A stretch of DNA of 64,000 bases, from NCBI GenBank assembly GCA_018658715.1, contig JABHUQ010000084.1:62001-126000 (forward strand). Direction: 5' to 3'. Below the pieces are notes generated by a model, which had not been told where the DNA came from, ran no database searches, and was given only the letters and a program-made list of their open reading frames with translations. This document shows positions 1 to 64,000 of the stretch, piece after piece (position 1 is the first letter of the stretch; every line of letters starts with the position of its first letter). Both the position numbers and the translations under genes were made by a program. The stretch is from Fidelibacterota bacterium. GTDB taxonomy: Bacteria; Fidelibacterota; Marinisomatia; Marinisomatales; UBA1611.

Positions 1-60
1 GAACAATATTTGGGAGAAGGTAAATATGTGAGACGATCTAAGTTATGGAGTGGCAGTTAA
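1..60 (+). CDS. C-terminal end of an unidentified gene (partial)
   Basis: An open frame enters from the left edge and reads 19 residues (ending RRSKLWSGS) to a TAA at 58-60. The last A of this stop is the first base of the ATG of the acyl-CoA synthetase, a TAATG junction typical of translationally coupled genes. The visible residues are too few to name a family. The coupling is the main reason for thinking it is real and in the same operon as the next gene. Confidence 0.55.
   Translation, partial: EQYLGEGKYVRRSKLWSGS
47..50 (+). promoter_or_regulatory. Shine-Dalgarno site that decides the acyl-CoA synthetase start
   Basis: GGAG lies 9 nt before the ATG at 60. A longer frame could begin at the ATG at 45, but that codon sits on top of this site and inside the preceding open frame. 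The ATG at 60 is therefore preferred. Confidence 0.55.
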
Positions 61-1892
61 TGGTTGATCTTACTACCTATAATACAGTCCCAAAATTATT
101 TTGGTACCACGTAGAAAATAATGGGAAGAAAATATCCATATGGAGAAAAGAGAAAGGGTTGTGGGAATCCAAAACTTGGGCAGAATATGGTGATTATGTA
201 AAAGATATAGCAAATGCACTACTCGATGCAGGAGTTCAACGTGGTGATAAAGTATCCATTATTAGTTTAACTCGATATGAGTGGGTTGTTGTTGATTTAG
301 CTATCATGTCTATTGGTGCAGTTACTGCCCCAGTTTATCCATCAAATACAGAAGAACAAGTACAATACATTGTTGATCACAGCCAATCCAAATTTGTTTT
401 TGGGGAAGACCAAGAACAATTAGATAAAATGACAGACATTTGGTCAAATTTACCAGACGTAGCACAAATGGTTGTTTTTGATAAATATTTACCAATAAAT
501 ATAGATCGTGTAATGACCTTGGATTCTTTTCGGGAAAAAGGAAAAGCCTACGGAGAAAAAAATCCAAATGAATTGAAAAAAAGAATTCAAAATGGCGATC
601 CGGAAGGCCTCATTAGTTTTATTTATACGTCTGGAACAACCGGTCATCCCAAAGCGGGTATGATTAATAGTCGAAATGTTCTAGCTGTTGTTAAACATTT
701 ACCTACGATTTATGGCATTTCAGAGAATGATACATCTATAGCTTATTTACCTTTGTCCCATATTGCAGAACGTGACCTAGGTCATTTTATGAAATTATGC
801 TCTGGAAATATTACAATATTTGCAGAATCAATAGAAGATATGGCAGCCAATTTACGTCAGACAGGTCCCACAATTATGTTTGGAACACCACGCGTATTTG
901 AAAAGTTTTATGCTCGAATTATTTCGGGTGTAAAGGATGCGACATGGTTACAAAAAACTATTTTTAATTGGGCAATAGAAATTGGGAAACAATACACTTA
1001 TAAAAAAGATGACGGAGAATCACCTTCTCTATATTTAAAAGGGAAATATGCAATTGCCCATTTTCTTATTTTCCAAAAAATACACGATATTTTCGGGGGT
1101 AATATCCGATTCATGATTTCTGGCGCCGCACCTATTTCACCGAATATTATTCATTTTTTTCATTGGATTGGACTTGATATCTACGAAGTATATGGTATGA
1201 CAGAAACAACTGGATTGATTTCAGCCAATCAAATGGGGAAGGCAAAAATTGGATCTGTTGGGCAAATTTATTTAGACACAGAAGTCAAGATTACTGAAGA
1301 TGGTGAAATCTGTTCTCGGGGTCCACAAAATATATCTGGCTATTATCAAAATGAAGATGCTTCTAATGAATTATTGAAAAAAGATGATGAAGGAAACGAA
1401 TGGCTTCATACTGGTGATGTGGGTCATATTGATGAAGATGGCTATTTATTCATCACTGATCGGAAAAAAGATTTAATTATAACAGCAGGGGGAAAAAATG
1501 TAGCTCCCCAAAATATAGAAAATTTGATGAAAACAAGTTCATATGTTTCTCAAGCAATGGTGTATGGAGATCGGAAGCCATACCTAACAATGCTCCTTAC
1601 TTTGGATGAAGATGAAATTGTGAAATTTGCTCGAGATCGAAAAATATTATATCAAGATTTATCTGACTTATCCAAGAAACAGGAAGTAATAGAATTGCTT
1701 CATCATGAAATTTCTACTTTAAACAAAGAATTAGCTAGTTATGAGTCCATTAAGAAATTCCATATTCTTGAAGAAGAGTTAGATCAGGATAAAGATGAAG
1801 TAACACCCACAATGAAAGTAAAAAGAAAAGTTGTTATCGCCAATTATCAATCATGTATTGACCAAATGTATGCTGGTAAAAAAGTAGATTAA
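60..1892 (+). CDS. Long-chain fatty acyl-CoA synthetase (AMP-binding)
   Basis: Predicted to activate fatty acids to acyl-CoA through an acyl-adenylate (ANL superfamily, FadD15/ACSL-like), at the inner membrane or in the cytoplasm. About 610 residues, a normal length. Visible motifs in order: the phosphate-binding loop YTSGTTGHPKA near residue 190, YGMTETTG near residue 378, and TGDVGHIDEDG followed by DRKKDLI near residue 450. The C-terminal domain carries the GGKNVAPQNIE stretch typical of long-chain ligases. The start at 60 is chosen because it overlaps the stop of the preceding frame (TAATG) and has GGAG upstream. It converges with the adenosine deaminase gene, with only 6 nt between stops. 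Chain-length preference cannot be read from the sequence. Confidence 0.93.
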   Translation: MVDLTTYNTVPKLFWYHVENNGKKISIWRKEKGLWESKTWAEYGDYVKDIANALLDAGVQRGDKVSIISLTRYEWVVVDLAIMSIGAVTAPVYPSNTEEQVQYIVDHSQSKFVFGEDQEQLDKMTDIWSNLPDVAQMVVFDKYLPINIDRVMTLDSFREKGKAYGEKNPNELKKRIQNGDPEGLISFIYTSGTTGHPKAGMINSRNVLAVVKHLPTIYGISENDTSIAYLPLSHIAERDLGHFMKLCSGNITIFAESIEDMAANLRQTGPTIMFGTPRVFEKFYARIISGVKDATWLQKTIFNWAIEIGKQYTYKKDDGESPSLYLKGKYAIAHFLIFQKIHDIFGGNIRFMISGAAPISPNIIHFFHWIGLDIYEVYGMTETTGLISANQMGKAKIGSVGQIYLDTEVKITEDGEICSRGPQNISGYYQNEDASNELLKKDDEGNEWLHTGDVGHIDEDGYLFITDRKKDLIITAGGKNVAPQNIENLMKTSSYVSQAMVYGDRKPYLTMLLTLDEDEIVKFARDRKILYQDLSDLSKKQEVIELLHHEISTLNKELASYESIKKFHILEEELDQDKDEVTPTMKVKRKVVIANYQSCIDQMYAGKKVD

Positions 1893-1898
1893 TCAATT

Positions 1899-2936
1899 TT
1901 ACCCTAGAGAAATACCTAATTTATTTTCTAATTCGATAAATGACTGTTTAAAATTATAAATCATACCCATTTTTGCGTCAATAGGTTGTAAACTGGATTG
2001 AACACTATTTAAGACGATGTGTTTCAATGTTTTTATATCAAATTGAAATGTGTCTACAATGTTTAAATATTCATCAGTTAGTGTTGTACCAAACATGGGA
2101 GGATCATCAGAATTAATAGTTATGCATAACCCTTCTTTTATTAATTGAGGTAAAGGATGTTTCTCAAATGATTTAGCAACTCCAAGTTTTACATTACTCG
2201 TTGGGCAAACTTCTAAAGGTATTTGATGATCTCTTAAGTATTGGACCAATTCAGGATCTTCTATACAACGAACACCATGACCAATACGTACGGCATGAAG
2301 AGCTTGTAATGATCCCCAAATACTTTTTGGACCTTCAGTTTCTCCTGCATGAGGGACACTGGCTAAATCAAATTTCTTTGCCCTACGAAAAATAGATTCA
2401 AATAATTTTGGCGGATATCCAATTTCTGGACCACCTAACCCTAGAGCAATTATTCCATTTTCCATATTACGAATCGCCCAATTGACTAATTCCATTCCAT
2501 CATCTATAGCTGTTTTCTCACGCGACATATCAGGGATAAGCCTTAATGTTACGCCTAATTCTTTTTCAGCTTCAAATCGGGCTTTATTTATGGCTTTTAA
2601 TTGATCGTCTAAGGACACTTTATGTCTATGGTCCAATGGGGTAAAGGTTACTTCAGAATATTGAATATTTTGTTGAGCTTGATTTTTTAAAAAATCTCTA
2701 CTAATTAACTCGAAATCTTCCAGTGTTTGTAAACATTCGCCAATAATTCTATAAATATCAATAAAATGATCAAAATCTGTAAATGAATACCATTTTTCAA
2801 TATCGTCTATAGTTGATACAGGGATGGGTACATTATTTTTTTCTGCAAGTTTAAGAAGTGTTTTTGGTCGAATAGATCCTTCTAAATGTACATGCAATTC
2901 TACCTTAGGCATTTCACGGATAAATGAATGAAGCAT
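1899..2936 (-). CDS. add: Adenosine deaminase family protein
   Basis: Predicted zinc hydrolase deaminating adenosine (to inosine) or adenine in purine salvage. 345 residues, normal for the family. The metal and catalytic motifs of the amidohydrolase fold are present: HVHLEG with H15 and H17, a HAGE motif near residue 197, HGVRC near 220 and SDDPPMFG near 276. The canonical family start (MPKVELHVHLEG) is at Met9; the longer start follows the preceding GNAT gene by 2 nt, so the two are probably coupled. Adenine deaminase and aminodeoxyfutalosine deaminase share these motifs, so the exact substrate is not settled. Confidence 0.9.
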   Translation of the reverse strand: MLHSFIREMPKVELHVHLEGSIRPKTLLKLAEKNNVPIPVSTIDDIEKWYSFTDFDHFIDIYRIIGECLQTLEDFELISRDFLKNQAQQNIQYSEVTFTPLDHRHKVSLDDQLKAINKARFEAEKELGVTLRLIPDMSREKTAIDDGMELVNWAIRNMENGIIALGLGGPEIGYPPKLFESIFRRAKKFDLASVPHAGETEGPKSIWGSLQALHAVRIGHGVRCIEDPELVQYLRDHQIPLEVCPTSNVKLGVAKSFEKHPLPQLIKEGLCITINSDDPPMFGTTLTDEYLNIVDTFQFDIKTLKHIVLNSVQSSLQPIDAKMGMIYNFKQSFIELENKLGISLG

Positions 2937-2938
2937 AT

Positions 2939-3355
2939 TTATAAGTCTTTTCGGAAAAAGGTTTCACCTATTCTATTTTCATTTATATTGGATAATAAAC
3001 CAATTTCTTGAAAGCCCATATGTTTATGCCAAGCTTGGGGCTTAGGTTCATTTTCCATGGATGAACTAATATAATAAGAATGGTCGTGCAACTTTAATAC
3101 ATCTTCTAGGAATGATAATAATTCTTTTCCAATTCCTTGTCTCTGGTATCGAGTTTTAACCATGATTAAAGATAAAAAAGGTAAGTGTCCCCACATAAAT
3201 TCATATCGTATATGACCAACATGTTTCCCATCAACGATTGCTACCATAATGTGTCGAGATTGAATTTGATGCAATAACACTTCATCTTTTAATGGATGTT
3301 GCCAATGAAGATATTCATAGTCGGATTCTTCCGCAAATCGAACAGAAATATTCAT
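2939..3355 (-). CDS. GNAT family N-acetyltransferase
   Basis: Short (138 residues) single-domain acetyltransferase. The acetyl-CoA pyrophosphate-binding motif RYQRQGIGKELL is visible near residue 70, preceded by the strand LSLIMVK and followed by a second half containing WHKHMGFQEIG, typical of GNAT motif B. Lies between the SDR and adenosine deaminase genes on the same strand with 8-nt and 2-nt gaps. The substrate (small molecule or protein N-terminus) is unknown. Confidence 0.85.
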   Translation of the reverse strand: MNISVRFAEESDYEYLHWQHPLKDEVLLHQIQSRHIMVAIVDGKHVGHIRYEFMWGHLPFLSLIMVKTRYQRQGIGKELLSFLEDVLKLHDHSYYISSSMENEPKPQAWHKHMGFQEIGLLSNINENRIGETFFRKDL

Positions 3356-3363
3356 GAGATTGA

Positions 3364-4098
3364 TTAAACCGATACGAGTTTTATCATCCAGCGAGGAAGA
3401 AACCTAAAAATAGGTACAATAATATTCCATTGCCACGGAAGTATATATTTTCGCTTTCTTTTCTCAATAGCATTGGCAATTTTTCCAGCTGCTGTTTCAG
3501 AATCCATAAGAAATAACATTTTAAAAGTATGTCTGGCAGTCATTTCTGTAGCAATCCAACCAGGGGAGACGACGGTTGTAGAAATATTGTGGCGAGATAA
3601 ACTATAATCCCAACTATCTCCTAAAAGACGAACAGCTGCTTTTGACCCAGAATAACCCCCATGACCAATTAAGCCACGTGTTCCTGCTATAGAACTAATA
3701 ATACATATTTGACCAGATTTTTGTTCTTTCATGGATGGAATAAATGGAATAACTGTATTGGTTACTCCTAGTATATTGATGGATAAAATTTTATTAATGG
3801 TTGATGCATTTCCGGATGATAAGTTATCCGATCCACCCACACCTGCATTGGCAATTACCATATCAATGCGTTCTGCTTGTTCTAAAAAAGAACTAGTGGC
3901 TTTTTGAACATCTTCTTGATTGGCCACATCCAAAATGTAAGAGATAGGATTCCCACCTAATTCTTTTACTTTTTCTACTACTGCTTTCAGGCGATCTTCT
4001 CTGCGGGCCACTAGGCCAATGGTTGCACCTTTTTGTGCATAATAGTAAGCTAAAGATTCACCGATTCCACTACTTGCACCTGTAATAAATATGTTCAT
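3364..4098 (-). CDS. Short-chain dehydrogenase/reductase (SDR)
   Basis: NAD(P)-dependent oxidoreductase of the classical SDR family, 244 residues. The dinucleotide-binding GASSGIG motif is at residues 7-13, NAG (in VIANAGVGG) near 85, the catalytic Ser in IISSIAG near 136 and the catalytic YSGSK near 150. The C-terminus is basic and aromatic (PWQWNIIVPIFRFLPRWM) and may contact the membrane. It is the first gene of a three-gene minus-strand run. Substrate unknown. Confidence 0.9.
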   Translation of the reverse strand: MNIFITGASSGIGESLAYYYAQKGATIGLVARREDRLKAVVEKVKELGGNPISYILDVANQEDVQKATSSFLEQAERIDMVIANAGVGGSDNLSSGNASTINKILSINILGVTNTVIPFIPSMKEQKSGQICIISSIAGTRGLIGHGGYSGSKAAVRLLGDSWDYSLSRHNISTTVVSPGWIATEMTARHTFKMLFLMDSETAAGKIANAIEKRKRKYILPWQWNIIVPIFRFLPRWMIKLVSV

Positions 4099-4253
4099 TG
4101 TGATTTTCCCGAAAATGTTTATATATAAATTTAAACTAGGAGTTCAATCATTCCGAGATTTGAAGTTCTATTATTTAAAAATAATGATCGATTGTAGGTT
4201 ATGGTTTACTGGAGTTCAATACATTAATGTATATTTATTTAAGCAAATTTCAA
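4099..4253. other. Intergenic spacer, about 155 bp
   Basis: AT-rich spacer between the start of the SDR gene and the end of the NagX-like gene, both on the minus strand. It should hold the SDR promoter and the end of the NagX operon. A perfect 14-bp palindrome is present at 4219-4232 and a weaker ATTATT/AATAAT inverted repeat near 4170. No reading frame is supported. Confidence 0.5.
4219..4232. repeat. Perfect 14-bp palindrome ATACATTAATGTAT
   Basis: Perfect dyad symmetry in the spacer downstream of the NagX-like gene. It could be an operator-like site or part of a weak terminator; it lacks a GC stem, so intrinsic termination is unlikely. Confidence 0.3.
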
Positions 4254-5366
4254 TCATAACTTGATAAAAATCTTTTTCCGATATAACCAAAATAATACAA
4301 GCCACCATCCGATTACATGAGTTATAGCAAAGAGGAGCGATCCATTTAAATCTCCAGCTATGGGTTGAAAAATAGTTTTATATAAATAACCATACCCTGA
4401 TGTTAATTCCCCGTCTAAATTAAATTTAATTTTTAATATTGTTTTAGCCCAAAGGCCTGATCCTACAAAAATAAATAATGAATTTGTCCCAAATACTTCA
4501 AATATCCAGAATAGTTTTTTCCAAGATTTTGCATCAATAATAAATGTTAAGGCCGCTAAAACAAGAAAAGCTAATCCCCCCGTAAATAAAACATAAGTAC
4601 TAGTCCAAAGAGCTTTATTAATGGGGAAAATGAATCCCCAAATCCAACCAATGGCAACCAAGGCCAATCCAAAAATGGACATTCGTTTCGCACTTTCAGA
4701 ATACTTTTTTGTCGTTTGCAACATACCACCGGCAAGATAGCCTAACAATACAGTACTAATAGAAGGAAGTGTGCTTAAAATTCCTTCAGGATCAAAAGGG
4801 AGCCCTTTTCCATGCCATAAATGATTTTCACCAAAAAACCACATATCAAATGTGCGAATGACATTTGAATCAACACTATATGGATTCCCAGTGCCACCGA
4901 ACCATAATAATCCCCAGTAAAATAAAAGGATTCCTGAAATGATTTGAATAATATGTTTAAAATTGAAATTGATAACAAGAATTGAGCTTATTCCATACGC
5001 TAGTGCAATTCGTTGTAAAACGCCCATAATTCTAAATGTAGACCAATCCCAATTTTGTCTTATAAAAGGGAAAGCATTTATTAATAATCCCGCAATAAAT
5101 ATGGAAACGGTTCGCCAGAACACATGCTTATAAAACTCTTTAGAATCATAATGATGCCAGCGAACAAATGCAAATCGCATAGAAGCACCCACAATGAATA
5201 AGAAAAAAGGAAATACAAGATCTGTTAATGTGCAGCCATGCCAACTTGCATGGAGGAGGGGAGAATAAACATGTGCCCAACTCCCAGGATTATTGACCAA
5301 AATCATGAGAGCGATGGTCATGCCACGAAAAACATCAATCGAATATATACGCCTTGGTTTAGTCAT
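4254..5366 (-). CDS. NagX-like transmembrane acyltransferase (DUF5009, HGSNAT type)
   Basis: Polytopic inner-membrane protein, 370 residues with about ten hydrophobic segments. The N-terminus RIYSIDVFRGMTIALMILVN is the hallmark of the heparan-alpha-glucosaminide N-acetyltransferase/NagX family, which in animals moves acetyl groups from cytosolic acetyl-CoA across a membrane to terminal glucosamine. In bacteria NagX genes sit in amino-sugar catabolic clusters. Here it is the last gene of a five-gene run (13 nt after the symporter), which fits a role in handling glucosamine or GlcNAc from the cell wall. The bacterial reaction is not established, so the function is inferred from homology and context. 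Confidence 0.85.
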   Translation of the reverse strand: MTKPRRIYSIDVFRGMTIALMILVNNPGSWAHVYSPLLHASWHGCTLTDLVFPFFLFIVGASMRFAFVRWHHYDSKEFYKHVFWRTVSIFIAGLLINAFPFIRQNWDWSTFRIMGVLQRIALAYGISSILVINFNFKHIIQIISGILLFYWGLLWFGGTGNPYSVDSNVIRTFDMWFFGENHLWHGKGLPFDPEGILSTLPSISTVLLGYLAGGMLQTTKKYSESAKRMSIFGLALVAIGWIWGFIFPINKALWTSTYVLFTGGLAFLVLAALTFIIDAKSWKKLFWIFEVFGTNSLFIFVGSGLWAKTILKIKFNLDGELTSGYGYLYKTIFQPIAGDLNGSLLFAITHVIGWWLVLFWLYRKKIFIKL

Positions 5367-5379
5367 TCACATAGCCTGG

Positions 5380-7212
5380 TTAGTTCAATTTGGATAAGCT
5401 TCGATTCCATATTAGATAAAAACCAATTCCAGCTGCGCCAAATAGTAATACAGCATAACTATAATTGAGAAAAATTAAATTCCCAATTCCAAATGTAAGA
5501 CCATAAATCATCATTACACCTGCAATCCATTGGATAAGAAATCCATGTGTCAATGGTTGTAATGTATGCTCAAATCCTTCAGAGATAGGAGACCACCATC
5601 CACCAGGTTGTACACGCTTATAAAAAGCATTTAAAGTTTCTTCAGATTCTGGCTCCGTTAACAATGTTGCAGTAACCCACGCAATAATCGCTAAAGGAAC
5701 AATAATCATTAATTTATGATGGACTTGTAAAGACATACCAAAAAGAATGGGTGATGAACCGAATAATTCATATGTGTTCCCTGCAGCAATTGTTTGGCTC
5801 CAAGCTAATACTTCAAAAGATATTGTAATAATCATCGAAGTAGCCAATGCTGTTATTTCACTCCAAGCATTCACTCGCCACCAAAACCATCGCAAAATAA
5901 GAACAAGCCCAATTCCTGCACCCATGGCAAAAATGAATTCCCAAGCTTTAGAAATACTTTGCATTTTCATGGCTGTAAAAGCAGCTAAAACCATTAACAC
6001 GACTGTAAATATTTTACCGACGAGAACGTAATGTTTTTCTGATTCATTCGGTTTGAAAAATCGTTTATAGATATCATTAATCATATAAGATGATCCCCAA
6101 TTGAGATGGGTATCAATGGTGGACATAAATGCGGCTAGAAAGGAAACGATTAATATGCCCTTCATTCCAGGCCCAAGTAATGAATTCATAACTAGTGGAT
6201 AACCCGCTTTATCGCCCAATTCCGAATAGGATTCAGGTATAATTGGGAATAAAACAATTGAAACAACTGCAACAATAATCCAAGGCCAGACTCGTAGCGC
6301 ATAATGAGCTGTATTGAACCAAAGTGTGGCCAATAACGCATGACGTTCATTTTTAGCAGATGACATTCTTTGGATAATATAACCGCCCCCATCTGTACTA
6401 TGATTACTCCACCACATGACTGTAATGAATATCATGAATTTAGAAAAAGGTGATTCCCAAAATGCGCTTGTTGTTACCCCGACATCAGGGGCAGGCGGAA
6501 TAAATTTTAATGTATTTTCATGAACGGCATCAGAGCCTAATAAGGATGACAGTTTCGCGAGTAATGGCTCCATACCACCCACAGCACTTACTGCAATGAT
6601 TGCTAACGCAATGGAACCAAACATGGCAATCATAAATTGAACTAGATCTGTTACAACGACACCCCAAAAACCTGATAAAATTGCATATACTAATGCGATT
6701 ATTACACATATCCATACTGCTGTCCATTTATCCATATTTAACATAACTGATATAATAGATGCCATAGCATTAATGACCCAACCCATGACAATAAAATTAT
6801 ATAAAATCGCAAAATAGCTTGCTTTAAATGCACGTAAAAATGCTGCAGGTTTTCCACTATACCGAATTTCTAATAATTCATTATCCGTTAATACTTCCGC
6901 TCTACGCCATAACCGCGAAAAAAGAAAAATGCTTAAAATAGACCCTAAAACCATATTCCACCAAAACCAATTTTGCCAAATACCTGGCCCTCTTACAAAT
7001 TCAGTAATAGCTAAAGGTGTGTCAGCAGCAAATGTGGTGGCTACCATGGATGTTCCAACGATCCACCAAGGTAAAGATCTTCCAGAAAGGAAATATTCTT
7101 CAGTGCTAGAAGATGCTCGTTTTGAGAAATATATTCCAACACCCAGCGAAAAGGCAATGTAAGAAATGATAATGGTCCAGTCAATCCAATGTAAAGCAAT
7201 AGTATCAGTCAT
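5380..7212 (-). CDS. Sodium:solute symporter (SSS family), probable amino-sugar or muropeptide uptake
   Basis: 610-residue membrane protein with about 14 hydrophobic segments. The N-terminus (DWTIIISYIAFSLGVGIYFSKRA, then EEYFLSGRSLPWW) and ADTPLAITEF are typical of the solute:sodium symporter family. The segment LAAFMSTIDTHLNWGSSYMINDIY matches the conserved part of helix 8 that helps form the sodium site. The gene overlaps the SpoIID-like gene by 8 bp and precedes the NagX-like gene, so its substrate is most likely GlcNAc, MurNAc or a small muropeptide. That assignment comes from context only. Confidence 0.9.
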   Translation of the reverse strand: MTDTIALHWIDWTIIISYIAFSLGVGIYFSKRASSSTEEYFLSGRSLPWWIVGTSMVATTFAADTPLAITEFVRGPGIWQNWFWWNMVLGSILSIFLFSRLWRRAEVLTDNELLEIRYSGKPAAFLRAFKASYFAILYNFIVMGWVINAMASIISVMLNMDKWTAVWICVIIALVYAILSGFWGVVVTDLVQFMIAMFGSIALAIIAVSAVGGMEPLLAKLSSLLGSDAVHENTLKFIPPAPDVGVTTSAFWESPFSKFMIFITVMWWSNHSTDGGGYIIQRMSSAKNERHALLATLWFNTAHYALRVWPWIIVAVVSIVLFPIIPESYSELGDKAGYPLVMNSLLGPGMKGILIVSFLAAFMSTIDTHLNWGSSYMINDIYKRFFKPNESEKHYVLVGKIFTVVLMVLAAFTAMKMQSISKAWEFIFAMGAGIGLVLILRWFWWRVNAWSEITALATSMIITISFEVLAWSQTIAAGNTYELFGSSPILFGMSLQVHHKLMIIVPLAIIAWVTATLLTEPESEETLNAFYKRVQPGGWWSPISEGFEHTLQPLTHGFLIQWIAGVMMIYGLTFGIGNLIFLNYSYAVLLFGAAGIGFYLIWNRSLSKLN

Positions 7213-8461
7213 AGATTTTTTCTAACTCCGTTGATTTAAAATAATGGTTTAATATTTCTTTGGTTGAATAATTGTTTAATGCCATTCCTAATGCTCCGAT
7301 TTGGCAAAGCCCGGCTCCATGTCCCCATCCTGAACCGTAAAACGAAATTTCATCAATATTTGAATGGGTATCTAAAGATTTTTTCATAAAAAAAGCAGAA
7401 CTAAACATAAAATGGGGGTGAAGTACACGCCTTATTTCGTATTCAGAATCTAATAATATTATTGACTCAATTCCGTTTAAGTGTCCTTTTATTTCTAGCT
7501 GTATAATTCGACCTGATAGTCCACGTTTTAATGGCTTTATGGATTGTATTGAGTCAAAGGGATTATTGGTTTTATTTGAAATGAGTTTTATTAATTCGTT
7601 CTGGTTAAAAGTGACATTCCATCGAAAATAGGATCCTGTTTTATCTACATGGCCTAGATATTGATGTAACTTATGTTCTGGCACTGTTTGTGGGCTACAG
7701 AAGCAGTCTGAATCTTGTGAATACCATTCTTGAAATTTTTCATTTGTTTGTAAATCAGGAAGAGTTGGGTTGGGATTATCATGTACAGCTCTCAAGTAAG
7801 GCTTGCCAGATTCTTTCCAAACATAGTCATTACTTTCTGAAACGCCTCCACAGGATTTTGAGTACCGTGTATCGCAAATGGCATGGTGATGCATAATAAT
7901 TTCCCCGCGCGTTGCTTGGGATGCTTTTTTGGCTGTTTCGGTTAAATTTCCCATCCCCTGATATCGTTGGCAACAATCATCATTGCATGCATCAAGTCCT
8001 AAGTGAGCATGTTTTTGTTCGTCTGCGGCTAGGAGCCAAGATCGTGCAGCGATAGTTTGAGATTCAAGCAATGCAGGTGGACATCCACCACTCATTTCGG
8101 ATGTAGCAACACACATAAGATATTGTTCTAATGGGATTTGATTTATAACAAAAAGGCTTCCATCCTTAATTGAAATATCTATACTCCCCAACACTTGAAT
8201 AGTAATATGTTTTTCCCAATGAAAGCCACGCCCTGCTTGAATAGGATGAATTATAAAGTAAGAATCAGCAGTTGATTGATTAAAATGAATTCTTGATAAT
8301 GGATTCCCATCTAATAATAAAGTATCATGTTGAACTAATATTTTATGGTCTATTTTCGAATCACTCTTTTTAATTGTAACTCTTTTTTGTTGGTCTTCAG
8401 GCAAAACTAATCCGATTAATACTTTCGGTTCTTTTGTTGGGATTTGACCTTTTACAAGCAT
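7205..8461 (-). CDS. SpoIID/LytB-domain protein, apparently without signal peptide
   Basis: SpoIID-type enzymes are lytic transglycosylases acting on peptide-free glycan strands. 418 residues. The conserved core is clear: PLEQYL (about 110) leading to SEMSGG with the presumed catalytic Glu122, QTIAARSW, a CDTRYSKSCGG stretch corresponding to the HSTSGG region, and the C-terminal SGWGHGAGLCQIGALGMA. The N-terminus (MLVKGQIPTKEPKVLIG) shows no hydrophobic signal, so the protein looks cytoplasmic, unlike classical SpoIID. It lies 2 nt from a cytosolic-type sugar kinase and overlaps a transporter gene. It may act on imported anhydro-sugars or muropeptides; this is inference. Two Cys-rich patches (CNDDCC) are also present. 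Confidence 0.87.
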   Translation of the reverse strand: MLVKGQIPTKEPKVLIGLVLPEDQQKRVTIKKSDSKIDHKILVQHDTLLLDGNPLSRIHFNQSTADSYFIIHPIQAGRGFHWEKHITIQVLGSIDISIKDGSLFVINQIPLEQYLMCVATSEMSGGCPPALLESQTIAARSWLLAADEQKHAHLGLDACNDDCCQRYQGMGNLTETAKKASQATRGEIIMHHHAICDTRYSKSCGGVSESNDYVWKESGKPYLRAVHDNPNPTLPDLQTNEKFQEWYSQDSDCFCSPQTVPEHKLHQYLGHVDKTGSYFRWNVTFNQNELIKLISNKTNNPFDSIQSIKPLKRGLSGRIIQLEIKGHLNGIESIILLDSEYEIRRVLHPHFMFSSAFFMKKSLDTHSNIDEISFYGSGWGHGAGLCQIGALGMALNNYSTKEILNHYFKSTELEKIYD

Positions 8462-8463
8462 AA

Positions 8464-9642
8464 TTATGATTGTTTATAATGAAGAACTGCGTCTACACCT
8501 GCTCCCAAAGCAGGGGCATCGCGTAATTGAGAGATATGTACCATTTTTTCTAATCCATTTTCTAAATAATGGTTTTTTGTTTGAGAATCTAATTTAACAT
8601 TCGAAGATATAAGCATTTCTAAATGAGATAAAAAGGGGCGCCAAAGATAGATGGATTCTTTAGACTTTTCCATGAGTGCCCCAAGCCGTTGCCCAATAAT
8701 GAGTATATCAAATACTTTCCCTAAGTAAGGATGGGATGGTTCTAATGGTGCTCGGTTTGGATTAACAAAACTAAATGGAGATTGCCAACCAGCGAATAGA
8801 GTTTCAATTCGTTCGTGATAAAGTTTTGCTAAGGTATGACTTACATCTTTTAATGTTTCAATTGCGGTATATTCTCCCGTTATGGCGCGTTCGAGTATTC
8901 GATTGGGATAAAGGCCTTCACGATTGAGTTCTTCAACAGAAATACCAGATTTCAAGCTATAAACAAATTGAATGCCACCAGCGGAAGCGTACCTTTCTAA
9001 AGATAATTTGTTTTCAGTTTTAAGTTCCCAGGATTTAGCTAACCAAGATTTGGTTTGATCTAATGGAACAAGTTTTCCATCACACTTTAATGCGTCTGCA
9101 GCCCCAGTTCCACCACCTAAATAATACCCAAATTGGCTATCATAAAAAGCACCTTCTGATGCATATTCTTCGCCAATTCCACAATAGTCAGCATCACTCC
9201 CTAATTGGAATATAGGAGCAGCTAATGGAATATTCATTTGAGATAATTTTTCTTCTAATTGATCACAGAAATGTGGAATTCGTGGTCCATTAGCCATTGC
9301 AACAATTCCCCGTTTATCAGCAGATTTTAGGCCAGGCATACCCATACCAAGTAATATAGGTTTATCTGAAAAAATGCGATTTATGACTGTAGCAAATGTT
9401 TGAATAATAACAACACCTTGCTTTATCTCATTTCCAGTTAATTGAATATTATTCATGTTCATTTCACTTAATTGTGTTTGGATATTTACTGGAGTAAAGC
9501 TAGAATTGAAAAAATTCTGATTTATATATTGCTCTGCATAATGTGCTTGTCCCAACGAAAACGTACTTCCATTATACTCGATTTCCCAAGCGCTTACTTT
9601 TGTGGCGCCACCATCTATGCCTATAATTTGGAACGAGTCCAT
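8464..9642 (-). CDS. BadF/BadG/BcrA/BcrD-type sugar kinase (GlcNAc/MurNAc kinase-like)
   Basis: ASKHA-fold ATPase, 392 residues. The phosphate-1 motif GIDGGATK is at residues 8-15, and an adenosine/phosphate-2-like YLGGGTGAADALK near 175. Characterised members of this family include the N-acetylglucosamine kinase NAGK and the MurNAc/GlcNAc kinase MurK of Clostridium. Here it is flanked by the SpoIID-like gene (2 nt) and a glycosyltransferase (3 nt) in a peptidoglycan cluster, so phosphorylation of GlcNAc and/or MurNAc after import is the most likely role. BadF-type ATPases also activate dehydratases, but those carry Cys-ligated iron-sulfur clusters with a CxxC-type pattern that I do not see. 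Confidence 0.82.
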   Translation of the reverse strand: MDSFQIIGIDGGATKVSAWEIEYNGSTFSLGQAHYAEQYINQNFFNSSFTPVNIQTQLSEMNMNNIQLTGNEIKQGVVIIQTFATVINRIFSDKPILLGMGMPGLKSADKRGIVAMANGPRIPHFCDQLEEKLSQMNIPLAAPIFQLGSDADYCGIGEEYASEGAFYDSQFGYYLGGGTGAADALKCDGKLVPLDQTKSWLAKSWELKTENKLSLERYASAGGIQFVYSLKSGISVEELNREGLYPNRILERAITGEYTAIETLKDVSHTLAKLYHERIETLFAGWQSPFSFVNPNRAPLEPSHPYLGKVFDILIIGQRLGALMEKSKESIYLWRPFLSHLEMLISSNVKLDSQTKNHYLENGLEKMVHISQLRDAPALGAGVDAVLHYKQS

Positions 9643-9645
9643 ATA

Positions 9646-11157
9646 TTATTGATTCAACTTTTTTCGTCTTTGAATTGCTTCTAAGCGCATATGATCTTTC
9701 GCTTCATCATTTCGATCAATCACTACTTGGTCAATGGCATGATCAGTTCCACCAGAGTGGCGAATAACTTCATAGATGGGGTCATAAATTCGCCCAATAC
9801 GATAATTTTCAGAAATACGCATTACCATATCATAATCTTCACCATAATTACGAGAATATGGTGTTTCATTCATTTCAAAAAATCCTATATCTTTAATAAT
9901 TTGTATGGGAATGGATCGTGGAGCACCCGCACCATTAATTCTTAATAAATTATTTCGTCCATTATCATCAGTCCATTCATCATGGGTTACGACAGGAATT
10001 TTTTCCATTCGATTCAATGTGCCATCATCAGCTTTTTCCCATACTTCATACGAACCAATGACCATTCCAATTGTAGAATCTGAATGATATACATCAATTA
10101 TTTTTTCCACAGCATCAGGCTTGAGACGATCATCTGAATCAAGCTGAACATAATATTTACCATTCGCATGTTGTGCGCCAAGATTTAAGCAATATCCTAT
10201 ATTATTAATATCTGTAATAAGAAGTCTAACTTCAGGTTTTGTTGAATCAAATTTTGAGCCACCATCTATATAATCTTGTACTACGGGGATAGTCAAGTCA
10301 TCTGCGCCGCCATTTACTACAATAATAATTTCTATATCTTGAATAGATTGAGCTAATACACTGTCTATGGCTGTTCCAATAAACTCTGGACGTTCATTTA
10401 CAGGAATGATAATAGATGCAGAAAGAGCAGTGTCTTTAATTGGAACATTATTATAATGGGCATTGAGTGATAAAAAAGAACCAATCCTGTCTAAATGTTT
10501 GGAAAGAATTGCTTCTGCTTCTTCTTGTTGATCTTTCCCTGCTAATAAATAATCAAAAACATTTGTTCCACCTGATTGTGCTTCTACTACATAGAGACTT
10601 CCTGCATATCGGTTCGCAATGTGGGTTAATTGAGAAATTTCAGATAATTTTAATCTTAAATCATATAAATGATTGAATTGGAGTGATTCATCCATTCCAC
10701 TAATGGAATCCAGATTATTTTTATCAAATAAAAATACTTTTCCATAATCTTGATTATCCCTGACTCGTCCTTGGTGGTGTTTTAATAAACGAATTTCGGA
10801 AATTGATTCATTATCTATTAAGTCATAATCACTATAAAACATACCTGTATCAGGAAATCTTTCCTTACTAATTGATAGAAGAGATATAATAGATGAGGAT
10901 AAAACGATGGGTGATGTTCGGTTATCAATATAGAGAATCATATCTGCATTGGATTGAAATAATGCATCATTAAATTGCCCCGAAAGGCCTTTTTCAGTTG
11001 GATATATAGGAATAGAGTCATCAGGAAGGTCTGTGTTGTTACTTTCAGTAAAAATAAAAACCTGATTTGGGGAATCAGATTGACATGAAATAGAACGAAA
11101 GGTTTCGAAAATGTTGTTACCTTTTTGGGGAAAGTGTAAAAAAATGTCTGTTTTCAT
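9646..11157 (-). CDS. Family 2 glycosyltransferase with an extra N-terminal half
   Basis: 503 residues. The C-terminal half is a clear GT-A/GT2 domain: SIIIPVNERPEFIGTAIDSVLAQS near residue 230, then YYVQLDSDD near 335 with the metal-binding DxD, and a later GEDYDMVMRI. The first 220 residues resemble a second, degenerate GT2-like fold (FETFRSISCQS; ADMILYIDNRTSP). It is the promoter-proximal gene of the minus-strand run ending in the NagX-like gene, and candidate operator A lies 31-51 nt upstream of its start. A glycosyltransferase in a catabolic operon is unexpected; a recycling or capping role cannot be decided from sequence. Confidence 0.83.
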   Translation of the reverse strand: MKTDIFLHFPQKGNNIFETFRSISCQSDSPNQVFIFTESNNTDLPDDSIPIYPTEKGLSGQFNDALFQSNADMILYIDNRTSPIVLSSSIISLLSISKERFPDTGMFYSDYDLIDNESISEIRLLKHHQGRVRDNQDYGKVFLFDKNNLDSISGMDESLQFNHLYDLRLKLSEISQLTHIANRYAGSLYVVEAQSGGTNVFDYLLAGKDQQEEAEAILSKHLDRIGSFLSLNAHYNNVPIKDTALSASIIIPVNERPEFIGTAIDSVLAQSIQDIEIIIVVNGGADDLTIPVVQDYIDGGSKFDSTKPEVRLLITDINNIGYCLNLGAQHANGKYYVQLDSDDRLKPDAVEKIIDVYHSDSTIGMVIGSYEVWEKADDGTLNRMEKIPVVTHDEWTDDNGRNNLLRINGAGAPRSIPIQIIKDIGFFEMNETPYSRNYGEDYDMVMRISENYRIGRIYDPIYEVIRHSGGTDHAIDQVVIDRNDEAKDHMRLEAIQRRKKLNQ

Positions 11158-11352
11158 AATTATATTTTTTAAGTTAATGCTCCTAAGTTAGTTAGTTTTG
11201 TTTTCGAATTAATTACATCAATAGAGAATCAAAAGCTAATAACAATAAGATAACTGAGCAAATAGTTAGGTGGGTTTTTGTAAAATAGCATAAATAAAGT
11301 AAAAAATCGTAAGAATAAATGATCAATATTAAAATAAATAATAAAAAAATCA
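11158..11352. promoter_or_regulatory. Divergent promoter region between glycosyltransferase operon and ROK regulator
   Basis: 195-bp, very AT-rich spacer between two divergent genes. It holds the composite motif TTAGTTAGT-N7-TCGAA (11188-11208) and a second partial copy, ATAGTTAGG, near 11265. This position would let the ROK protein regulate both itself and the transport/kinase operon. No short gene is supported. Confidence 0.6.
11188..11208 (+). promoter_or_regulatory. Candidate operator A (WTAGTTAGT-N6-TTCGAA)
   Basis: TTAGTTAGT, seven bases (TTTGTTT), then TCGAA; the last six bases form the palindrome TTCGAA. The same two blocks with the same 7-nt spacing recur at 12564-12584 and 34366-34386. 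The site is 31-51 nt upstream of the glycosyltransferase start, in promoter range. That it is bound by the adjacent ROK protein is an inference. Confidence 0.55.
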
Positions 11353-12567
11353 ATGAATGACAATAATCTCCAAACCGGTAACCATCAATTAGTCAGAAGT
11401 ATTAACGAGGTGATTGTTCTTAACTTTATTCGAAGTCATAAATTGATTTCAGGTGCAGAATTAGCTAAAAAGACAGGAATGCGCCCGTCTACTATTTCAA
11501 GCTTAGTTAAACAACTTAAGGCAAAAGGCTTAATTGCTATTTCAGGAAAAGGTCAATCTACAACGCGTGGTGGAAAAAGACCCACTTTATGGAGATTAAA
11601 GTATAATTCAAGATTTGTTATTGGTGTTGATTTAGAGTTAGGTGAGTCAACAGCTGTTTGTATGAACCTTAGAGGAGATATTATTGAAAGGTTATCCATT
11701 TCTTTTCCGCGTGATTTAAACATAGAACAATTAAATGAAAAAGTGGGAGATCTCATTGAAAATCTTCTCATTAATAGTAAAATTAAGTCAGAACAAATAT
11801 TAGGTTTAGGATTCGCCGTTCCAGGTATTATTGATACAACTGAAAATAAAATTATAATGTCATCTTTAGTTTCAGAATGGGGCTATTGTTTTAGTGAGTA
11901 TTATAAAAACCGATTTTCTTTTCCATGTTTTATTGAGAATAATGCAAATGCAGCCGCAATAAGTTCTAAGTGGGCATTTGGCTCAGAAAACTTAAATCAT
12001 TTTTTAACTATTTTAATTGAATTAAGCCCAATAGTGGGTGGCCTTGGAGTTGGGATTGTTCTTAATAACGAGGTTTATTATGGTACATCTTTCAGTTCTG
12101 GAGAATTGGATATTCATTTGCCAACTATCACAGATGTATTTAGTCAAATGAGATATAAGTTAACCTCAGATAGTTATTTCTCTAATTTTAAAAATGATGT
12201 AACTAAAATTCAACTCAATGATATAATTTTTGCCGGAAAAAATAATAATGAAATTGCGTTACATTATTATAATAGGCTGGGGACTATAATAGGTAACTCA
12301 ATTTCTAATGCAGTGGCTTTTTTTAATCCTGGGCACATTGTAATTGCTGGTGGCATTTCGGAAGCGGGAGAGAATTTTATACAAGCTATTAAATCTAGTA
12401 TTTCTCCAAATCTTTTGGATGTTACCCAGAGAGTCATATCGTATAAATTACATCCTTTTGGATCAGATGCGGTGGCTCATGGAGCTGGTGCGTGTTTACT
12501 AGATGATTTTTTTAGAATGCCTGTAACGATGCAGAAATCGAGACTTGATCAATTAAGTATTTCATAG
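11353..12567 (+). CDS. ROK-family transcriptional repressor (NagC/Mlc-like)
   Basis: 404 residues: an N-terminal winged helix-turn-helix (about residues 18-75; GAELAKKTGMRPSTISSLVKQL) followed by a ROK sugar-binding domain (GVDLELGESTAV, near 96). Regulators of this class bind amino-sugar or sugar-phosphate effectors. Two features of catalytically active ROK kinases are missing. The catalytic Asp of the usual NDANAAA is Asn here (ENNANAAA, near 195), and the zinc motif CxCGxxGCxE expected after SSGELDIH is absent. It therefore reads as a pure sensor/repressor. It lies at the centre of the peptidoglycan locus, divergent from one operon and upstream of another, so it is the obvious regulator of the cluster. 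Confidence 0.9.
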   Translation: MNDNNLQTGNHQLVRSINEVIVLNFIRSHKLISGAELAKKTGMRPSTISSLVKQLKAKGLIAISGKGQSTTRGGKRPTLWRLKYNSRFVIGVDLELGESTAVCMNLRGDIIERLSISFPRDLNIEQLNEKVGDLIENLLINSKIKSEQILGLGFAVPGIIDTTENKIIMSSLVSEWGYCFSEYYKNRFSFPCFIENNANAAAISSKWAFGSENLNHFLTILIELSPIVGGLGVGIVLNNEVYYGTSFSSGELDIHLPTITDVFSQMRYKLTSDSYFSNFKNDVTKIQLNDIIFAGKNNNEIALHYYNRLGTIIGNSISNAVAFFNPGHIVIAGGISEAGENFIQAIKSSISPNLLDVTQRVISYKLHPFGSDAVAHGAGACLLDDFFRMPVTMQKSRLDQLSIS

Positions 12568-12584
12568 TTAGTATTAGGTTCGAA
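12564..12584 (+). promoter_or_regulatory. Candidate operator B (WTAGTTAGT-N6-TTCGAA)
   Basis: ATAGTTAGT, seven bases (ATTAGGT), then TCGAA, followed by CAAAC exactly as in copy C. It overlaps the stop codon of the ROK gene and lies about 33-53 nt upstream of the likely esterase start, so it could control the esterase-to-NagB run. Confidence 0.55.
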
Positions 12585-12637
12585 CAAACTTTCATCTATT
12601 ACATTTTGTTTAATAACATGAAAAAAATAGGCATCCA

Positions 12638-13420
12638 TTGATAGCCTTATTTATTTATCTGTCCATCAGTGTTATTTATTGTGCATCTTCTGACACAATT
12701 ATTGTATTTAGTCCTGAAATGCAAAAAGAAATTCCCACATTAATTATTACGCCCGATTTATATGAATCAAATCGATCTTCTTTGAATGCCGTTTTCCTAC
12801 TCCATGGATATGGTGGTGACTACTTAAATTGGTCAAACCATACGAATCTAGAAGAGCGCGCTGATCGTTTTTCCATGATACTCATTTGCCCTGATGGTAG
12901 TCCAAATAGTTGGTATATGGATAGTCCCATAGATTCAACTAGCCAATATGAAACATTTATGATAGAAACTTTAATCCCATGGTTTAAAGATCGTTATCGG
13001 ATTAATCAAATGGGAATCACCGGTCTAAGTATGGGGGGGCATGGGGCGCTTTATTTAGCCATGAGACATCCTGAAGTATTTTCGGGTGTCTCTAGTATGA
13101 GTGGTGGGGTAGATTTAACCTTTTCTACAGTAAAGTGGGAAATCACATCCAAAATTGGTTCATTTGAATTATATCCAGAGAGATGGAAACATCATTCGAT
13201 TGTACATATGGTTGATTCAATTCAAGATGGATTTATGCCTATTCTGATAGATTGTGGTTATAAAGATTTCTTTATTGATATAAATAGGGCATTACATAAT
13301 CGATTAATTAAACAAAATATTCCTCATACATACATTGAAAAACCCGGTGGTCATAGTTGGGTCTATTGGGTGAATGCATTAGATGAACATTTGTTGTTTT
13401 TTCAAAATCGATTCAGGTAA
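12638..13420 (+). CDS. Exported esterase D-like alpha/beta hydrolase
   Basis: Serine esterase of the PF00756 family (acetyl-xylan/feruloyl esterase and S-formylglutathione hydrolase relatives). Visible elements: HGYGG oxyanion region, the nucleophile in GLSMGGHGALYLA, acidic residue in LIDCGYKD, and catalytic His in KPGGHSWVYW. In this locus it may remove O-acetyl groups from peptidoglycan; that is inference. The start is uncertain. The frame opens with TTG at 12638. A good ATG at 12618 is in another frame, separated by a run of seven A. One extra A would give MKKNRHPLIALFIYL..., a convincing signal peptide. A sequencing slip, a polymorphism or slippage is possible. Confidence 0.87.
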   Translation: MIALFIYLSISVIYCASSDTIIVFSPEMQKEIPTLIITPDLYESNRSSLNAVFLLHGYGGDYLNWSNHTNLEERADRFSMILICPDGSPNSWYMDSPIDSTSQYETFMIETLIPWFKDRYRINQMGITGLSMGGHGALYLAMRHPEVFSGVSSMSGGVDLTFSTVKWEITSKIGSFELYPERWKHHSIVHMVDSIQDGFMPILIDCGYKDFFIDINRALHNRLIKQNIPHTYIEKPGGHSWVYWVNALDEHLLFFQNRFR

Positions 13421-13456
13421 TATTAATGTTATATCTCTAACTTTAATGAATACAAA

Positions 13457-16402
13457 ATGAGAAATATTATATCGATGTATAAACCAATTATTATATCTTT
13501 TTTATTATCCTTAGGCCTGATGTTTAATGGATGCGGTGGAATGTTTCCGCAACAATCAAAATCATTAGAATTGTCATGGGCCGAAGAAACATTATCAATG
13601 CTATCTTTGCGGGAAAAAATTGCCCAGATGATGATTTATCATATGAATATGCGGTTCAAAGATGTATCAGAATCAAAGTGGAAAGAAATACAATCTCTAA
13701 TAAAAACAGATGGTATCGGTGGCATTCATCTTTGGTATGGAGATGGAAGTAGTTCTGTAGCAATGATGAATGAAATGCAACAGCAATCCAAAGTACCAAT
13801 TTTGTTTGATGCAGATATAGAATATGGACTTAATCAACGTTTCCCATCTGGAACAGACTTCCCACCCCTAATGGCTATTGCTGCCACTGGGAATCCTGAA
13901 AATGCTTATGCTGTGGGAGCCATTGTTGCAAACGAAGCTCGTTCAGTTGGAATTCATTGGAATTTATCACCTGTAATGGATGTGAATAATAATCCTGATA
14001 ACCCAATTATTAATGTTAGATCATTTGGAGAAGATCCAGATTTGGTGAGTTCCTTTGGGGTACCATACATGAAAGGGCTACAAGATAATGGTATGTTAGC
14101 TACAGCTAAACATTTCCCTGGCCATGGAGATACAGAAACTGATTCTCACTCATCTCTTGCCATGATTCCAAGTGATTCCGCAAGATTATGGTCAGTGGAA
14201 ATTCCACCTTTTCAAGCGATGGCTGACGAAGGAGTGGATGCTATTATGGTTGCTCATGTACATTCACCAGATTATCAAACAGGTGCGGAAGATCCAGCCA
14301 CATTATCATCATTCTGGATTCAGGATATTTTACAAAATCGCATAGGATTTAATGGAACAGTAATTACAGATGCAATGGGAATGGGTGGAATTGTAAAAAA
14401 TTATTCAAAGTCTTATGCATTGATTAAAACAATTCAAGCAGGTAGTGACGTTATTATTCAAAATTATGATTTAAAAGGTGCAGTCGATGTTGTGGAAACA
14501 GCTGTTTTGAATGGGAATATTTCTGAAGAAAGAATTAACAAATCCGCTTTAAAAATGCTAAAAATGAAGGAGAAAGTGGGACTTCATAAACAATCAAATG
14601 TAAATCTTCAATATGCGAGAAGAATATTAAATGATAAAGAGCATAAATCAATTGCTCGTAGAATTGCATCCGAAGCAATTACGTGTGTAAAATTAGAAAA
14701 AGAATTATTACCCTTTTCAGCTGGGCAGACAGATACGTTGTATGTAATAGATTTATATGATTCAGAAAATAATCATGCCCAATCAATAATTACAAAAGCG
14801 TTAAAATCAGAAAGAATTGTTCTTCATTCATTTCAAGTTGATGAATCAGATTCCAAACAAACTTTAGATTTAATTGTAAATCAAATTCCTAGAAATGCTC
14901 GAGTATTGATTAATGCATTCGCTGTACCAAAGGCATGGAAAAATCGAATTTTTCTCCCTGATAATGAAACAAATTTTGTAAACCTGCTTATAGAAAAATC
15001 AAATCGAATCATTCTAGCGAGCATGGGAACACCATACTTAATTCAAGAATTCCCAGAAATTCCTGTAAATGTATGTGGGTACAAAGGGAATAGTATTATG
15101 ACGTCAGCAATGACCAATGCATTATTAGGAAAAGCCGATATTGGAGGAATACTTCCTGTTTCAATTCCGGGTATTGCAGACATGGGTCATGGAATTAAAG
15201 TTGAAAGCAAGCCCATTCTCAAGATTGAAATTGCATTTGGCAAAGGTGAAGAAATTGTACAAATTTTACCAACCGAAATAAATGTAACAAATGAATGGGT
15301 TATTTCGCTCATGAATGATGCAGTAGAAGATTCTGCTTGGCCCGGCGGTGTTATTCTGGGTGCAAAAAACGGGAAAATCTTTCTTAAGGAAGGAATTGGA
15401 TATAATACATATGAAAAAGAAACGCCAACACAATCGAGTGATATTTTTGATTTAGCATCCATAACCAAAGTAATATCTACCACTTCTGCCATTATGAAAT
15501 TAGTGGATATGAAAAAGGTATCTTTAGATGACTTTATTGTAAAACATTTACCTCAATTTAAAGGAAATCAGCCTGAGTATTTTGACCAAAAATCAAAGAT
15601 AACGATTAGACATTTATTAACTCATACTGCTGGGCTACCCCCATTTAAACAATATTACAAAATGGATGTAAATGTCGATACACGCCTAGACAGTGTATTC
15701 AATACAGAGCCCATTTATTCTTTAGAAGATAGCACCATATATTCCGATGTGGGTTTAATCACTCTTGGGAAATTAGTAGAAGCTGCCAGCGGTCATTCCT
15801 TAGATTGTTTTGTGGATTCTCTCATTTTTCAACCACTAGGAATGACATCTACTTTTTATAATCCATCGGACCAAAAATTGCATCGAATTGTGCCCACAGA
15901 AATAAATCCAAACAGTAGACTCATCCATGGAATTGTGCATGATGAAAATGCTTATAGCATTGGAGGTGTAGCTGGACATGCAGGGTTATTTTCTACAGCG
16001 CGAGATTTAGCACGATTTTCTCAAATGATGCTCAATGATGGCATATATGGTTGGAAACGCATCTTCAGAGAAAAAACTGTAAAAGAGTTTACAAAAAAGG
16101 CATATATTGTTGAAGGAAGTTCTCGATGCTTAGGATGGGATAGTCCAGATGGGGAAGCATCTGGTGGTGTGTATTTGAGTGATTCAAGTTATGGGCATAC
16201 AGGATTTACTGGGACATCGTTGTGGATAGATCCAGAAAATGAAATAATAGTCATATTACTCACGAATGCAGTTCACCCGAATCGAAAGAGTAAAACCCCT
16301 AAGTATTATGAGTGGCGTCAACGTATTCATTCAGCCGTCTATGAATCACTTGGATTCACCGAAAAAAATCCTAAACTAAAATGGAAATCCCGATGGGAAT
16401 AA
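13457..16402 (+). CDS. NagZ-type GH3 beta-N-acetylglucosaminidase fused to a beta-lactamase-fold serine hydrolase (lipoprotein)
   Basis: 981 residues. The N-terminus is a lipoprotein-like signal ending LMFNGC. Residues about 40-370 are a GH3 NagZ domain with the KHFPGHGDTETDSH loop near 217 that carries the Asp-His general acid/base, and the nucleophile Asp in ITDAMGM near 303. A GH3 C-terminal region follows. Residues about 615-970 are a class C beta-lactamase/DD-peptidase-like domain with SITK (near 668), YSD, and GHTG (near 914). NagZ removes GlcNAc from muropeptides; the hydrolase domain may act on D-Ala ends or esters. This fusion is known from Bacteroidetes. It overlaps the DUF1460 gene by 22 bp. 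Confidence 0.92.
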   Translation: MRNIISMYKPIIISFLLSLGLMFNGCGGMFPQQSKSLELSWAEETLSMLSLREKIAQMMIYHMNMRFKDVSESKWKEIQSLIKTDGIGGIHLWYGDGSSSVAMMNEMQQQSKVPILFDADIEYGLNQRFPSGTDFPPLMAIAATGNPENAYAVGAIVANEARSVGIHWNLSPVMDVNNNPDNPIINVRSFGEDPDLVSSFGVPYMKGLQDNGMLATAKHFPGHGDTETDSHSSLAMIPSDSARLWSVEIPPFQAMADEGVDAIMVAHVHSPDYQTGAEDPATLSSFWIQDILQNRIGFNGTVITDAMGMGGIVKNYSKSYALIKTIQAGSDVIIQNYDLKGAVDVVETAVLNGNISEERINKSALKMLKMKEKVGLHKQSNVNLQYARRILNDKEHKSIARRIASEAITCVKLEKELLPFSAGQTDTLYVIDLYDSENNHAQSIITKALKSERIVLHSFQVDESDSKQTLDLIVNQIPRNARVLINAFAVPKAWKNRIFLPDNETNFVNLLIEKSNRIILASMGTPYLIQEFPEIPVNVCGYKGNSIMTSAMTNALLGKADIGGILPVSIPGIADMGHGIKVESKPILKIEIAFGKGEEIVQILPTEINVTNEWVISLMNDAVEDSAWPGGVILGAKNGKIFLKEGIGYNTYEKETPTQSSDIFDLASITKVISTTSAIMKLVDMKKVSLDDFIVKHLPQFKGNQPEYFDQKSKITIRHLLTHTAGLPPFKQYYKMDVNVDTRLDSVFNTEPIYSLEDSTIYSDVGLITLGKLVEAASGHSLDCFVDSLIFQPLGMTSTFYNPSDQKLHRIVPTEINPNSRLIHGIVHDENAYSIGGVAGHAGLFSTARDLARFSQMMLNDGIYGWKRIFREKTVKEFTKKAYIVEGSSRCLGWDSPDGEASGGVYLSDSSYGHTGFTGTSLWIDPENEIIVILLTNAVHPNRKSKTPKYYEWRQRIHSAVYESLGFTEKNPKLKWKSRWE

Positions 16403-17211
16403 AATATATCTTTTCTTCTGCTATACTATTAATGATTGCTTGCACTACAGACCAGGAATGGCTTAATTCACTTCCAAAACCTTGGACATTGTCTAATGAA
16501 GAAGTGTCAGAAATATTACCAAAAATTCATAAACATTACCCTAATTTTCACCAACGGATAAAAGCCATTAATCTATGGAGAGTCGGTACACCCTATAGTA
16601 TCTTCAAACTTGGTGAAGAAATTGAACCTGACCCAGACCCCATTATTCGTATCGATACATCCGACTGTACAGTTCATGTTTTAACAACTCTTGCCTTTAC
16701 CATGAGCCAAAGCTGGGAAGAATCGAAACAAAGTATGATTCATTTACATTATAAAGACCATCAACCATCGTATAAATCTCGATGGCATTATACCTCAGAT
16801 AGACTGATGAATCACTCACTCACTGTGGATATTACCAAAACATTACTTCTAGAAGATGAAATTGCTTCAGTTCATATTACTCTTAATCAAAAAGAAAATG
16901 GGTCAGAATTTCTCAAATTAGATTGGAAAGATGAACGAGATGTATATTATATCCCTAGTGACAAAATAACACCAGAATTATTACAATCTATCCCAGAAGT
17001 GGCAGGTGTTGCATTTGTTCGAAAAAAATATTTTAAAATGGGAATTGTTCTTGCCCATGAGGGATATTTAATAGATCATTCACGTGTTATTCATGCGTCT
17101 TCTGATGCCGGTGAAACAGTGAATGAAGATTTTATGGAATATTATTTTAGAGAAGATGGACCATTATTTGATGGAATTATGGTTTCTAAATTTGTTGACC
17201 CAAATGAATAA
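16381..17211 (+). CDS. DUF1460 N-acetylmuramoyl-L-alanine amidase-like lipoprotein
   Basis: PF07313 (papain-like/NlpC-fold) proteins cut the MurNAc-L-Ala bond of anhydro-muropeptides. 276 residues. A lipoprotein signal ends in LLMIAC. The catalytic Cys is in RIDTSDCTVHVLTT near residue 95, and candidate His residues occur in LAHEGYLIDHSRVIHASS near 220-240. The start at 16381 lies inside the NagZ fusion; Met5 (16393) would give a more usual signal peptide (MGIKYIFSS). Encoded between NagZ and AnmK, it completes a three-step path: remove GlcNAc, remove peptide, phosphorylate anhMurNAc. Confidence 0.85.
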   Translation: MEIPMGIKYIFSSAILLMIACTTDQEWLNSLPKPWTLSNEEVSEILPKIHKHYPNFHQRIKAINLWRVGTPYSIFKLGEEIEPDPDPIIRIDTSDCTVHVLTTLAFTMSQSWEESKQSMIHLHYKDHQPSYKSRWHYTSDRLMNHSLTVDITKTLLLEDEIASVHITLNQKENGSEFLKLDWKDERDVYYIPSDKITPELLQSIPEVAGVAFVRKKYFKMGIVLAHEGYLIDHSRVIHASSDAGETVNEDFMEYYFREDGPLFDGIMVSKFVDPNE

Positions 17212-18337
17212 CTATTTAAAAGGGAAAGAAACAATTAAGACCATGGGATTAATGACTGGTACATCCATGGATGGGCTTGATATTGCAATAGTTGATATCA
17301 AACAATCTCAAGGAAAATTAAAACCTAAAAATATCATATTTAATACGATTCTCTTTCCAAAAAAATTAAAAAAACAAATATCTAATGCGGTTTCTGGAGA
17401 TGAAACTTTATATAAGCCACTAGACGAATCATTAGGTAAATGGATGGCAGATGTGTGCCAAGATTTTACATCACAAAATAACATATCTGATATTGATTTA
17501 ATCGGGAGTCACGGTCAGACAGTTTTGCATGAAAGTGATGTGAAAAGTGTTCAAGTTGGGAATCCACAATTTTTAGCAGATATGTTTGAAGTACCCGTTA
17601 TTTATGATTTCCGTACGGCAGATATTAAAGCTGGAGGAACTGGAGCACCTTTAATACCAAAAGCGGATGAATGGATGTTTCAAAAAGAGGATGAAGCTGT
17701 CATTATGCTGAATATTGGTGGCGTGGCGAATGTTACATTATTACCACCAAAAGGTAAAGGAGATATCCTTGGCTTTGATACGGGTCCGGGAATGGCTATG
17801 CTAGATGAAACATATTGTTCTCATTATATCGAAGGCATTGATATTGGAGGTGAATTGGCGAAAAAAGGGTTCATTGATAAGGAAATGGTCGAACGTTGGA
17901 TGGACGATCCATATATACAGAAAAAACCTCCAAAATCGACAGGTCGTGACTATTTTGGTCATGCATGGATAAATGCTCATCATGAAGATTTAAACTTACT
18001 ATCTTTTGAAGACCGATTAGCTAATTTAGCTTTTTTTACAGCAAAAACTATAATTAAAGGATGTAAATCATTTATTAAGAAATGGAATGTAAGTGAAATA
18101 GTTGTTTCAGGCGGTGGTAGCCATCATGAACAAATACTATTTCATTTAAATCGATTATTGCGTCCAATTCAGATTAAGAAAACAGACGAATATGGCCTTC
18201 CTGTCGATGGTAAAGAAGCTGTTGGATTTGCTTTATTAGCAGCTGCTTTTGTAAAGGATATCCCAGCGAATATTCCGAGCGTTACAGGTGCAAATAAAAA
18301 TGTTATCTTAGGTGAATTGGCTGCTCCAGCATTATGA
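17204..18337 (+). CDS. anmK: Anhydro-N-acetylmuramic acid kinase
   Basis: AnmK phosphorylates 1,6-anhydro-MurNAc while opening the anhydro ring, giving MurNAc-6-phosphate in the cytoplasm. 377 residues with this start, the usual length. Diagnostic motifs: GLMTGTSMDGLD at the N-terminus, GSHGQTVLHE, VIYDFRTADIKAGGTGAPLIP, and a later FDTGPG and VSGGG. A longer frame is open from 17123, but the ATG at 17204 overlaps the stop of the DUF1460 gene by 8 bp and gives the family-length protein. The end overlaps the next gene by 4 bp (ATGA). No MurQ etherase, the usual next step, is encoded in this window. Confidence 0.94.
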   Translation: MNNYLKGKETIKTMGLMTGTSMDGLDIAIVDIKQSQGKLKPKNIIFNTILFPKKLKKQISNAVSGDETLYKPLDESLGKWMADVCQDFTSQNNISDIDLIGSHGQTVLHESDVKSVQVGNPQFLADMFEVPVIYDFRTADIKAGGTGAPLIPKADEWMFQKEDEAVIMLNIGGVANVTLLPPKGKGDILGFDTGPGMAMLDETYCSHYIEGIDIGGELAKKGFIDKEMVERWMDDPYIQKKPPKSTGRDYFGHAWINAHHEDLNLLSFEDRLANLAFFTAKTIIKGCKSFIKKWNVSEIVVSGGGSHHEQILFHLNRLLRPIQIKKTDEYGLPVDGKEAVGFALLAAAFVKDIPANIPSVTGANKNVILGELAAPAL

Positions 18338-19671
18338 AGCATCCTGAATTATTATCTCCGGCTGGAAATCTAAACAAATTAAAGTATGCTTTTGCTTATG
18401 GGGCAGATGCAGTTTATGCAGGTGTACCTCGGTTCTCATTGCGTACACGAGAAAATGAATTCAGGGAAGAATCTTTGATAGAAGGAATTAAATATGCTCA
18501 TGATTTAGGTAAAAAAATCTATCTTACTTTGAATATTTATGCCCATAATACAAAGGTGGACGGATTTATTCGAGAATTAGAAAAGGTGGCTGAATGGGAA
18601 CCGGATGGTTTAATTATGGCAGACCCGGGATTAATTCACCAAGCCATAAAACGAGTCCCTCAAATTCCAGTTCACTTATCAACACAAGCCAATGCAACCA
18701 ATTGGACAACTGTAGACTTTTGGAAAGATTTAGGTGTAGAACGGATTATACTATCTCGAGAATTACGGCTAAAAGAGGTGGCAGAAATCCATAAGAAAGT
18801 TCCGGATGTTGAATTAGAATCATTTGTACATGGTGCTATTTGTATTGCCTATTCAGGACGATGTCTTATTACAAATTACATGAATCATAGAGATGCAAAC
18901 CAAGGTACATGTACTAATTCGTGCCGTTGGAATTATGAGTTTGGAGAAGAACCAGATTCTCTACTAGAATTAGAATCTCAGCAACAATCTCTCACTATAG
19001 ATGAGATTTACCAAAGGCCAGATGGAGATTATTATGTTGAGGAGAAGGAAAGAAAAGGGAAAAAATATCCTATCGAAGAAGATGAAAGTGGTACATATCT
19101 ATTTAATGCCAAAGATTTATGTGCAGTAGAATTACTTGACCAAATAAGCGATGCAGGTGTGTGCAGTTTTAAAATTGAAGGTCGGACAAAATCAGAATAT
19201 TATGCTGCAATGTCAGCCCGATCATATAGAAAAGCAATTGATGATATTGTTGCAGGAAATCCATTTGACCCACAAGTAATGAAAGATTTATTGGCATTAT
19301 CTAATCGAGGATATACAACTGGATTTTATACTCGTAACCCAAGAGAATTTGGTGAAAACATCGAAGAAAATAGGTCTAGAGAGAGATCTAAAAAACCCAT
19401 AGGTCTAGGGTGTAAATTTGAAAAAAAAACAGGTCTTCTTTGGTTTGACATAAAAAATAGACTTGACCAAGGGAATAAAGTTGAAATATTGACACCCAAA
19501 GGAGATCATACAATAGTTGTTTCTGAATTAAGAAATACAAAAGGCCAAAAAGTAGAATCAATCCATGGTGGCGCAGGGCGGGGTGCCTTTCCAATCGATT
19601 TTGATCCCGGCCCATTTGCTGTTATACGTCGTACCTTAAATACACACGAACAAGAACAATTATTAAAATAG
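18334..19671 (+). CDS. Peptidase U32 family protein (TrhP/YegQ-like)
   Basis: 445 residues. The U32 signature is present: ELESFVHGAICIAYSGRC near residue 165, followed by the Cys-rich ANQGTCTNSCRW that in related tRNA hydroxylation proteins may bind an iron-sulfur cluster. Starts LLSPAGNLNKLKYAFAYGADAVYAG, as in TrhP, which makes 5-hydroxyuridine at tRNA position 34 in E. coli. It overlaps anmK by 4 bp and is followed by the NagB fusion after 2 nt. A tRNA modification gene inside a muropeptide operon is odd. Older annotations call the family collagenase-like proteases, without firm proof. Confidence 0.88.
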   Translation: MKHPELLSPAGNLNKLKYAFAYGADAVYAGVPRFSLRTRENEFREESLIEGIKYAHDLGKKIYLTLNIYAHNTKVDGFIRELEKVAEWEPDGLIMADPGLIHQAIKRVPQIPVHLSTQANATNWTTVDFWKDLGVERIILSRELRLKEVAEIHKKVPDVELESFVHGAICIAYSGRCLITNYMNHRDANQGTCTNSCRWNYEFGEEPDSLLELESQQQSLTIDEIYQRPDGDYYVEEKERKGKKYPIEEDESGTYLFNAKDLCAVELLDQISDAGVCSFKIEGRTKSEYYAAMSARSYRKAIDDIVAGNPFDPQVMKDLLALSNRGYTTGFYTRNPREFGENIEENRSRERSKKPIGLGCKFEKKTGLLWFDIKNRLDQGNKVEILTPKGDHTIVVSELRNTKGQKVESIHGGAGRGAFPIDFDPGPFAVIRRTLNTHEQEQLLK

Positions 19672-19673
19672 AA

Positions 19674-21995
19674 ATGATTTATTATAGTTCAGTTGAAAAA
19701 GCATTTTCCCGAATATCAGGTGTTGAAAACCAAACGACCAAAACACCTTATATTGTTGTAGATAATTACCCCATGTTAGGTTTTTTAACAGCCTTACGAT
19801 TCCTAGAATGGGCAGATGAAAACCCTGAAGGAGTCATGAGTTTACCCACAGGGAAAACACCTGAATATTTTATTAAATGGGTTCATTATTTATTAGGTAA
19901 TTGGGCAGATCCTTCATTAGAAAAGCTGAGAAAGGAACATGGATTATCTCAGTCAAAAAAACCAGATTTATCCCAATTGCAATTTGTGCAAATTGATGAA
20001 TTCTATCCAATTAATCCAAACCAGCATAATAGTTTTTATAATTATGTTCACCGCTATTATGTAGATGGATTTGGGCTAGGCCCGGAACGCAGTTTATTTA
20101 TGAGTTGTGATGAAATGCCTAAAAATTCAAACCTATCTTTAAGTGAAATATTTCCAAATGAAAAAGTGGATTTGAGTTTGAGATACCGTGACCCACAATC
20201 ATCATTGGAAGAGATTCAGCAAAAAACAATATTTTCTGTCGACCAATGGTGCAGTAATTACGAATCTAAAATCCAACAAAAGGGTGGCATTGGTTTTTTC
20301 CTAGGCGGGATTGGTCCAGATGGGCATATTGCATTTAATGTGCGTGGTTCAGATCATAATTCAACAACACGCCTCATGGGAACAAATTTTGAAACACAGG
20401 CTACAGCTGCATCAGATTTAGGAGGCATTGAATTATCACGAAATCGACTTGTTATTACCATAGGATTACAATCCATTACGGCCAATCCAGACGCGGTGGC
20501 TATTATTATAGCAGCTGGAGAAGCAAAGGCAAAAGTAGTTAAAGATTCGTTAGAATCTGAGCCCGATAATCAATTTCCCGCAACGGTACTACAAAAATTA
20601 AACGGAGGGAGATTTTATCTTACTCAAGGGGCTGCATCTCAATTAACTGATATTCAAAAACTGAAGTGGGAGACAGGCCCGTTCCACCAGAAGAAAATTG
20701 AAAAAGCTGTCATTCAATTATGTAAATCTTCCCATACGTATGGACATAAACTCACAATGGATGATTTAAGAAATGATCAAAATTGTTCCCAAATACCCAA
20801 CTTAGATGAAGCAACAGTGCCATCCGTTTTAAAATCAATGGAAGCCAAAATTCATAAAGGAATGACTATTCCTGATGGTCAATCTTTTCTACATACGGGC
20901 CCACATCATGATGACATTATATTAGGTTATTTACCCCATGTAATTCATTTAGTTCGTTCTCCGAATAATAAACATTGTTTTGCAAATATGACGTCAGGGT
21001 TTACATCTGTCACAAATCCGTATGTGATTTCTGTCCTTGAAAAAACTCAGGAATTATTATCCAATGGTAAAATTCAAATGACAATGTATGCGGACTTTTT
21101 TGAGTCAGGATATACCTTGAAACAGGATAAAGATATTTATCATTATTTGGACCGGATTGCATCGCAAAATATAGAAGGTCAAAAACGTGGATTGAGCCAC
21201 CGAATTGTTCGAGCATTGGTTAATATTTATAGACTAAAATCCATTCAAGAATTAGAAGATCAAATTCATTCCATTTTGCAAGATTTACGTCAATGTTATG
21301 ATGGCCAAAAAAATAAGCCAAATATTCAAAAATTAAAGGGAATGATTCGCGAATTTGAAGAAGAACTGGTGTGGGCACACTATGGCGTACAAGTAAAAGA
21401 TGTACACCACCTAAGATTGGGGTTTTACCAAGGTGATACTTTTACAGAAGCACCAGAACATGAGAGAGATGTAAAACCTATTTTACAATTACTGAGGGAT
21501 AGAAATCCGGATGTGATTACACTTGCATTAGATCCCGAGGGAAGTGGACCTGACACCCATTATAAGGTATTACAAGCAATAGCGGATGCTCTACGTATGT
21601 GGGGAGAAGAAAAAGATTTATCTCAAGTTCATGTTTGGGGATATAGAAATGTTTGGTTTCGTTTTGACCCTTCAGAAGCTGATATGATTGTACCTGTTTC
21701 GATCAACTCCATGGCTATGTTGAGAGATACATTTATGAATTGTTATTTGAGTCAAAAAGATGCTTCTTTCCCAAGTTATGAATTAGATGGGCCTTTTTGT
21801 GATTTAACGCAAAAAATATGGGTGGATCAACATCAAGAAATGGAATTAGTGATGGGGAGAGATTACTGGTATCAAAATGAACATCCACGATTACGAGCAA
21901 CCCATGGATTAGTTTATTTAAAAGATATGTCTGCCGATGATTTTATTCAAGAAGCACAAGTATTAGAAAAATCAATGGAAGGCCAAATTAAATAA
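19674..21995 (+). CDS. Glucosamine-6-phosphate deaminase-like (NagB) domain fused to a PIG-L-type deacetylase domain
   Basis: 773 residues, two domains. Residues about 25-345 are NagB-like: VQIDEFYPI corresponds to the substrate/catalytic Asp region, and GGIGPDGHIAFN near 212 holds the conserved Asp-x-His. The Glu that follows in classical NagB (FNEP) is Val here (FNVRG). Residues about 395-770 are LmbE/PIG-L-like with HTGPHHDDIILG near 411 (zinc-binding HxDD pattern) and SGPDTHYKVLQAI near 625. Long NagB proteins with a PIG-L domain occur in Bacteroidetes. The fusion could couple GlcNAc deacetylation to deamination, replacing the NagA that is absent here; this is inference. Last gene of the plus-strand run. 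Confidence 0.87.
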   Translation: MIYYSSVEKAFSRISGVENQTTKTPYIVVDNYPMLGFLTALRFLEWADENPEGVMSLPTGKTPEYFIKWVHYLLGNWADPSLEKLRKEHGLSQSKKPDLSQLQFVQIDEFYPINPNQHNSFYNYVHRYYVDGFGLGPERSLFMSCDEMPKNSNLSLSEIFPNEKVDLSLRYRDPQSSLEEIQQKTIFSVDQWCSNYESKIQQKGGIGFFLGGIGPDGHIAFNVRGSDHNSTTRLMGTNFETQATAASDLGGIELSRNRLVITIGLQSITANPDAVAIIIAAGEAKAKVVKDSLESEPDNQFPATVLQKLNGGRFYLTQGAASQLTDIQKLKWETGPFHQKKIEKAVIQLCKSSHTYGHKLTMDDLRNDQNCSQIPNLDEATVPSVLKSMEAKIHKGMTIPDGQSFLHTGPHHDDIILGYLPHVIHLVRSPNNKHCFANMTSGFTSVTNPYVISVLEKTQELLSNGKIQMTMYADFFESGYTLKQDKDIYHYLDRIASQNIEGQKRGLSHRIVRALVNIYRLKSIQELEDQIHSILQDLRQCYDGQKNKPNIQKLKGMIREFEEELVWAHYGVQVKDVHHLRLGFYQGDTFTEAPEHERDVKPILQLLRDRNPDVITLALDPEGSGPDTHYKVLQAIADALRMWGEEKDLSQVHVWGYRNVWFRFDPSEADMIVPVSINSMAMLRDTFMNCYLSQKDASFPSYELDGPFCDLTQKIWVDQHQEMELVMGRDYWYQNEHPRLRATHGLVYLKDMSADDFIQEAQVLEKSMEGQIK

Positions 21996-22113
21996 TTTGA
22001 TATCGATCAAATAAAAGACCAATAATTGACAAAATATAAAAATGGTAGTGAATGGATAGCCCTATATATTAAAAATAAATTTGAGGGATTTGGACCAACC
22101 TTAGATAACTCAT
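21996..22113. other. Spacer between convergent operons
   Basis: 118-bp AT-rich spacer between convergent stops. It contains a small inverted repeat TTTGAT-ATCG-ATCAAA at 21996-22011 right after the NagB-fusion stop. The stem is AT-rich and is not followed by a clear T tract on either strand, so a terminator call is weak. Confidence 0.35.
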
Positions 22114-23313
22114 TTATTTTAAATATACCATTTTGCTAGTTTGAGCATTGTCGCCAATTCTTAACTGAATAAAATATACACCACTTACTTGAGATGAAGC
22201 ATCCCAGCTCAGTTCATAGTCTCCTGGTGTTAATGGTTGTTTGATTATCGTATCAACATGCATACCAGAAGAATTATAAATAAGGATGGATACTGGAATT
22301 TGGTTATTTCTTATTATGGTGAATCGAATAGTTGTAATTGAATTAAATGGATTTGGATAATTTTGTTTTAATTCAAAACTAGTTGGAGAAACTATATAAT
22401 CAGAATTTGTACCTGAATATTCTAAGCCCAAATAACCCATTGTTCCTCGTACAATGGCATTGGCCGTTGAATCATAAAGTCCCGTATTATCGCAAGCATT
22501 CATATCCTCATAAGTGAGTGCCATTACATTCTCACCTTGAGTCATCCACCACCAACTTTCGGGATATTGATCCGGTGTCCCATTCGTCCAACTTACATAA
22601 TGTGTCCATGGCTCAATCCCATTTAAAAAATAATCTTGAATGCCTGTAATATAATTTTGTTCTAATTGGGCATATAAAGGGGATGTACCGTATGAATCAT
22701 GATACACAAAGTATCGGTAACAGGCATAGGCTGAATGCATATTTAAGGCAACTTCAATAGGATTGGATGTATCCATTAATTCTATAAAACGGTTCTTTAA
22801 AACAGCCACTTCCGGCTCCAGTGGGTTGTCATCCCATCCACTTTCAATATCAATCCCATGAGCATTTTCTCTCGCATACCCTAACTCAACCCCATCCGGA
22901 TTATACATGGGTATAATATGAAAAATCGTATTATTTCGTATAAAATTTGCATATGGATCATCCGATAGCAAAATATTTATAATTTCATTGGTAACCCAAA
23001 AAGATTCTTCTTCGCCTGGGTGAGTTCTTGCATGGATGTAAATCCTCGGAAGGGTAGTAGACTCAAGATGATTTGATATAGTTAATTCCCAGAGAGCCCT
23101 ATTTTGCACAGATGCTCCTATTGAATCAACAGATACAAATGAAACATTATCCCAATTATTTAAATCATTTAATAAATCACTATATCCATAACCCCAATTA
23201 GTGATATTTCGTAAAACTGAATTTTCATTTTCGGGGATAATGCCACATTTAGAATATGTTTGCCCGTAAGAGAGTTGACCAACGAACGAAAGGATAATTA
23301 AATATTTAGTCAT
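22114..23313 (-). CDS. Secreted M14 zinc carboxypeptidase with C-terminal sorting domain
   Basis: 399 residues: signal peptide, M14 catalytic domain, C-terminal sorting domain. Zinc ligands H98 and E101 are in THPGEE and the third ligand H193 in LNMHSA. RENAHGIDIE corresponds to the substrate-binding RxNxxGxD segment, and the catalytic Glu is in ALTYEDMN near 279. The last about 85 residues (QNYPNPFNSITTIRF to GVYFIQL and KMVYLK) are a T9SS/FlgD-like sorting domain. It probably trims peptide stems or released peptides outside the cell; the exact bond cut is unknown. It is the last gene of the eleven-gene run from 34268 and overlaps the preceding gene by 4 bp. Confidence 0.9.
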   Translation of the reverse strand: MTKYLIILSFVGQLSYGQTYSKCGIIPENENSVLRNITNWGYGYSDLLNDLNNWDNVSFVSVDSIGASVQNRALWELTISNHLESTTLPRIYIHARTHPGEEESFWVTNEIINILLSDDPYANFIRNNTIFHIIPMYNPDGVELGYARENAHGIDIESGWDDNPLEPEVAVLKNRFIELMDTSNPIEVALNMHSAYACYRYFVYHDSYGTSPLYAQLEQNYITGIQDYFLNGIEPWTHYVSWTNGTPDQYPESWWWMTQGENVMALTYEDMNACDNTGLYDSTANAIVRGTMGYLGLEYSGTNSDYIVSPTSFELKQNYPNPFNSITTIRFTIIRNNQIPVSILIYNSSGMHVDTIIKQPLTPGDYELSWDASSQVSGVYFIQLRIGDNAQTSKMVYLK

Positions 23314-24410
23314 AATGTTTTGGCATTAAAAAGAATATCAGCAACTTCATTGGCAATGAGTTTAGGGATACCAAAATTGCGATTGGTTAAAATGACAATA
23401 CTTAAAGATTCTTCTGGATATCGGTGGTAAACATTTCGAAACCCTTGTGTACTTCCTGTATGTCCAACTCGATGTCGATTTCTATATTCATCAATAACCC
23501 AACCAAATCCATAACCCGTTTTATTGCCATTAGTCAATGTCCCAGATGTCATTGCTTCTAATATATCATTTTGATGTAATAATATATTCGTGTATAAAAC
23601 TTGGTCCCATTTGAACATGTCATTAATAGATGAATATATCCCGCCATCACCTAACACTGCACTGGTAATACTTTGGTCTCCAAGTACAAATTCTTCGCCT
23701 AAAATATTATAACCATAAGCACGATTATGGATGATTGATATTCCGTCTTCAAATGCAATAGTTTCATCCATTCCTAGTGGTGAAAAAATATATTCATAAA
23801 TAAAATTCGCATATGATTGACCGGAGACAGCTTCAACAATCATGGCGAGAATTGCATAGCCAGAATTACTATATTGGTATTGGGTTCCAGGTGTGAAATA
23901 GGTACCTGTTTGTTCCATCATCAGTTGCAAAACGTCATTGTCATGGACTTGTTCTGATACGTTATCTGGAATGAGAGAAAAATAATCTTTAAGTCCTGAT
24001 GTATGATGGAGTAAATGTCGGATGGTAATATATTGGCCATAATCTGGGAAATCGGGGAAAAAATTAGTTAAAACTTGGTCGTAATTAAGGTAACCATCTG
24101 ATTTCAATAACATAATACAAGCAGCAGTAAATTGTTTAGAAATAGATGCGAGTCTAAAATTTGTTTCTGGTACAACTAAAGCAGGATTATCTAATTTAGC
24201 TAACCCATATCCTTTTGCATATAATATGGTACCATTTTGGACTATTAATAATGATGCGCCAGGAACAAACCCATCATTATAGGGTGCCATGAGAGAATCA
24301 ATTTTAGTTGAATCAACGGCTATTTGATTTAATTCAAATGTTCTATTATCGCAGGATGTCAATGACAATCCCAAAAGTATATATACTATGATGGGAGTAA
24401 AAAATTTCAT
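23310..24410 (-). CDS. Beta-lactamase-fold serine hydrolase, lipoprotein
   Basis: 366 residues. Lipoprotein signal ends LSLTSC. Motifs of the class C beta-lactamase/DD-peptidase group: S89-x-x-K92 (RLASISKQ), YSN (QYQYSNSGY, near 162), and GHTG near 316. Proteins of this group include D-aminopeptidases, DD-peptidases and esterases. In this operon a role on D-amino-acid-containing peptides of the cell wall is likely, but the reaction cannot be read from the motifs. The gap to the permease gene upstream is 19 nt; it overlaps the M14 gene by 4 bp. Confidence 0.88.
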   Translation of the reverse strand: MKFFTPIIVYILLGLSLTSCDNRTFELNQIAVDSTKIDSLMAPYNDGFVPGASLLIVQNGTILYAKGYGLAKLDNPALVVPETNFRLASISKQFTAACIMLLKSDGYLNYDQVLTNFFPDFPDYGQYITIRHLLHHTSGLKDYFSLIPDNVSEQVHDNDVLQLMMEQTGTYFTPGTQYQYSNSGYAILAMIVEAVSGQSYANFIYEYIFSPLGMDETIAFEDGISIIHNRAYGYNILGEEFVLGDQSITSAVLGDGGIYSSINDMFKWDQVLYTNILLHQNDILEAMTSGTLTNGNKTGYGFGWVIDEYRNRHRVGHTGSTQGFRNVYHRYPEESLSIVILTNRNFGIPKLIANEVADILFNAKTL

Positions 24411-24429
24411 TTTAATGGTTGATAATTCA

Positions 24430-25809
24430 TTATTTTATTTTTTTCATATAATAGAATGATCCACTTAAAGTTAATGCAATTCCTATCATGGACGGAATAA
24501 AAGCAGTAATTAAAGTAATAATAAAAAATGCAGAATATAAAATGAGAACTACAATCATACTCCAAGGATATAATAACGCCTTATAGGGCCGTTCTTTTGT
24601 TGGCCATTTTTTTCTCAAAATATATATTGCATAGAAGGTAAGTAGATTAAAAATAGTGCTTGTTGCAGAAAAGAAATCAATCATGATTTCATAGGCATTT
24701 GACCCACTGGACCCAGACTGTAAATAGGTGGCAGTTAAAGAAAAGACGAGTAATACAGTCGCCCAAATTCCTTGTCCAATTAATGCATTATTAGGTGTTT
24801 GAAAAACAGGATGTAACTCTTTGAATTTATCAAAAAATAATCCATCTCTTGCCATTGCATGCCATGTGCGGCTTTTACATAAAATTTGTGTGCTAATGTT
24901 TCCAAATGCATTAATAGCTACTGCGACAGAAATAAGAATACCACCTGTTGCCCCTAGAACAACTTGCATTGCAGCAGTGGCAACCCATTTATTTTCTGTA
25001 ATGGCTTGAACATCCAATTGAAATAAATAACCTAAATTTGTACCAATATAAAGAAGCATTACACCGCCGATTCCGATGAAGAGTGATAGGGGAAGAGTCT
25101 TTTGTGGCTCCTTCACTTCTTCAGCCATATAGGTTGCGCCTTCCCATCCACTAAATGCAAAAAATGAATATCGCAAGGCTGCGCCAACAGCCAATATTGT
25201 TTCCCACCCAAAGGATTCAGGCCATAATGGATTTATAAAATTTTGAATATTTCCTGTTGAAAAGGACGTTAATGTCATTCCTATGATGGCTCCTAATGCA
25301 CCTACTTTTACCATACTAAAAAAGACCTGAAACTTCCCACTCAAGCTTACACCGAACATATTTATTCCAGTTAATGTCCATATAGTTAAAAGAGAAATAA
25401 TAAATGTAATTGGTAGATTAAATGGAGTTCCTGCAGTTAATTCCCAAATAGCATTTAGATATTCTGTGAATACCAATGCAACAGCTACAATAGAAGCTGT
25501 CTCAGATACAAAAAACATAGCCCAACCACGAATGAAGGCAATATAAGGCCCGTAGGCTTCTTTTAGAAATACATAGGGGCCACCTGATTTAGGTAACATA
25601 GCCGAAAGTTCAGCATAAATAACAGCTCCAAAAATAGTGATTATCCCACCGATGACCCAAACAAGTCCAAAGAGTGAAGTACACCCAACTAATGCCATAA
25701 TTGGAGCGGGCGTTCTAAAAATACCAGACCCAATGATTCGACTAATTACGATGGCCACAGATTCTTTTAAGCCTAAGTCTTTTTTATATTCAGTTGATGT
25801 TCCTTGCAT
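24430..25809 (-). CDS. APC-family amino acid permease
   Basis: 459 residues with about 12 hydrophobic segments. The helix 1 motif VAIVISRIIGSGIFRTPAPIM matches the GSGIF substrate-binding loop of amino acid-polyamine-organocation transporters, and SGGPYVFLKEAYGPYIAFIRGW is the conserved loop after helix 2. It lies between the LD-carboxypeptidase and the beta-lactamase-fold hydrolase in the peptidase run. It is a candidate importer for amino acids released from peptide stems (L-Ala, D-Ala, D-Glu or diaminopimelate). Specificity is inferred from context only. Confidence 0.9.
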   Translation of the reverse strand: MQGTSTEYKKDLGLKESVAIVISRIIGSGIFRTPAPIMALVGCTSLFGLVWVIGGIITIFGAVIYAELSAMLPKSGGPYVFLKEAYGPYIAFIRGWAMFFVSETASIVAVALVFTEYLNAIWELTAGTPFNLPITFIISLLTIWTLTGINMFGVSLSGKFQVFFSMVKVGALGAIIGMTLTSFSTGNIQNFINPLWPESFGWETILAVGAALRYSFFAFSGWEGATYMAEEVKEPQKTLPLSLFIGIGGVMLLYIGTNLGYLFQLDVQAITENKWVATAAMQVVLGATGGILISVAVAINAFGNISTQILCKSRTWHAMARDGLFFDKFKELHPVFQTPNNALIGQGIWATVLLVFSLTATYLQSGSSGSNAYEIMIDFFSATSTIFNLLTFYAIYILRKKWPTKERPYKALLYPWSMIVVLILYSAFFIITLITAFIPSMIGIALTLSGSFYYMKKIK

Positions 25810-25815
25810 ATATTT

Positions 25816-26823
25816 TTACTTTCGCGTGGAATTTTCCATAATTTGAAGTGTTTGTTTATCAGCATCTAACTCTACCATAACACCAATAGGGAATGTAATA
25901 TTATATTTATAATGGCCAATAGGGAAATTTGCTAAAACAGGAATACCTAGGTTTGAGAAATAGTGTTCAAAAACTTCTATCATGGTAAAACTATTTTCAT
26001 CATCAGGTGGTTCTGTTGCTCTGCGAGTAAATTTCCCAAGAATTATTCCTGTAACATGATCAAATTTTCCAGCTAATTTAAGTTGAGATAAATATCGATC
26101 AATACGGTAAGGTGCCTCGCCTACATCTTCCATAAATAATATTTTCCCATCCGTATCAATTTCGTATGGAGTACCCATGAGTGTATTGATTAGAGATAAA
26201 TTCCCACCAATGAGTTCACCTTTCCCTTTTCCACCGTGGAAAGTAATCATTGATTCACTCAATTTGAATTTGGATGGATCTATAATATATCCGTTTGGGT
26301 TTTCATTTTCAATAGCTTGCCAAAAATATTGATCAGAAATAGGGGGTAGGTTACCTTTACTTCCTAAACCATACATGGGACTCGGTGTATGAAAAGTTAC
26401 CATATCTGTCATTTTGTTAATCGCTAAATGCAAACCAGTTATATCGCTGAATCCAATCAATATTTTTGGATTATTTTTAATAATATCATAATCCAATTGG
26501 TCTAATATTCGTGTAGTACCATATCCACCTGTACCTGGAAAAATAGCTTTAATTTTTGGGTCTTTCCATCCAGCCATAAATTCCTGTACGCGTCTTTCAT
26601 CTGTCCCGCCTAAATAACCATGTTGACGAAAAATATCATTAGCTTGCAATGTAACATATCCTCGATCTTCTAATCTTTTTTTTGCAAGATCCATACGGTC
26701 ATGTTTTAAATATCCTGATGGAGCTACAAATAGTATTGTATCACCCGGTATAAGTCGTTGGGGCTTATTATGAGAAAATACTAAAGACGAAACACTAATT
26801 AATAATAGGAATATATATTTCAT
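25816..26823 (-). CDS. LD-carboxypeptidase (S66), exported copy
   Basis: Removes the terminal D-Ala from tetrapeptide stems (LdcA reaction). 335 residues. Signal peptide at residues 1-17 (MKYIFLLLISVSSLVFS) with no lipobox. Serine nucleophile S126 in GFSDITG, catalytic Glu in FMEDVGEAPYRIDR and His in PIGHYKYN, so the Ser-Glu-His set is complete. The second S66 protein at 28664-29593 lacks a signal, so the same step is available on both sides of the inner membrane. The gap to the VanX-type gene is 2 nt. Confidence 0.92.
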   Translation of the reverse strand: MKYIFLLLISVSSLVFSHNKPQRLIPGDTILFVAPSGYLKHDRMDLAKKRLEDRGYVTLQANDIFRQHGYLGGTDERRVQEFMAGWKDPKIKAIFPGTGGYGTTRILDQLDYDIIKNNPKILIGFSDITGLHLAINKMTDMVTFHTPSPMYGLGSKGNLPPISDQYFWQAIENENPNGYIIDPSKFKLSESMITFHGGKGKGELIGGNLSLINTLMGTPYEIDTDGKILFMEDVGEAPYRIDRYLSQLKLAGKFDHVTGIILGKFTRRATEPPDDENSFTMIEVFEHYFSNLGIPVLANFPIGHYKYNITFPIGVMVELDADKQTLQIMENSTRK

Positions 26824-26825
26824 AC

Positions 26826-27509
26826 TTATTCGATAATGGAAAATTTCTGTTTTGTCACTTTATATGGAAATGCATCGAAATGCCACCATTCTGTAGTAAT
26901 TGGACTAAACCCTGCTTGAGTCATTACAGTTCTTAAAATATGTCTGTTAGATACTTGATCTTGAGTTAAAGCTCCTACAACTAATAATGAATCTTCTAAC
27001 CGAGGGAAAGCTAACTCTCCAAAATAGTCATAATGTGTTCCCATATCTATGGGTTTCCCATCATGTGTAGCTACTGTTAAATCAACGGCTGCACCAAAAT
27101 TATGAATTGAACCTGATTTAGGATTAGCCACAAATTGTGACCGCTCCGATTCAGGGACATCGGTTAGCGTATTCCATAATATCCATTGAATGGATCGGGG
27201 GCGAAGCCCATCAAATATTAATAATCGAAGTTTTGGATATTTTTCTTTTAAAATATTATGTGCTTTTAAAAGCATTTCAGCTGGTAGCCTTCTCATATAG
27301 CATATTTCTAAATTGCCATACACATCCATTTCCATGAAATTGTCATTAGTGGAATATTTAAGATCAACTAAAAGAGTGGGGTCTATTTCTTGAATGTTGA
27401 CTAAATCATGTTTTACGATAGTTTCTTTAGATATAACTGTTTGGGTAGTGTTACAACCACTTAATAGTATGATAATGAAAACAGAATAAGCACTTTTCAT
27501 TTGTTTCAC
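26826..27509 (-). CDS. D-alanyl-D-alanine dipeptidase (VanX/DdpX type), lipoprotein
   Basis: Hydrolyses free D-Ala-D-Ala. 227 residues. Lipoprotein signal ends IILLSGC. Zinc ligands H136 and D143 are in SIHNFGAAVDL, and E207 (catalytic) with H210 in TEWWHFDAF, the signature of the M15D family. Nothing here suggests glycopeptide resistance: there is no VanH or VanA ligase and the protein is exported as a lipoprotein, so nutrient use of released D-Ala-D-Ala is the more likely role. Spaced 2-3 nt from both neighbours. Confidence 0.92.
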   Translation of the reverse strand: MKQMKSAYSVFIIILLSGCNTTQTVISKETIVKHDLVNIQEIDPTLLVDLKYSTNDNFMEMDVYGNLEICYMRRLPAEMLLKAHNILKEKYPKLRLLIFDGLRPRSIQWILWNTLTDVPESERSQFVANPKSGSIHNFGAAVDLTVATHDGKPIDMGTHYDYFGELAFPRLEDSLLVVGALTQDQVSNRHILRTVMTQAGFSPITTEWWHFDAFPYKVTKQKFSIIE

Positions 27510-27512
27510 TTA

Positions 27513-28061
27513 TTAGCCAAAAAAGAATTGGCAAATGTAAACAGCACTAAGGACACCCACTAAATCAGCAAATAATCCGGCGGCTAATGCATGGCGAGTT
27601 TTTCGAACACCGACAGATCCAAAATAAACCGCTAATACATAAAATGTCGTTTCTGTTGAACCAAACATAGTCGCACCAATTTTAGCAATCAAGGAATCGG
27701 GCCCATGAACATTAATCAGATCCGTTAATAATCCAAGGGAACCGCTACCGGATAATGGACGCATCAGTGCCAAGGGTAGATTCTCTGGTGGAAATCCAAT
27801 CATTGATAAAACAGGAGATAAGAAATTGAGTAATAAATCTAAAGCACCTGAAGCACGAAACATGCCAATGGCGACAAGAATAGCAACTAAATATGGAATA
27901 ATTCTAACGGCAATTGTAAAACCATCTTTGGCTCCTTCAACAAATGATTCATATACTTTAATTTTTTTAAATACTAAACCATAAAATGGGATTCCTACCA
28001 ATAAAAATGGGATTATATATTTAGAAAATTCATTTACGCCGAGGACAAAGGAATCAATCAT
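27513..28061 (-). CDS. spmB: SpmB-like nucleoside-recognition (Gate) membrane protein
   Basis: 182 residues, about five hydrophobic segments, Gate domain (PF07670) type. It overlaps the SpmA-like gene by 4 bp. In Bacillus subtilis spmA and spmB form an operon with dacB and affect spore-core dehydration. Here the pair is also next to a DacB-type gene, but the organism looks like a Gram-negative non-sporulator. The pair may form a transporter for a cell-wall product; function unknown. Confidence 0.85.
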   Translation of the reverse strand: MIDSFVLGVNEFSKYIIPFLLVGIPFYGLVFKKIKVYESFVEGAKDGFTIAVRIIPYLVAILVAIGMFRASGALDLLLNFLSPVLSMIGFPPENLPLALMRPLSGSGSLGLLTDLINVHGPDSLIAKIGATMFGSTETTFYVLAVYFGSVGVRKTRHALAAGLFADLVGVLSAVYICQFFFG

Positions 28062-28654
28062 GAATTATTCCCTTCAATAAGGGCAAATCGTTTTCTTTTC
28101 TCTAAAAATTTAACGGCGATAATTGCCGCAATAGTGGACATACCTGTTGCTACAATAGTTGTAATAAAAATTTGACTGGATAAAGATCCCATCAGAGCGA
28201 CCACTGTCGCTGGAAGAATTAGTTGAACACTGGATGTATTTAATGCCAAAAACATGGCCATAGCATTTGTAGCCGTTTCTTTGTTTGGGTTTAATTCTTG
28301 TAACTCTTCCATTGCTTTAAGCCCAAGAGGTGTCGCGGCATTTCCTAATCCTAAAATATTTGCGGACATATTCAATACAATCGACCCAATTGCAGGATGA
28401 TCTGGCGGAACGTCAGGAAATAACCGAATAGTCATGGGGCGTAATCCTTTCGCAATGACTCGAATCAGACCTGACTCTTCAGCGATTTTCATAACACCTA
28501 ACCAAAGTGCCATAATGCCAATAAGTCCAATGGCTAGATTTACAGCCACTTTGGCCATATCAATGGCCGCAGCTGTTACAGCATCAATATTGCCGGTCAA
28601 TGAGCCGACTATAACACCAATAAACATCATTCCAAACCAAATATAATTCAGCAT
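28058..28654 (-). CDS. spmA: SpmA-like nucleoside-recognition (Gate) membrane protein
   Basis: 198 residues with hydrophobic segments and the conserved stretch NILGLGNAATPLGLKAMEEL that is characteristic of SpmA proteins. It starts MLNYIWFGMMFIGVIVG and is followed by SpmB with an ATGA-type 4-bp overlap, so the two are translationally coupled and presumably act as a complex in the inner membrane. Molecular function is not established for the family. Confidence 0.87.
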   Translation of the reverse strand: MLNYIWFGMMFIGVIVGSLTGNIDAVTAAAIDMAKVAVNLAIGLIGIMALWLGVMKIAEESGLIRVIAKGLRPMTIRLFPDVPPDHPAIGSIVLNMSANILGLGNAATPLGLKAMEELQELNPNKETATNAMAMFLALNTSSVQLILPATVVALMGSLSSQIFITTIVATGMSTIAAIIAVKFLEKRKRFALIEGNNS

Positions 28655-28663
28655 AAATAATCC

Positions 28664-29593
28664 TTATGTTACGGGAGATTCTAAAATTGTAAATGCGGGA
28701 GAATGGATTGATGCATTTAGCTCAACATGTGCAGAGATTGGCATTGTCGTTTGATACGTTCCATGTCCACAAGGGAAATTTGATATGATAGGAATATCAA
28801 AATTGCCACACACATCCATAACAATTTCATCTGTTGTTTTTCCAAATGGCGTATCCTGATCTTTCATGTCAACCAATTGTCCAATAATCAGCCCTTTAAT
28901 ATTTTCAAACATGCCTGCTTCTTTTGCATGAACCAACATGCGATCAAAAGCATAAAAATATTCTCCAATATCTTCTAAAAATAAAATAGCTCCATCCGTT
29001 TGAAGTTGATCCTTCGACCCTAAACGATTAACTAATAAACATAAATTTCCACCCAATAATGGACCGGATGCATTCCCGGATTTCAATACTTTCATGGGTA
29101 GGTCAGTTGGTGGTTGAATCACAATATTTTTATCACCTGATAATGTTTTTTCCATCAAATTGAAATTATAATCCACCATTCCATTTTTAAATGTGGTGAG
29201 CATTGGTCCATGGAATGTAATAAGATCTGTTTTTTGAGTGATAGATATGAGTAATGCAGTAATATCACTATATCCCATAAATATTTTTGGGTTTGCCTTT
29301 ATTAAATCATAGTCAAGTAACGGTAAAACGCGGTTGGCTCCATAACCACCACGGGCACAAATAATAATATGAATATCGGGATTAGCAAACATACCATTAA
29401 TATCGTTGGCTCTTTGTTCGGGTGTACCTGCATATGTATTATCCATTAAAAAAATACTTTCACCTAAAACAAGATTATAGCCTTTATTTTCAAAAACTGA
29501 TACAGCCTTTTTGAGATCAGACTCACTCATCCATGAAGATGGACTCAAAATGCCAATGGTGGCATTCGGTTTTAGAGCAGGTGGTTTAATCAT
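28664..29593 (-). CDS. LD-carboxypeptidase (S66), cytoplasmic copy
   Basis: 309 residues, the typical length of cytosolic LdcA, with no signal peptide (MIKPPALKPNATIGILSPSS). Serine nucleophile S109 in MGYSDITALL, Glu in FLEDIGEYFYAFDR and His in PCGHGTYQT. It would cleave the L-DAP-D-Ala bond of tetrapeptides that have entered the cytoplasm. It overlaps the DacB gene by 8 bp and lies 9 nt before SpmA. Confidence 0.92.
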   Translation of the reverse strand: MIKPPALKPNATIGILSPSSWMSESDLKKAVSVFENKGYNLVLGESIFLMDNTYAGTPEQRANDINGMFANPDIHIIICARGGYGANRVLPLLDYDLIKANPKIFMGYSDITALLISITQKTDLITFHGPMLTTFKNGMVDYNFNLMEKTLSGDKNIVIQPPTDLPMKVLKSGNASGPLLGGNLCLLVNRLGSKDQLQTDGAILFLEDIGEYFYAFDRMLVHAKEAGMFENIKGLIIGQLVDMKDQDTPFGKTTDEIVMDVCGNFDIPIISNFPCGHGTYQTTMPISAHVELNASIHSPAFTILESPVT

Positions 29594-30980
29594 GAATCAA
29601 TAGCCCTATAATTTGATCTTGGAGTTGGCGATATTCTCTAGATGAACCAATATACCCATTCATCAAAATAGAAAAGGCTACAGGTCCATATTGGGGAGAA
29701 AAGGCATATCCTGATAAACAACTTACACCGGACAAATGGCCTGTTTTCGCCTTAACCCGTACCCCATTTAGTGTAAAACGATTTTCGAGTGTTCCATTTG
29801 ACTCTCCATCTGGCAAAACAGCTAAAAAATCATCTTTGAATTGACTTGTATACATATACGATAATAGTTGTATAAAATGGTCTGCACTGGTCAGATTATA
29901 TCGAGATACACCGGAACCATCTGCCATACGAATAGTGGTTGTATCAATATTGGCTGAATCAGCTAAAAATGATTTAATAACGTTAATTCCGTCATTCCAA
30001 TTTCCAATATTATATTCTGAAATCCCCATCGTTTTTACAAACAATTCTGCAATCAAATTATCACTTTCATTCATTAGGTTTTTGGTAGAGTGGTATAAAG
30101 AATCTGATATGTGGGAAGCAAGTTTAAGACCTGAACTAGAGCAAATACCAACATCAACACTATTTATATGCACTCCATTTTGTTCTAACATCTCTTTAAA
30201 GACTATACCAGCGAATAAGGGTGGGTTTACAATATTTCTTATAAGAGTATCAGGTGATGCGTTGACTAATTTTTCTCCAGTGATGCTAAAATTATTCGTC
30301 ATCCCAATCCAATTTCGATCTATTTTAAATTTTTGAAAATCAACCGTATCATTAACAGTGATAGATTGATTGTCTATTTGAATATAATTTGTGGAAGGGG
30401 ATGTATGAATCGATACTGGATCACCTAATTTCCCAGGACGGATATAAAAATCTATACAATTATCATTTAATGAGAGCGCGCTTATTGGAGCTGAATACCA
30501 CCAGGGGCCTTCATCCCACATCCACCCATTCCCATAATGGATTGTATCCATTAAGCTTTCATCCACAAAAAGTGTATCTACAAATTTAATAGCAATTGAA
30601 ATGGTTTGAGCAAGGGAATCCAATTGGTCTAAAGAAAAATCTGGGTCACCGCCACCAACAAGATAAAGGTTATTATTTTCCTGGAAAACAGATGTTTCAA
30701 ATGTATAATCAGATCCTAATTGGGCTAAAGCAGCTGCACTGGTATATAATTTATTATTGCTGGCAGGCATAAGTCTATTATGACTATTTAAGGCATATAA
30801 TGTTTTCCCTGAATTGAGCGATGACATTTTAATACTCATATTGACATCAAGATTAGATTTTGCAATAAGAGTATTAATTTCTTTTTTTAATACTGGTATG
30901 CCAGGATTGTCGAATAATATTGTGGATGGTGCACAGGAAAACCCTATGAATAAAAATAATAGGTTGGAAATAGTTTTCAT
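29586..30980 (-). CDS. dacB: D-Ala-D-Ala carboxypeptidase/endopeptidase (PBP4, S13)
   Basis: Penicillin-binding protein of the PBP4 class that trims pentapeptides and can cut 4-3 cross-links in the periplasm. 464 residues. Lipoprotein-like signal (FIGFSC). Active-site S74-x-x-K77 in MPASNNKLYT, SDN (NESDNLIAE, near 303) and KTG (VKAKTGHLSG, near 412). The 4-bp overlap with the M23 gene upstream suggests coupled translation. In the cluster it would release D-Ala and open cross-links in ingested wall material, although a housekeeping role is equally possible. Confidence 0.92.
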   Translation of the reverse strand: MKTISNLLFLFIGFSCAPSTILFDNPGIPVLKKEINTLIAKSNLDVNMSIKMSSLNSGKTLYALNSHNRLMPASNNKLYTSAAALAQLGSDYTFETSVFQENNNLYLVGGGDPDFSLDQLDSLAQTISIAIKFVDTLFVDESLMDTIHYGNGWMWDEGPWWYSAPISALSLNDNCIDFYIRPGKLGDPVSIHTSPSTNYIQIDNQSITVNDTVDFQKFKIDRNWIGMTNNFSITGEKLVNASPDTLIRNIVNPPLFAGIVFKEMLEQNGVHINSVDVGICSSSGLKLASHISDSLYHSTKNLMNESDNLIAELFVKTMGISEYNIGNWNDGINVIKSFLADSANIDTTTIRMADGSGVSRYNLTSADHFIQLLSYMYTSQFKDDFLAVLPDGESNGTLENRFTLNGVRVKAKTGHLSGVSCLSGYAFSPQYGPVAFSILMNGYIGSSREYRQLQDQIIGLLIHD

Positions 30981-33091
30981 TTTAGATAGATAACTTTTTG
31001 TGTAGCAATCTGCCCCATTTGATTTGCAACATGAAGAAAAAATATACCAGAAGATAATCCTTTCAACTGATGCATGGGAAGTGTCATCTTTTGAATACCA
31101 TCCATTTTAGAATGGAAAGTTGTCTCAAATACAATTTGACCTAACATATTATATATGTGCACAGAATAGGAGGATGATTGCCCATTTATTTCTATAACAC
31201 CTTCAGCATTAAATGGATTTGGATAAAAGGAAATAGATAAAGATTTCGGAATTAGGTTAACATCATTTGAGATATTTACTTCATCCCCCAATAGAAAAGA
31301 AATAGGGCGTGTATAATAATCACTTTTTGATTCTGGAGAAATAAGCTCCAATGGAATAGTTGTCCATAAATAAAGATTTGTTTGAGATGATACACCAACA
31401 GTATTTGCATTTACAGCCAGATTAGGGAAGAAATTATAATCGTCTAGTAACCAATTGAAACTATTTACACTATCCAAATTAATATTATCATTTTGGATTG
31501 AATATATTTCATTTGTAAATGGGTTTCCAATACCAACAACAGTTTCTAAAGAATCATCAACCCATCCATAACTAAAACCCAGCGAATCTAAAAACTGTTG
31601 GCCAGGAACAGTTTGGTTAAATGCTTCTAAAGATCGAGCTCCAGTAATCCAAAAGGATTGATTGTATAGGGAAGAAATTAATATTGAATCAATAGATTGA
31701 TACAAATGGCCAGTAAAAACAATTGGAATATCATTGTTGGAAAGGGTCATTGATGTATCTAAAGAAAAAAATGATTGATGGAAGGATTGAATCCCAATAT
31801 TTAAATTGATTGATAATAGTCCAGCATTTTGCAAGTAAGGATGGGGAGATGGGGTCTCTTGGATATTGTATGCATCAATAAATATTAGACTTTTTTCTTG
31901 TTGATCTTTTCTGAATACAAAAATGTCCGAAGGTTCACTTTCATTTGGAAAAGGAGCATTATCGATAGCTGTAAGTCTGAAAAAAGCCAAACTATTTGAA
32001 AAAGATGGTGCAATAAATTCAGTCATATTATGTGTCAATAGAGATTCATCATGGTTGTTATTCCAATTCTCCCCATCATAGCTAAAGTATAATCTATAAC
32101 CTGCTAAATCATTTTCTGAATTTTGTGTCCATTTTAATGTAAATCCATTTCCATTTGATTGAATTGACAATAGCTGTGGTGGTGCAGGTGCTATTTCGTC
32201 AGGGCCAACTACTTCAACCCATTGTTCCAATGTATCTGTTTGCATATAATGATCAAAAGTAACGACACGAATGAGATAATTACCTAAGGGCCAATTACTC
32301 ACATTTAAAGAATTATTGGATGATATATTATTTGAGATGGTGTATCGATATGTACTTGTGCTAGAACCATATGCATACACATTATGGATATAACTATTAG
32401 ACGGCTTATAGGAAAACCAAAATGGATAAGATGGGCCAAAAACAGTTGTCTCTGTGGAATCAAATACTTCATACCCAATTTTATAAATTCCATTATTATC
32501 ACCAATGGGGCCATCATCCGTATGGTCTGTTGCTTTACAAACAATATCTACATTTCCATAAATGCGATTATTCTGAAATTCTGTTTGAGTTCCATCAATA
32601 TAAAAATGAATATCATGAACTGTTGGTGTGAATTCATCAACTAAAGGTGATAATCCGCCAGTTGTTCGAATGGCATTTATTTCTGACCCTGGCCACCCAT
32701 CCTTAAAATGAATATGATTCCAGGCATTTGTCCAGCCTATAATGGTTTCAAAAGCAACAACTTGATCACCCACATTTAAATTCGGATTTGCATCCACATG
32801 TACATAGGCATATCGTCCAATTCGAATCCAAGCATTAATTCCATAATTTGTTTCAGTCCCAATACTTTCAACCGTGCCATCTATAACGGAATAGACTGCC
32901 CCCCCTTCAGAAAGATGAATGTCTACAGCGTCATGAAAATGGTCAATATCTCCTGATGACCCTGAACGGCATTCGCAAAAGGTTGCATTAATATTGTGTT
33001 GTTGATTGAATGGTTGACATGGCCAATTATATGTTTGACCTAAAAGAATAGAAGAATGTAAAAGTCCCAAGAACCAATTCTTATTTATCAT
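30977..33091 (-). CDS. Secreted M23-type metallopeptidase with Fn3, GATase-like module and sorting domain
   Basis: 704 residues from the ATG at 33091, which overlaps the previous stop by 11 bp and begins a signal peptide (MINKNWFLGLLHSSILLGQ). Residues about 38-130 are a LytM/M23 domain with the full zinc set: H53-x3-D57 (HFHDAVDIH), H98 (YVHV) and H126-x-H128 (NHIHF). A Fn3-like domain follows (PAPPQLLSIQSNGNGFTLKW, near 310). Next comes a diverged copy of the module seen in the GH18 and NlpC/P60 proteins (KSLIFIDAYNIQ), and a C-terminal sorting domain ending TQKVIYLK. A peptidoglycan cross-link endopeptidase is the likely role. Confidence 0.88.
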   Translation of the reverse strand: MINKNWFLGLLHSSILLGQTYNWPCQPFNQQHNINATFCECRSGSSGDIDHFHDAVDIHLSEGGAVYSVIDGTVESIGTETNYGINAWIRIGRYAYVHVDANPNLNVGDQVVAFETIIGWTNAWNHIHFKDGWPGSEINAIRTTGGLSPLVDEFTPTVHDIHFYIDGTQTEFQNNRIYGNVDIVCKATDHTDDGPIGDNNGIYKIGYEVFDSTETTVFGPSYPFWFSYKPSNSYIHNVYAYGSSTSTYRYTISNNISSNNSLNVSNWPLGNYLIRVVTFDHYMQTDTLEQWVEVVGPDEIAPAPPQLLSIQSNGNGFTLKWTQNSENDLAGYRLYFSYDGENWNNNHDESLLTHNMTEFIAPSFSNSLAFFRLTAIDNAPFPNESEPSDIFVFRKDQQEKSLIFIDAYNIQETPSPHPYLQNAGLLSINLNIGIQSFHQSFFSLDTSMTLSNNDIPIVFTGHLYQSIDSILISSLYNQSFWITGARSLEAFNQTVPGQQFLDSLGFSYGWVDDSLETVVGIGNPFTNEIYSIQNDNINLDSVNSFNWLLDDYNFFPNLAVNANTVGVSSQTNLYLWTTIPLELISPESKSDYYTRPISFLLGDEVNISNDVNLIPKSLSISFYPNPFNAEGVIEINGQSSSYSVHIYNMLGQIVFETTFHSKMDGIQKMTLPMHQLKGLSSGIFFLHVANQMGQIATQKVIYLK

Positions 33092-34268
33092 TTGAATCCT
33101 TAATAGATATTGTCCTAACATATAGCCCACTTTGTATATAAAAGTCATTTTTATTTTGGCTAGGAACTAGTGCTATAGTATCAAATATTCCCTTTTCAAT
33201 AGAATGGCGAATAAAATGGCTGCCATCATATTCTAGTAAAACTGAATTAATGTAATTTGGGCCTTTAACTGAAATATCAATGGAATCACACCCAAGAATA
33301 AAAATGGATTGATTTATTATAATGGATTGAATGGGCGTAAAAGGATTATCGTAATTTTGGTGTTTAAGTTCCTGATTAATGGTTTGAACACTTGTAATAT
33401 TCTTTCTATTTATTAATAACAAATTTTCTTGATTCCAAATTATATGTTTCGGGTTTTCTGGAATAATTAGTGTGTTATGTTCACCGAGGTTTTTAAGATC
33501 CAATATTGATAATATTAATTTAACAGGGCTGGAACTTGAAGTTTTATTAATGCCAATAATCGCGCAAATACCTTCTTCAGAAATAGAATTATGTATAGGG
33601 AGTGATATGGGTAAAGAAAAAAGATCAATGGGGTGATAATTAGAGTTCAATTTATACAACTTAGTATTTGACTCTCGGTTATGGTACTCAGAGCCAACCA
33701 TACCGATTAAGTATTGAGACTTATTCCATTCAAAATGCATAATCGTTTGTTCATGACTCCAACTTGAGTTATCTGATAAGGATGATTTAATTAGCTTACT
33801 ACCATTAAAATCGTATACGGAGAAAGTTTGATTCTCCGGTTGCAATAGCATGAATTTTTCGTTCATCATAACAATTTTTGGAACTGACCGATCATAGGGA
33901 CTAATAAGAGATAGTATTTTATTGTATTGGCCATCTAGACTAAGAAACCCATAATCTATATTGGCATATGTGTTTTTGATGGATGGTTGGATGTTTGAAA
34001 TAAAAAGAGATTTATCCTGTTTATCAGATAGAGCTACATAAGTCATCTTGCCGTTAAGAGAATCTAAAATTGCATGTTTCCCATGAAAAATATTATAACG
34101 GTTGTAGGAAAGGGGTGAATGATTCAATTCACAGATAAAAAAGGTATTCGGTTCTAAAGAAGTTGCTTCAGATATTTGGAGTGTTGTTTCACCAAATACT
34201 ATCATGGTAAAACTTTTGAAGATGATAGCAACTTTAATAGAAAAGTAATAAAAAGATCGAAATTTCAT
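33081..34268 (-). CDS. Secreted protein of unknown function, beta-propeller-like
   Basis: 395 residues, not recognised. It has a hydrophobic N-terminal segment (residues about 10-26, FSIKVAIIFKSFTMIVFG) consistent with a signal peptide, then a Ser/Asn-rich, strand-rich body with irregular repeats of the type NGKMTYVALSDKQDKSLFIS and KLILSILDLKNLGEH, suggestive of a beta-propeller. It has no C-terminal sorting domain and no visible catalytic motif. It is the first gene of the eleven-gene peptidase run, 98 nt from candidate operator C, and overlaps the M23 gene by 11 bp. A binding or scaffolding partner for the hydrolases is possible. Confidence 0.6.
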   Translation of the reverse strand: MKFRSFYYFSIKVAIIFKSFTMIVFGETTLQISEATSLEPNTFFICELNHSPLSYNRYNIFHGKHAILDSLNGKMTYVALSDKQDKSLFISNIQPSIKNTYANIDYGFLSLDGQYNKILSLISPYDRSVPKIVMMNEKFMLLQPENQTFSVYDFNGSKLIKSSLSDNSSWSHEQTIMHFEWNKSQYLIGMVGSEYHNRESNTKLYKLNSNYHPIDLFSLPISLPIHNSISEEGICAIIGINKTSSSSPVKLILSILDLKNLGEHNTLIIPENPKHIIWNQENLLLINRKNITSVQTINQELKHQNYDNPFTPIQSIIINQSIFILGCDSIDISVKGPNYINSVLLEYDGSHFIRHSIEKGIFDTIALVPSQNKNDFYIQSGLYVRTISIKDSNDK

Positions 34269-34365
34269 GATGTAATTTTCTCAATCCTTTTATGTTAATT
34301 AAAAGAAAAAAATAAAATAAAACTCATATGTAAGAGAAATCAGTGCTTGCAGAAATAAGTAATTA

Positions 34366-34386
34366 TTAGTTAGTTTCTTTTTCGAA
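34366..34386 (+). promoter_or_regulatory. Candidate operator C (WTAGTTAGT-N6-TTCGAA)
   Basis: TTAGTTAGT, seven bases (TTCTTTT), TCGAA, followed by CAAAC as in copy B. Blocks and spacing are the same as at 11188 and 12564. It lies 98 nt from the minus-strand start at 34268 and 218 nt from the plus-strand start at 34604. Confidence 0.55.
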
Positions 34387-34466
34387 CAAACATAAAATTA
34401 TTTGTTTCTCTTTCAAGATGAAAGAATAGAAAAATAAGAACTATAAAGGAACTTTGAAAAAATATT

Positions 34467-34483
34467 ACAATCAACTTGATTGT
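34467..34483. promoter_or_regulatory. 17-bp inverted repeat, operator-like
   Basis: ACAATCAA-C-TTGATTGT is a perfect 8-bp dyad around a single base, about 120 nt upstream of the FG-GAP gene. The size and symmetry fit a dimeric regulator site distinct from the WTAGTTAGT motif. No second copy was noticed in the window. Confidence 0.4.
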
Positions 34484-34603
34484 TATTAATAATTATGACT
34501 ATCATTGGTTCCCACCTTTTGGATTAGTCTCTGAATCTTGGGTCCACTTGCCGTTTTAGTTTTTTTCTAACTATCCTAACTAACCAAATAAAGGAGATTA
34601 TAT

Positions 34604-37600
34604 ATGGATAAAATCGCAAAAAGATGCTTTGTTGCTACGTTAAGTGCAGTGCTGGTTCTAGGTATTATGCCAACTACTGTATTTGCTCAAGCTTCGAATG
34701 GCTTCACAACATCTTGGTCTTTAGACCCAAATGATCATGCAGACATTTTTCCGTTTGCTGGATTTGGCGCACAAAGTGTTCAGGCTGGAATGGATTTTGA
34801 TGGCGATGGTCGTCGTGAAATTTTATTTTCCATGGATGAAACATTAGCGCCCGGTGGTCCAGACCCAGGGAAAGTAGGTATTTACCTTTACGAAAATAAT
34901 GGAAATGATTCCTATGAATATGTTTGGCATTTTGTTACTCCAGAACCTGGTAATTCATTACCTGGCATGAACTACGGAGATATTGATAGTGATGGGTTAT
35001 TTGAAATTTATTTTGGACAACCGCCTTCAGCTGGTGGCAACGATAATACATGGGGAACCTATATATTTGAACAAAATGCTGATGGAACATTTCCAGCAAC
35101 ACAAACCATGCTATTTCAGTACGGTGTAACTTTTGAAGCTAACTTCCGTCCAGCTGGATATGCAATTGCTGACGTAGATGGTGACGGTGTTAAAGAATTA
35201 GTTACTGTTGATCGTGGCGCTCGAACCTTATCTGTTGACCAGCTTGCTACAGAAACTTTTGATGAATTTGCATCTTTTTCAAATGAATTATTTGATGCAG
35301 AGAATCTAGGTGGAGGTGGTGTCTATAACGTTGATGTTGTTGACTTTGATGGTGATGGCCAATTAGAAATCTGGGCAAATACATGGGATAACTTTTCCAT
35401 GGCTATTTTTGAAGCAGATTCTGGTTTTGCAAATTCTTATACACTTCAAGCTGATTTAAATGGCATATTCCCTGACAATGATCCTGGATCATTTCGTCGT
35501 GACGGATTTGCTTTCGATGATGCTGATAATGATGGTGCGTTAGAAGCATGGTTTCCTATGACAAATGGTAAACTTTATTTCTTAGAAGATGTAGATGATG
35601 TATCATTATTATCTGTTGATGATTTCTCAGAAGTGGGTGCTTTCTCAGGACGTAACCGTGGTTCAAGCATGAACGATATTGATAATGATGGTAATGCTGA
35701 TATATTTAGTGCAAATGGGTACGAAGAAACAATTACCCGTATTGAATATAATGGAGTCGGTGACCCTGCTGATTCATCTAACTACTCTTGGGATGTGATT
35801 TTCTCAAGTGAAGGTGAACCAACAGATCGTTATTATCCATTAAGTGCATCTGACTATGATTTAGATGGTGATGGTTTTAAAGAAGTTGTTTTAACGAATA
35901 TCAAAGCTTCTGAACCAGGACAGCCAGCAATCATAGTATTAGAGTATAGCCCATCTGACGACAGTAATGATGTTGCTGATGGCTGGGATTATGATGCAGA
36001 CATTCAAGGTGCAGATTTTGATTCATTGTTTAACTCAAGTGTCCGTACAGCTATTGCTGGTATGGACATGGACCAAGATGGTGCTGAAGAAGTTATTATG
36101 ACAAATTATTCTGGTCATCGCGCCATTGTTTTCGAATACACTAATGGTGTTTTTGAAGCAGTGTGGGCTTCTCCAGAAGATACTGCAAGTCACTATGGAT
36201 ACAACCCAAGAACAGTTGGTGTTGGCGATATGGATGGCGATGGAAAAGAAGAAATTGCTTTCCCATTAGCATCAACAGGTGCTGAAGGTTGGTGGTTCTT
36301 TGAATGGGATGGAGTTGTTGGCAGTGATAATTATGGAACAACCTATTCATCCATTAATTCTGTTGAGATTGATACCTGTTGTGATGGTAGCGGCGCAGAC
36401 TTCCGTGGCGATCATGAAAGAACAACGATCATGGATGTAGACGGTGACGGTAGCCAAGAATTGGTTACATCAATTCGTCGTGGCGGTACACGTGGTACTC
36501 TCATTACATCTGTTAATGGTGATATTGAACATAATGCTGGTGGCGCCGGTTTCGAAACCTGGACATCTGAATTCTTCGTGAATAAAGGTGACTTTGGTGG
36601 TGGATCTCCTTACCAATCTCTTCCTGCTGATTTAGATGGTGATGGAACATTAGAAATCGTAAACCATACTTGGAATTACTTCAACTTTTATAACATAGAT
36701 GTTACAGGAGCTGATAGTTATGCAACAGCCGAAGTAGGCGCAGAGAATAGTTACTTCCAAGCTTCATATCCAAGTGATCATGTTTCACTCTTTGGTGGTA
36801 CAACAGTTGATATTGACGGTGATGGTAATGATGAATGCTATTTCCCGAATTATTATACAGGAGACCTTTGGGTAGTTGATTATGCCCCAGGCGATGATGT
36901 GCTTTCAATCAATGCTGATCATGTGAATATGGTTGCACCTGGTGTTGGTGCATTTTATGCCAGTGCATTTGATGTAGATCAAAATGGCTCCCCAAATATC
37001 TTTGTTGGAAGCGGTTTCCCTCGAACAGTCACAAGTACTGAATTTGTAGGGAATGACCCTAATGACGTAGATGGATATGAAACGAGTCTTGTTTATGCTG
37101 GTGAAAATGACTTATTAACTAATATTACTGTTGTTGATTCTGGTGGTGTTGTAAATACATCATATAGTCATACAGGTGCTTTTGCTTCTAAAGTTCAAGC
37201 AGAATGGCATGGCAATGGAATCGATTTTGATAACGATGGTAATTATGAAGTTTTTGTCAGTTTCCAAGGAAGTGTTGATAGTATTTATACCACAACATAT
37301 ACCCATGATGGATCCGCTTGGGACACAACTGTAACTGCAGTTGCTAATGATCGTAACTGGGGTGGTTTACTTCTTGAATATGCTGATGGACAAGCAAGTT
37401 CAGATAATTTGACTTTCATCACACCAGATGATTACAAGTTATTTGCTAACTACCCGAACCCATTTAACCCAACAACAACCATTGAATATCAGCTTCCGCT
37501 TGATAAAAATGTGACTGTTAAGGTGTATAATCTTATGGGTCAAGTTGTTCGGACGCTGGTTACAAATGAACTAAAAAATGCGGGAAGACACGCTGTTCAA

Positions 37601-37708
37601 TGGAATGGTATGAATAATGCTGGTCATAAAGTGGCTAGTGGTGTTTATATCTATTCACTTGAATGGGGTAACTTCAAAAAGACTAACCGCATGATGTTGC
37701 TTAAATAA
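34604..37708 (+). CDS. Secreted FG-GAP/VCBS-repeat protein with C-terminal sorting domain
   Basis: 1034 residues: signal peptide (ending TTVFAQA), then about 14 calcium-loop repeats of the DxDGDGxxE type (for example DFDGDGRRE, DVDGDGVKE, DLDGDGFKE, DIDGDGNDE) spread over the whole chain, which indicates an integrin-like FG-GAP beta-propeller array. The last about 85 residues (NYPNPFNPTTTIEY to SGVYIYSLEW and MMLLK) form a T9SS/FlgD-like sorting domain. The strong Shine-Dalgarno site AAGGAG and a terminator right after the gene suggest high expression. As first gene before the TonB receptor it is a candidate surface-exposed binding protein; no enzyme motif is visible. Confidence 0.88.
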   Translation: MDKIAKRCFVATLSAVLVLGIMPTTVFAQASNGFTTSWSLDPNDHADIFPFAGFGAQSVQAGMDFDGDGRREILFSMDETLAPGGPDPGKVGIYLYENNGNDSYEYVWHFVTPEPGNSLPGMNYGDIDSDGLFEIYFGQPPSAGGNDNTWGTYIFEQNADGTFPATQTMLFQYGVTFEANFRPAGYAIADVDGDGVKELVTVDRGARTLSVDQLATETFDEFASFSNELFDAENLGGGGVYNVDVVDFDGDGQLEIWANTWDNFSMAIFEADSGFANSYTLQADLNGIFPDNDPGSFRRDGFAFDDADNDGALEAWFPMTNGKLYFLEDVDDVSLLSVDDFSEVGAFSGRNRGSSMNDIDNDGNADIFSANGYEETITRIEYNGVGDPADSSNYSWDVIFSSEGEPTDRYYPLSASDYDLDGDGFKEVVLTNIKASEPGQPAIIVLEYSPSDDSNDVADGWDYDADIQGADFDSLFNSSVRTAIAGMDMDQDGAEEVIMTNYSGHRAIVFEYTNGVFEAVWASPEDTASHYGYNPRTVGVGDMDGDGKEEIAFPLASTGAEGWWFFEWDGVVGSDNYGTTYSSINSVEIDTCCDGSGADFRGDHERTTIMDVDGDGSQELVTSIRRGGTRGTLITSVNGDIEHNAGGAGFETWTSEFFVNKGDFGGGSPYQSLPADLDGDGTLEIVNHTWNYFNFYNIDVTGADSYATAEVGAENSYFQASYPSDHVSLFGGTTVDIDGDGNDECYFPNYYTGDLWVVDYAPGDDVLSINADHVNMVAPGVGAFYASAFDVDQNGSPNIFVGSGFPRTVTSTEFVGNDPNDVDGYETSLVYAGENDLLTNITVVDSGGVVNTSYSHTGAFASKVQAEWHGNGIDFDNDGNYEVFVSFQGSVDSIYTTTYTHDGSAWDTTVTAVANDRNWGGLLLEYADGQASSDNLTFITPDDYKLFANYPNPFNPTTTIEYQLPLDKNVTVKVYNLMGQVVRTLVTNELKNAGRHAVQWNGMNNAGHKVASGVYIYSLEWGNFKKTNRMMLLK

Positions 37709-37769
37709 AATAATATTTATATTGTAGCAAAATAAGTTACAATGTGTTTTTTAAGCATATAAAATAGAC

Positions 37770-37801
37770 AAAATGCCCCATCCAATCGGGTGGGGCATTT
37801 T
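37770..37801 (+). terminator. Intrinsic terminator or attenuator after the FG-GAP gene
   Basis: A 14-bp stem (AAAATGCCCCATCC / GGGTGGGGCATTTT, one G-T wobble) around an AATC loop, with a short run of T at the end. It lies 62 nt after the FG-GAP stop and 39 nt before the TonB-receptor start. Partial termination here would make the FG-GAP protein more abundant than the downstream receptor genes. Confidence 0.88.
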
Positions 37802-37829
37802 GCAAAATATTCCTTATTGATATTCCTTC

Positions 37830-37833
37830 GGAG
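37830..37833 (+). promoter_or_regulatory. Shine-Dalgarno site for the TonB-dependent receptor
   Basis: GGAG lies 6 nt before the ATG at 37840. The frame is also open one codon earlier (TTG at 37837), but this site favours the ATG. Confidence 0.5.
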
Positions 37834-37839
37834 CTGTTG

Positions 37840-40509
37840 ATGATTCAAAGAAAAACATTTCAAAACATTATTTTCATTATAACTCTATCATCTATGATGC
37901 TGGCAGGGACCGGAAAAGTAGCAGGTGTTGTTACGAGTAAAGATACCGGCGAACCGTTACCTGGTGTAAACGTATTTATTAATGAAACTGGCCTAGGAAG
38001 TGCCACGGATATGAATGGTGATTTCACCATTTTAAATATTCCTCCCGGTTTATATACATTACAAATTTCTTATATTGGATATGCCACATATAAAATTCAA
38101 GGTATTCGTGTTAGTACAGACCAAACTACACGACAAAATTTAGCTCTTACTCAAGAAGTGATCGAAGGGGAAGAAGTGGTTGTATTAGCCGAGCGCTCTA
38201 TGGTCCAAAAAGATTTAACAGCTTCCCAAACAGTTAGAACAGCAGATGAAATAAAAGATTTACCTGTAGAGTCATTTCTTGGAGTCCTCGCTACACAAGC
38301 GGGTGTTAATCAAGGTGCAGGGGGAGAACTTCATATTCGAGGTGGGAGGTCTAATGAAATTGGCTATTATATTGATGGCGTTTCTGTCTCAAATCCATTC
38401 TTCACAAATTCACTCGCAATTAATGTATCAAACCAAGCATTAGAAGAAATGAAGGTGGTGAGTGGTGCTTTTAATGCAGAATATGGGAATGCCATGAGTG
38501 GGATTGTAAACATTCAAATTAAAGAAGGTGGACAAAAGTACGAAGGAAGTGTCTCTTATTATTCTGGAGATTATATGTCAAATGATACTGATATATATAC
38601 CAATATTGATGATATAAATATGTCAGCAAATCGAGTTGTGGAAGGAACTTTATCTGGTCCAGTTCCGGGATTAGGGAAAAAGCTTACATTTAACATTAGT
38701 GGAAAATCATCTAATAACGAAGGATATTTGTTTGGAGTAAGGGAACATTTACCTGATGATTTTGCTTATTTCCCCGCATCTGGTAACTGGTATGTCGAAA
38801 TGAGCGGTGATAGTAGTTATGTCCCCATGAATCCAAGATCAAATTTCAATGGGTTAGCAAAATTAACTTTAAAAGTAAGTCCACGTTTTAAAATATCTAC
38901 ACAAGCTCTTATCTCACAAGGTGAGTGGAAGTCGTATGTACATTCATATAAATATAATCCAGATGGAACGTATAATTATATGAATGAAAACTATAATTAT
39001 TCCATCAAAATTAATCATGCTCTCAATGAAAAAAGTTTTTATGAAGCGAACTTTTTTCAAAGTACCACTGATTTTAAGCAATATACATTTGAAGATCCAT
39101 CTGATGCTGAATATGTTTCAACTGACTGGATTGATACAGAACCAAGTTCCGCTACATTTGTATTTGGTGGAACTCAAATGGGACATAGTTATAGGGAATC
39201 AATATCTCAGGGTGGAAAGATTGATTTTACAAGCCAATTAACGACACACCATGAAATTAAAACTGGTGTAAGTGCTCGTATTGATAATCTAATAGAACGA
39301 AATTATACTGTTTTGTTTGATGATAATTATGATGAACCAACCGTTTTAGAAGAAAACAAAACACCATATCATAATTTCTATAACAGCCAAGCTTTAATTG
39401 CATCAGGATATATTCAAGATAAAATTGAATATGATAATGTAATTGTAAACGCTGGTGTACGTTATGACCAATTTGATCCAAAAACAGATTATATTGCAAA
39501 TTTGCTGGACCCGGAAGGTGAAAAGGAAACGGCAGAACAGAAAAAGATGGTTTCCCCAAGATTGGGAATCGCATTTCCTATTACGGATGAAGGTATCCTC
39601 CATTTTTCTTATGGGCATTTTTATCAAATGCCAACACTTAGACGTCTTTATAAAACGAGTATATTTGGCGCTGGATTATCTCCCAGTATTGGGTTTGGTA
39701 ATCTAAAGCCAGAAAAAACTGTTCTATATGAATTTGGTTTACAACAAGAATTAAATAGATTTCTAGCAATTGATATGAGTATTTTTTATAAAGACATCAG
39801 AGATTTACTGGCTCTACAATCTATCCATTATGAATCCCCTAAATATGGTCCGGCAGATTATAGTATTTATCAAAACAAAGATTATGGATCTGTGAAAGGA
39901 ATTACAGCAAGCTTGACTAAACGATATGATCGTGCTACAAAAGTGGCTGCATGGATTGATTATTCTTATCAAGTAGCAGAAGGGAATAGTTTGCAATCTG
40001 GATCCTTTTTCTTTAACGCATTGACAGGTGAAGAAGAAGAAAAGAAAATAGTACCATTATCATGGGACCAGCGACATATATTGAACGGTACAGTCATGTT
40101 TGGTATCCCTGGAAATTGGACTATGAGTTTTATTGGTAAAATAAGTAGCGGTTGGCCTTATACACCAGATATTGTGAATGCCAATTATGTACCTGACCCA
40201 AATAGCGATAAAAAACCATGGTTGAAAAACTTAAATATGCGTTTCCAAAAATCTGTAAAACTTGGTAGCATGAATTATGGATTATTCGTCAAAGTATTTA
40301 ATCTGTTGGACATGAGAAATGAACGATATGTATTTGATGATACAGGGAGAGCAGGATACACATATGGAGATCGCTCAAGTCAAGAGTCTGAAGAATTAAA
40401 AAGACATTATGGGGAAGCTGGTATCCATACATGGTCAGAGTATATGACTCGGCCACAATATTATACATCTCCACGCTCTGTGACAGCTGGATTTACTCTC
40501 GAATTTTAA
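37840..40509 (+). CDS. TonB-dependent outer-membrane receptor with carboxypeptidase-regulatory-like domain
   Basis: About 889 residues. Signal peptide (to about residue 22), then a CarboxypepD_reg-like domain (GVVTSKDTGEPLPGVNVFI ... PGLYTLQISYIGY), then a plug domain (LPVESFLGVLATQAGVNQG; IRGGRSNEIGYYIDG) and a C-terminal 22-strand barrel ending in an aromatic residue (AGFTLEF). Such receptors import large substrates across the outer membrane using TonB/ExbBD energy. No SusD-like gene follows; instead a large secreted protein and a PorV-like protein do. In this locus the cargo is probably muropeptide or glycan fragments (inference). Confidence 0.92.
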   Translation: MIQRKTFQNIIFIITLSSMMLAGTGKVAGVVTSKDTGEPLPGVNVFINETGLGSATDMNGDFTILNIPPGLYTLQISYIGYATYKIQGIRVSTDQTTRQNLALTQEVIEGEEVVVLAERSMVQKDLTASQTVRTADEIKDLPVESFLGVLATQAGVNQGAGGELHIRGGRSNEIGYYIDGVSVSNPFFTNSLAINVSNQALEEMKVVSGAFNAEYGNAMSGIVNIQIKEGGQKYEGSVSYYSGDYMSNDTDIYTNIDDINMSANRVVEGTLSGPVPGLGKKLTFNISGKSSNNEGYLFGVREHLPDDFAYFPASGNWYVEMSGDSSYVPMNPRSNFNGLAKLTLKVSPRFKISTQALISQGEWKSYVHSYKYNPDGTYNYMNENYNYSIKINHALNEKSFYEANFFQSTTDFKQYTFEDPSDAEYVSTDWIDTEPSSATFVFGGTQMGHSYRESISQGGKIDFTSQLTTHHEIKTGVSARIDNLIERNYTVLFDDNYDEPTVLEENKTPYHNFYNSQALIASGYIQDKIEYDNVIVNAGVRYDQFDPKTDYIANLLDPEGEKETAEQKKMVSPRLGIAFPITDEGILHFSYGHFYQMPTLRRLYKTSIFGAGLSPSIGFGNLKPEKTVLYEFGLQQELNRFLAIDMSIFYKDIRDLLALQSIHYESPKYGPADYSIYQNKDYGSVKGITASLTKRYDRATKVAAWIDYSYQVAEGNSLQSGSFFFNALTGEEEEKKIVPLSWDQRHILNGTVMFGIPGNWTMSFIGKISSGWPYTPDIVNANYVPDPNSDKKPWLKNLNMRFQKSVKLGSMNYGLFVKVFNLLDMRNERYVFDDTGRAGYTYGDRSSQESEELKRHYGEAGIHTWSEYMTRPQYYTSPRSVTAGFTLEF

Positions 40510-40513
40510 TCAT

Positions 40514-43500
40514 ATGGACCTATCAAATATGAAATTTCAAAATAAACAAAAAACAAAAAATATTTTAATCCCAATACTTGTCTTGTGGTCAACATTGGCT
40601 TACGGGCAATTTTGGAAAAGAAGCCAAGCACCTGTTCCTTGGGAAAATGGAAATCCTCGAGAAGTTTGGTCTAAACATGATTATCAAAATTATTATGATA
40701 GTTGGACAAAAACATATTTAGGACGAATGGCTGACGAAACAGATCCGCAAATTTTAAGACGTCAAAAAGCCATTATGAATGGGAATAAAATTACGACTGA
40801 AATATGGAATTTTGGTTCTATCTCCAGCCCCGGAAATCATACAACTGACATTACATGGGAAAGTTTAGGTTATGGTTATGAATTTGGCCCATTCATTTCT
40901 GCTGAAGTTGAACTCGATTCTGCAAGCCATGCAGATGCCTATTCTAAAGTTGAGGACGGTGATACCACATGGTATGCAAGAGTAATTAGTGATGCACTCA
41001 CATCTTTAGGCGGTGAAAAATCGCCAGATGGGACCGAATTTTATGGTTGGGATCCATTGGCTTTTAATGATGATTTTACAGTACCATACGCTGATCCTGA
41101 AAGTGATAAATTGCCTACGTCAAATGATCTTGATAGAGATGGCGATGGTAAACCAGACAGTTGGCCAGAAGGATGGTATAATAGTAATCTGAAAGATTAT
41201 GTATGGCCCGGAGCATTACAACAGGGCGCTTCGAATTCTGACTTGGAAGTTTTTTACGTTATGGATGATCGAACCAATAAAGAATTCGAATATTATCCGT
41301 TTGTTAATGGAACAGATTATACCAATGATGGTGTTACACCTATGGCCGACGATTCATCCCGTCGCGGTCTTGGTATCGAAATTGAAAGTCGATATTATCA
41401 ATGGGCGAACCCTTTAGCAGAAGATATTATTTTTTTAATTTATAAAGTGACAAATAAAAGTAAAAAAGATTTAAACAATGTTACATTTGGGATGTGGGGT
41501 GATCCTCATATAGGTGGATGGAGTAACTGGCATGACGATTTATCCTTTTTTGATCGTGATATAAATATGGTTTATTGTTGGGATGAAGATGGTTTAAGTG
41601 ATGTAGCTGGTCGTTCACCTGGTTATTTTGGTTATAAATTTTTAGAAAGCCCTGGTCAGCCACTTGATGGTGAAGATAATGATAATGATGGCATGATTGA
41701 TGAAAGTCAAGATAATGGCATTGATGATGATGGCGATTGGAATCCAGAAAAAAATGATGTTGGAATTGATGGGTTACCCAATACGGGTGATGAAGGTGAA
41801 AATGATGGATTGCCTACGGCTGGAGATCCATTTGATCCTAGATTACCAGGAGAACCAAATTTTGAATGGACTGATCTAGATGAATCAGATATGATTGGTT
41901 TAACAGGATTTGCATCACCACCATTTACAAGCCAAAATAGAATAGCAAATGACCATTATATTTGGGAAAACCATTTACAGCCAGGCGTGTTTGATTCTGC
42001 AAATGCGACTCAAGCTGGTGACTATATCTTTATTTATAGCGCCGGACCTATGGAACTTCCAGCGGGTGAAGCAAGACGATTCTCAATTGCATTAATTGTT
42101 GGACAAGATTATGAAGATTTAACCTTAAATGCAGTTACATCTCAAGATATATATGAAAAAAATTATCAATTCGCTAAACCACCTGATAAGCCAACAGTTA
42201 CAGCTGTTCCTGGTGATGAAAAAGTAACATTATATTGGGATGATGCCGCTGAGCAATCTGTTGATCCAATTAGTCTTGAAAAAGATTTTGAAGGATATGT
42301 GATTTATCGCAGTACGGACCCATCATTTTTAGATCAACAAACCATTACAGACGCTTACGGTTCTAAGTTTTTATTCGAGCCTCATAGAATGGCAACAGGA
42401 GCACCGGCTCGATTTGACCTAAATAATGATTATAGCGGTTTAAGTGATATTCCATTTACAGGGCGTGGTGTTTCGTACAATTTGGGTAATAATACGGGCA
42501 TTGTTCATTCATTTATTGATTCGAATAAAGTTGTAAATGGGCAAACGTATTATTATGCCGTTGTTTCTTATGACCATGGCGATGATAGTTTAATGATTGC
42601 TCCTTCTGAATGTCCAAAAACAATCACATTAAATCCTGAAACGAATGAAGTAATTATGGATTTAAATACGTTGATGGTAGTGCCTAGAGCACCAAGTGCC
42701 GGATATGAACCGGGTCATGTGTCAGATGCTTGGATTCAGCATACAGCTGGAACTGCGACTGGAGATATTGATATTGAAATACTAGATCCACGTATGATAG
42801 AAGATGGAAATGAATTTAGACTCTTTTTTGAGGATTCTCCCACACGGGTTTCTATCGAAGATTTAAATATAATTGTAGATGATCTTATTATTGATAAAGG
42901 TCGTTTTATTGGTTTAGCACATGAAAATATTGTGGATTCCACTTTCCAACTATCAAGTTCTGATGGGAATACAACATATCAATTGAATTTAGATTATGAA
43001 TTAGATGCCATTTCAGGTAGAGTATTAGCTATTGATACAACATTCACTTATGATACAACCTATAATGATGATTCAACAGAATTTACCCTTGATTCAACTG
43101 TTTATTTAGGGCAATTATTAGATGAAGGAGTTTACCAAGTATCTTATCATTATTTACCTGTATCAGGTAGTGAATATTTTGCTATGGAAGAAACGAATCC
43201 AGTATTTGATGGTATGAAGGTTTATTTGCAAGATGAACCACTAGAATTGGATACAACTCGAATGGGTTGGTCAGCTGGGAGTCCAAATACATTATCGTAT
43301 GAAGTAAAACCGTTTAACAATATTCAGTCTAAAAAATATGCAGCTGATTATGAAGTTAGGTGGTTTGATGATATCGCTGATTCCAGTGTTAAGTCTGGTG
43401 ATCAACATATTAAATGCAACTTTCAATTGTGGGAAGTAACTGAAGGAATGGTGCCTGAACAAAGGGCGGTCATTCTATTAGAATTAAGCGCCACAAGGGA

Positions 43501-44041
43501 TAGTTTATGGACGCCAGGTGAACGAATTATTATTCTCCAGGATTCATCAAATCAATCCGCATCTTGGGAATTTAATTTCTACTATCCAACTTCAGGCGAT
43601 ACAATTTTGCCAATAGGCGGTGATATATTTTATATTAGCACGAATCGACCTTTCTCATCAGGAGATGAATATACATTTACGACAGTTGCTTCTGCTATAA
43701 ATTCAGCAAATGCAACATCATCTTTGGATAATATTGCTGCTGTTCCAAATCCATACGTTGTAACTAATTCATTGGAACAGTTAGATCATCAAAATCCAAG
43801 AGATCGTGGACCTAGAAGAATGTATTTTAATCATTTGCCCATGGAATGTATGATACGTGTTTATACGATTACAGGTGAATTAGTAAAAACAATTTCTCAT
43901 AATTCGTCTATGGATGATGGAAAGGAATATTGGGATTTAACTACAGATGATAATTTCCCTATTGCCTTTGGTGTTTACGTTTACCATGTTGATGCAGGAG
44001 AAATTGGTGAAAAAATCGGTCGTTTTGCGGTCATTAAGTAG
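40514..44041 (+). CDS. Large secreted protein, candidate partner of the TonB receptor
   Basis: 1175 residues, not assigned to a named family. Signal peptide (NILIPILVLWSTLAYGQ). Calcium-binding loops of thrombospondin type 3 style (LDRDGDGKPDSWPEGW near 215; a DxNDDG-rich stretch near 390-440). A Fn3-like domain near 555-700 (PTVTAVPGDEKVTLYWDD ... GYVIYRSTD). The C-terminal sorting-like domain is of the variant type (AVPNPYVVTN ... RRMYFNHLPMECMIRVYTITGELV ... GVYVYHV). It starts 4 nt after the receptor gene and is followed by the PorV-like gene after 12 nt. Its position is where SusD would be in a Bacteroidetes locus, so a surface lid or binding role is a hypothesis. Confidence 0.75.
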   Translation: MDLSNMKFQNKQKTKNILIPILVLWSTLAYGQFWKRSQAPVPWENGNPREVWSKHDYQNYYDSWTKTYLGRMADETDPQILRRQKAIMNGNKITTEIWNFGSISSPGNHTTDITWESLGYGYEFGPFISAEVELDSASHADAYSKVEDGDTTWYARVISDALTSLGGEKSPDGTEFYGWDPLAFNDDFTVPYADPESDKLPTSNDLDRDGDGKPDSWPEGWYNSNLKDYVWPGALQQGASNSDLEVFYVMDDRTNKEFEYYPFVNGTDYTNDGVTPMADDSSRRGLGIEIESRYYQWANPLAEDIIFLIYKVTNKSKKDLNNVTFGMWGDPHIGGWSNWHDDLSFFDRDINMVYCWDEDGLSDVAGRSPGYFGYKFLESPGQPLDGEDNDNDGMIDESQDNGIDDDGDWNPEKNDVGIDGLPNTGDEGENDGLPTAGDPFDPRLPGEPNFEWTDLDESDMIGLTGFASPPFTSQNRIANDHYIWENHLQPGVFDSANATQAGDYIFIYSAGPMELPAGEARRFSIALIVGQDYEDLTLNAVTSQDIYEKNYQFAKPPDKPTVTAVPGDEKVTLYWDDAAEQSVDPISLEKDFEGYVIYRSTDPSFLDQQTITDAYGSKFLFEPHRMATGAPARFDLNNDYSGLSDIPFTGRGVSYNLGNNTGIVHSFIDSNKVVNGQTYYYAVVSYDHGDDSLMIAPSECPKTITLNPETNEVIMDLNTLMVVPRAPSAGYEPGHVSDAWIQHTAGTATGDIDIEILDPRMIEDGNEFRLFFEDSPTRVSIEDLNIIVDDLIIDKGRFIGLAHENIVDSTFQLSSSDGNTTYQLNLDYELDAISGRVLAIDTTFTYDTTYNDDSTEFTLDSTVYLGQLLDEGVYQVSYHYLPVSGSEYFAMEETNPVFDGMKVYLQDEPLELDTTRMGWSAGSPNTLSYEVKPFNNIQSKKYAADYEVRWFDDIADSSVKSGDQHIKCNFQLWEVTEGMVPEQRAVILLELSATRDSLWTPGERIIILQDSSNQSASWEFNFYYPTSGDTILPIGGDIFYISTNRPFSSGDEYTFTTVASAINSANATSSLDNIAAVPNPYVVTNSLEQLDHQNPRDRGPRRMYFNHLPMECMIRVYTITGELVKTISHNSSMDDGKEYWDLTTDDNFPIAFGVYVYHVDAGEIGEKIGRFAVIK

Positions 44042-44053
44042 CGGAAAAATATT

Positions 44054-45091
44054 ATGATAAAACAATCTATTAAATCAATCTTATTTATCAGTTTAATAAC
44101 TGTCTTTGGATTCAGCCAGTTGGAGAATGAACAAACAATTACTAAGCGTGGTACAACATCAGCCCAATTCTTAAAAATTGGTGTGGATGCACGTGGATCT
44201 GCTATGGGAGGCGCCTTTACTGCCATGACAGGAGATATTAGTCAAAGTTTTTGGAATCCGGCTGGATTAGCCCATTTAGAAGGTATACAAACAATGTTTG
44301 TAAATAGTCCTTGGTTGGCAGAAACAACTTTTAACTTTATGGCCTTTGCCTTTAACGTTCCTAGGATAGGAGTCATTGGAGCAAGTGTAACAAGTTTAAT
44401 GGTGCCAGAAGATATTGTTCGTACAGTAGATCAACCTGAAGGGACAGGTGAACTTTTTGAAGCAGGGGATTTAGCTGTCACATTTTCATATGCAAAACAA
44501 TTATCGGATCGATTCAGTATTGGTGGAAATCTAAAGTTTATTCAGCAAAAAATATGGCATGCAAGTGCTCAAGCGATGGCTGCTGATTTAGGGGCAGTAT
44601 TTGTTTCTCCTTTCAAAGGAATTCGCATTGGAGCTAGTATTTCCAATTTTGGAAATGATATGACATTGGATGGACGCGATTTAAGGATCAGTGTGGATCC
44701 AGATCCTGTGAATGAAGGAAATGTGGAATTTATTAATGCTCTTTATGAAACAGATGGCTTTCCACTGCCCCTTCTTTTCCGAGTCGGATTAGCAGGTGAA
44801 TTAATTAATAAAGGGAAAACACGTTTGTCCTTTGGGTTAGATGCATTACATCCTAACGATAATACAGAAAGTATAAATGCCGGGCTTGAGTTTGCATTTG
44901 CAGAAACATTTTTTGTGCGTAGTGGTTATTCAACATTGTTTCGTGATGGAACAGAAGAAGGATTAACATTAGGTGCAGGTATTTTATATCGACTTGTGGG
45001 AACGAATACCAAATTAAAAGTTGATTATTCTTATTCTGATTTCGGAAGATTCGATTTTATTCAACGAGTATCTCTAGGCTTTCGATTTTAA
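44054..45091 (+). CDS. PorV/UPF0164-family outer-membrane beta-barrel protein
   Basis: 345 residues with signal peptide (SILFISLITVFGFSQ). The family hallmark FLKIGVDARGSAMGGAFTAMTGDISQSFWNPAGLA begins near residue 35, and the body alternates short amphipathic strands to an aromatic C-terminus (RVSLGFRF), as expected for a FadL-like barrel. PorV-type proteins take T9SS cargo from the translocon and pass it to the attachment complex. Its place between two genes for sorting-domain proteins fits that role, although these paralogues are often cluster-specific and may have other functions. Confidence 0.87.
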   Translation: MIKQSIKSILFISLITVFGFSQLENEQTITKRGTTSAQFLKIGVDARGSAMGGAFTAMTGDISQSFWNPAGLAHLEGIQTMFVNSPWLAETTFNFMAFAFNVPRIGVIGASVTSLMVPEDIVRTVDQPEGTGELFEAGDLAVTFSYAKQLSDRFSIGGNLKFIQQKIWHASAQAMAADLGAVFVSPFKGIRIGASISNFGNDMTLDGRDLRISVDPDPVNEGNVEFINALYETDGFPLPLLFRVGLAGELINKGKTRLSFGLDALHPNDNTESINAGLEFAFAETFFVRSGYSTLFRDGTEEGLTLGAGILYRLVGTNTKLKVDYSYSDFGRFDFIQRVSLGFRF

Positions 45092-45111
45092 TCTGACGAT
45101 TACAAATTGAA

Positions 45112-46395
45112 TTGAACAACATAATAAGAGCCACTTTTGTTTGGATCATAGTGGCTTCCACAAATGTATTTCCTCAACTAGGAGATATTGGGGATTCATT
45201 TGATTCTTTTTCTAGACCAACAGTTAGAGATAGTATAAATTATTATATATATGAAGGTGAATCTCCACTATTTTATATTCCAATGGAGGGTGGAGCATTA
45301 GACTTAATTGGACAAAGTGTCGAATCCATTTCCTTCTCTATTTATAATGATGGTAAAAAAATAGCATTAAAAGAAGGAATGATTTTTGAAGGACAGAATG
45401 AAAATCAAATCATTTCAACATTTCTTTTCTCTTTAGATGGTGATGAAAAAAAAATTCATTATAAAATTATTTCTTATAATTCAATCGATATAGAAAATAT
45501 TATATTATTTAAAAAAGATTCTGAGAATATAAATCATTTAGCGCGCCCTATGATTCCACAAAGTGGAACTGTTCCGAAACCTGTGGTGATTTCACGAGAA
45601 GATTGGGGTGCTGATCCACCAGATGGACAATATAGTAATCATCCATATTACGATAAATTAACACTGCACCATGCGGCATGCTGTAGTGCAGAAAATATTG
45701 AAGAAGGGTTAGAACAAGTAAAGTGGATTCAATATTTTCATCAAAATGGTAGAGGCTGGATGGATATTGGATATCATTTCTTAGTTGATCGTGCTGGTAA
45801 TATATATCAGGGACGCCCAGAAACAGTGCTAGGTGCTCATGTGGGTGGAGCGAATACTGGGAATATTGGTGTTTGCTTGTTGGGCTGTTACCATCCACCC
45901 GAAGATAATTGTTACCAAACAATGACAGATGAAAGTCGAGATGCACTTGTAAAATTATATGGATGGATATCTGACACATATGGACAAGATCCTGGTGCGT
46001 TATTAGGGCATCGAGATTATTTTGGAACAACGGCATGTCCAGGAAATAATGTTTGGAATGAAATAATGATAATGCGATTTGAAATAAATGACTATATTGA
46101 ATCTACATTAGGTCCGTCCATCTCCTTTCAGGGTTCTCCCTATCCAAATCCATTCTCAGATCTTGTTTCGTTACGATTTCATACCACCGAAAATTCCAAC
46201 ATTCAAGTTGATATTTTTGATCTATTGGGAAGAAATATTTCATCCATTTCTGGATATGGATCTGATGAAGTGATTGTTCAATGGAATGGGAAAAACAATA
46301 AAGGAAAACTATTAAGCTCGGGTATTTATTTGGCAAAACCCGTTGGAGTTGAAACTAAAAACCCATTAAAACTGATCTATCTTAGGGGTGAATAA
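45112..46395 (+). CDS. Secreted PGRP-type N-acetylmuramoyl-L-alanine amidase with sorting domain
   Basis: 427 residues starting at a TTG (45112); no better ATG precedes the signal peptide (RATFVWIIVASTNVFPQ). The amidase_2/PGRP domain (about 155-330) has SREDWGA, zinc ligands in LTLHHAACC (H186/H187) and GHRDYFGTTACPG (H300, C309), and the catalytic Tyr in GYHFLVD (Y221). It would split MurNAc from the peptide in intact wall. The C-terminal sorting domain (SPYPNPFSDLVSLRF ... SGIYLAK) is slightly diverged. Last gene of the receptor operon; its end overlaps the convergent NamZ gene by 14 bp. Confidence 0.92.
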   Translation: MNNIIRATFVWIIVASTNVFPQLGDIGDSFDSFSRPTVRDSINYYIYEGESPLFYIPMEGGALDLIGQSVESISFSIYNDGKKIALKEGMIFEGQNENQIISTFLFSLDGDEKKIHYKIISYNSIDIENIILFKKDSENINHLARPMIPQSGTVPKPVVISREDWGADPPDGQYSNHPYYDKLTLHHAACCSAENIEEGLEQVKWIQYFHQNGRGWMDIGYHFLVDRAGNIYQGRPETVLGAHVGGANTGNIGVCLLGCYHPPEDNCYQTMTDESRDALVKLYGWISDTYGQDPGALLGHRDYFGTTACPGNNVWNEIMIMRFEINDYIESTLGPSISFQGSPYPNPFSDLVSLRFHTTENSNIQVDIFDLLGRNISSISGYGSDEVIVQWNGKNNKGKLLSSGIYLAKPVGVETKNPLKLIYLRGE

Positions 46396-47617
46396 GTTCT
46401 AAAGGGTTCTGCCCATTTTTGAGTGATTTAAGAAGCAGATCACTTCCCCACAGCCGATTTAAATGTTTTTCTTTATAAGACATATTATCTGGATATAATT
46501 GGTTCAATATATTCAGGAGATGAACACCCACCAATACACTCTTATACTTATTTCGATCAATAACTTGTATTTCAATCCCTTGACAAACTTGATTTTCAAA
46601 TTTGGGTTTCCATGCCATACCTTCAATTGTTTTTGGTGTAAATGAATGGGGAATAAACACAACACCAGGCAGATTTAGATTATTCAACATTTGAGATAAA
46701 TTATGGCCATTTATCCATGGTGCACCAAACCATTTAAATGGATGTTGTGTTCCACGTCCTTCGCTAACATTTGTTCCTTCCAACAAACACATTCCCGGAT
46801 AAATGATGGCTGTTTCTAAATCGGGAATATTTGGAGATGGTTTTACCCAAGGTAAATCAGTTTCATCAAACCATAAGGAATTATTGTATCCATCCATTTC
46901 TATGATACGAATATCAGGTATATGTGTTATCCATTTTTCTTCAATTATTTTTTCCCCAAGTGATCCAACCGTACCGCCATATTGAATGTGAATAGGATAA
47001 TATCCAACAAAAGTTTGGAAATCCATATCAAGTATAGGACCTTCTATGCGATCACCACGAATTGGGTTAGGACGATCTAAAATCCATACAGGTATATTTA
47101 ATTTTCCAGCAGATTCCATGACCAACCCAAGCGTTGTTATGTAAGTATAAAATCGAGCACCAATATCTTGAATATCATAAAGAATTAAATCAACACCTTC
47201 AAGCATACTTTCAGTCGGTTTTCGATTTTTCCCATAAAGACTTATAACTGTAGGAAGTTTTATTTCTTTTCCTTCATAGTTTACTTTTTCACCAGCAGCA
47301 GCTTCACCAAATAATCCATGTTCGGGAGAGAAAATTACTTTAAGGTCAACATCATCCAATGCCATAATTCGTTTATAATTTGGAACACCCATTTTATCAA
47401 TACCAGTATGATTTGTAACAAGGGCAATTGATTTACCTGTAAGGGAATCAGTATGTTTTTTTAGCAATACATCTAAACCCGTTTTGACATTTGTGATATG
47501 GGTAGGTGGTGTTTGTTTATTTTTATAATAATTGGCCTGTTCCTGATGAATTGAAGGAGATGTGCTTTGACATGATAGTGAAGAAACGAGTAGAATGGAT
47601 AATGAAATAGACTTCAT
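46382..47617 (-). CDS. namZ: DUF1343 exo-beta-N-acetylmuramidase (NamZ, GH171), lipoprotein
   Basis: NamZ removes MurNAc from the non-reducing end of peptidoglycan glycan chains. About 411 residues from the ATG at 47617, which gives a lipoprotein signal (MKSISLSILLVSSLSC) and an ATGA overlap with the Kdo transferase gene; a longer frame from 47653 is less likely. Family landmarks: LVTNHTGID, FSPEHGLFGEAAAGE, SLYGKNRKP, DIQDIGARFYTYI and WILDRPNPIRGD. It is the last gene of the lysA/sialic acid/LPS run, not part of the operons to its left, though it lies next to the PGRP amidase. Confidence 0.92.
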   Translation of the reverse strand: MKSISLSILLVSSLSCQSTSPSIHQEQANYYKNKQTPPTHITNVKTGLDVLLKKHTDSLTGKSIALVTNHTGIDKMGVPNYKRIMALDDVDLKVIFSPEHGLFGEAAAGEKVNYEGKEIKLPTVISLYGKNRKPTESMLEGVDLILYDIQDIGARFYTYITTLGLVMESAGKLNIPVWILDRPNPIRGDRIEGPILDMDFQTFVGYYPIHIQYGGTVGSLGEKIIEEKWITHIPDIRIIEMDGYNNSLWFDETDLPWVKPSPNIPDLETAIIYPGMCLLEGTNVSEGRGTQHPFKWFGAPWINGHNLSQMLNNLNLPGVVFIPHSFTPKTIEGMAWKPKFENQVCQGIEIQVIDRNKYKSVLVGVHLLNILNQLYPDNMSYKEKHLNRLWGSDLLLKSLKNGQNPLELIHP

Positions 47618-48882
47618 TTTGAAAAAATAATATTTAATAGTGATTGGGAGCATAATTTATGTTGGGTTACAAATTGTTCAGTTTTTTCTTGGATTGATTT
47701 TAATAAGTCTGGTTGATCTAATAGTGGATAAAAGTTTGCTAATTCATTAGCATTATTCACAATGGTACTTAAACCTAATTTCGCCATGGAAACTGCTTCA
47801 TCCAGATTATGAATATTTGGCCCATAAGCAATCGCACAGCTGTAAACTGCTGGTTCTATGACAGAATGAACACCTCTGCCAAAACCGGCCCCTACATAAG
47901 CAAGATCTGCGTGGGCGTATAAGTCCGCAAGCATTCCAACTTTATCTACTATCATACATGAGAATTCCTGATTGCTGCCATAATCAGAGTAACGAATAGA
48001 TGATATATTGATAGAACTAAATGTATTTTCGAATGCCATTAATGTTTCTTCATTCACTTCATGGGGGACAATAATGAGTTGATGGGTTTTATCTAATAAA
48101 GATGAATTCCCGTTTGGGTAGTGGATTTGAATTGAGTCGCTAACAATTTGCAAATCGATATCATCTAAACTACCAAATAGAATTGTATTATTTTCAGAGT
48201 CAGAAAGTTTTAAAGAGTCTTTATTTTGATCTTTCCTATCAATTATACTATCAAATCGAGTATCGCCAATCACTAAAATCTTTTCATCTTTCGTAATTGA
48301 TTTAAGATTTGATAGTAGTCGTTCAGATCCAGTTGTAATATATTCAAAGTGTGAAAATAAATACTGGCTTAAGGATATAACCCAAGGTTTAACCCATAAA
48401 GAATTTTCATGAATATTTGCATTTATAAAAAATAGTTTAATATTATTACTTTGAGTCAATCGTATCATATGAGGCCAAAGATCGTGACGGGTAATAACCA
48501 TATATTGTGGTTTCAATATTTTGTAAAAATGGTTAACAGACCAAGGTAGATCAAATGGGAAATAACAAACAGCGTCTGCTAGGGGGTTGTCTTTTTCTTT
48601 CGAATAAATGGTAGGAGAGGTAAAAGATTGAATACAAAAGTATTTTGAATGATCAATTCTCTGTAGCAGTGGTTTAATTTGTTCAAACTCACCAGCGGAA
48701 GCACCATGAAACAAGATAATAGACCTTCCATTAGATTCATTTTGGATTTTAATAAGTACATTTTCAACAGATTGCTTTTGGTCGAGTAAGTGTTCAGCAA
48801 TTTTAGGATTGAACAATTTGGCAATATGTAGGAATAACCAAAAAATGGGAGATAGGAGTGTATAAATAAAGTAAATCAACAA
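47614..48882 (-). CDS. waaA: 3-deoxy-D-manno-octulosonic acid (Kdo) transferase
   Basis: GT30 enzyme that adds Kdo to lipid A precursor at the cytoplasmic face of the inner membrane. 422 residues. N-terminal membrane anchor (MLIYFIYTLLSPIFWLFLHI), the catalytic-Glu motif FHGASAGEFEQIKPLL (E65), the acceptor-side motif TRHDLWPH (usually ETELWPN), and donor-side VGAGFGRGVHSVIEPA. The acceptor motif is unusual but the rest is canonical. It follows the KdsC-like gene by 12 nt. Confidence 0.9.
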   Translation of the reverse strand: MLIYFIYTLLSPIFWLFLHIAKLFNPKIAEHLLDQKQSVENVLIKIQNESNGRSIILFHGASAGEFEQIKPLLQRIDHSKYFCIQSFTSPTIYSKEKDNPLADAVCYFPFDLPWSVNHFYKILKPQYMVITRHDLWPHMIRLTQSNNIKLFFINANIHENSLWVKPWVISLSQYLFSHFEYITTGSERLLSNLKSITKDEKILVIGDTRFDSIIDRKDQNKDSLKLSDSENNTILFGSLDDIDLQIVSDSIQIHYPNGNSSLLDKTHQLIIVPHEVNEETLMAFENTFSSINISSIRYSDYGSNQEFSCMIVDKVGMLADLYAHADLAYVGAGFGRGVHSVIEPAVYSCAIAYGPNIHNLDEAVSMAKLGLSTIVNNANELANFYPLLDQPDLLKSIQEKTEQFVTQHKLCSQSLLNIIFSK

Positions 48883-48894
48883 GGTTAAAGTCCC

Positions 48895-49386
48895 TTATCG
48901 ATTTTCTAAAAGCCAATCCACAAAATCTCTGAAAGCGCCTTGTCCACCAAATCTTTGTGTCACATAATCTGGTGTGAATTGATTTAGGATCGGGCTGTTC
49001 CCAGACAGAGCTGTAACTCCAACGGATTTTAAACATTCAAGATCGTTAATATCATCGCCGATATAGGCAATTTCATCTAAGGAAATATTCTCTTTATCGC
49101 AGATTTCATTCAGTCGCGAAATTTTATTTTGTTCATCTTGATAAAGGTAAGGGATATGTAATTTATTTGCACGTTGACGAACCATTGGAGAATTTTCACC
49201 CGTTAATATGGCAACCGGAATCCCAAGATCTCTCAGGATTTGGACAGCCATTCCATCATAGGTTGAAAAAACTTTCATCACATCACCCTCTAGGGAATAA
49301 TACATAGTTCCATCTGTCCAAACACCATCAATGTCTGTGGCAACAAGTTTAATATTATTGATTTTATTTTTTAATTCAGAATCCAT
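48895..49386 (-). CDS. KdsC-like HAD phosphatase
   Basis: 163 residues from the ATG at 49386, 1 nt after the NeuB stop; the open frame extends upstream into neuB but is not needed. HAD motif I is D18-x-D20 (VATDIDGVWTDG) and motif IV is IGDDINDLE. The KdsC family removes the phosphate from Kdo-8-phosphate, and close relatives act on KDN-9-phosphate or Neu5Ac-9-phosphate. Sitting between neuB and the Kdo transferase, either substrate is plausible; the tight coupling to neuB favours a nonulosonate-9-phosphate. Confidence 0.87.
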   Translation of the reverse strand: MDSELKNKINNIKLVATDIDGVWTDGTMYYSLEGDVMKVFSTYDGMAVQILRDLGIPVAILTGENSPMVRQRANKLHIPYLYQDEQNKISRLNEICDKENISLDEIAYIGDDINDLECLKSVGVTALSGNSPILNQFTPDYVTQRFGGQGAFRDFVDWLLENR

Positions 49387-49387
49387 G

Positions 49388-50434
49388 TTAGTATAAATCG
49401 GTTTCTTGAATGACGACATCAATAGAAATATTGTTTTTAGCCGTTTTTCCAACTATTTCATCCATTTGGGTTGGAGAAATTCCTGTCCCAGGTCCTTTTG
49501 TTGTAAGCATTTCTCTTGATATAATTGTACCAGATGGGATGGATTGTGTAGAAACGATACTTTTTGCTAATTTTTTAAAAACAGGCTCTTCTGATGATTG
49601 GATATTTTTTTCAGGGAAACCCATTGCTGATTCAACGTGTCGAATGTCACGAACCATTTTTGCAAATCCTTGAGGTTCTAAAGAAGCAGCATGATCACCT
49701 CCTTTCATGGTTCTATCAAGGGTGAAATGGCGTTCAATTATTTTAGCACCTAATGCTACAGCAACAGCAGGAATGGCTATACCCAATTCATGCCCGGAAT
49801 ATCCAATAACAGCATGGGGAAATGCGTCTTGAAAAGTAGATAATACATTTAAATGGATTTCTTCAAAATCCGTTGGATAAGTAGATGTACATTGAAGGAC
49901 AGCCAATGGTGCTTGATGCTGTTTCACTGTTTCAACGGCTTGGTATACTTGATCCATATTCGCCATACCTGTTGAAAGAAACATGGGTTTACTCAATCGT
50001 GCTGTATGATCTAAAAGGGGTATATTTGTTAAATCTGCAGAAGCCATTTTGAAAAAGAATACACCGAGATTATTTAAAAAATCAATACTTTCTTCATCCC
50101 AACCAGAAGCACAAAAATCAACACCAGCATTTTGAGCATGAGTAAATAACTCAGCATAATTTTCTTCAGATAATTCTAACGCTTTTTTATGTTCACCATA
50201 CGTGGCACCGAAACTATTCCGGTTATCGTAAGGCATATCTAATCCTTCTTTTGTTAAAATTCGGCTGATGCTTCTTTTTTGGAATTTAACCGCATCTGCA
50301 CCAGACTCTTTTGCAGCCTCGATTAATTTTTTTGCAAGAGTTACATCACCTTGGTGGTTTATCCCAATTTCAGCAATAATATAAGTCGGGTGCCCGGGTC
50401 CAATAGTGCGTTGATTAAATGTAATGTGTGCCAT
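49388..50434 (-). CDS. neuB: Nonulosonic acid synthase (NeuB family)
   Basis: Condenses phosphoenolpyruvate with a hexose or hexosamine (or its 6-phosphate) to make a sialic-acid-like nine-carbon sugar. 348 residues: NeuB barrel (YIIAEIGINHQGDVTLAKKLIEAAKESGADAVKFQ; FLSTGMAN; GYSGHELGIAIP; ERHFTLDRTMKGGDH) and a C-terminal SAF/antifreeze-like domain (SIVSTQSIPSGTIISREMLTTKGPGTGISP). Operon order NeuA-NeuB-HAD phosphatase. No epimerase (NeuC) is near, which leaves the acceptor sugar open. Confidence 0.93.
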   Translation of the reverse strand: MAHITFNQRTIGPGHPTYIIAEIGINHQGDVTLAKKLIEAAKESGADAVKFQKRSISRILTKEGLDMPYDNRNSFGATYGEHKKALELSEENYAELFTHAQNAGVDFCASGWDEESIDFLNNLGVFFFKMASADLTNIPLLDHTARLSKPMFLSTGMANMDQVYQAVETVKQHQAPLAVLQCTSTYPTDFEEIHLNVLSTFQDAFPHAVIGYSGHELGIAIPAVAVALGAKIIERHFTLDRTMKGGDHAASLEPQGFAKMVRDIRHVESAMGFPEKNIQSSEEPVFKKLAKSIVSTQSIPSGTIISREMLTTKGPGTGISPTQMDEIVGKTAKNNISIDVVIQETDLY

Positions 50435-50488
50435 ATTGATTATTTATTTACCTATAAAATTAGAGTCATTCTCTGAGAATATCTTGTT

Positions 50489-51166
50489 TTATTCCTCACG
50501 ATTATTAGAAGCTAAAGATTCCAAATGATTGAAATCATCCATGGAATCAATTTGATATCCATACTTTTCTGCAAAAATTATATATCCTATTCTTCCCCCA
50601 AGACGATTCCCCGTTTTTTCAAAGTGCTTACGTGTAAAAATATATAAAGATCCATTTTCGTCATAAGGGATATCTGATGGTCGAAAATCTTGCCTTCTAG
50701 GTCGATTCTTGAAATCATATTTAGGTAATGCAATATTTCCATCCACTTCCCAGAAGAACTGATGAGTAGGTGTTAAACTCAGTAGTGAATCAAATTCACC
50801 TTGAATAAATGTATTGATTGCATCCGCTAACGATCCTGCCGGGCGTAATGGGCTTGTAGCTTGTAATAAAATGATAATATCTGGTTTATCATCAATGACA
50901 TTGAGAAAATGGTGGATGGCACTTTCGGTTGTAGCTGTATCCGTACTAATATTATTTGGTCTGTTTATTACTTGTGCTCCAGAAGAAGAAGATATTTCAG
51001 CAATTTCTTTATCATTTGTTGATACATAAATGCCATCTACTAAATCACACGTTTTTGCATATTCAATAGAATAATTGATAAGGGGAAACCCTAAAAATGG
51101 CAGAACATTTTTTCTTGGGATGCCTTTGCTCCCTCCACGGGCTGGTATGAATGTGACTATTTTCAT
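50489..51166 (-). CDS. neuA: CMP-nonulosonate cytidylyltransferase (NeuA family)
   Basis: Activates the nine-carbon sugar with CTP for transfer to surface glycans. 225 residues. The nucleotide-binding motif IPARGGSKGIPRKNV is at residues 7-21, and LLQATSPLRPAG near 100 and SLLSLTPTHQFFW are family-typical. KdsB and PseF share the fold, but ARGGSKGIPRKN is the NeuA/NeuA-like version. The gap to neuB is 54 nt. Confidence 0.91.
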   Translation of the reverse strand: MKIVTFIPARGGSKGIPRKNVLPFLGFPLINYSIEYAKTCDLVDGIYVSTNDKEIAEISSSSGAQVINRPNNISTDTATTESAIHHFLNVIDDKPDIIILLQATSPLRPAGSLADAINTFIQGEFDSLLSLTPTHQFFWEVDGNIALPKYDFKNRPRRQDFRPSDIPYDENGSLYIFTRKHFEKTGNRLGGRIGYIIFAEKYGYQIDSMDDFNHLESLASNNREE

Positions 51167-51208
51167 TTTATGATGGCTACAAAGGTAAAAATAAATAACA
51201 TCTTTTTG

Positions 51209-52132
51209 TCATATAAATCTTTTTTTCAAAACAAACTTTGGATTTTTATAAATATTGATTAATTCTTGAATATTCAATTGATTATTTAAATTAGATCTGA
51301 CCCACTCTGAACCTTGAATATTGGGTTTAGTTACACCAAGATATCGATTTAGTTTTTTACTTACATCATTGGAATCCTTAAGGACATGTTCACAATAAGG
51401 GAACTTATTAGTCCAAAATACATATCGACCGTAACTCAGTGATTCTAATACCATCTGAGCCATACCATCATGATCAGTCAATCTAATTAAAACTGTAGCT
51501 TCTCTATATAAATCTTCCATATTTCTAGATGGATCAAACGGGAGAATTGTTACATTAGGATAATTATACAATTCATTCTTATAGTCGGTAATAATGATAA
51601 ATTTTACATCTCTATTTGTTTCTATAATACGAAGAATTTCATCCAACCCATAAAATTTAGGGTTTACTTTTGGTATGTAGGATAAAACAGTAAACTCATC
51701 TGGTAATGGAATATTTAAGTGAGGAGTCTCCTGATACTGAAGGTGGAAAAAAGTTGATTTTATTAATGGGCGTAATTCTCTTTTGAGCTGAGGTGAACCA
51801 GAAAAAATTCTATTAGAAAGGTGAAGAGACAATTTCCAATTCATTCTATCAAAGAATTTTTGTCTTTTAAACTGCAACACATCACTTCCGACAAAATGAA
51901 CAAAAATATGTTTATTCATTAAATATCTTAAAATAAGAGGAAAGATAAATTTTCGCATGCCTCTTCCACAAATAAAATGTAAAACATCATATTCCTTACT
52001 TAGTAGAATTGTGGGAATAATTTTTCTTCCCCAATCTTCGTAGAAGACAACTTCAACATCATGATGTCGTTCTATAAGTTTAGATGCTATTTTTTCACAA
52101 AAATATTGGTGCCCAACAAGAAGAATTTTCAT
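51209..52132 (-). CDS. GT-B glycosyltransferase (family 4-like)
   Basis: 307 residues. Rossmann-type N-terminus (MKILLVGHQYFCEKIASKLIERHHDVEVVF), then HFVGSDVLQFKR, and a donor-binding half with EDLYREATVLIRLTDHDGMAQMVLESLSYGRYVFWTN, where the Glu in MVLESL corresponds to the conserved E of retaining GT4-type enzymes. The start overlaps the stop of the next upstream gene by 1 nt (TAATG). It probably builds a surface polysaccharide or LPS outer core containing the NeuB-derived sugar. Sugar and linkage unknown. Confidence 0.83.
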   Translation of the reverse strand: MKILLVGHQYFCEKIASKLIERHHDVEVVFYEDWGRKIIPTILLSKEYDVLHFICGRGMRKFIFPLILRYLMNKHIFVHFVGSDVLQFKRQKFFDRMNWKLSLHLSNRIFSGSPQLKRELRPLIKSTFFHLQYQETPHLNIPLPDEFTVLSYIPKVNPKFYGLDEILRIIETNRDVKFIIITDYKNELYNYPNVTILPFDPSRNMEDLYREATVLIRLTDHDGMAQMVLESLSYGRYVFWTNKFPYCEHVLKDSNDVSKKLNRYLGVTKPNIQGSEWVRSNLNNQLNIQELINIYKNPKFVLKKRFI

Positions 52133-52941
52133 TATTTTTTCAATATAAGATATATTTTTTTAATCAATGATAAATCTTTAACCATTTGTTCTCGCAAACG
52201 AGTATAAGTTGTAAAGGTAGACCCCATTTCATTCTGAAGATTAAGATCGATCGATTCGGTTAAATAATTAGCCGTTTGTTTTTGTTTACGGCGAAAGCCC
52301 TTTGATTTTCGTCTCCAGATATTATCAATATGTTGAATGGCAATTGATGATTGAATCACTTTTGGTTCTACTTCTTCTACGTTAGTACAGTCAACTTTTT
52401 CCCAATCTATTTTTTCTGCAAGGGATGAATCAATGGCACGCCACAATCCAGGATTATAGCCATTATATTGATCAAAAATCGATCGTTTCATGATTAAAAA
52501 TGATCCTGCTTTGAAAAAATCCATATCTCGGTTTTGAGTCCATAATTTTGAATGTCTAAATATGATATCATGGTAAATAAATTGATATTGGCCAAACACA
52601 TCTCCACCTTGTTTGGAAAGCGCTTTTTCGAAACCAGAAATTTTATATGGAGATTGGAAATCATCACTTCCAATGATTCCATAATAATCTCCAGTTGATT
52701 TTCGCACAAGATAATTTAATTTATCCGATAAGGCAATGCGCTCCATTTTTTCATAATGAATCGTGAGTTTCGGATTGGTATTTTCAATATTATGAACAAT
52801 TGCTTCTGTTTGATCTATCCCATCATCTCCTATAAATAATTCTACTTCAGATTCATGTGGTGCCTGGTGGATGATAGATTGAATCGCTAATTCAATGATA
52901 AAATCCCGATTGTAGGTTGGCATAATGAGAGAAATTCGCAT
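52132..52941 (-). CDS. Family 2 glycosyltransferase
   Basis: 269 residues. GT-A fold start MRISLIMPTYNRDFIIELAIQSIIHQ, then FIGDDGIDQTE and the DxD-like GIIGSDDFQSPYKI. It is coupled to the flanking glycosyltransferase genes (1-bp overlap, and 4-nt gap to the gene at 52946). Presumably transfers a sugar in the same surface glycan. Donor and acceptor unknown. Confidence 0.87.
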   Translation of the reverse strand: MRISLIMPTYNRDFIIELAIQSIIHQAPHESEVELFIGDDGIDQTEAIVHNIENTNPKLTIHYEKMERIALSDKLNYLVRKSTGDYYGIIGSDDFQSPYKISGFEKALSKQGGDVFGQYQFIYHDIIFRHSKLWTQNRDMDFFKAGSFLIMKRSIFDQYNGYNPGLWRAIDSSLAEKIDWEKVDCTNVEEVEPKVIQSSIAIQHIDNIWRRKSKGFRRKQKQTANYLTESIDLNLQNEMGSTFTTYTRLREQMVKDLSLIKKIYLILKK

Positions 52942-52945
52942 AACC

Positions 52946-53782
52946 TTAGGTTAAATCCTTAATCCAATTAGTTTTATCTCTGGAAGGGTTGTGGCGAACA
53001 CTTCTGTAGTTTGGGCAATTATATTCTTTTCTAAATGCAATTTTTGCTCTCCGATTTCTAAAAAATGTGGGAATAAAAGGGCGCCAGCGTTTACTTAGGC
53101 TATCTACCGTTTGAATTTGACTCGTATAACACGCTTTTAATTCGGTGTTTTTTGAAAAAATGTCATATAGTTTCAAAAATAAATCTGAATCTACACCGCA
53201 GGATATATCTTCCGTCCATTCTCCAAATCCACCAATTTTCCCTATAATGGATTTTTTTACACCAATAGTTGTGCCTTGTACACGATGACTCTGATATGGA
53301 CGAAATCGACCATTCCCATCTTTTATCTGGCCTAGTATTAAACTGTATTCTTCAGATAATTGAATAATATGCTTTATAGTTTCTTCAGAAATAAAATAAT
53401 TATCATCGTCTAAAAAGAATAACAAATCACTCTTGGCTAAGGAAGTAGCAGCATTTAAGACACGTGCTTTAGACATACATGGTTTATCTTTTGGTAAATA
53501 AAGCCAATGTCTGATTTCCGGGAAATTATAATCTTCTTTCTTCAGCCAACTTTTTAATTCATTATCTTTCAAGTGATGAATTGTTCGCCCATTATGATCA
53601 ATAGTATTAGTAGAAAAAGTTGAAAAATCATCTTCATATTTGGACCCATCATCTGCTATAATTATTTCAACTTCATATTCTTCTTTTTGAGCATGGATGG
53701 TATCTAATGTACGCACAAATGATTGACGACATTCACCCTTTGATCCCGGATCGTAATGTGCGATAATAAAAGTTATGTGCAT
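52946..53782 (-). CDS. Family 2 glycosyltransferase
   Basis: 278 residues. N-terminus MHITFIIAHYDPGSKGECRQSFVRTLDTI, nucleotide-binding IIIADDGS, and the metal-binding LLFFLDDDNYF near 120. The C-terminal part (FGEWTEDISCGVDSDLFLKLYDIF) is typical of GT2 acceptor domains. It lies 4 nt after the GH18 gene and 4 nt before the next glycosyltransferase. Confidence 0.86.
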   Translation of the reverse strand: MHITFIIAHYDPGSKGECRQSFVRTLDTIHAQKEEYEVEIIIADDGSKYEDDFSTFSTNTIDHNGRTIHHLKDNELKSWLKKEDYNFPEIRHWLYLPKDKPCMSKARVLNAATSLAKSDLLFFLDDDNYFISEETIKHIIQLSEEYSLILGQIKDGNGRFRPYQSHRVQGTTIGVKKSIIGKIGGFGEWTEDISCGVDSDLFLKLYDIFSKNTELKACYTSQIQTVDSLSKRWRPFIPTFFRNRRAKIAFRKEYNCPNYRSVRHNPSRDKTNWIKDLT

Positions 53783-53786
53783 AAAA

Positions 53787-56396
53787 TTATTTAAGCAGGG
53801 TCACTTTTTGGGTTGCTATATGGTGTTGATTTCTCACTTGTACAATATATATACCCGTCGGAACGTCTAACCCATTTTGGTCTAAACCATTCCAAATCCA
53901 TGATTGATGTGTTTCGGGGCTTTCAGAAATTGTAGTATTTAAAAGGAGTTGTCCTTTAATATTTAATATGGAAATAGAAACATTTTCTTCCGGTGATGAT
54001 GTGGAAAAATCGATGGTAAAAGATGTATTCGTTGGATTGGGATATAATGAATAGATCGTTATGAATTTAGACATTGGAGTTGGGGAATTGTATTCTGTTG
54101 ACAATTCCAATTCATAATAACTCAAAATATGATCCATAACTTCATTCCGTTTTGAAGCTGGGTAAAGGGTTTCAAACCCTACAGACAATATTATTACGCC
54201 ACCATCTAACGTACTTGAGCCAAAAGATCCAATATATTGGTTACCCATACCACCTCTAGAATTATAATCTACACCATTAAATTTTGCGCAGACTGAGCCA
54301 CCATTTACCGGCTTAATCCCATCAGGCCAATCCACATCGTATGTGCCATGTGTTCCATTATCAAATGTAATATTTGTGACTTGATCTAAAGCTGAGCCCG
54401 TGATTCCATAACCACTATAGGTTCCCTGCTGGCCACCTGCAGCATCAGAGATATATTCTGTTTTTAAATAGTTTTCTAAAAAAAATTGGTCTGCTGTGCT
54501 CCCTTGTGCTGATAAATCATATCCAATCTCTGAACCGGAGACAAATAAGAAACCCCCATTTTCAAGGTATGACTCCACCCGGTCTTGTTCTGACCCAATG
54601 AATGCACTAGTGGCTGTTCCTTCTTCTCCCAATATCCAATCGACAAATTGATACTGGGATAAATCTAATTCATCATGCATAATTGCTTCATTTGTAGCAG
54701 AATCAAATGCATATCCATTTTCAAAAATGGCACCCCCATGTTGGCGAATAAAATCAAATGTATTTGTCGTACCATTTACTCTATCAAACCCATTTACAAT
54801 CAAACATTTAACTGGTTGCGATGATGGAACAACACCTAATACTTCCGTTTGGGGGGATTCCCCATGAGTATTTGATGCGCGAATCGAAAATAAGTACAAT
54901 TCATTCTGGTTTAAGTTATCCATAACAATAGGACGTTGTTGATGTGTGGAAAATAATTCGTCCGTATTTGTAGATGGATTTCGACGATAAATAAAAAATT
55001 CATCGGCAGTATCTGCTCCTTGAAATTGGATAATAATAGAGCTGTTAGATGTATTTGTTATGGAAATGCGATGAGGAGATGTTGGGGGAGCCGTAGCACC
55101 AAATTTTGCAGAAAATAAATCCCATAATTCGGTGTTATTTCCATCATAACCAAGCGCCCAAACGCCTACACCTTTCAAATTCTGATCAATAGCGAAATCA
55201 TATTTCAATGATAAGGATAAACTATCATCGTACCACCCTTGAAACCAATTGGGATTTTCATATCGATACCAAGGTGTTTGAGATGATTCGTGCCATATTT
55301 TTCCATATGATAAGGCACGTCCTTCCATTTCTGCATAAAATTTCGCATCGCCACTTCCAGTCGTCTGAGATCCAGCTTGATCTGTCTCTGTGGGCCATTC
55401 TCTCCCATAATATGGGATACCCAAAATAATTTTATCTGCTTGATTATTTGTTTTATTCAAATAATCATTCACGGTCCATGTAAGATTATAACCAGAACCA
55501 GTGAGGGGTGAATTAGGCCCAGATGTGGAACTTCCACTCCAATAATAAGCATATCCCATTATGAAAAGTCCGTCACTAATAGATGCTAAAGCATTATAGT
55601 CCCATGCATCATTCCAATCCACAGCTGGCATGGCTAACGTGACCTGAGACCCAGGGATTTCTGTGTGAAATGTTTCAGTAAGATCAGTGATAAAGGTGAC
55701 CATATTATCCCGTTGAGAAGAAGGGAAAGATTCAAAATCAATATTTACACCATCTGCATTTCCGGCTTGTACTTGAGCTAATAAATTATTAATACAATTT
55801 TGTCGATTTGTGGCACTACTCAATAAAGTTGTAATATCACTACTGCTAAAAAGTGTTGCGCATAAGACAACATCTGTGCCATGTGCATGTGCTTCATTAA
55901 TGAGATCAGTGATGGGCCAGCCATGAATATCTCCTAAGCTTCCATTTGCATTTACTTCCGCAGAAAAGTAGGCAAGGGTTGTGATTAAATCAAAATTATA
56001 ATTCGTCCACGCTGTTCCCATCCAGTATGGGTGATAACCAAATATTTCTTTTGAAGGAGTTCTGTTTCGGTGGGATTTTGGATATATGGGACCAGGCACT
56101 TGTTGCCGAGATGATTCATTATAATGAATCTTATAATATTCAGATTGTTCTTGATGAATGCCGATATTATTTTGGGCAAAGATCATTGATTGCACAGAAA
56201 AAATCAAAAGAATAAAATTTCTCTGTATAGATGCTAAAGTCCTTTGTCTTTTGAAAATTGGGTATATCCTACTCCTAATGGGCAAGTTCAATCCAAATTG
56301 GTGATTTTTTTTTAACTTACTTTGGGTTAAAAAGATTGAAGAAAAGTGGACTTTAGCCTCTAAAATCCATTTTTTAATTATAATAATACTATACAT
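53787..56396 (-). CDS. Secreted GH18 glycosidase with Fn3, GATase-like module and sorting domain
   Basis: About 869 residues. The GH18 domain (about 115-440) starts FGYHPYWMGTAWTNYNFDLI and has the catalytic DGVNIDFESF (Glu near 219), in which the middle Asp of the usual DxxDxDxE is Asn, as in spore-cortex SleL/YaaH-like glucosaminidases. A Fn3-like domain (PTSPHRISITNTS), the VNGFDR module (about 545-790) and a C-terminal sorting domain ending TQKVTLLK follow. Likely cuts GlcNAc linkages of peptidoglycan or chitin. The start is uncertain: GGAG precedes the ATG at 56396, but the hydrophobic signal (FILLIFSVQSMIFAQ) lies about 60 residues in, so a later TTG start is possible. Confidence 0.87.
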   Translation of the reverse strand: MYSIIIIKKWILEAKVHFSSIFLTQSKLKKNHQFGLNLPIRSRIYPIFKRQRTLASIQRNFILLIFSVQSMIFAQNNIGIHQEQSEYYKIHYNESSRQQVPGPIYPKSHRNRTPSKEIFGYHPYWMGTAWTNYNFDLITTLAYFSAEVNANGSLGDIHGWPITDLINEAHAHGTDVVLCATLFSSSDITTLLSSATNRQNCINNLLAQVQAGNADGVNIDFESFPSSQRDNMVTFITDLTETFHTEIPGSQVTLAMPAVDWNDAWDYNALASISDGLFIMGYAYYWSGSSTSGPNSPLTGSGYNLTWTVNDYLNKTNNQADKIILGIPYYGREWPTETDQAGSQTTGSGDAKFYAEMEGRALSYGKIWHESSQTPWYRYENPNWFQGWYDDSLSLSLKYDFAIDQNLKGVGVWALGYDGNNTELWDLFSAKFGATAPPTSPHRISITNTSNSSIIIQFQGADTADEFFIYRRNPSTNTDELFSTHQQRPIVMDNLNQNELYLFSIRASNTHGESPQTEVLGVVPSSQPVKCLIVNGFDRVNGTTNTFDFIRQHGGAIFENGYAFDSATNEAIMHDELDLSQYQFVDWILGEEGTATSAFIGSEQDRVESYLENGGFLFVSGSEIGYDLSAQGSTADQFFLENYLKTEYISDAAGGQQGTYSGYGITGSALDQVTNITFDNGTHGTYDVDWPDGIKPVNGGSVCAKFNGVDYNSRGGMGNQYIGSFGSSTLDGGVIILSVGFETLYPASKRNEVMDHILSYYELELSTEYNSPTPMSKFITIYSLYPNPTNTSFTIDFSTSSPEENVSISILNIKGQLLLNTTISESPETHQSWIWNGLDQNGLDVPTGIYIVQVRNQHHIATQKVTLLK

Positions 56397-57645
56397 CACA
56401 ACTCCTAAGAATATCTTTAATGGTTTCTCTTCGTCGAATTAATGTTGGCTTTTCTCCAGCCAAGAAAATTTCAGCTACTTTGGGACGCGTACAAAATTGG
56501 TTTGACATTGTAAAACCATATGCACCGGCATCCATGACAGCCAATAAATCACCTTCATTTACTTCTGGGAATAATCGATCTTTGGCCAATCGATCTGTAT
56601 TTTCACAAATGCGTCCTGTAATATCCACTTTTGTTGATGGCAGCGCATCTGGGTCGCCCACTTTATAAATTCGATGATATGCCCCATATAAGGCAGGACG
56701 CATCAACGTTTCCATGCCTGCATCAACACCAATGTATGATTTATAACTATCCTTTTTCCCTGTGACGCGAGTCAATAAAATTCCTGTATCGCCCACGACA
56801 GATTTACCCGGTTCAATCCAGAGTGCAGGTTTTGCTTCATGTCGTGATTCAAAGAAAACGTTAAAATTCTGAGCTACATTATTAAATACATTATCAAAAT
56901 TCAAAGGGGAATCTTCATCAGTATATGGAATGCCATAACCGCCACCTAAACTGATATAGTCCATATGAATATTTAATTCATCTTTGAGTTTCTTAACGGT
57001 CTTTAATATTTTAGATATAAGATTTGGATAATAGTTAGGATCTAAAACTCCGGAACCTGTCATACATTGAATTCCAAACGATGTAATACCTGATTCTTTT
57101 GCGAGTCGATACGCATTTACAATATCATAGTGGGGGACACCAAATTTAGAATTTTCACCGCCAGTCACAACTTGAGAAAAGGCCCCACGACCGAATCCTG
57201 GGTTTAATCTAAAGGATATATCTTTGGGTAATCCGATTCTTTTCAATCGATGAAAAGATGAAATATCATCTAAATTAATATGAGCCCCAGTTTCGAGGGC
57301 ATAGGATAAATCATTGGGTGATTCATAATTCCCTGTATAAATACATTCATTTCCCACAATGCCACACTTTCCTGAAATAGCTATTTCTCCAGGGCTGGCA
57401 CAATCAGCTCCTAGCGCAGGAATGGTTGATTTTAAAGCTTGAATCAAATGGGGGTTACTATTGGCTTTAATGGTATAACAGATATGATGAGACTCAAAAT
57501 GATCCCCAAGCGCTTGGTCTAGTGTTTGAATATTATGAATCAAGCGATCTTTGGAATAGACATAAAGGGGTGTCCCATATTTTTCCACTAGGGAATGAAA
57601 TAAGGGTTCATTTTTAATCAAATCGAATAATGGATGTTTTGGCAT
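56389..57645 (-). CDS. lysA: Diaminopimelate decarboxylase
   Basis: PLP enzyme (fold III) converting meso-diaminopimelate to L-lysine. 418 residues. The PLP-binding Lys is K60 in CYTIKANSNPHL; other landmarks are ADCASPGEI, SLGGGYGIPY, EPGKSVVGDTG, and AYGFTMSNQFCTRPK with the active-site Cys and substrate-binding region. It overlaps the GH18 gene by 8-11 bp and is the first gene of the minus-strand run ending at NamZ. Besides biosynthesis, this enzyme could also turn diaminopimelate recovered from peptidoglycan into lysine (inference). Confidence 0.94.
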   Translation of the reverse strand: MPKHPLFDLIKNEPLFHSLVEKYGTPLYVYSKDRLIHNIQTLDQALGDHFESHHICYTIKANSNPHLIQALKSTIPALGADCASPGEIAISGKCGIVGNECIYTGNYESPNDLSYALETGAHINLDDISSFHRLKRIGLPKDISFRLNPGFGRGAFSQVVTGGENSKFGVPHYDIVNAYRLAKESGITSFGIQCMTGSGVLDPNYYPNLISKILKTVKKLKDELNIHMDYISLGGGYGIPYTDEDSPLNFDNVFNNVAQNFNVFFESRHEAKPALWIEPGKSVVGDTGILLTRVTGKKDSYKSYIGVDAGMETLMRPALYGAYHRIYKVGDPDALPSTKVDITGRICENTDRLAKDRLFPEVNEGDLLAVMDAGAYGFTMSNQFCTRPKVAEIFLAGEKPTLIRRRETIKDILRSCDV

Positions 57646-57768
57646 GTTCTTTCTAAAAATTGTGTTGGGAATTTTAAGGATTATTCACCATCAATAGTAC
57701 TGGATTCCTCGGGAATATTATGATATATGAATTGGATTTCCATTAGAAAGATTTCGTAGATTTCAACC
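57646..57768. promoter_or_regulatory. Divergent promoter region between lysA and the NlpC/P60 gene
   Basis: 123-bp AT-rich spacer between divergent starts. A short dyad ATTCC-TCG-GGAAT lies at 57704-57716. The WTAGTTAGT-N6-TTCGAA motif of the muropeptide locus was not found here, so these two operons may be regulated separately. Confidence 0.45.
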
Positions 57769-60381
57769 ATGCTGAAAATCATTTCTGTGTCTCTCTTATT
57801 GATTGGTGCTCTTCAAGCCCAATACATGTATAAGGAATTATTATTTATTCCATGGGGCCATGGTGAGGATCAATTGGATATAAAAGATGTGCCAGGATTT
57901 AGATTAGGGCCCACATCTTTTTCAGTCTATCAGAATAAAATTTGTATTACAGACCCTATCTTTCAATTGCAAAAAACGTTTATCAATAATGAATGCGTTA
58001 AAAAAGAACCTATTTCAGAATTGATACGGACTATAAATTATCAAAAAATGTCTCTAATAAGTGTGGCCCGGGAAAATGACTATACATTAAGTATCGTTGG
58101 AAATGGGTTATCTTTTACGATTACACAATCGGATATCATTGGATCTGGAAAATATCTTGGAAATAATACTAATGGATTCCATTATGTGTATGTGGAAACT
58201 ATTATTCAACAAGTTCCATTAGATGTAAAACGAATGATTGGATTATATGATGAAAATGGGTCGACACATGCCATATTCCAAATTCCGAATATTGATTATT
58301 CATTTATTGAAGTTCCATTTTATATTGATGAAGATGGACATCTCTATATTATGAGTACAAGAGAAAAGGGTGTAACGATAAGTGGCTGGATTCAAGCAGA
58401 AGGTGGAATCGATGATGACCCTGTTTACACTTTACCAAATCATTTATTAGAAGGGGTTCATTATAATACAGTTCCAAATCAATTTTCTGAACCAGAGTCC
58501 AATGAAAATGAAGAAAGGGAATCTTATAATTATCCTGTAGTAACCCCAGAAGAAGCATTAGAATTAGCGGATGCATATGTGAATTATGAGTGGGTTGCAG
58601 ATGCAGGGAATATTACAGGTGGACCCATTACTGATCCAAATGGAGTAACTGTGGAGACACCGGGCTGGATTCAAGTTGGAACAAATTATCATGTGCCATA
58701 TCAGTGGGGCGGATTTTATACTTTAGATGGGTTTAATAATGGCATTGATGATGGAAAATATGCTGGAGATAAAGCGACAGATTGCAGTACAAATTGGTGT
58801 GTGAGCTCTTATGCTGTTGGCGTGGATTGTTCCGGATTTGTGTCTCGATGTTGGAGTTTATCTTCTCATTATTCTACAGCCATGATGGATGATGATATTA
58901 CGATTGCATACGATAATTGGAATGATTTAAGCCCGGGGGATGCCATCCATAAAGTTGGCCATGTTCGGATGGTTGTATTGCGAAATGCGGATGGATCTTT
59001 TTTGGTTGTTGAAGCATCTGCTGCTGATTGGAAAGTGAGTTATCGGACTTATAATTTGAGTCAACTTACTTCCTATACGCCAAGATATTATGTTGGTATG
59101 GAAGGATCGCCAGCTAGTATACCACGCACAGACATAAGGTCTATTGTATGGACGGATAGCATATCATTAGTATGGCAAGCTCAAGACCCGGAATCTATTT
59201 CCGGGTTTCATCTTTATACACATGCCATTGGATCAGGGTGGTCATTATTAAGTGATATTGAACCATCCGTATCAACCCTTCAATTTGCCAATGAGAATAA
59301 TGAACCCGTTTTCTTTAAAATGACTAGTGTCTCATCCGTGGATAGTGTGTCTGAAAGTTATTCTTCAGATATTTATGGAACCTATCAAACAGACGAATAT
59401 AAAGATATCCTAATTGTAGACGGTTTTGATCGCACGAATGGTAGTTATGCCTTGCCTTATCATAATTTTGCAAAACGGATGGGGCTAGCGTTACATCCCT
59501 GGGGATATTCCTTTGATATGGTGGACAATGATGCGGTAATAGATGGATCAGTTCAATTGAGTCAATATACAGCCGTTTTTTGGCTATTGGGGGATGAAAG
59601 TACCGAACATGAAACATTTTCTGTATCAGAACAGAATAAGGTAAAAAATTATTTATCTGAAGGAGGACGGCTATTTGTTTCCGGTTCGGAAGTGGCATGG
59701 GACTTAGATAATATGGGCTCATCAACTGATCGTGATTTTATTCATGATTATTTGAAAGCGGGTTATGGCTCAGATGATGCCAATGCGTATACTGTAAATG
59801 GGGTAGATGGGACACTCTTCGATGGCCTCACTTTGCATTATGACAATGGAAGCCATGGTGTGTATGAAGAAAATTATCCAGATGCTTTTAGCTCTATTGG
59901 AGGATCTACGCCTGCTTTAATGTATTCGAATGGTTTAATTGCGGCTACACAATTTAGTGGTGTCGTGCCGGGAAGCAATTTGAATGCACGCATTGTTGTG
60001 ATGGGTTTCCCCTTTGAAACGATTTATAATGATCAAGAAAAAGAAGCATTGGCAGGAAGATTGTTAGCGTTTTTTGGATTTAATGTTGAACTGGAAAATG
60101 ATTTAAATATGTCACCGAATCGATTTGCATTATATCCCAATTCCCCTAATCCGTTCAACCCAATGACCACGATTCGATTTTCAGTCGATACACATCAATT
60201 GACATCATTACTTATTTATGATATTCAAGGACGTTTGATAGAAATATTAGTTGATAGAGCGATTGAGCCGGGGAATCATGAAATACAATGGAATGCGTCC
60301 CATACTGCAAGTAGTGTGTATTTTTTGGAACTACGCCATGGTGTCAAGCGTGATGTACGTAAAATGGTTTTTGTGAAATAA
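57769..60381 (+). CDS. Secreted NlpC/P60-type endopeptidase with Fn3, GATase-like module and sorting domain
   Basis: 870 residues. Signal peptide (IISVSLLLIGALQAQ). Residues 20-230 are an unassigned N-terminal domain. Residues about 300-445 are an NlpC/P60 domain: VPYQWGGFY, the nucleophile Cys in GVDCSGFVSRCW (near 353) and catalytic His in GHVRMVVL (near 398). Then come a Fn3-like segment, a module starting ILIVDGFDRTNGS (about 545-775) that closely parallels the one in the GH18 protein, and a sorting domain (NSPNPFNPMTTIRF ... SSVYFLELR). NlpC/P60 enzymes cut the D-Glu-DAP bond of peptide stems. It is monocistronic; the next gene is convergent. Confidence 0.9.
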   Translation: MLKIISVSLLLIGALQAQYMYKELLFIPWGHGEDQLDIKDVPGFRLGPTSFSVYQNKICITDPIFQLQKTFINNECVKKEPISELIRTINYQKMSLISVARENDYTLSIVGNGLSFTITQSDIIGSGKYLGNNTNGFHYVYVETIIQQVPLDVKRMIGLYDENGSTHAIFQIPNIDYSFIEVPFYIDEDGHLYIMSTREKGVTISGWIQAEGGIDDDPVYTLPNHLLEGVHYNTVPNQFSEPESNENEERESYNYPVVTPEEALELADAYVNYEWVADAGNITGGPITDPNGVTVETPGWIQVGTNYHVPYQWGGFYTLDGFNNGIDDGKYAGDKATDCSTNWCVSSYAVGVDCSGFVSRCWSLSSHYSTAMMDDDITIAYDNWNDLSPGDAIHKVGHVRMVVLRNADGSFLVVEASAADWKVSYRTYNLSQLTSYTPRYYVGMEGSPASIPRTDIRSIVWTDSISLVWQAQDPESISGFHLYTHAIGSGWSLLSDIEPSVSTLQFANENNEPVFFKMTSVSSVDSVSESYSSDIYGTYQTDEYKDILIVDGFDRTNGSYALPYHNFAKRMGLALHPWGYSFDMVDNDAVIDGSVQLSQYTAVFWLLGDESTEHETFSVSEQNKVKNYLSEGGRLFVSGSEVAWDLDNMGSSTDRDFIHDYLKAGYGSDDANAYTVNGVDGTLFDGLTLHYDNGSHGVYEENYPDAFSSIGGSTPALMYSNGLIAATQFSGVVPGSNLNARIVVMGFPFETIYNDQEKEALAGRLLAFFGFNVELENDLNMSPNRFALYPNSPNPFNPMTTIRFSVDTHQLTSLLIYDIQGRLIEILVDRAIEPGNHEIQWNASHTASSVYFLELRHGVKRDVRKMVFVK

Positions 60382-60532
60382 AAAAAGCGTCATAAATGTT
60401 TTGTGAATTACCTTGGATATAATGTTCTTGTTTATTTTGGATATTTTTTGGATTCCTTGAAATAAATCTTCCTTATTTCCATCATTCTGTATCCATGGTA
60501 GCATGAGACAGGATTTTAAATATAGAATAATT
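60382..60532. other. Spacer between convergent genes
   Basis: 151-bp AT-rich region between the NlpC/P60 stop and the cytochrome c stop. No gene and no convincing terminator hairpin were seen. Confidence 0.4.
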
Positions 60533-60937
60533 TTAACGTGTGGGCTCTTTTTTAAAAGAAATCACATGAGAATACATATAAACAATGGCATTTTGAATGT
60601 CGTGTTCCCCGCAGTTCAAACAATTGCCTCTTGGTGGCATGACGCCCTCCATTCCTGTATATCCTTGCCATACATTTTGATATAATATTTCAATCCCCTT
60701 TTTAGCTGTTTTATCCCAAACTTTTGTATTTTCCAAGGTAGCAGCACCATTGAGTCCGTATGTGTGACATGCGAAACAGGATCGAGCATATACTGCTTCG
60801 CCATTGGACATAATATCCGATGGAATGGCTGAAAAATCAATTTCTTCATAGATGCTTTTTTGTTTTTCACCGCATCCAGTTAGTGTGAAAAAAACAGAAA
60901 TAATACCCAGAAACATAATGTGTAAGAAGTGCTTCAT
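60533..60937 (-). CDS. Small c-type cytochrome, lipoprotein
   Basis: 134 residues. Lipoprotein signal ends FTLTGC. One haem site, C54-x-x-C57-H58 (SCFACH), and a probable Met ligand, M100 (EGVMPPRG), as in class I cytochrome c5-like domains. A second Cys pair (NCLNC) near 105 is typical of the cytochrome c5 type disulfide. It would be a periplasmic electron carrier tethered to a membrane. Not in an operon; the neighbouring gene to its left is convergent. Confidence 0.9.
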   Translation of the reverse strand: MKHFLHIMFLGIISVFFTLTGCGEKQKSIYEEIDFSAIPSDIMSNGEAVYARSCFACHTYGLNGAATLENTKVWDKTAKKGIEILYQNVWQGYTGMEGVMPPRGNCLNCGEHDIQNAIVYMYSHVISFKKEPTR

Positions 60938-61173
60938 AATTGGCGGGCAATTTAATAGAATTAATACTGTGTGGTGAAATATTTTATTGTGTAGACTGAA
61001 TGTCTATTTTAGGAACAGGAATCTTTCTATTTTGAAATCATATTTGAAATTACTGTTTATGATAAATATATCATTTGGGTAAGAAATATCAAACATTAGC
61101 TGAAGGGTAAAAATAATGCATGTTGAATTGAAGATAGCATGTGTAAACTACAGCTTAATCAAAAGGATAGAAG
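60938..61173. promoter_or_regulatory. Divergent spacer upstream of the cytochrome and selenoprotein genes
   Basis: 236 bp between divergent starts. It ends in AAAGGA (61162-61167), 6 nt before the selenoprotein ATG, a good Shine-Dalgarno site. A TTGAAT...TAAACT pair near 61123-61150 could be a promoter, but this is weak. No other gene is supported. Confidence 0.4.
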
Positions 61174-61401
61174 ATGAATATTTCCATTGAATATTGTACT
61201 GTTTGAAACTATTTACCACGCGCTTCCAGTTTGGAAGCGGATCTTAAAAAGCAGTTTCCTGATAGTAATATTACACTTATTTCTTCCGGGGGTGGCGTTT
61301 TTGAAGTCACATTGGATAGTGAACTCATTTTTTCAAAAAATTCCTTAGAGCGTTTTCCCAATCCAGGGGAAGTAGAAGGCCTGATTCAAGATAAACAATA
61401 G
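61174..61401 (+). CDS. SelW-like (Rdx family) selenoprotein, UGA-encoded selenocysteine
   Basis: 75 residues if the in-frame TGA at 61204-61206 is read as selenocysteine. The protein starts MNISIEYCTVU, continues NYLPRASSLEADL, then has the family-typical GGGVFEVTLDSELIFSK and ends ERFPNPGEVEGLIQDKQ. This is the whole Rdx/SelW thioredoxin-like domain, including the CxxU redox motif (C8, U11) in the position where relatives have CxxC or CxxU. A Shine-Dalgarno site AAAGGA lies 6 nt before the ATG. A bacterial SECIS-like hairpin lies just downstream of the TGA. Other genes in the window do end in TGA, so this is not a general code change. The family is thought to act in thiol redox chemistry; the substrate is unknown. 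The alternative is a recent nonsense mutation. Confidence 0.9.
61221..61239 (+). promoter_or_regulatory. Bacterial SECIS element candidate
   Basis: CGCTTCCA-GTT-TGGAAGCG is a perfect 8-bp stem with a three-base loop beginning with G. The loop starts 22 nt after the TGA codon. This fits the general description of bacterial selenocysteine insertion elements, which lie inside the coding sequence shortly after UGA with a G at the start of a small apical loop. It is coding sequence at the same time (residues RASSLEA). Confidence 0.8.
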
Positions 61402-61801
61402 CATAACCCGTTTCCCTTGTAGTGTCATTCCGGAATCTATTCAGATATTTTCATTGTGAATCAAATGGATTTCTGGTCGTAGCCAGGAATGACAGCAAAA
61501 GAGAAAGCGTCATTGCGATGATGAACGAATGTGAAGAAGAAGTGGCAGTTTTTTCAAGTAAAACCTAGTTCTTTTATTTTATTAAGGAAGTATTCCCTTA
61601 TTTAAGAACAATCATTTTTCGAGTTGAATCGGGTAGAATTTCATTTATAGAATCCTTTTATAAACCCATCTTTTCCTCACTCTTCTGGTTTTTATCAGTT
61701 TTTTAAAAATTGTTTTGACCTTTTTAGTGCTTCGTTAATGCAATCTAAAGCCAAATTACACTAACTTCTTATATAGATTTAGTTTTTGGGAGGGACAACA
61801 G
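61402..61801. other. 400-bp non-coding region
   Basis: Spacer between the selenoprotein stop and the stop of the M43-like gene. It contains an extragenic repeat-like inverted element (61423-61494) followed by AGCGTCATTGCGATGATGAACG, which resembles the GTCATTGCGA-type extragenic repeats seen in many bacterial genomes. The remainder is AT-rich with no supported gene or clear terminator. Confidence 0.5.
61423..61494. repeat. Extragenic inverted-repeat element (TGTCATTCC ... GGAATGACA)
   Basis: A 72-bp segment bounded by perfect 9-bp inverted ends TGTCATTCC (61423-61431) and GGAATGACA (61486-61494), with an inner CTGG/CCAG hairpin near 61473-61486. The layout resembles dispersed extragenic palindromic elements. 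It could also act as a terminator for the selenoprotein gene. Confidence 0.55.
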
Positions 61802-64000
61802 TTATTTTAGGAATATCATTTTTTTGGTACTAGTGAACAATTTATTGCTATAGATTGATTTTGCTCTCATAATAAAAATATAAATACCACTCGATAATCG
61901 TAATCCTGATTTATTCGTGCCATCCCAAACTACAGAACCACTACCAGGGTTTTGATCTCCATCAATTAATGTTTTGACAAGATGTCCGTTTATATTATAC
62001 AATTTTAAGGTTACAACACTATATTCAGGAATTTCATAGCGGATAGTCGTTTTTGGATTAAATGGATTGGGGAAATTATTGTGAAGTGAATACCCCTTTG
62101 GAAGGTCGGTCTCAATTTGCGACCCTACAGTAGTCGTATCTGGATTATAAATATATGTTGTGTGAGAAGAGTTTCCTCCCACTAAAAGTACTTTGCCACT
62201 TTCCAATAGTGTGAGAGTATGATTAAATCGAACTGATGGCATATCGCTTACTCTTACCCATGACATATTAGGAACACTAAACACTTCACATTCTTCTCTA
62301 GTCCCCGTAAGCAACACATTGCCATTAACTAATTTTACAGTCTTCATTCCATATTCTCGGGAAAACTCAAATGGAGCCACTTCGCTCCAAGTACTTGTTA
62401 CATAATTAAAAACTTCACAAGTATCAATATTTCCACCACTGATTAAGAAAATATTCTCGTTAATAGTTTCTAAAGATATGAACGGCCTAGGAAATATAGT
62501 ACCATCAATTTCTGTCCACAATTCAGTTGTAGGATCAAAAAATTCAACTGTGTTAACCGGAGTCCCCCAAAATTCATGGCCGCCTACAACCATAACATTT
62601 CCATTACTGAGCAAAATCGCTTGATGGTCTCCTCTCGGATAATTTAATTCTCCAGTTATTTCCCATTGTCCAGATAATGGATCAAATATTTCACAACTAC
62701 CAATTGTGGATTCTCCAAAGGATGATTCAAAAAATCCTCCTGAAACAAGTATTTTGCCATTTGATAATTTTATTGATGCATGGTTATTTCGTGAATTGTT
62801 CATAGAATCAACTTCAATTATACTATTGTCTGCAATAAAAAAAAGTTCTGTCGAACTTAACGACCCATTTTCATTTAATCCTCCAGTGATTAAAACAAAT
62901 TCGCTATCTAATAATGTACTAGTATGGTTACTTCGTGCATAATTAAGATCATCAGTTAAAACCCATGAATTTCCATAGGGATTATAAATCTCACATTTAT
63001 CAATATAAGGTGGAAATTCATTGTACAAGACTCCACCAGCTACGAATACTCTTCCATCGGGTAAAAGGATTGCTGAATGATCATATCTTTCAAAATTAAT
63101 TGATGCAGCTAGCTCCCAACTATCCGTTCGATTCACGATTTTATTTGCTATATTTGTCGGTACCGAAATAATATTTGAATGGAAAGAGATATCACTAACA
63201 TTATTCACAGCTGTAACATAATATTCTGCACTATTGATAGCAATTTTAGGATTTACTATATCAATCTCATTATCGAGATAAGACGTTATATTGTCTGGTA
63301 GTGATGCAATCAACTGATATTCAGCGCAATGCTCACCTTCATTCGTACTCCTAAATATAGAATAACCATCGATATTAGAATCTGTCACTGCATCCCATTC
63401 TAGGAGTGGATGGTTATTTGAATTTGACCATATCAGATTTTGAGGTACAGAAATATTTTCTACATATGCATCCATAATATCAGATTCATCAAACCCAGTA
63501 TGCATCCTTTCCACTTGACCGTTTGTGAACCATGTCAAGCATTCCAATGATGTATACGATTCAAGATTGTAACAATCCGGATTATATAGATCCTGAATAC
63601 CTGCTTCTTCTGGGTCTTGGTCAATATGATGAATATAATCACAATTTTCATCTACCCATTGTCCATGGTGTAAGTTAGGATCGGGTGGCGTATCGCATAC
63701 AAAATCACCCTTATTTTCACAATCAGGAGCCCAAGGGTATTCAGCGCCTCCCGCTTGAAATTCATGTGTATGATACAGACTAAAACTATGTCCCATTTCA
63801 TGAGAAATTACATGCTCGCCTGATAATCTAGTACCATATATTATAGAGTTGCTCGGAATCGAACCTGCATTAGCCTCAAATCCATTTACTAAAAAAATAT
63901 CTACAGCATTGCTGTGTCCAAATGTTGCAGTTAGATCATATATACTAGTGGAATTATAATAATTATCATCTCGAATAGTTTTTCTCCCAACATCAGTAAA
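61802..64000 (-). CDS. Secreted M43-like metalloprotease with Kelch repeats and sorting domain (5' end outside window)
   Basis: The frame is open to the window edge, giving 732 visible residues; the first ATG inside the window falls within the zinc motif, so it is not the start. HEMGHSFSLYH (residues 67-77) is the HExxHxxxxxH metzincin signature of cytophagalysin/pappalysin (M43) enzymes. Downstream, SYTSLECLTWFTNGQVERM matches the family segment CxxxFTxGQxxRM, but the Met-turn Met appears replaced. A Fn3-like domain is followed by about seven Kelch-type repeats (for example YDHSAILLPDGRVFVAGG, RGDHQAILLSNGNVMVVGG), then a sorting domain (NNFPNPFNPKTTIRYEI ... SGIYIFIMR). A cell-surface or secreted protease is likely. 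Confidence 0.88.
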   Translation of the reverse strand, partial: FTDVGRKTIRDDNYYNSTSIYDLTATFGHSNAVDIFLVNGFEANAGSIPSNSIIYGTRLSGEHVISHEMGHSFSLYHTHEFQAGGAEYPWAPDCENKGDFVCDTPPDPNLHHGQWVDENCDYIHHIDQDPEEAGIQDLYNPDCYNLESYTSLECLTWFTNGQVERMHTGFDESDIMDAYVENISVPQNLIWSNSNNHPLLEWDAVTDSNIDGYSIFRSTNEGEHCAEYQLIASLPDNITSYLDNEIDIVNPKIAINSAEYYVTAVNNVSDISFHSNIISVPTNIANKIVNRTDSWELAASINFERYDHSAILLPDGRVFVAGGVLYNEFPPYIDKCEIYNPYGNSWVLTDDLNYARSNHTSTLLDSEFVLITGGLNENGSLSSTELFFIADNSIIEVDSMNNSRNNHASIKLSNGKILVSGGFFESSFGESTIGSCEIFDPLSGQWEITGELNYPRGDHQAILLSNGNVMVVGGHEFWGTPVNTVEFFDPTTELWTEIDGTIFPRPFISLETINENIFLISGGNIDTCEVFNYVTSTWSEVAPFEFSREYGMKTVKLVNGNVLLTGTREECEVFSVPNMSWVRVSDMPSVRFNHTLTLLESGKVLLVGGNSSHTTYIYNPDTTTVGSQIETDLPKGYSLHNNFPNPFNPKTTIRYEIPEYSVVTLKLYNINGHLVKTLIDGDQNPGSGSVVWDGTNKSGLRLSSGIYIFIMRAKSIYSNKLFTSTKKMIFLK

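Follow-up and report, generated by a model that had tools for sequence, protein, structure and literature searches.

The window, by which we mean the whole 64,000-nt stretch of DNA analysed, contains a gene of the SelT/SelW/SelH (Rdx) family, selW, with an in-frame TGA at codon 11. Judged from the sequence and its relatives, we consider it almost certain (probability about 97%) that this is a functional selenoprotein gene in which the UGA is read as selenocysteine (Sec). The window comes from a Marinimicrobia (Fidelibacterota) MAG, an assembly of 2.46 Mb that is 96% complete.

The selW gene and its product

The gene occupies positions 61174–61401 of the + strand. Read directly, its frame starts with ATG at 61174, contains TGA at 61204–61206 (codon 11) and ends with TAG at 61399–61401, giving 75 sense codons including the Sec codon and a single internal TGA. 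The read-through translation is MNISIEYCTVUNYLPRASSLEADLKKQFPDSNITLISSGGGVFEVTLDSELIFSKNSLERFPNPGEVEGLIQDKQ. A candidate Shine-Dalgarno region, AAAAGGATAGAAG (61158–61170, + strand), has its AAAGGA core about 6 nt 5′ of the ATG. These readings agree with the frame, the coordinates, the normal TAG stop and the ribosome-binding site described in the first-pass annotation, the last of which we regard as a candidate site. That annotation had also expected an ordinary gene caller to miss or truncate the gene, and under translation table 11 no open reading frame of ≥60 aa is listed at the position of selW, which makes it a clean example of this kind of omission by standard callers. Frames of ≥70 codons with exactly one TGA are common in this AT-rich window (30 in 64 kb); consequently, the evidence for selW is that homology extends to either side of the TGA, and not that the frame is open.

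The read-through protein matched the Pfam family Rdx (PF10262) over residues 2–73 with an E-value of 2.3e-21 (76.2 bits; cut-off 22.6), TIGR02174 with 60.2 bits (cut-off 34.2), and NCBIfam NF041051 over its full length with 103.3 bits (curated cut-off 88). Scores above the curated cut-offs along the whole domain place it in the Rdx, or SelT-SelW-SelH, family, and this protein search, which had been proposed as a check, bore out the claim that reading through the TGA restores a complete Rdx/SelW pattern. The CxxU redox motif, C8-T9-V10-U11 (61195–61206, + strand, with the TGA codon at its end), comes after the first strand (residues 2–8), the position that a CxxC or CxxU motif takes in the thioredoxin-like fold. 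An AlphaFold2 model showed a small alpha/beta fold with a pLDDT of 94.7. Using foldseek, the best match among solved structures was the SelW-related protein 2fa8 (TM 0.91); the other top matches, 3dex, 2obk and 2p0g, are SelW-related as well, while thioredoxins matched much more weakly. In alignments with PDB chains of CxxC homologues, U11 falls opposite the second Cys, the redox position to which it had initially been assigned.

Compared with relatives, the sequence downstream of the TGA has a dN/dS of 0.07–0.29. Such values indicate that the part of the protein 3′ of the TGA is under purifying selection, and hence that it is translated. The fold and the CxxU motif suggest that SelW is likely a selenol-based thiol/disulfide oxidoreductase. 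Within a thioredoxin-like fold, U11 would provide the selenol and C8 the resolving thiol for thiol/disulfide-type redox work on a partner; we know of no substrate established for SelW in general.

The hairpin behind the UGA codon

Bacterial SECIS elements are characterised by a conserved G in a small loop that follows the UGA directly (PMC1088965). The selW mRNA has a bacterial SECIS-like hairpin with this feature at 61221–61239 (+ strand). Its layout is 17 unpaired bases from the UGA followed by an 8-bp stem (5′ arm 61221–61228, 3′ arm 61232–61239) that encloses a GUU loop (61229–61231), and the conserved loop G is at 61229, 22 nt after the TGA. The fold energy is −12.1 kcal/mol (z −2.6), and homologues form the same hairpin at the same distance from the UGA.

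Selection on the hairpin was seen when the 45 nt from the UGA were compared with sequences resampled from synonymous codons. In 85 genes, uncorrected for kinship, the natural stretch was more stable (mean z −1.06), and the selW gene of the window itself gave a z of −2.1. Four control stretches of the same 85 genes gave mean z values from −0.22 to +0.04. Stem pairs and codon usage point the same way in counts that, since the genes are related, do not represent independent events: pairs 20–32 and 21–31 are formed in 96% and 91% of 74 distinct sequences (43% and 50% after shuffling) and occur as C-G, U-A, G-C and A-U versions, that is, with compensatory changes, while the Ser codon at +8 is AGT in 59 of 59 cases (14% elsewhere in the gene) and the Leu codon at +9 is TTG or CTG in 62 of 65 (38% elsewhere in the gene). 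The use of AGT for Ser +8 places a G in the hairpin loop. From these alignments the codon choices at +8 and +9 appear to be forced by the RNA, as expected of a bacterial SECIS. A search of the window and the hairpin region against Rfam gave no matching model. The alignment with its covarying SECIS hairpin can be used to annotate SelW-like sequences from metagenomes.

Conservation of the TGA and the selenocysteine machinery

Of 245 genomes searched in the phylum, 144–145 have the Rdx/SelW family. Wherever a listed match from these genomes covers the CxxU motif, it contains one TGA, and only one, at that place; all 85 genes read full-length encode CxxU (85/85), and no full-length Cys form of SelW was found among the matches listed from the 245 genomes. 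The same TGA is carried by 80/80 of the best named relatives, which come from Marinimicrobia, Gemmatimonadota, SAR324, Chloroflexota, Bacillota, KSB1 and others. This agrees with the published scarcity of Cys forms of SelW-like proteins in organisms that use Sec (PMC1794560). Matches without the TGA are 3′ pieces, most of them beside assembly gaps or contig ends, or truncated copies in the host genome (G000) and in G129, the nearest congener in the search. Partial matches in G143, G150 and other genomes suggested split selW genes; these were traced to runs of N (G143, G150) or to pieces at contig edges, so that no disruption of selW is claimed.

A strong SelA match was present in about 127 of the 144 genomes that have selW, and most of the ~17 without one are incomplete MAGs. 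The congener G130 (92% complete) has SelA and no selW. In the same order, genus g19 of family f9 (G036–G059), with small genomes of 0.4–1.0 Mb, has neither SelA nor SelW, an apparent loss of selenocysteine use along with genome reduction. A divergent CxxU type of Rdx protein, with PRxGxFE instead of SGGGVFE and its own hairpin (UUUGAC..GUCAAA), was observed in families f16–f19 (L102–L111, L113); several families of the class have it instead of the main type.

In the host genome, profile searches identified SelA (520 bits) and SelB (336 bits), encoded by adjoining genes, and SelD (399 bits), which has an in-frame TGA of its own at the active site HGSGUACK. Two contigs overlap at their ends, and this shared stretch carries the tRNA-Sec, with anticodon TCA. 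SelA, SelB, SelC and SelD are thus all encoded. The first-pass annotation had held that the gene implies a working Sec system and that a genome lacking selA, selB, selC and selD would speak against it; the search it had called for recovered every one of them. Two BCP-type peroxiredoxins have a TGA as the codon for the peroxidatic residue, TPGU (G000 C63:4866–5228, L194, and C60:17845–18231, L195), and by their sequences appear to be further selenoproteins of this genome. Together with SelW and SelD they bring the number of selenoprotein genes to at least four, a lower bound for the host selenoproteome. No match to AhpD-like (PF02627) selenoproteins was obtained in the host genome. Four molybdopterin oxidoreductases (PF00384) are encoded and none (0/4) has a TGA, so no Sec formate dehydrogenase was seen there.

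The first-pass annotation had itself named decay as the opposing case, in which selW would be a pseudogene of a CxxC Rdx protein whose TGT or TGC became TGA and which no longer yields a full product. TGA is indeed one change away from the Cys codons, and the 3′ half of selW recurs as a truncated copy 3.1 kb downstream; nevertheless, decay is highly improbable given the TGA shared at one and the same codon by all full-length matches listed from the phylum and by the 80 relatives across phyla, the conserved hairpin, the purifying selection 3′ of the TGA, the lack of any other lesion in selW and the complete Sec machinery. We give equally little credence to TGA being read as some other residue, either by genome-wide recoding (for instance, TGA = Trp) or by non-specific read-through. 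The frame would be open under such codes, but TGA terminates 8 of the window's 40 long ORFs, which marks it as a normal stop, and the alignment of U11 with a Cys, the SECIS-like hairpin and the tRNA-Sec all argue for Sec. A sequencing or assembly error that changed a Cys codon to TGA, conceivable because the window derives from a metagenome assembly, is less probable still, as the same TGA occurs in independent assemblies of many species.

With UGA at codon 11 read as selenocysteine, SelA would make Sec-tRNA(Sec) using selenophosphate from SelD, and the hairpin behind the UGA would recruit SelB with Sec-tRNA(Sec) during translation. The product would be a CxxU protein of 75 residues ending at the TAG.

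Known relatives and the surroundings of selW

Among prokaryotic selenoprotein families in the ocean, SelW-like proteins rank first in abundance, with 427 Sec and 56 Cys sequences in GOS (PMC2398784), and account for 11.3% of the selenoprotein genes in PMC9402790. The kind of gene is therefore already known, and the novelty implied by the first-pass annotation was too high. The SelW-like CxxU selenoproteins of GOS and the Sargasso Sea (PMC2398784, PMC1088965) share the Rdx domain, the CxxU motif, the loop-G hairpin behind the UGA and the marine source; there is no categorical difference, except that here the gene belongs to Marinimicrobia/Fidelibacterota and occurs phylum-wide without Cys forms among the listed matches. 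NF041051 (SelTWH_Campy, SelT/SelW/SelH family (seleno)protein), although matched full-length, differs in host phylum. The SelW-related structures 2fa8 (Agrobacterium), 3dex (Streptomyces) and 2p0g (Vibrio) have the same fold (TM 0.88–0.94) and the CxxC/U site, but carry Cys instead of Sec and are 25–36% identical. Mammalian SELENOW (2npb) is alike in CxxU and in its thioredoxin-like fold (TM 0.64), but it is distant, and the eukaryotic SECIS lies in the 3′ UTR (PMC1088965).

A limited literature search found no work on selenoproteins of Marinimicrobia, and the phylum-wide picture of SelW may be new as a detail. In this major uncultured marine phylum SelW is present in most lineages, in the Sec form only among the listed matches, which puts names to the hosts of some of the SelW-like sequences that abound in ocean metagenomes (PMC2398784, PMC9402790).

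Relatives from the same family have lexA ~240 bp downstream of selW and a cytochrome c gene upstream on the opposite strand. In the genus of the window, a 3.1-kb segment with the gene for a secreted Kelch protein (− strand, from 61802 to beyond the window end) lies between selW and lexA. It is flanked by a 222-bp direct repeat, 93% identical, made up of the selW 3′ half and the sequence that follows. The truncated second copy, consisting of the selW 3′ half and 110 bp downstream of it (C28:126435–126656; L002 1501–1722), is just past the window and adjoins lexA. It has no CxxU part, occurs in G129 with the same spacing, and probably represents the original 3′ end of selW, pushed away from the gene by the insertion of the block. 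A block of ~3.0 kb (~61460–64460, to C28:126460; L051 4460–7460) is ~99% identical between two congeners while its flanks are mostly 70–95% identical, which makes a recent exchange of this block likely. We offer only as a tentative and rather doubtful proposal that the selW surroundings are a site of recurrent insertion and exchange, where a ~3.1-kb Kelch cassette entered via the selW 3′-half repeat, rebuilt selW while leaving its former 3′ end in place, and was later passed from one species to another. The selW–lexA site may collect insertions.

A search for lexA in G130, G128 and G121, run without a positive control, gave no match. The duplicated sequence after selW (61421–61515) contains an imperfect inverted repeat, GTCATTCC...GGAATGAC, which may represent a repeat element. 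Behind the truncated selW copy, G129 carries a second, ~1.4-kb insertion that includes another Kelch-gene tail (L112 4671–6045).
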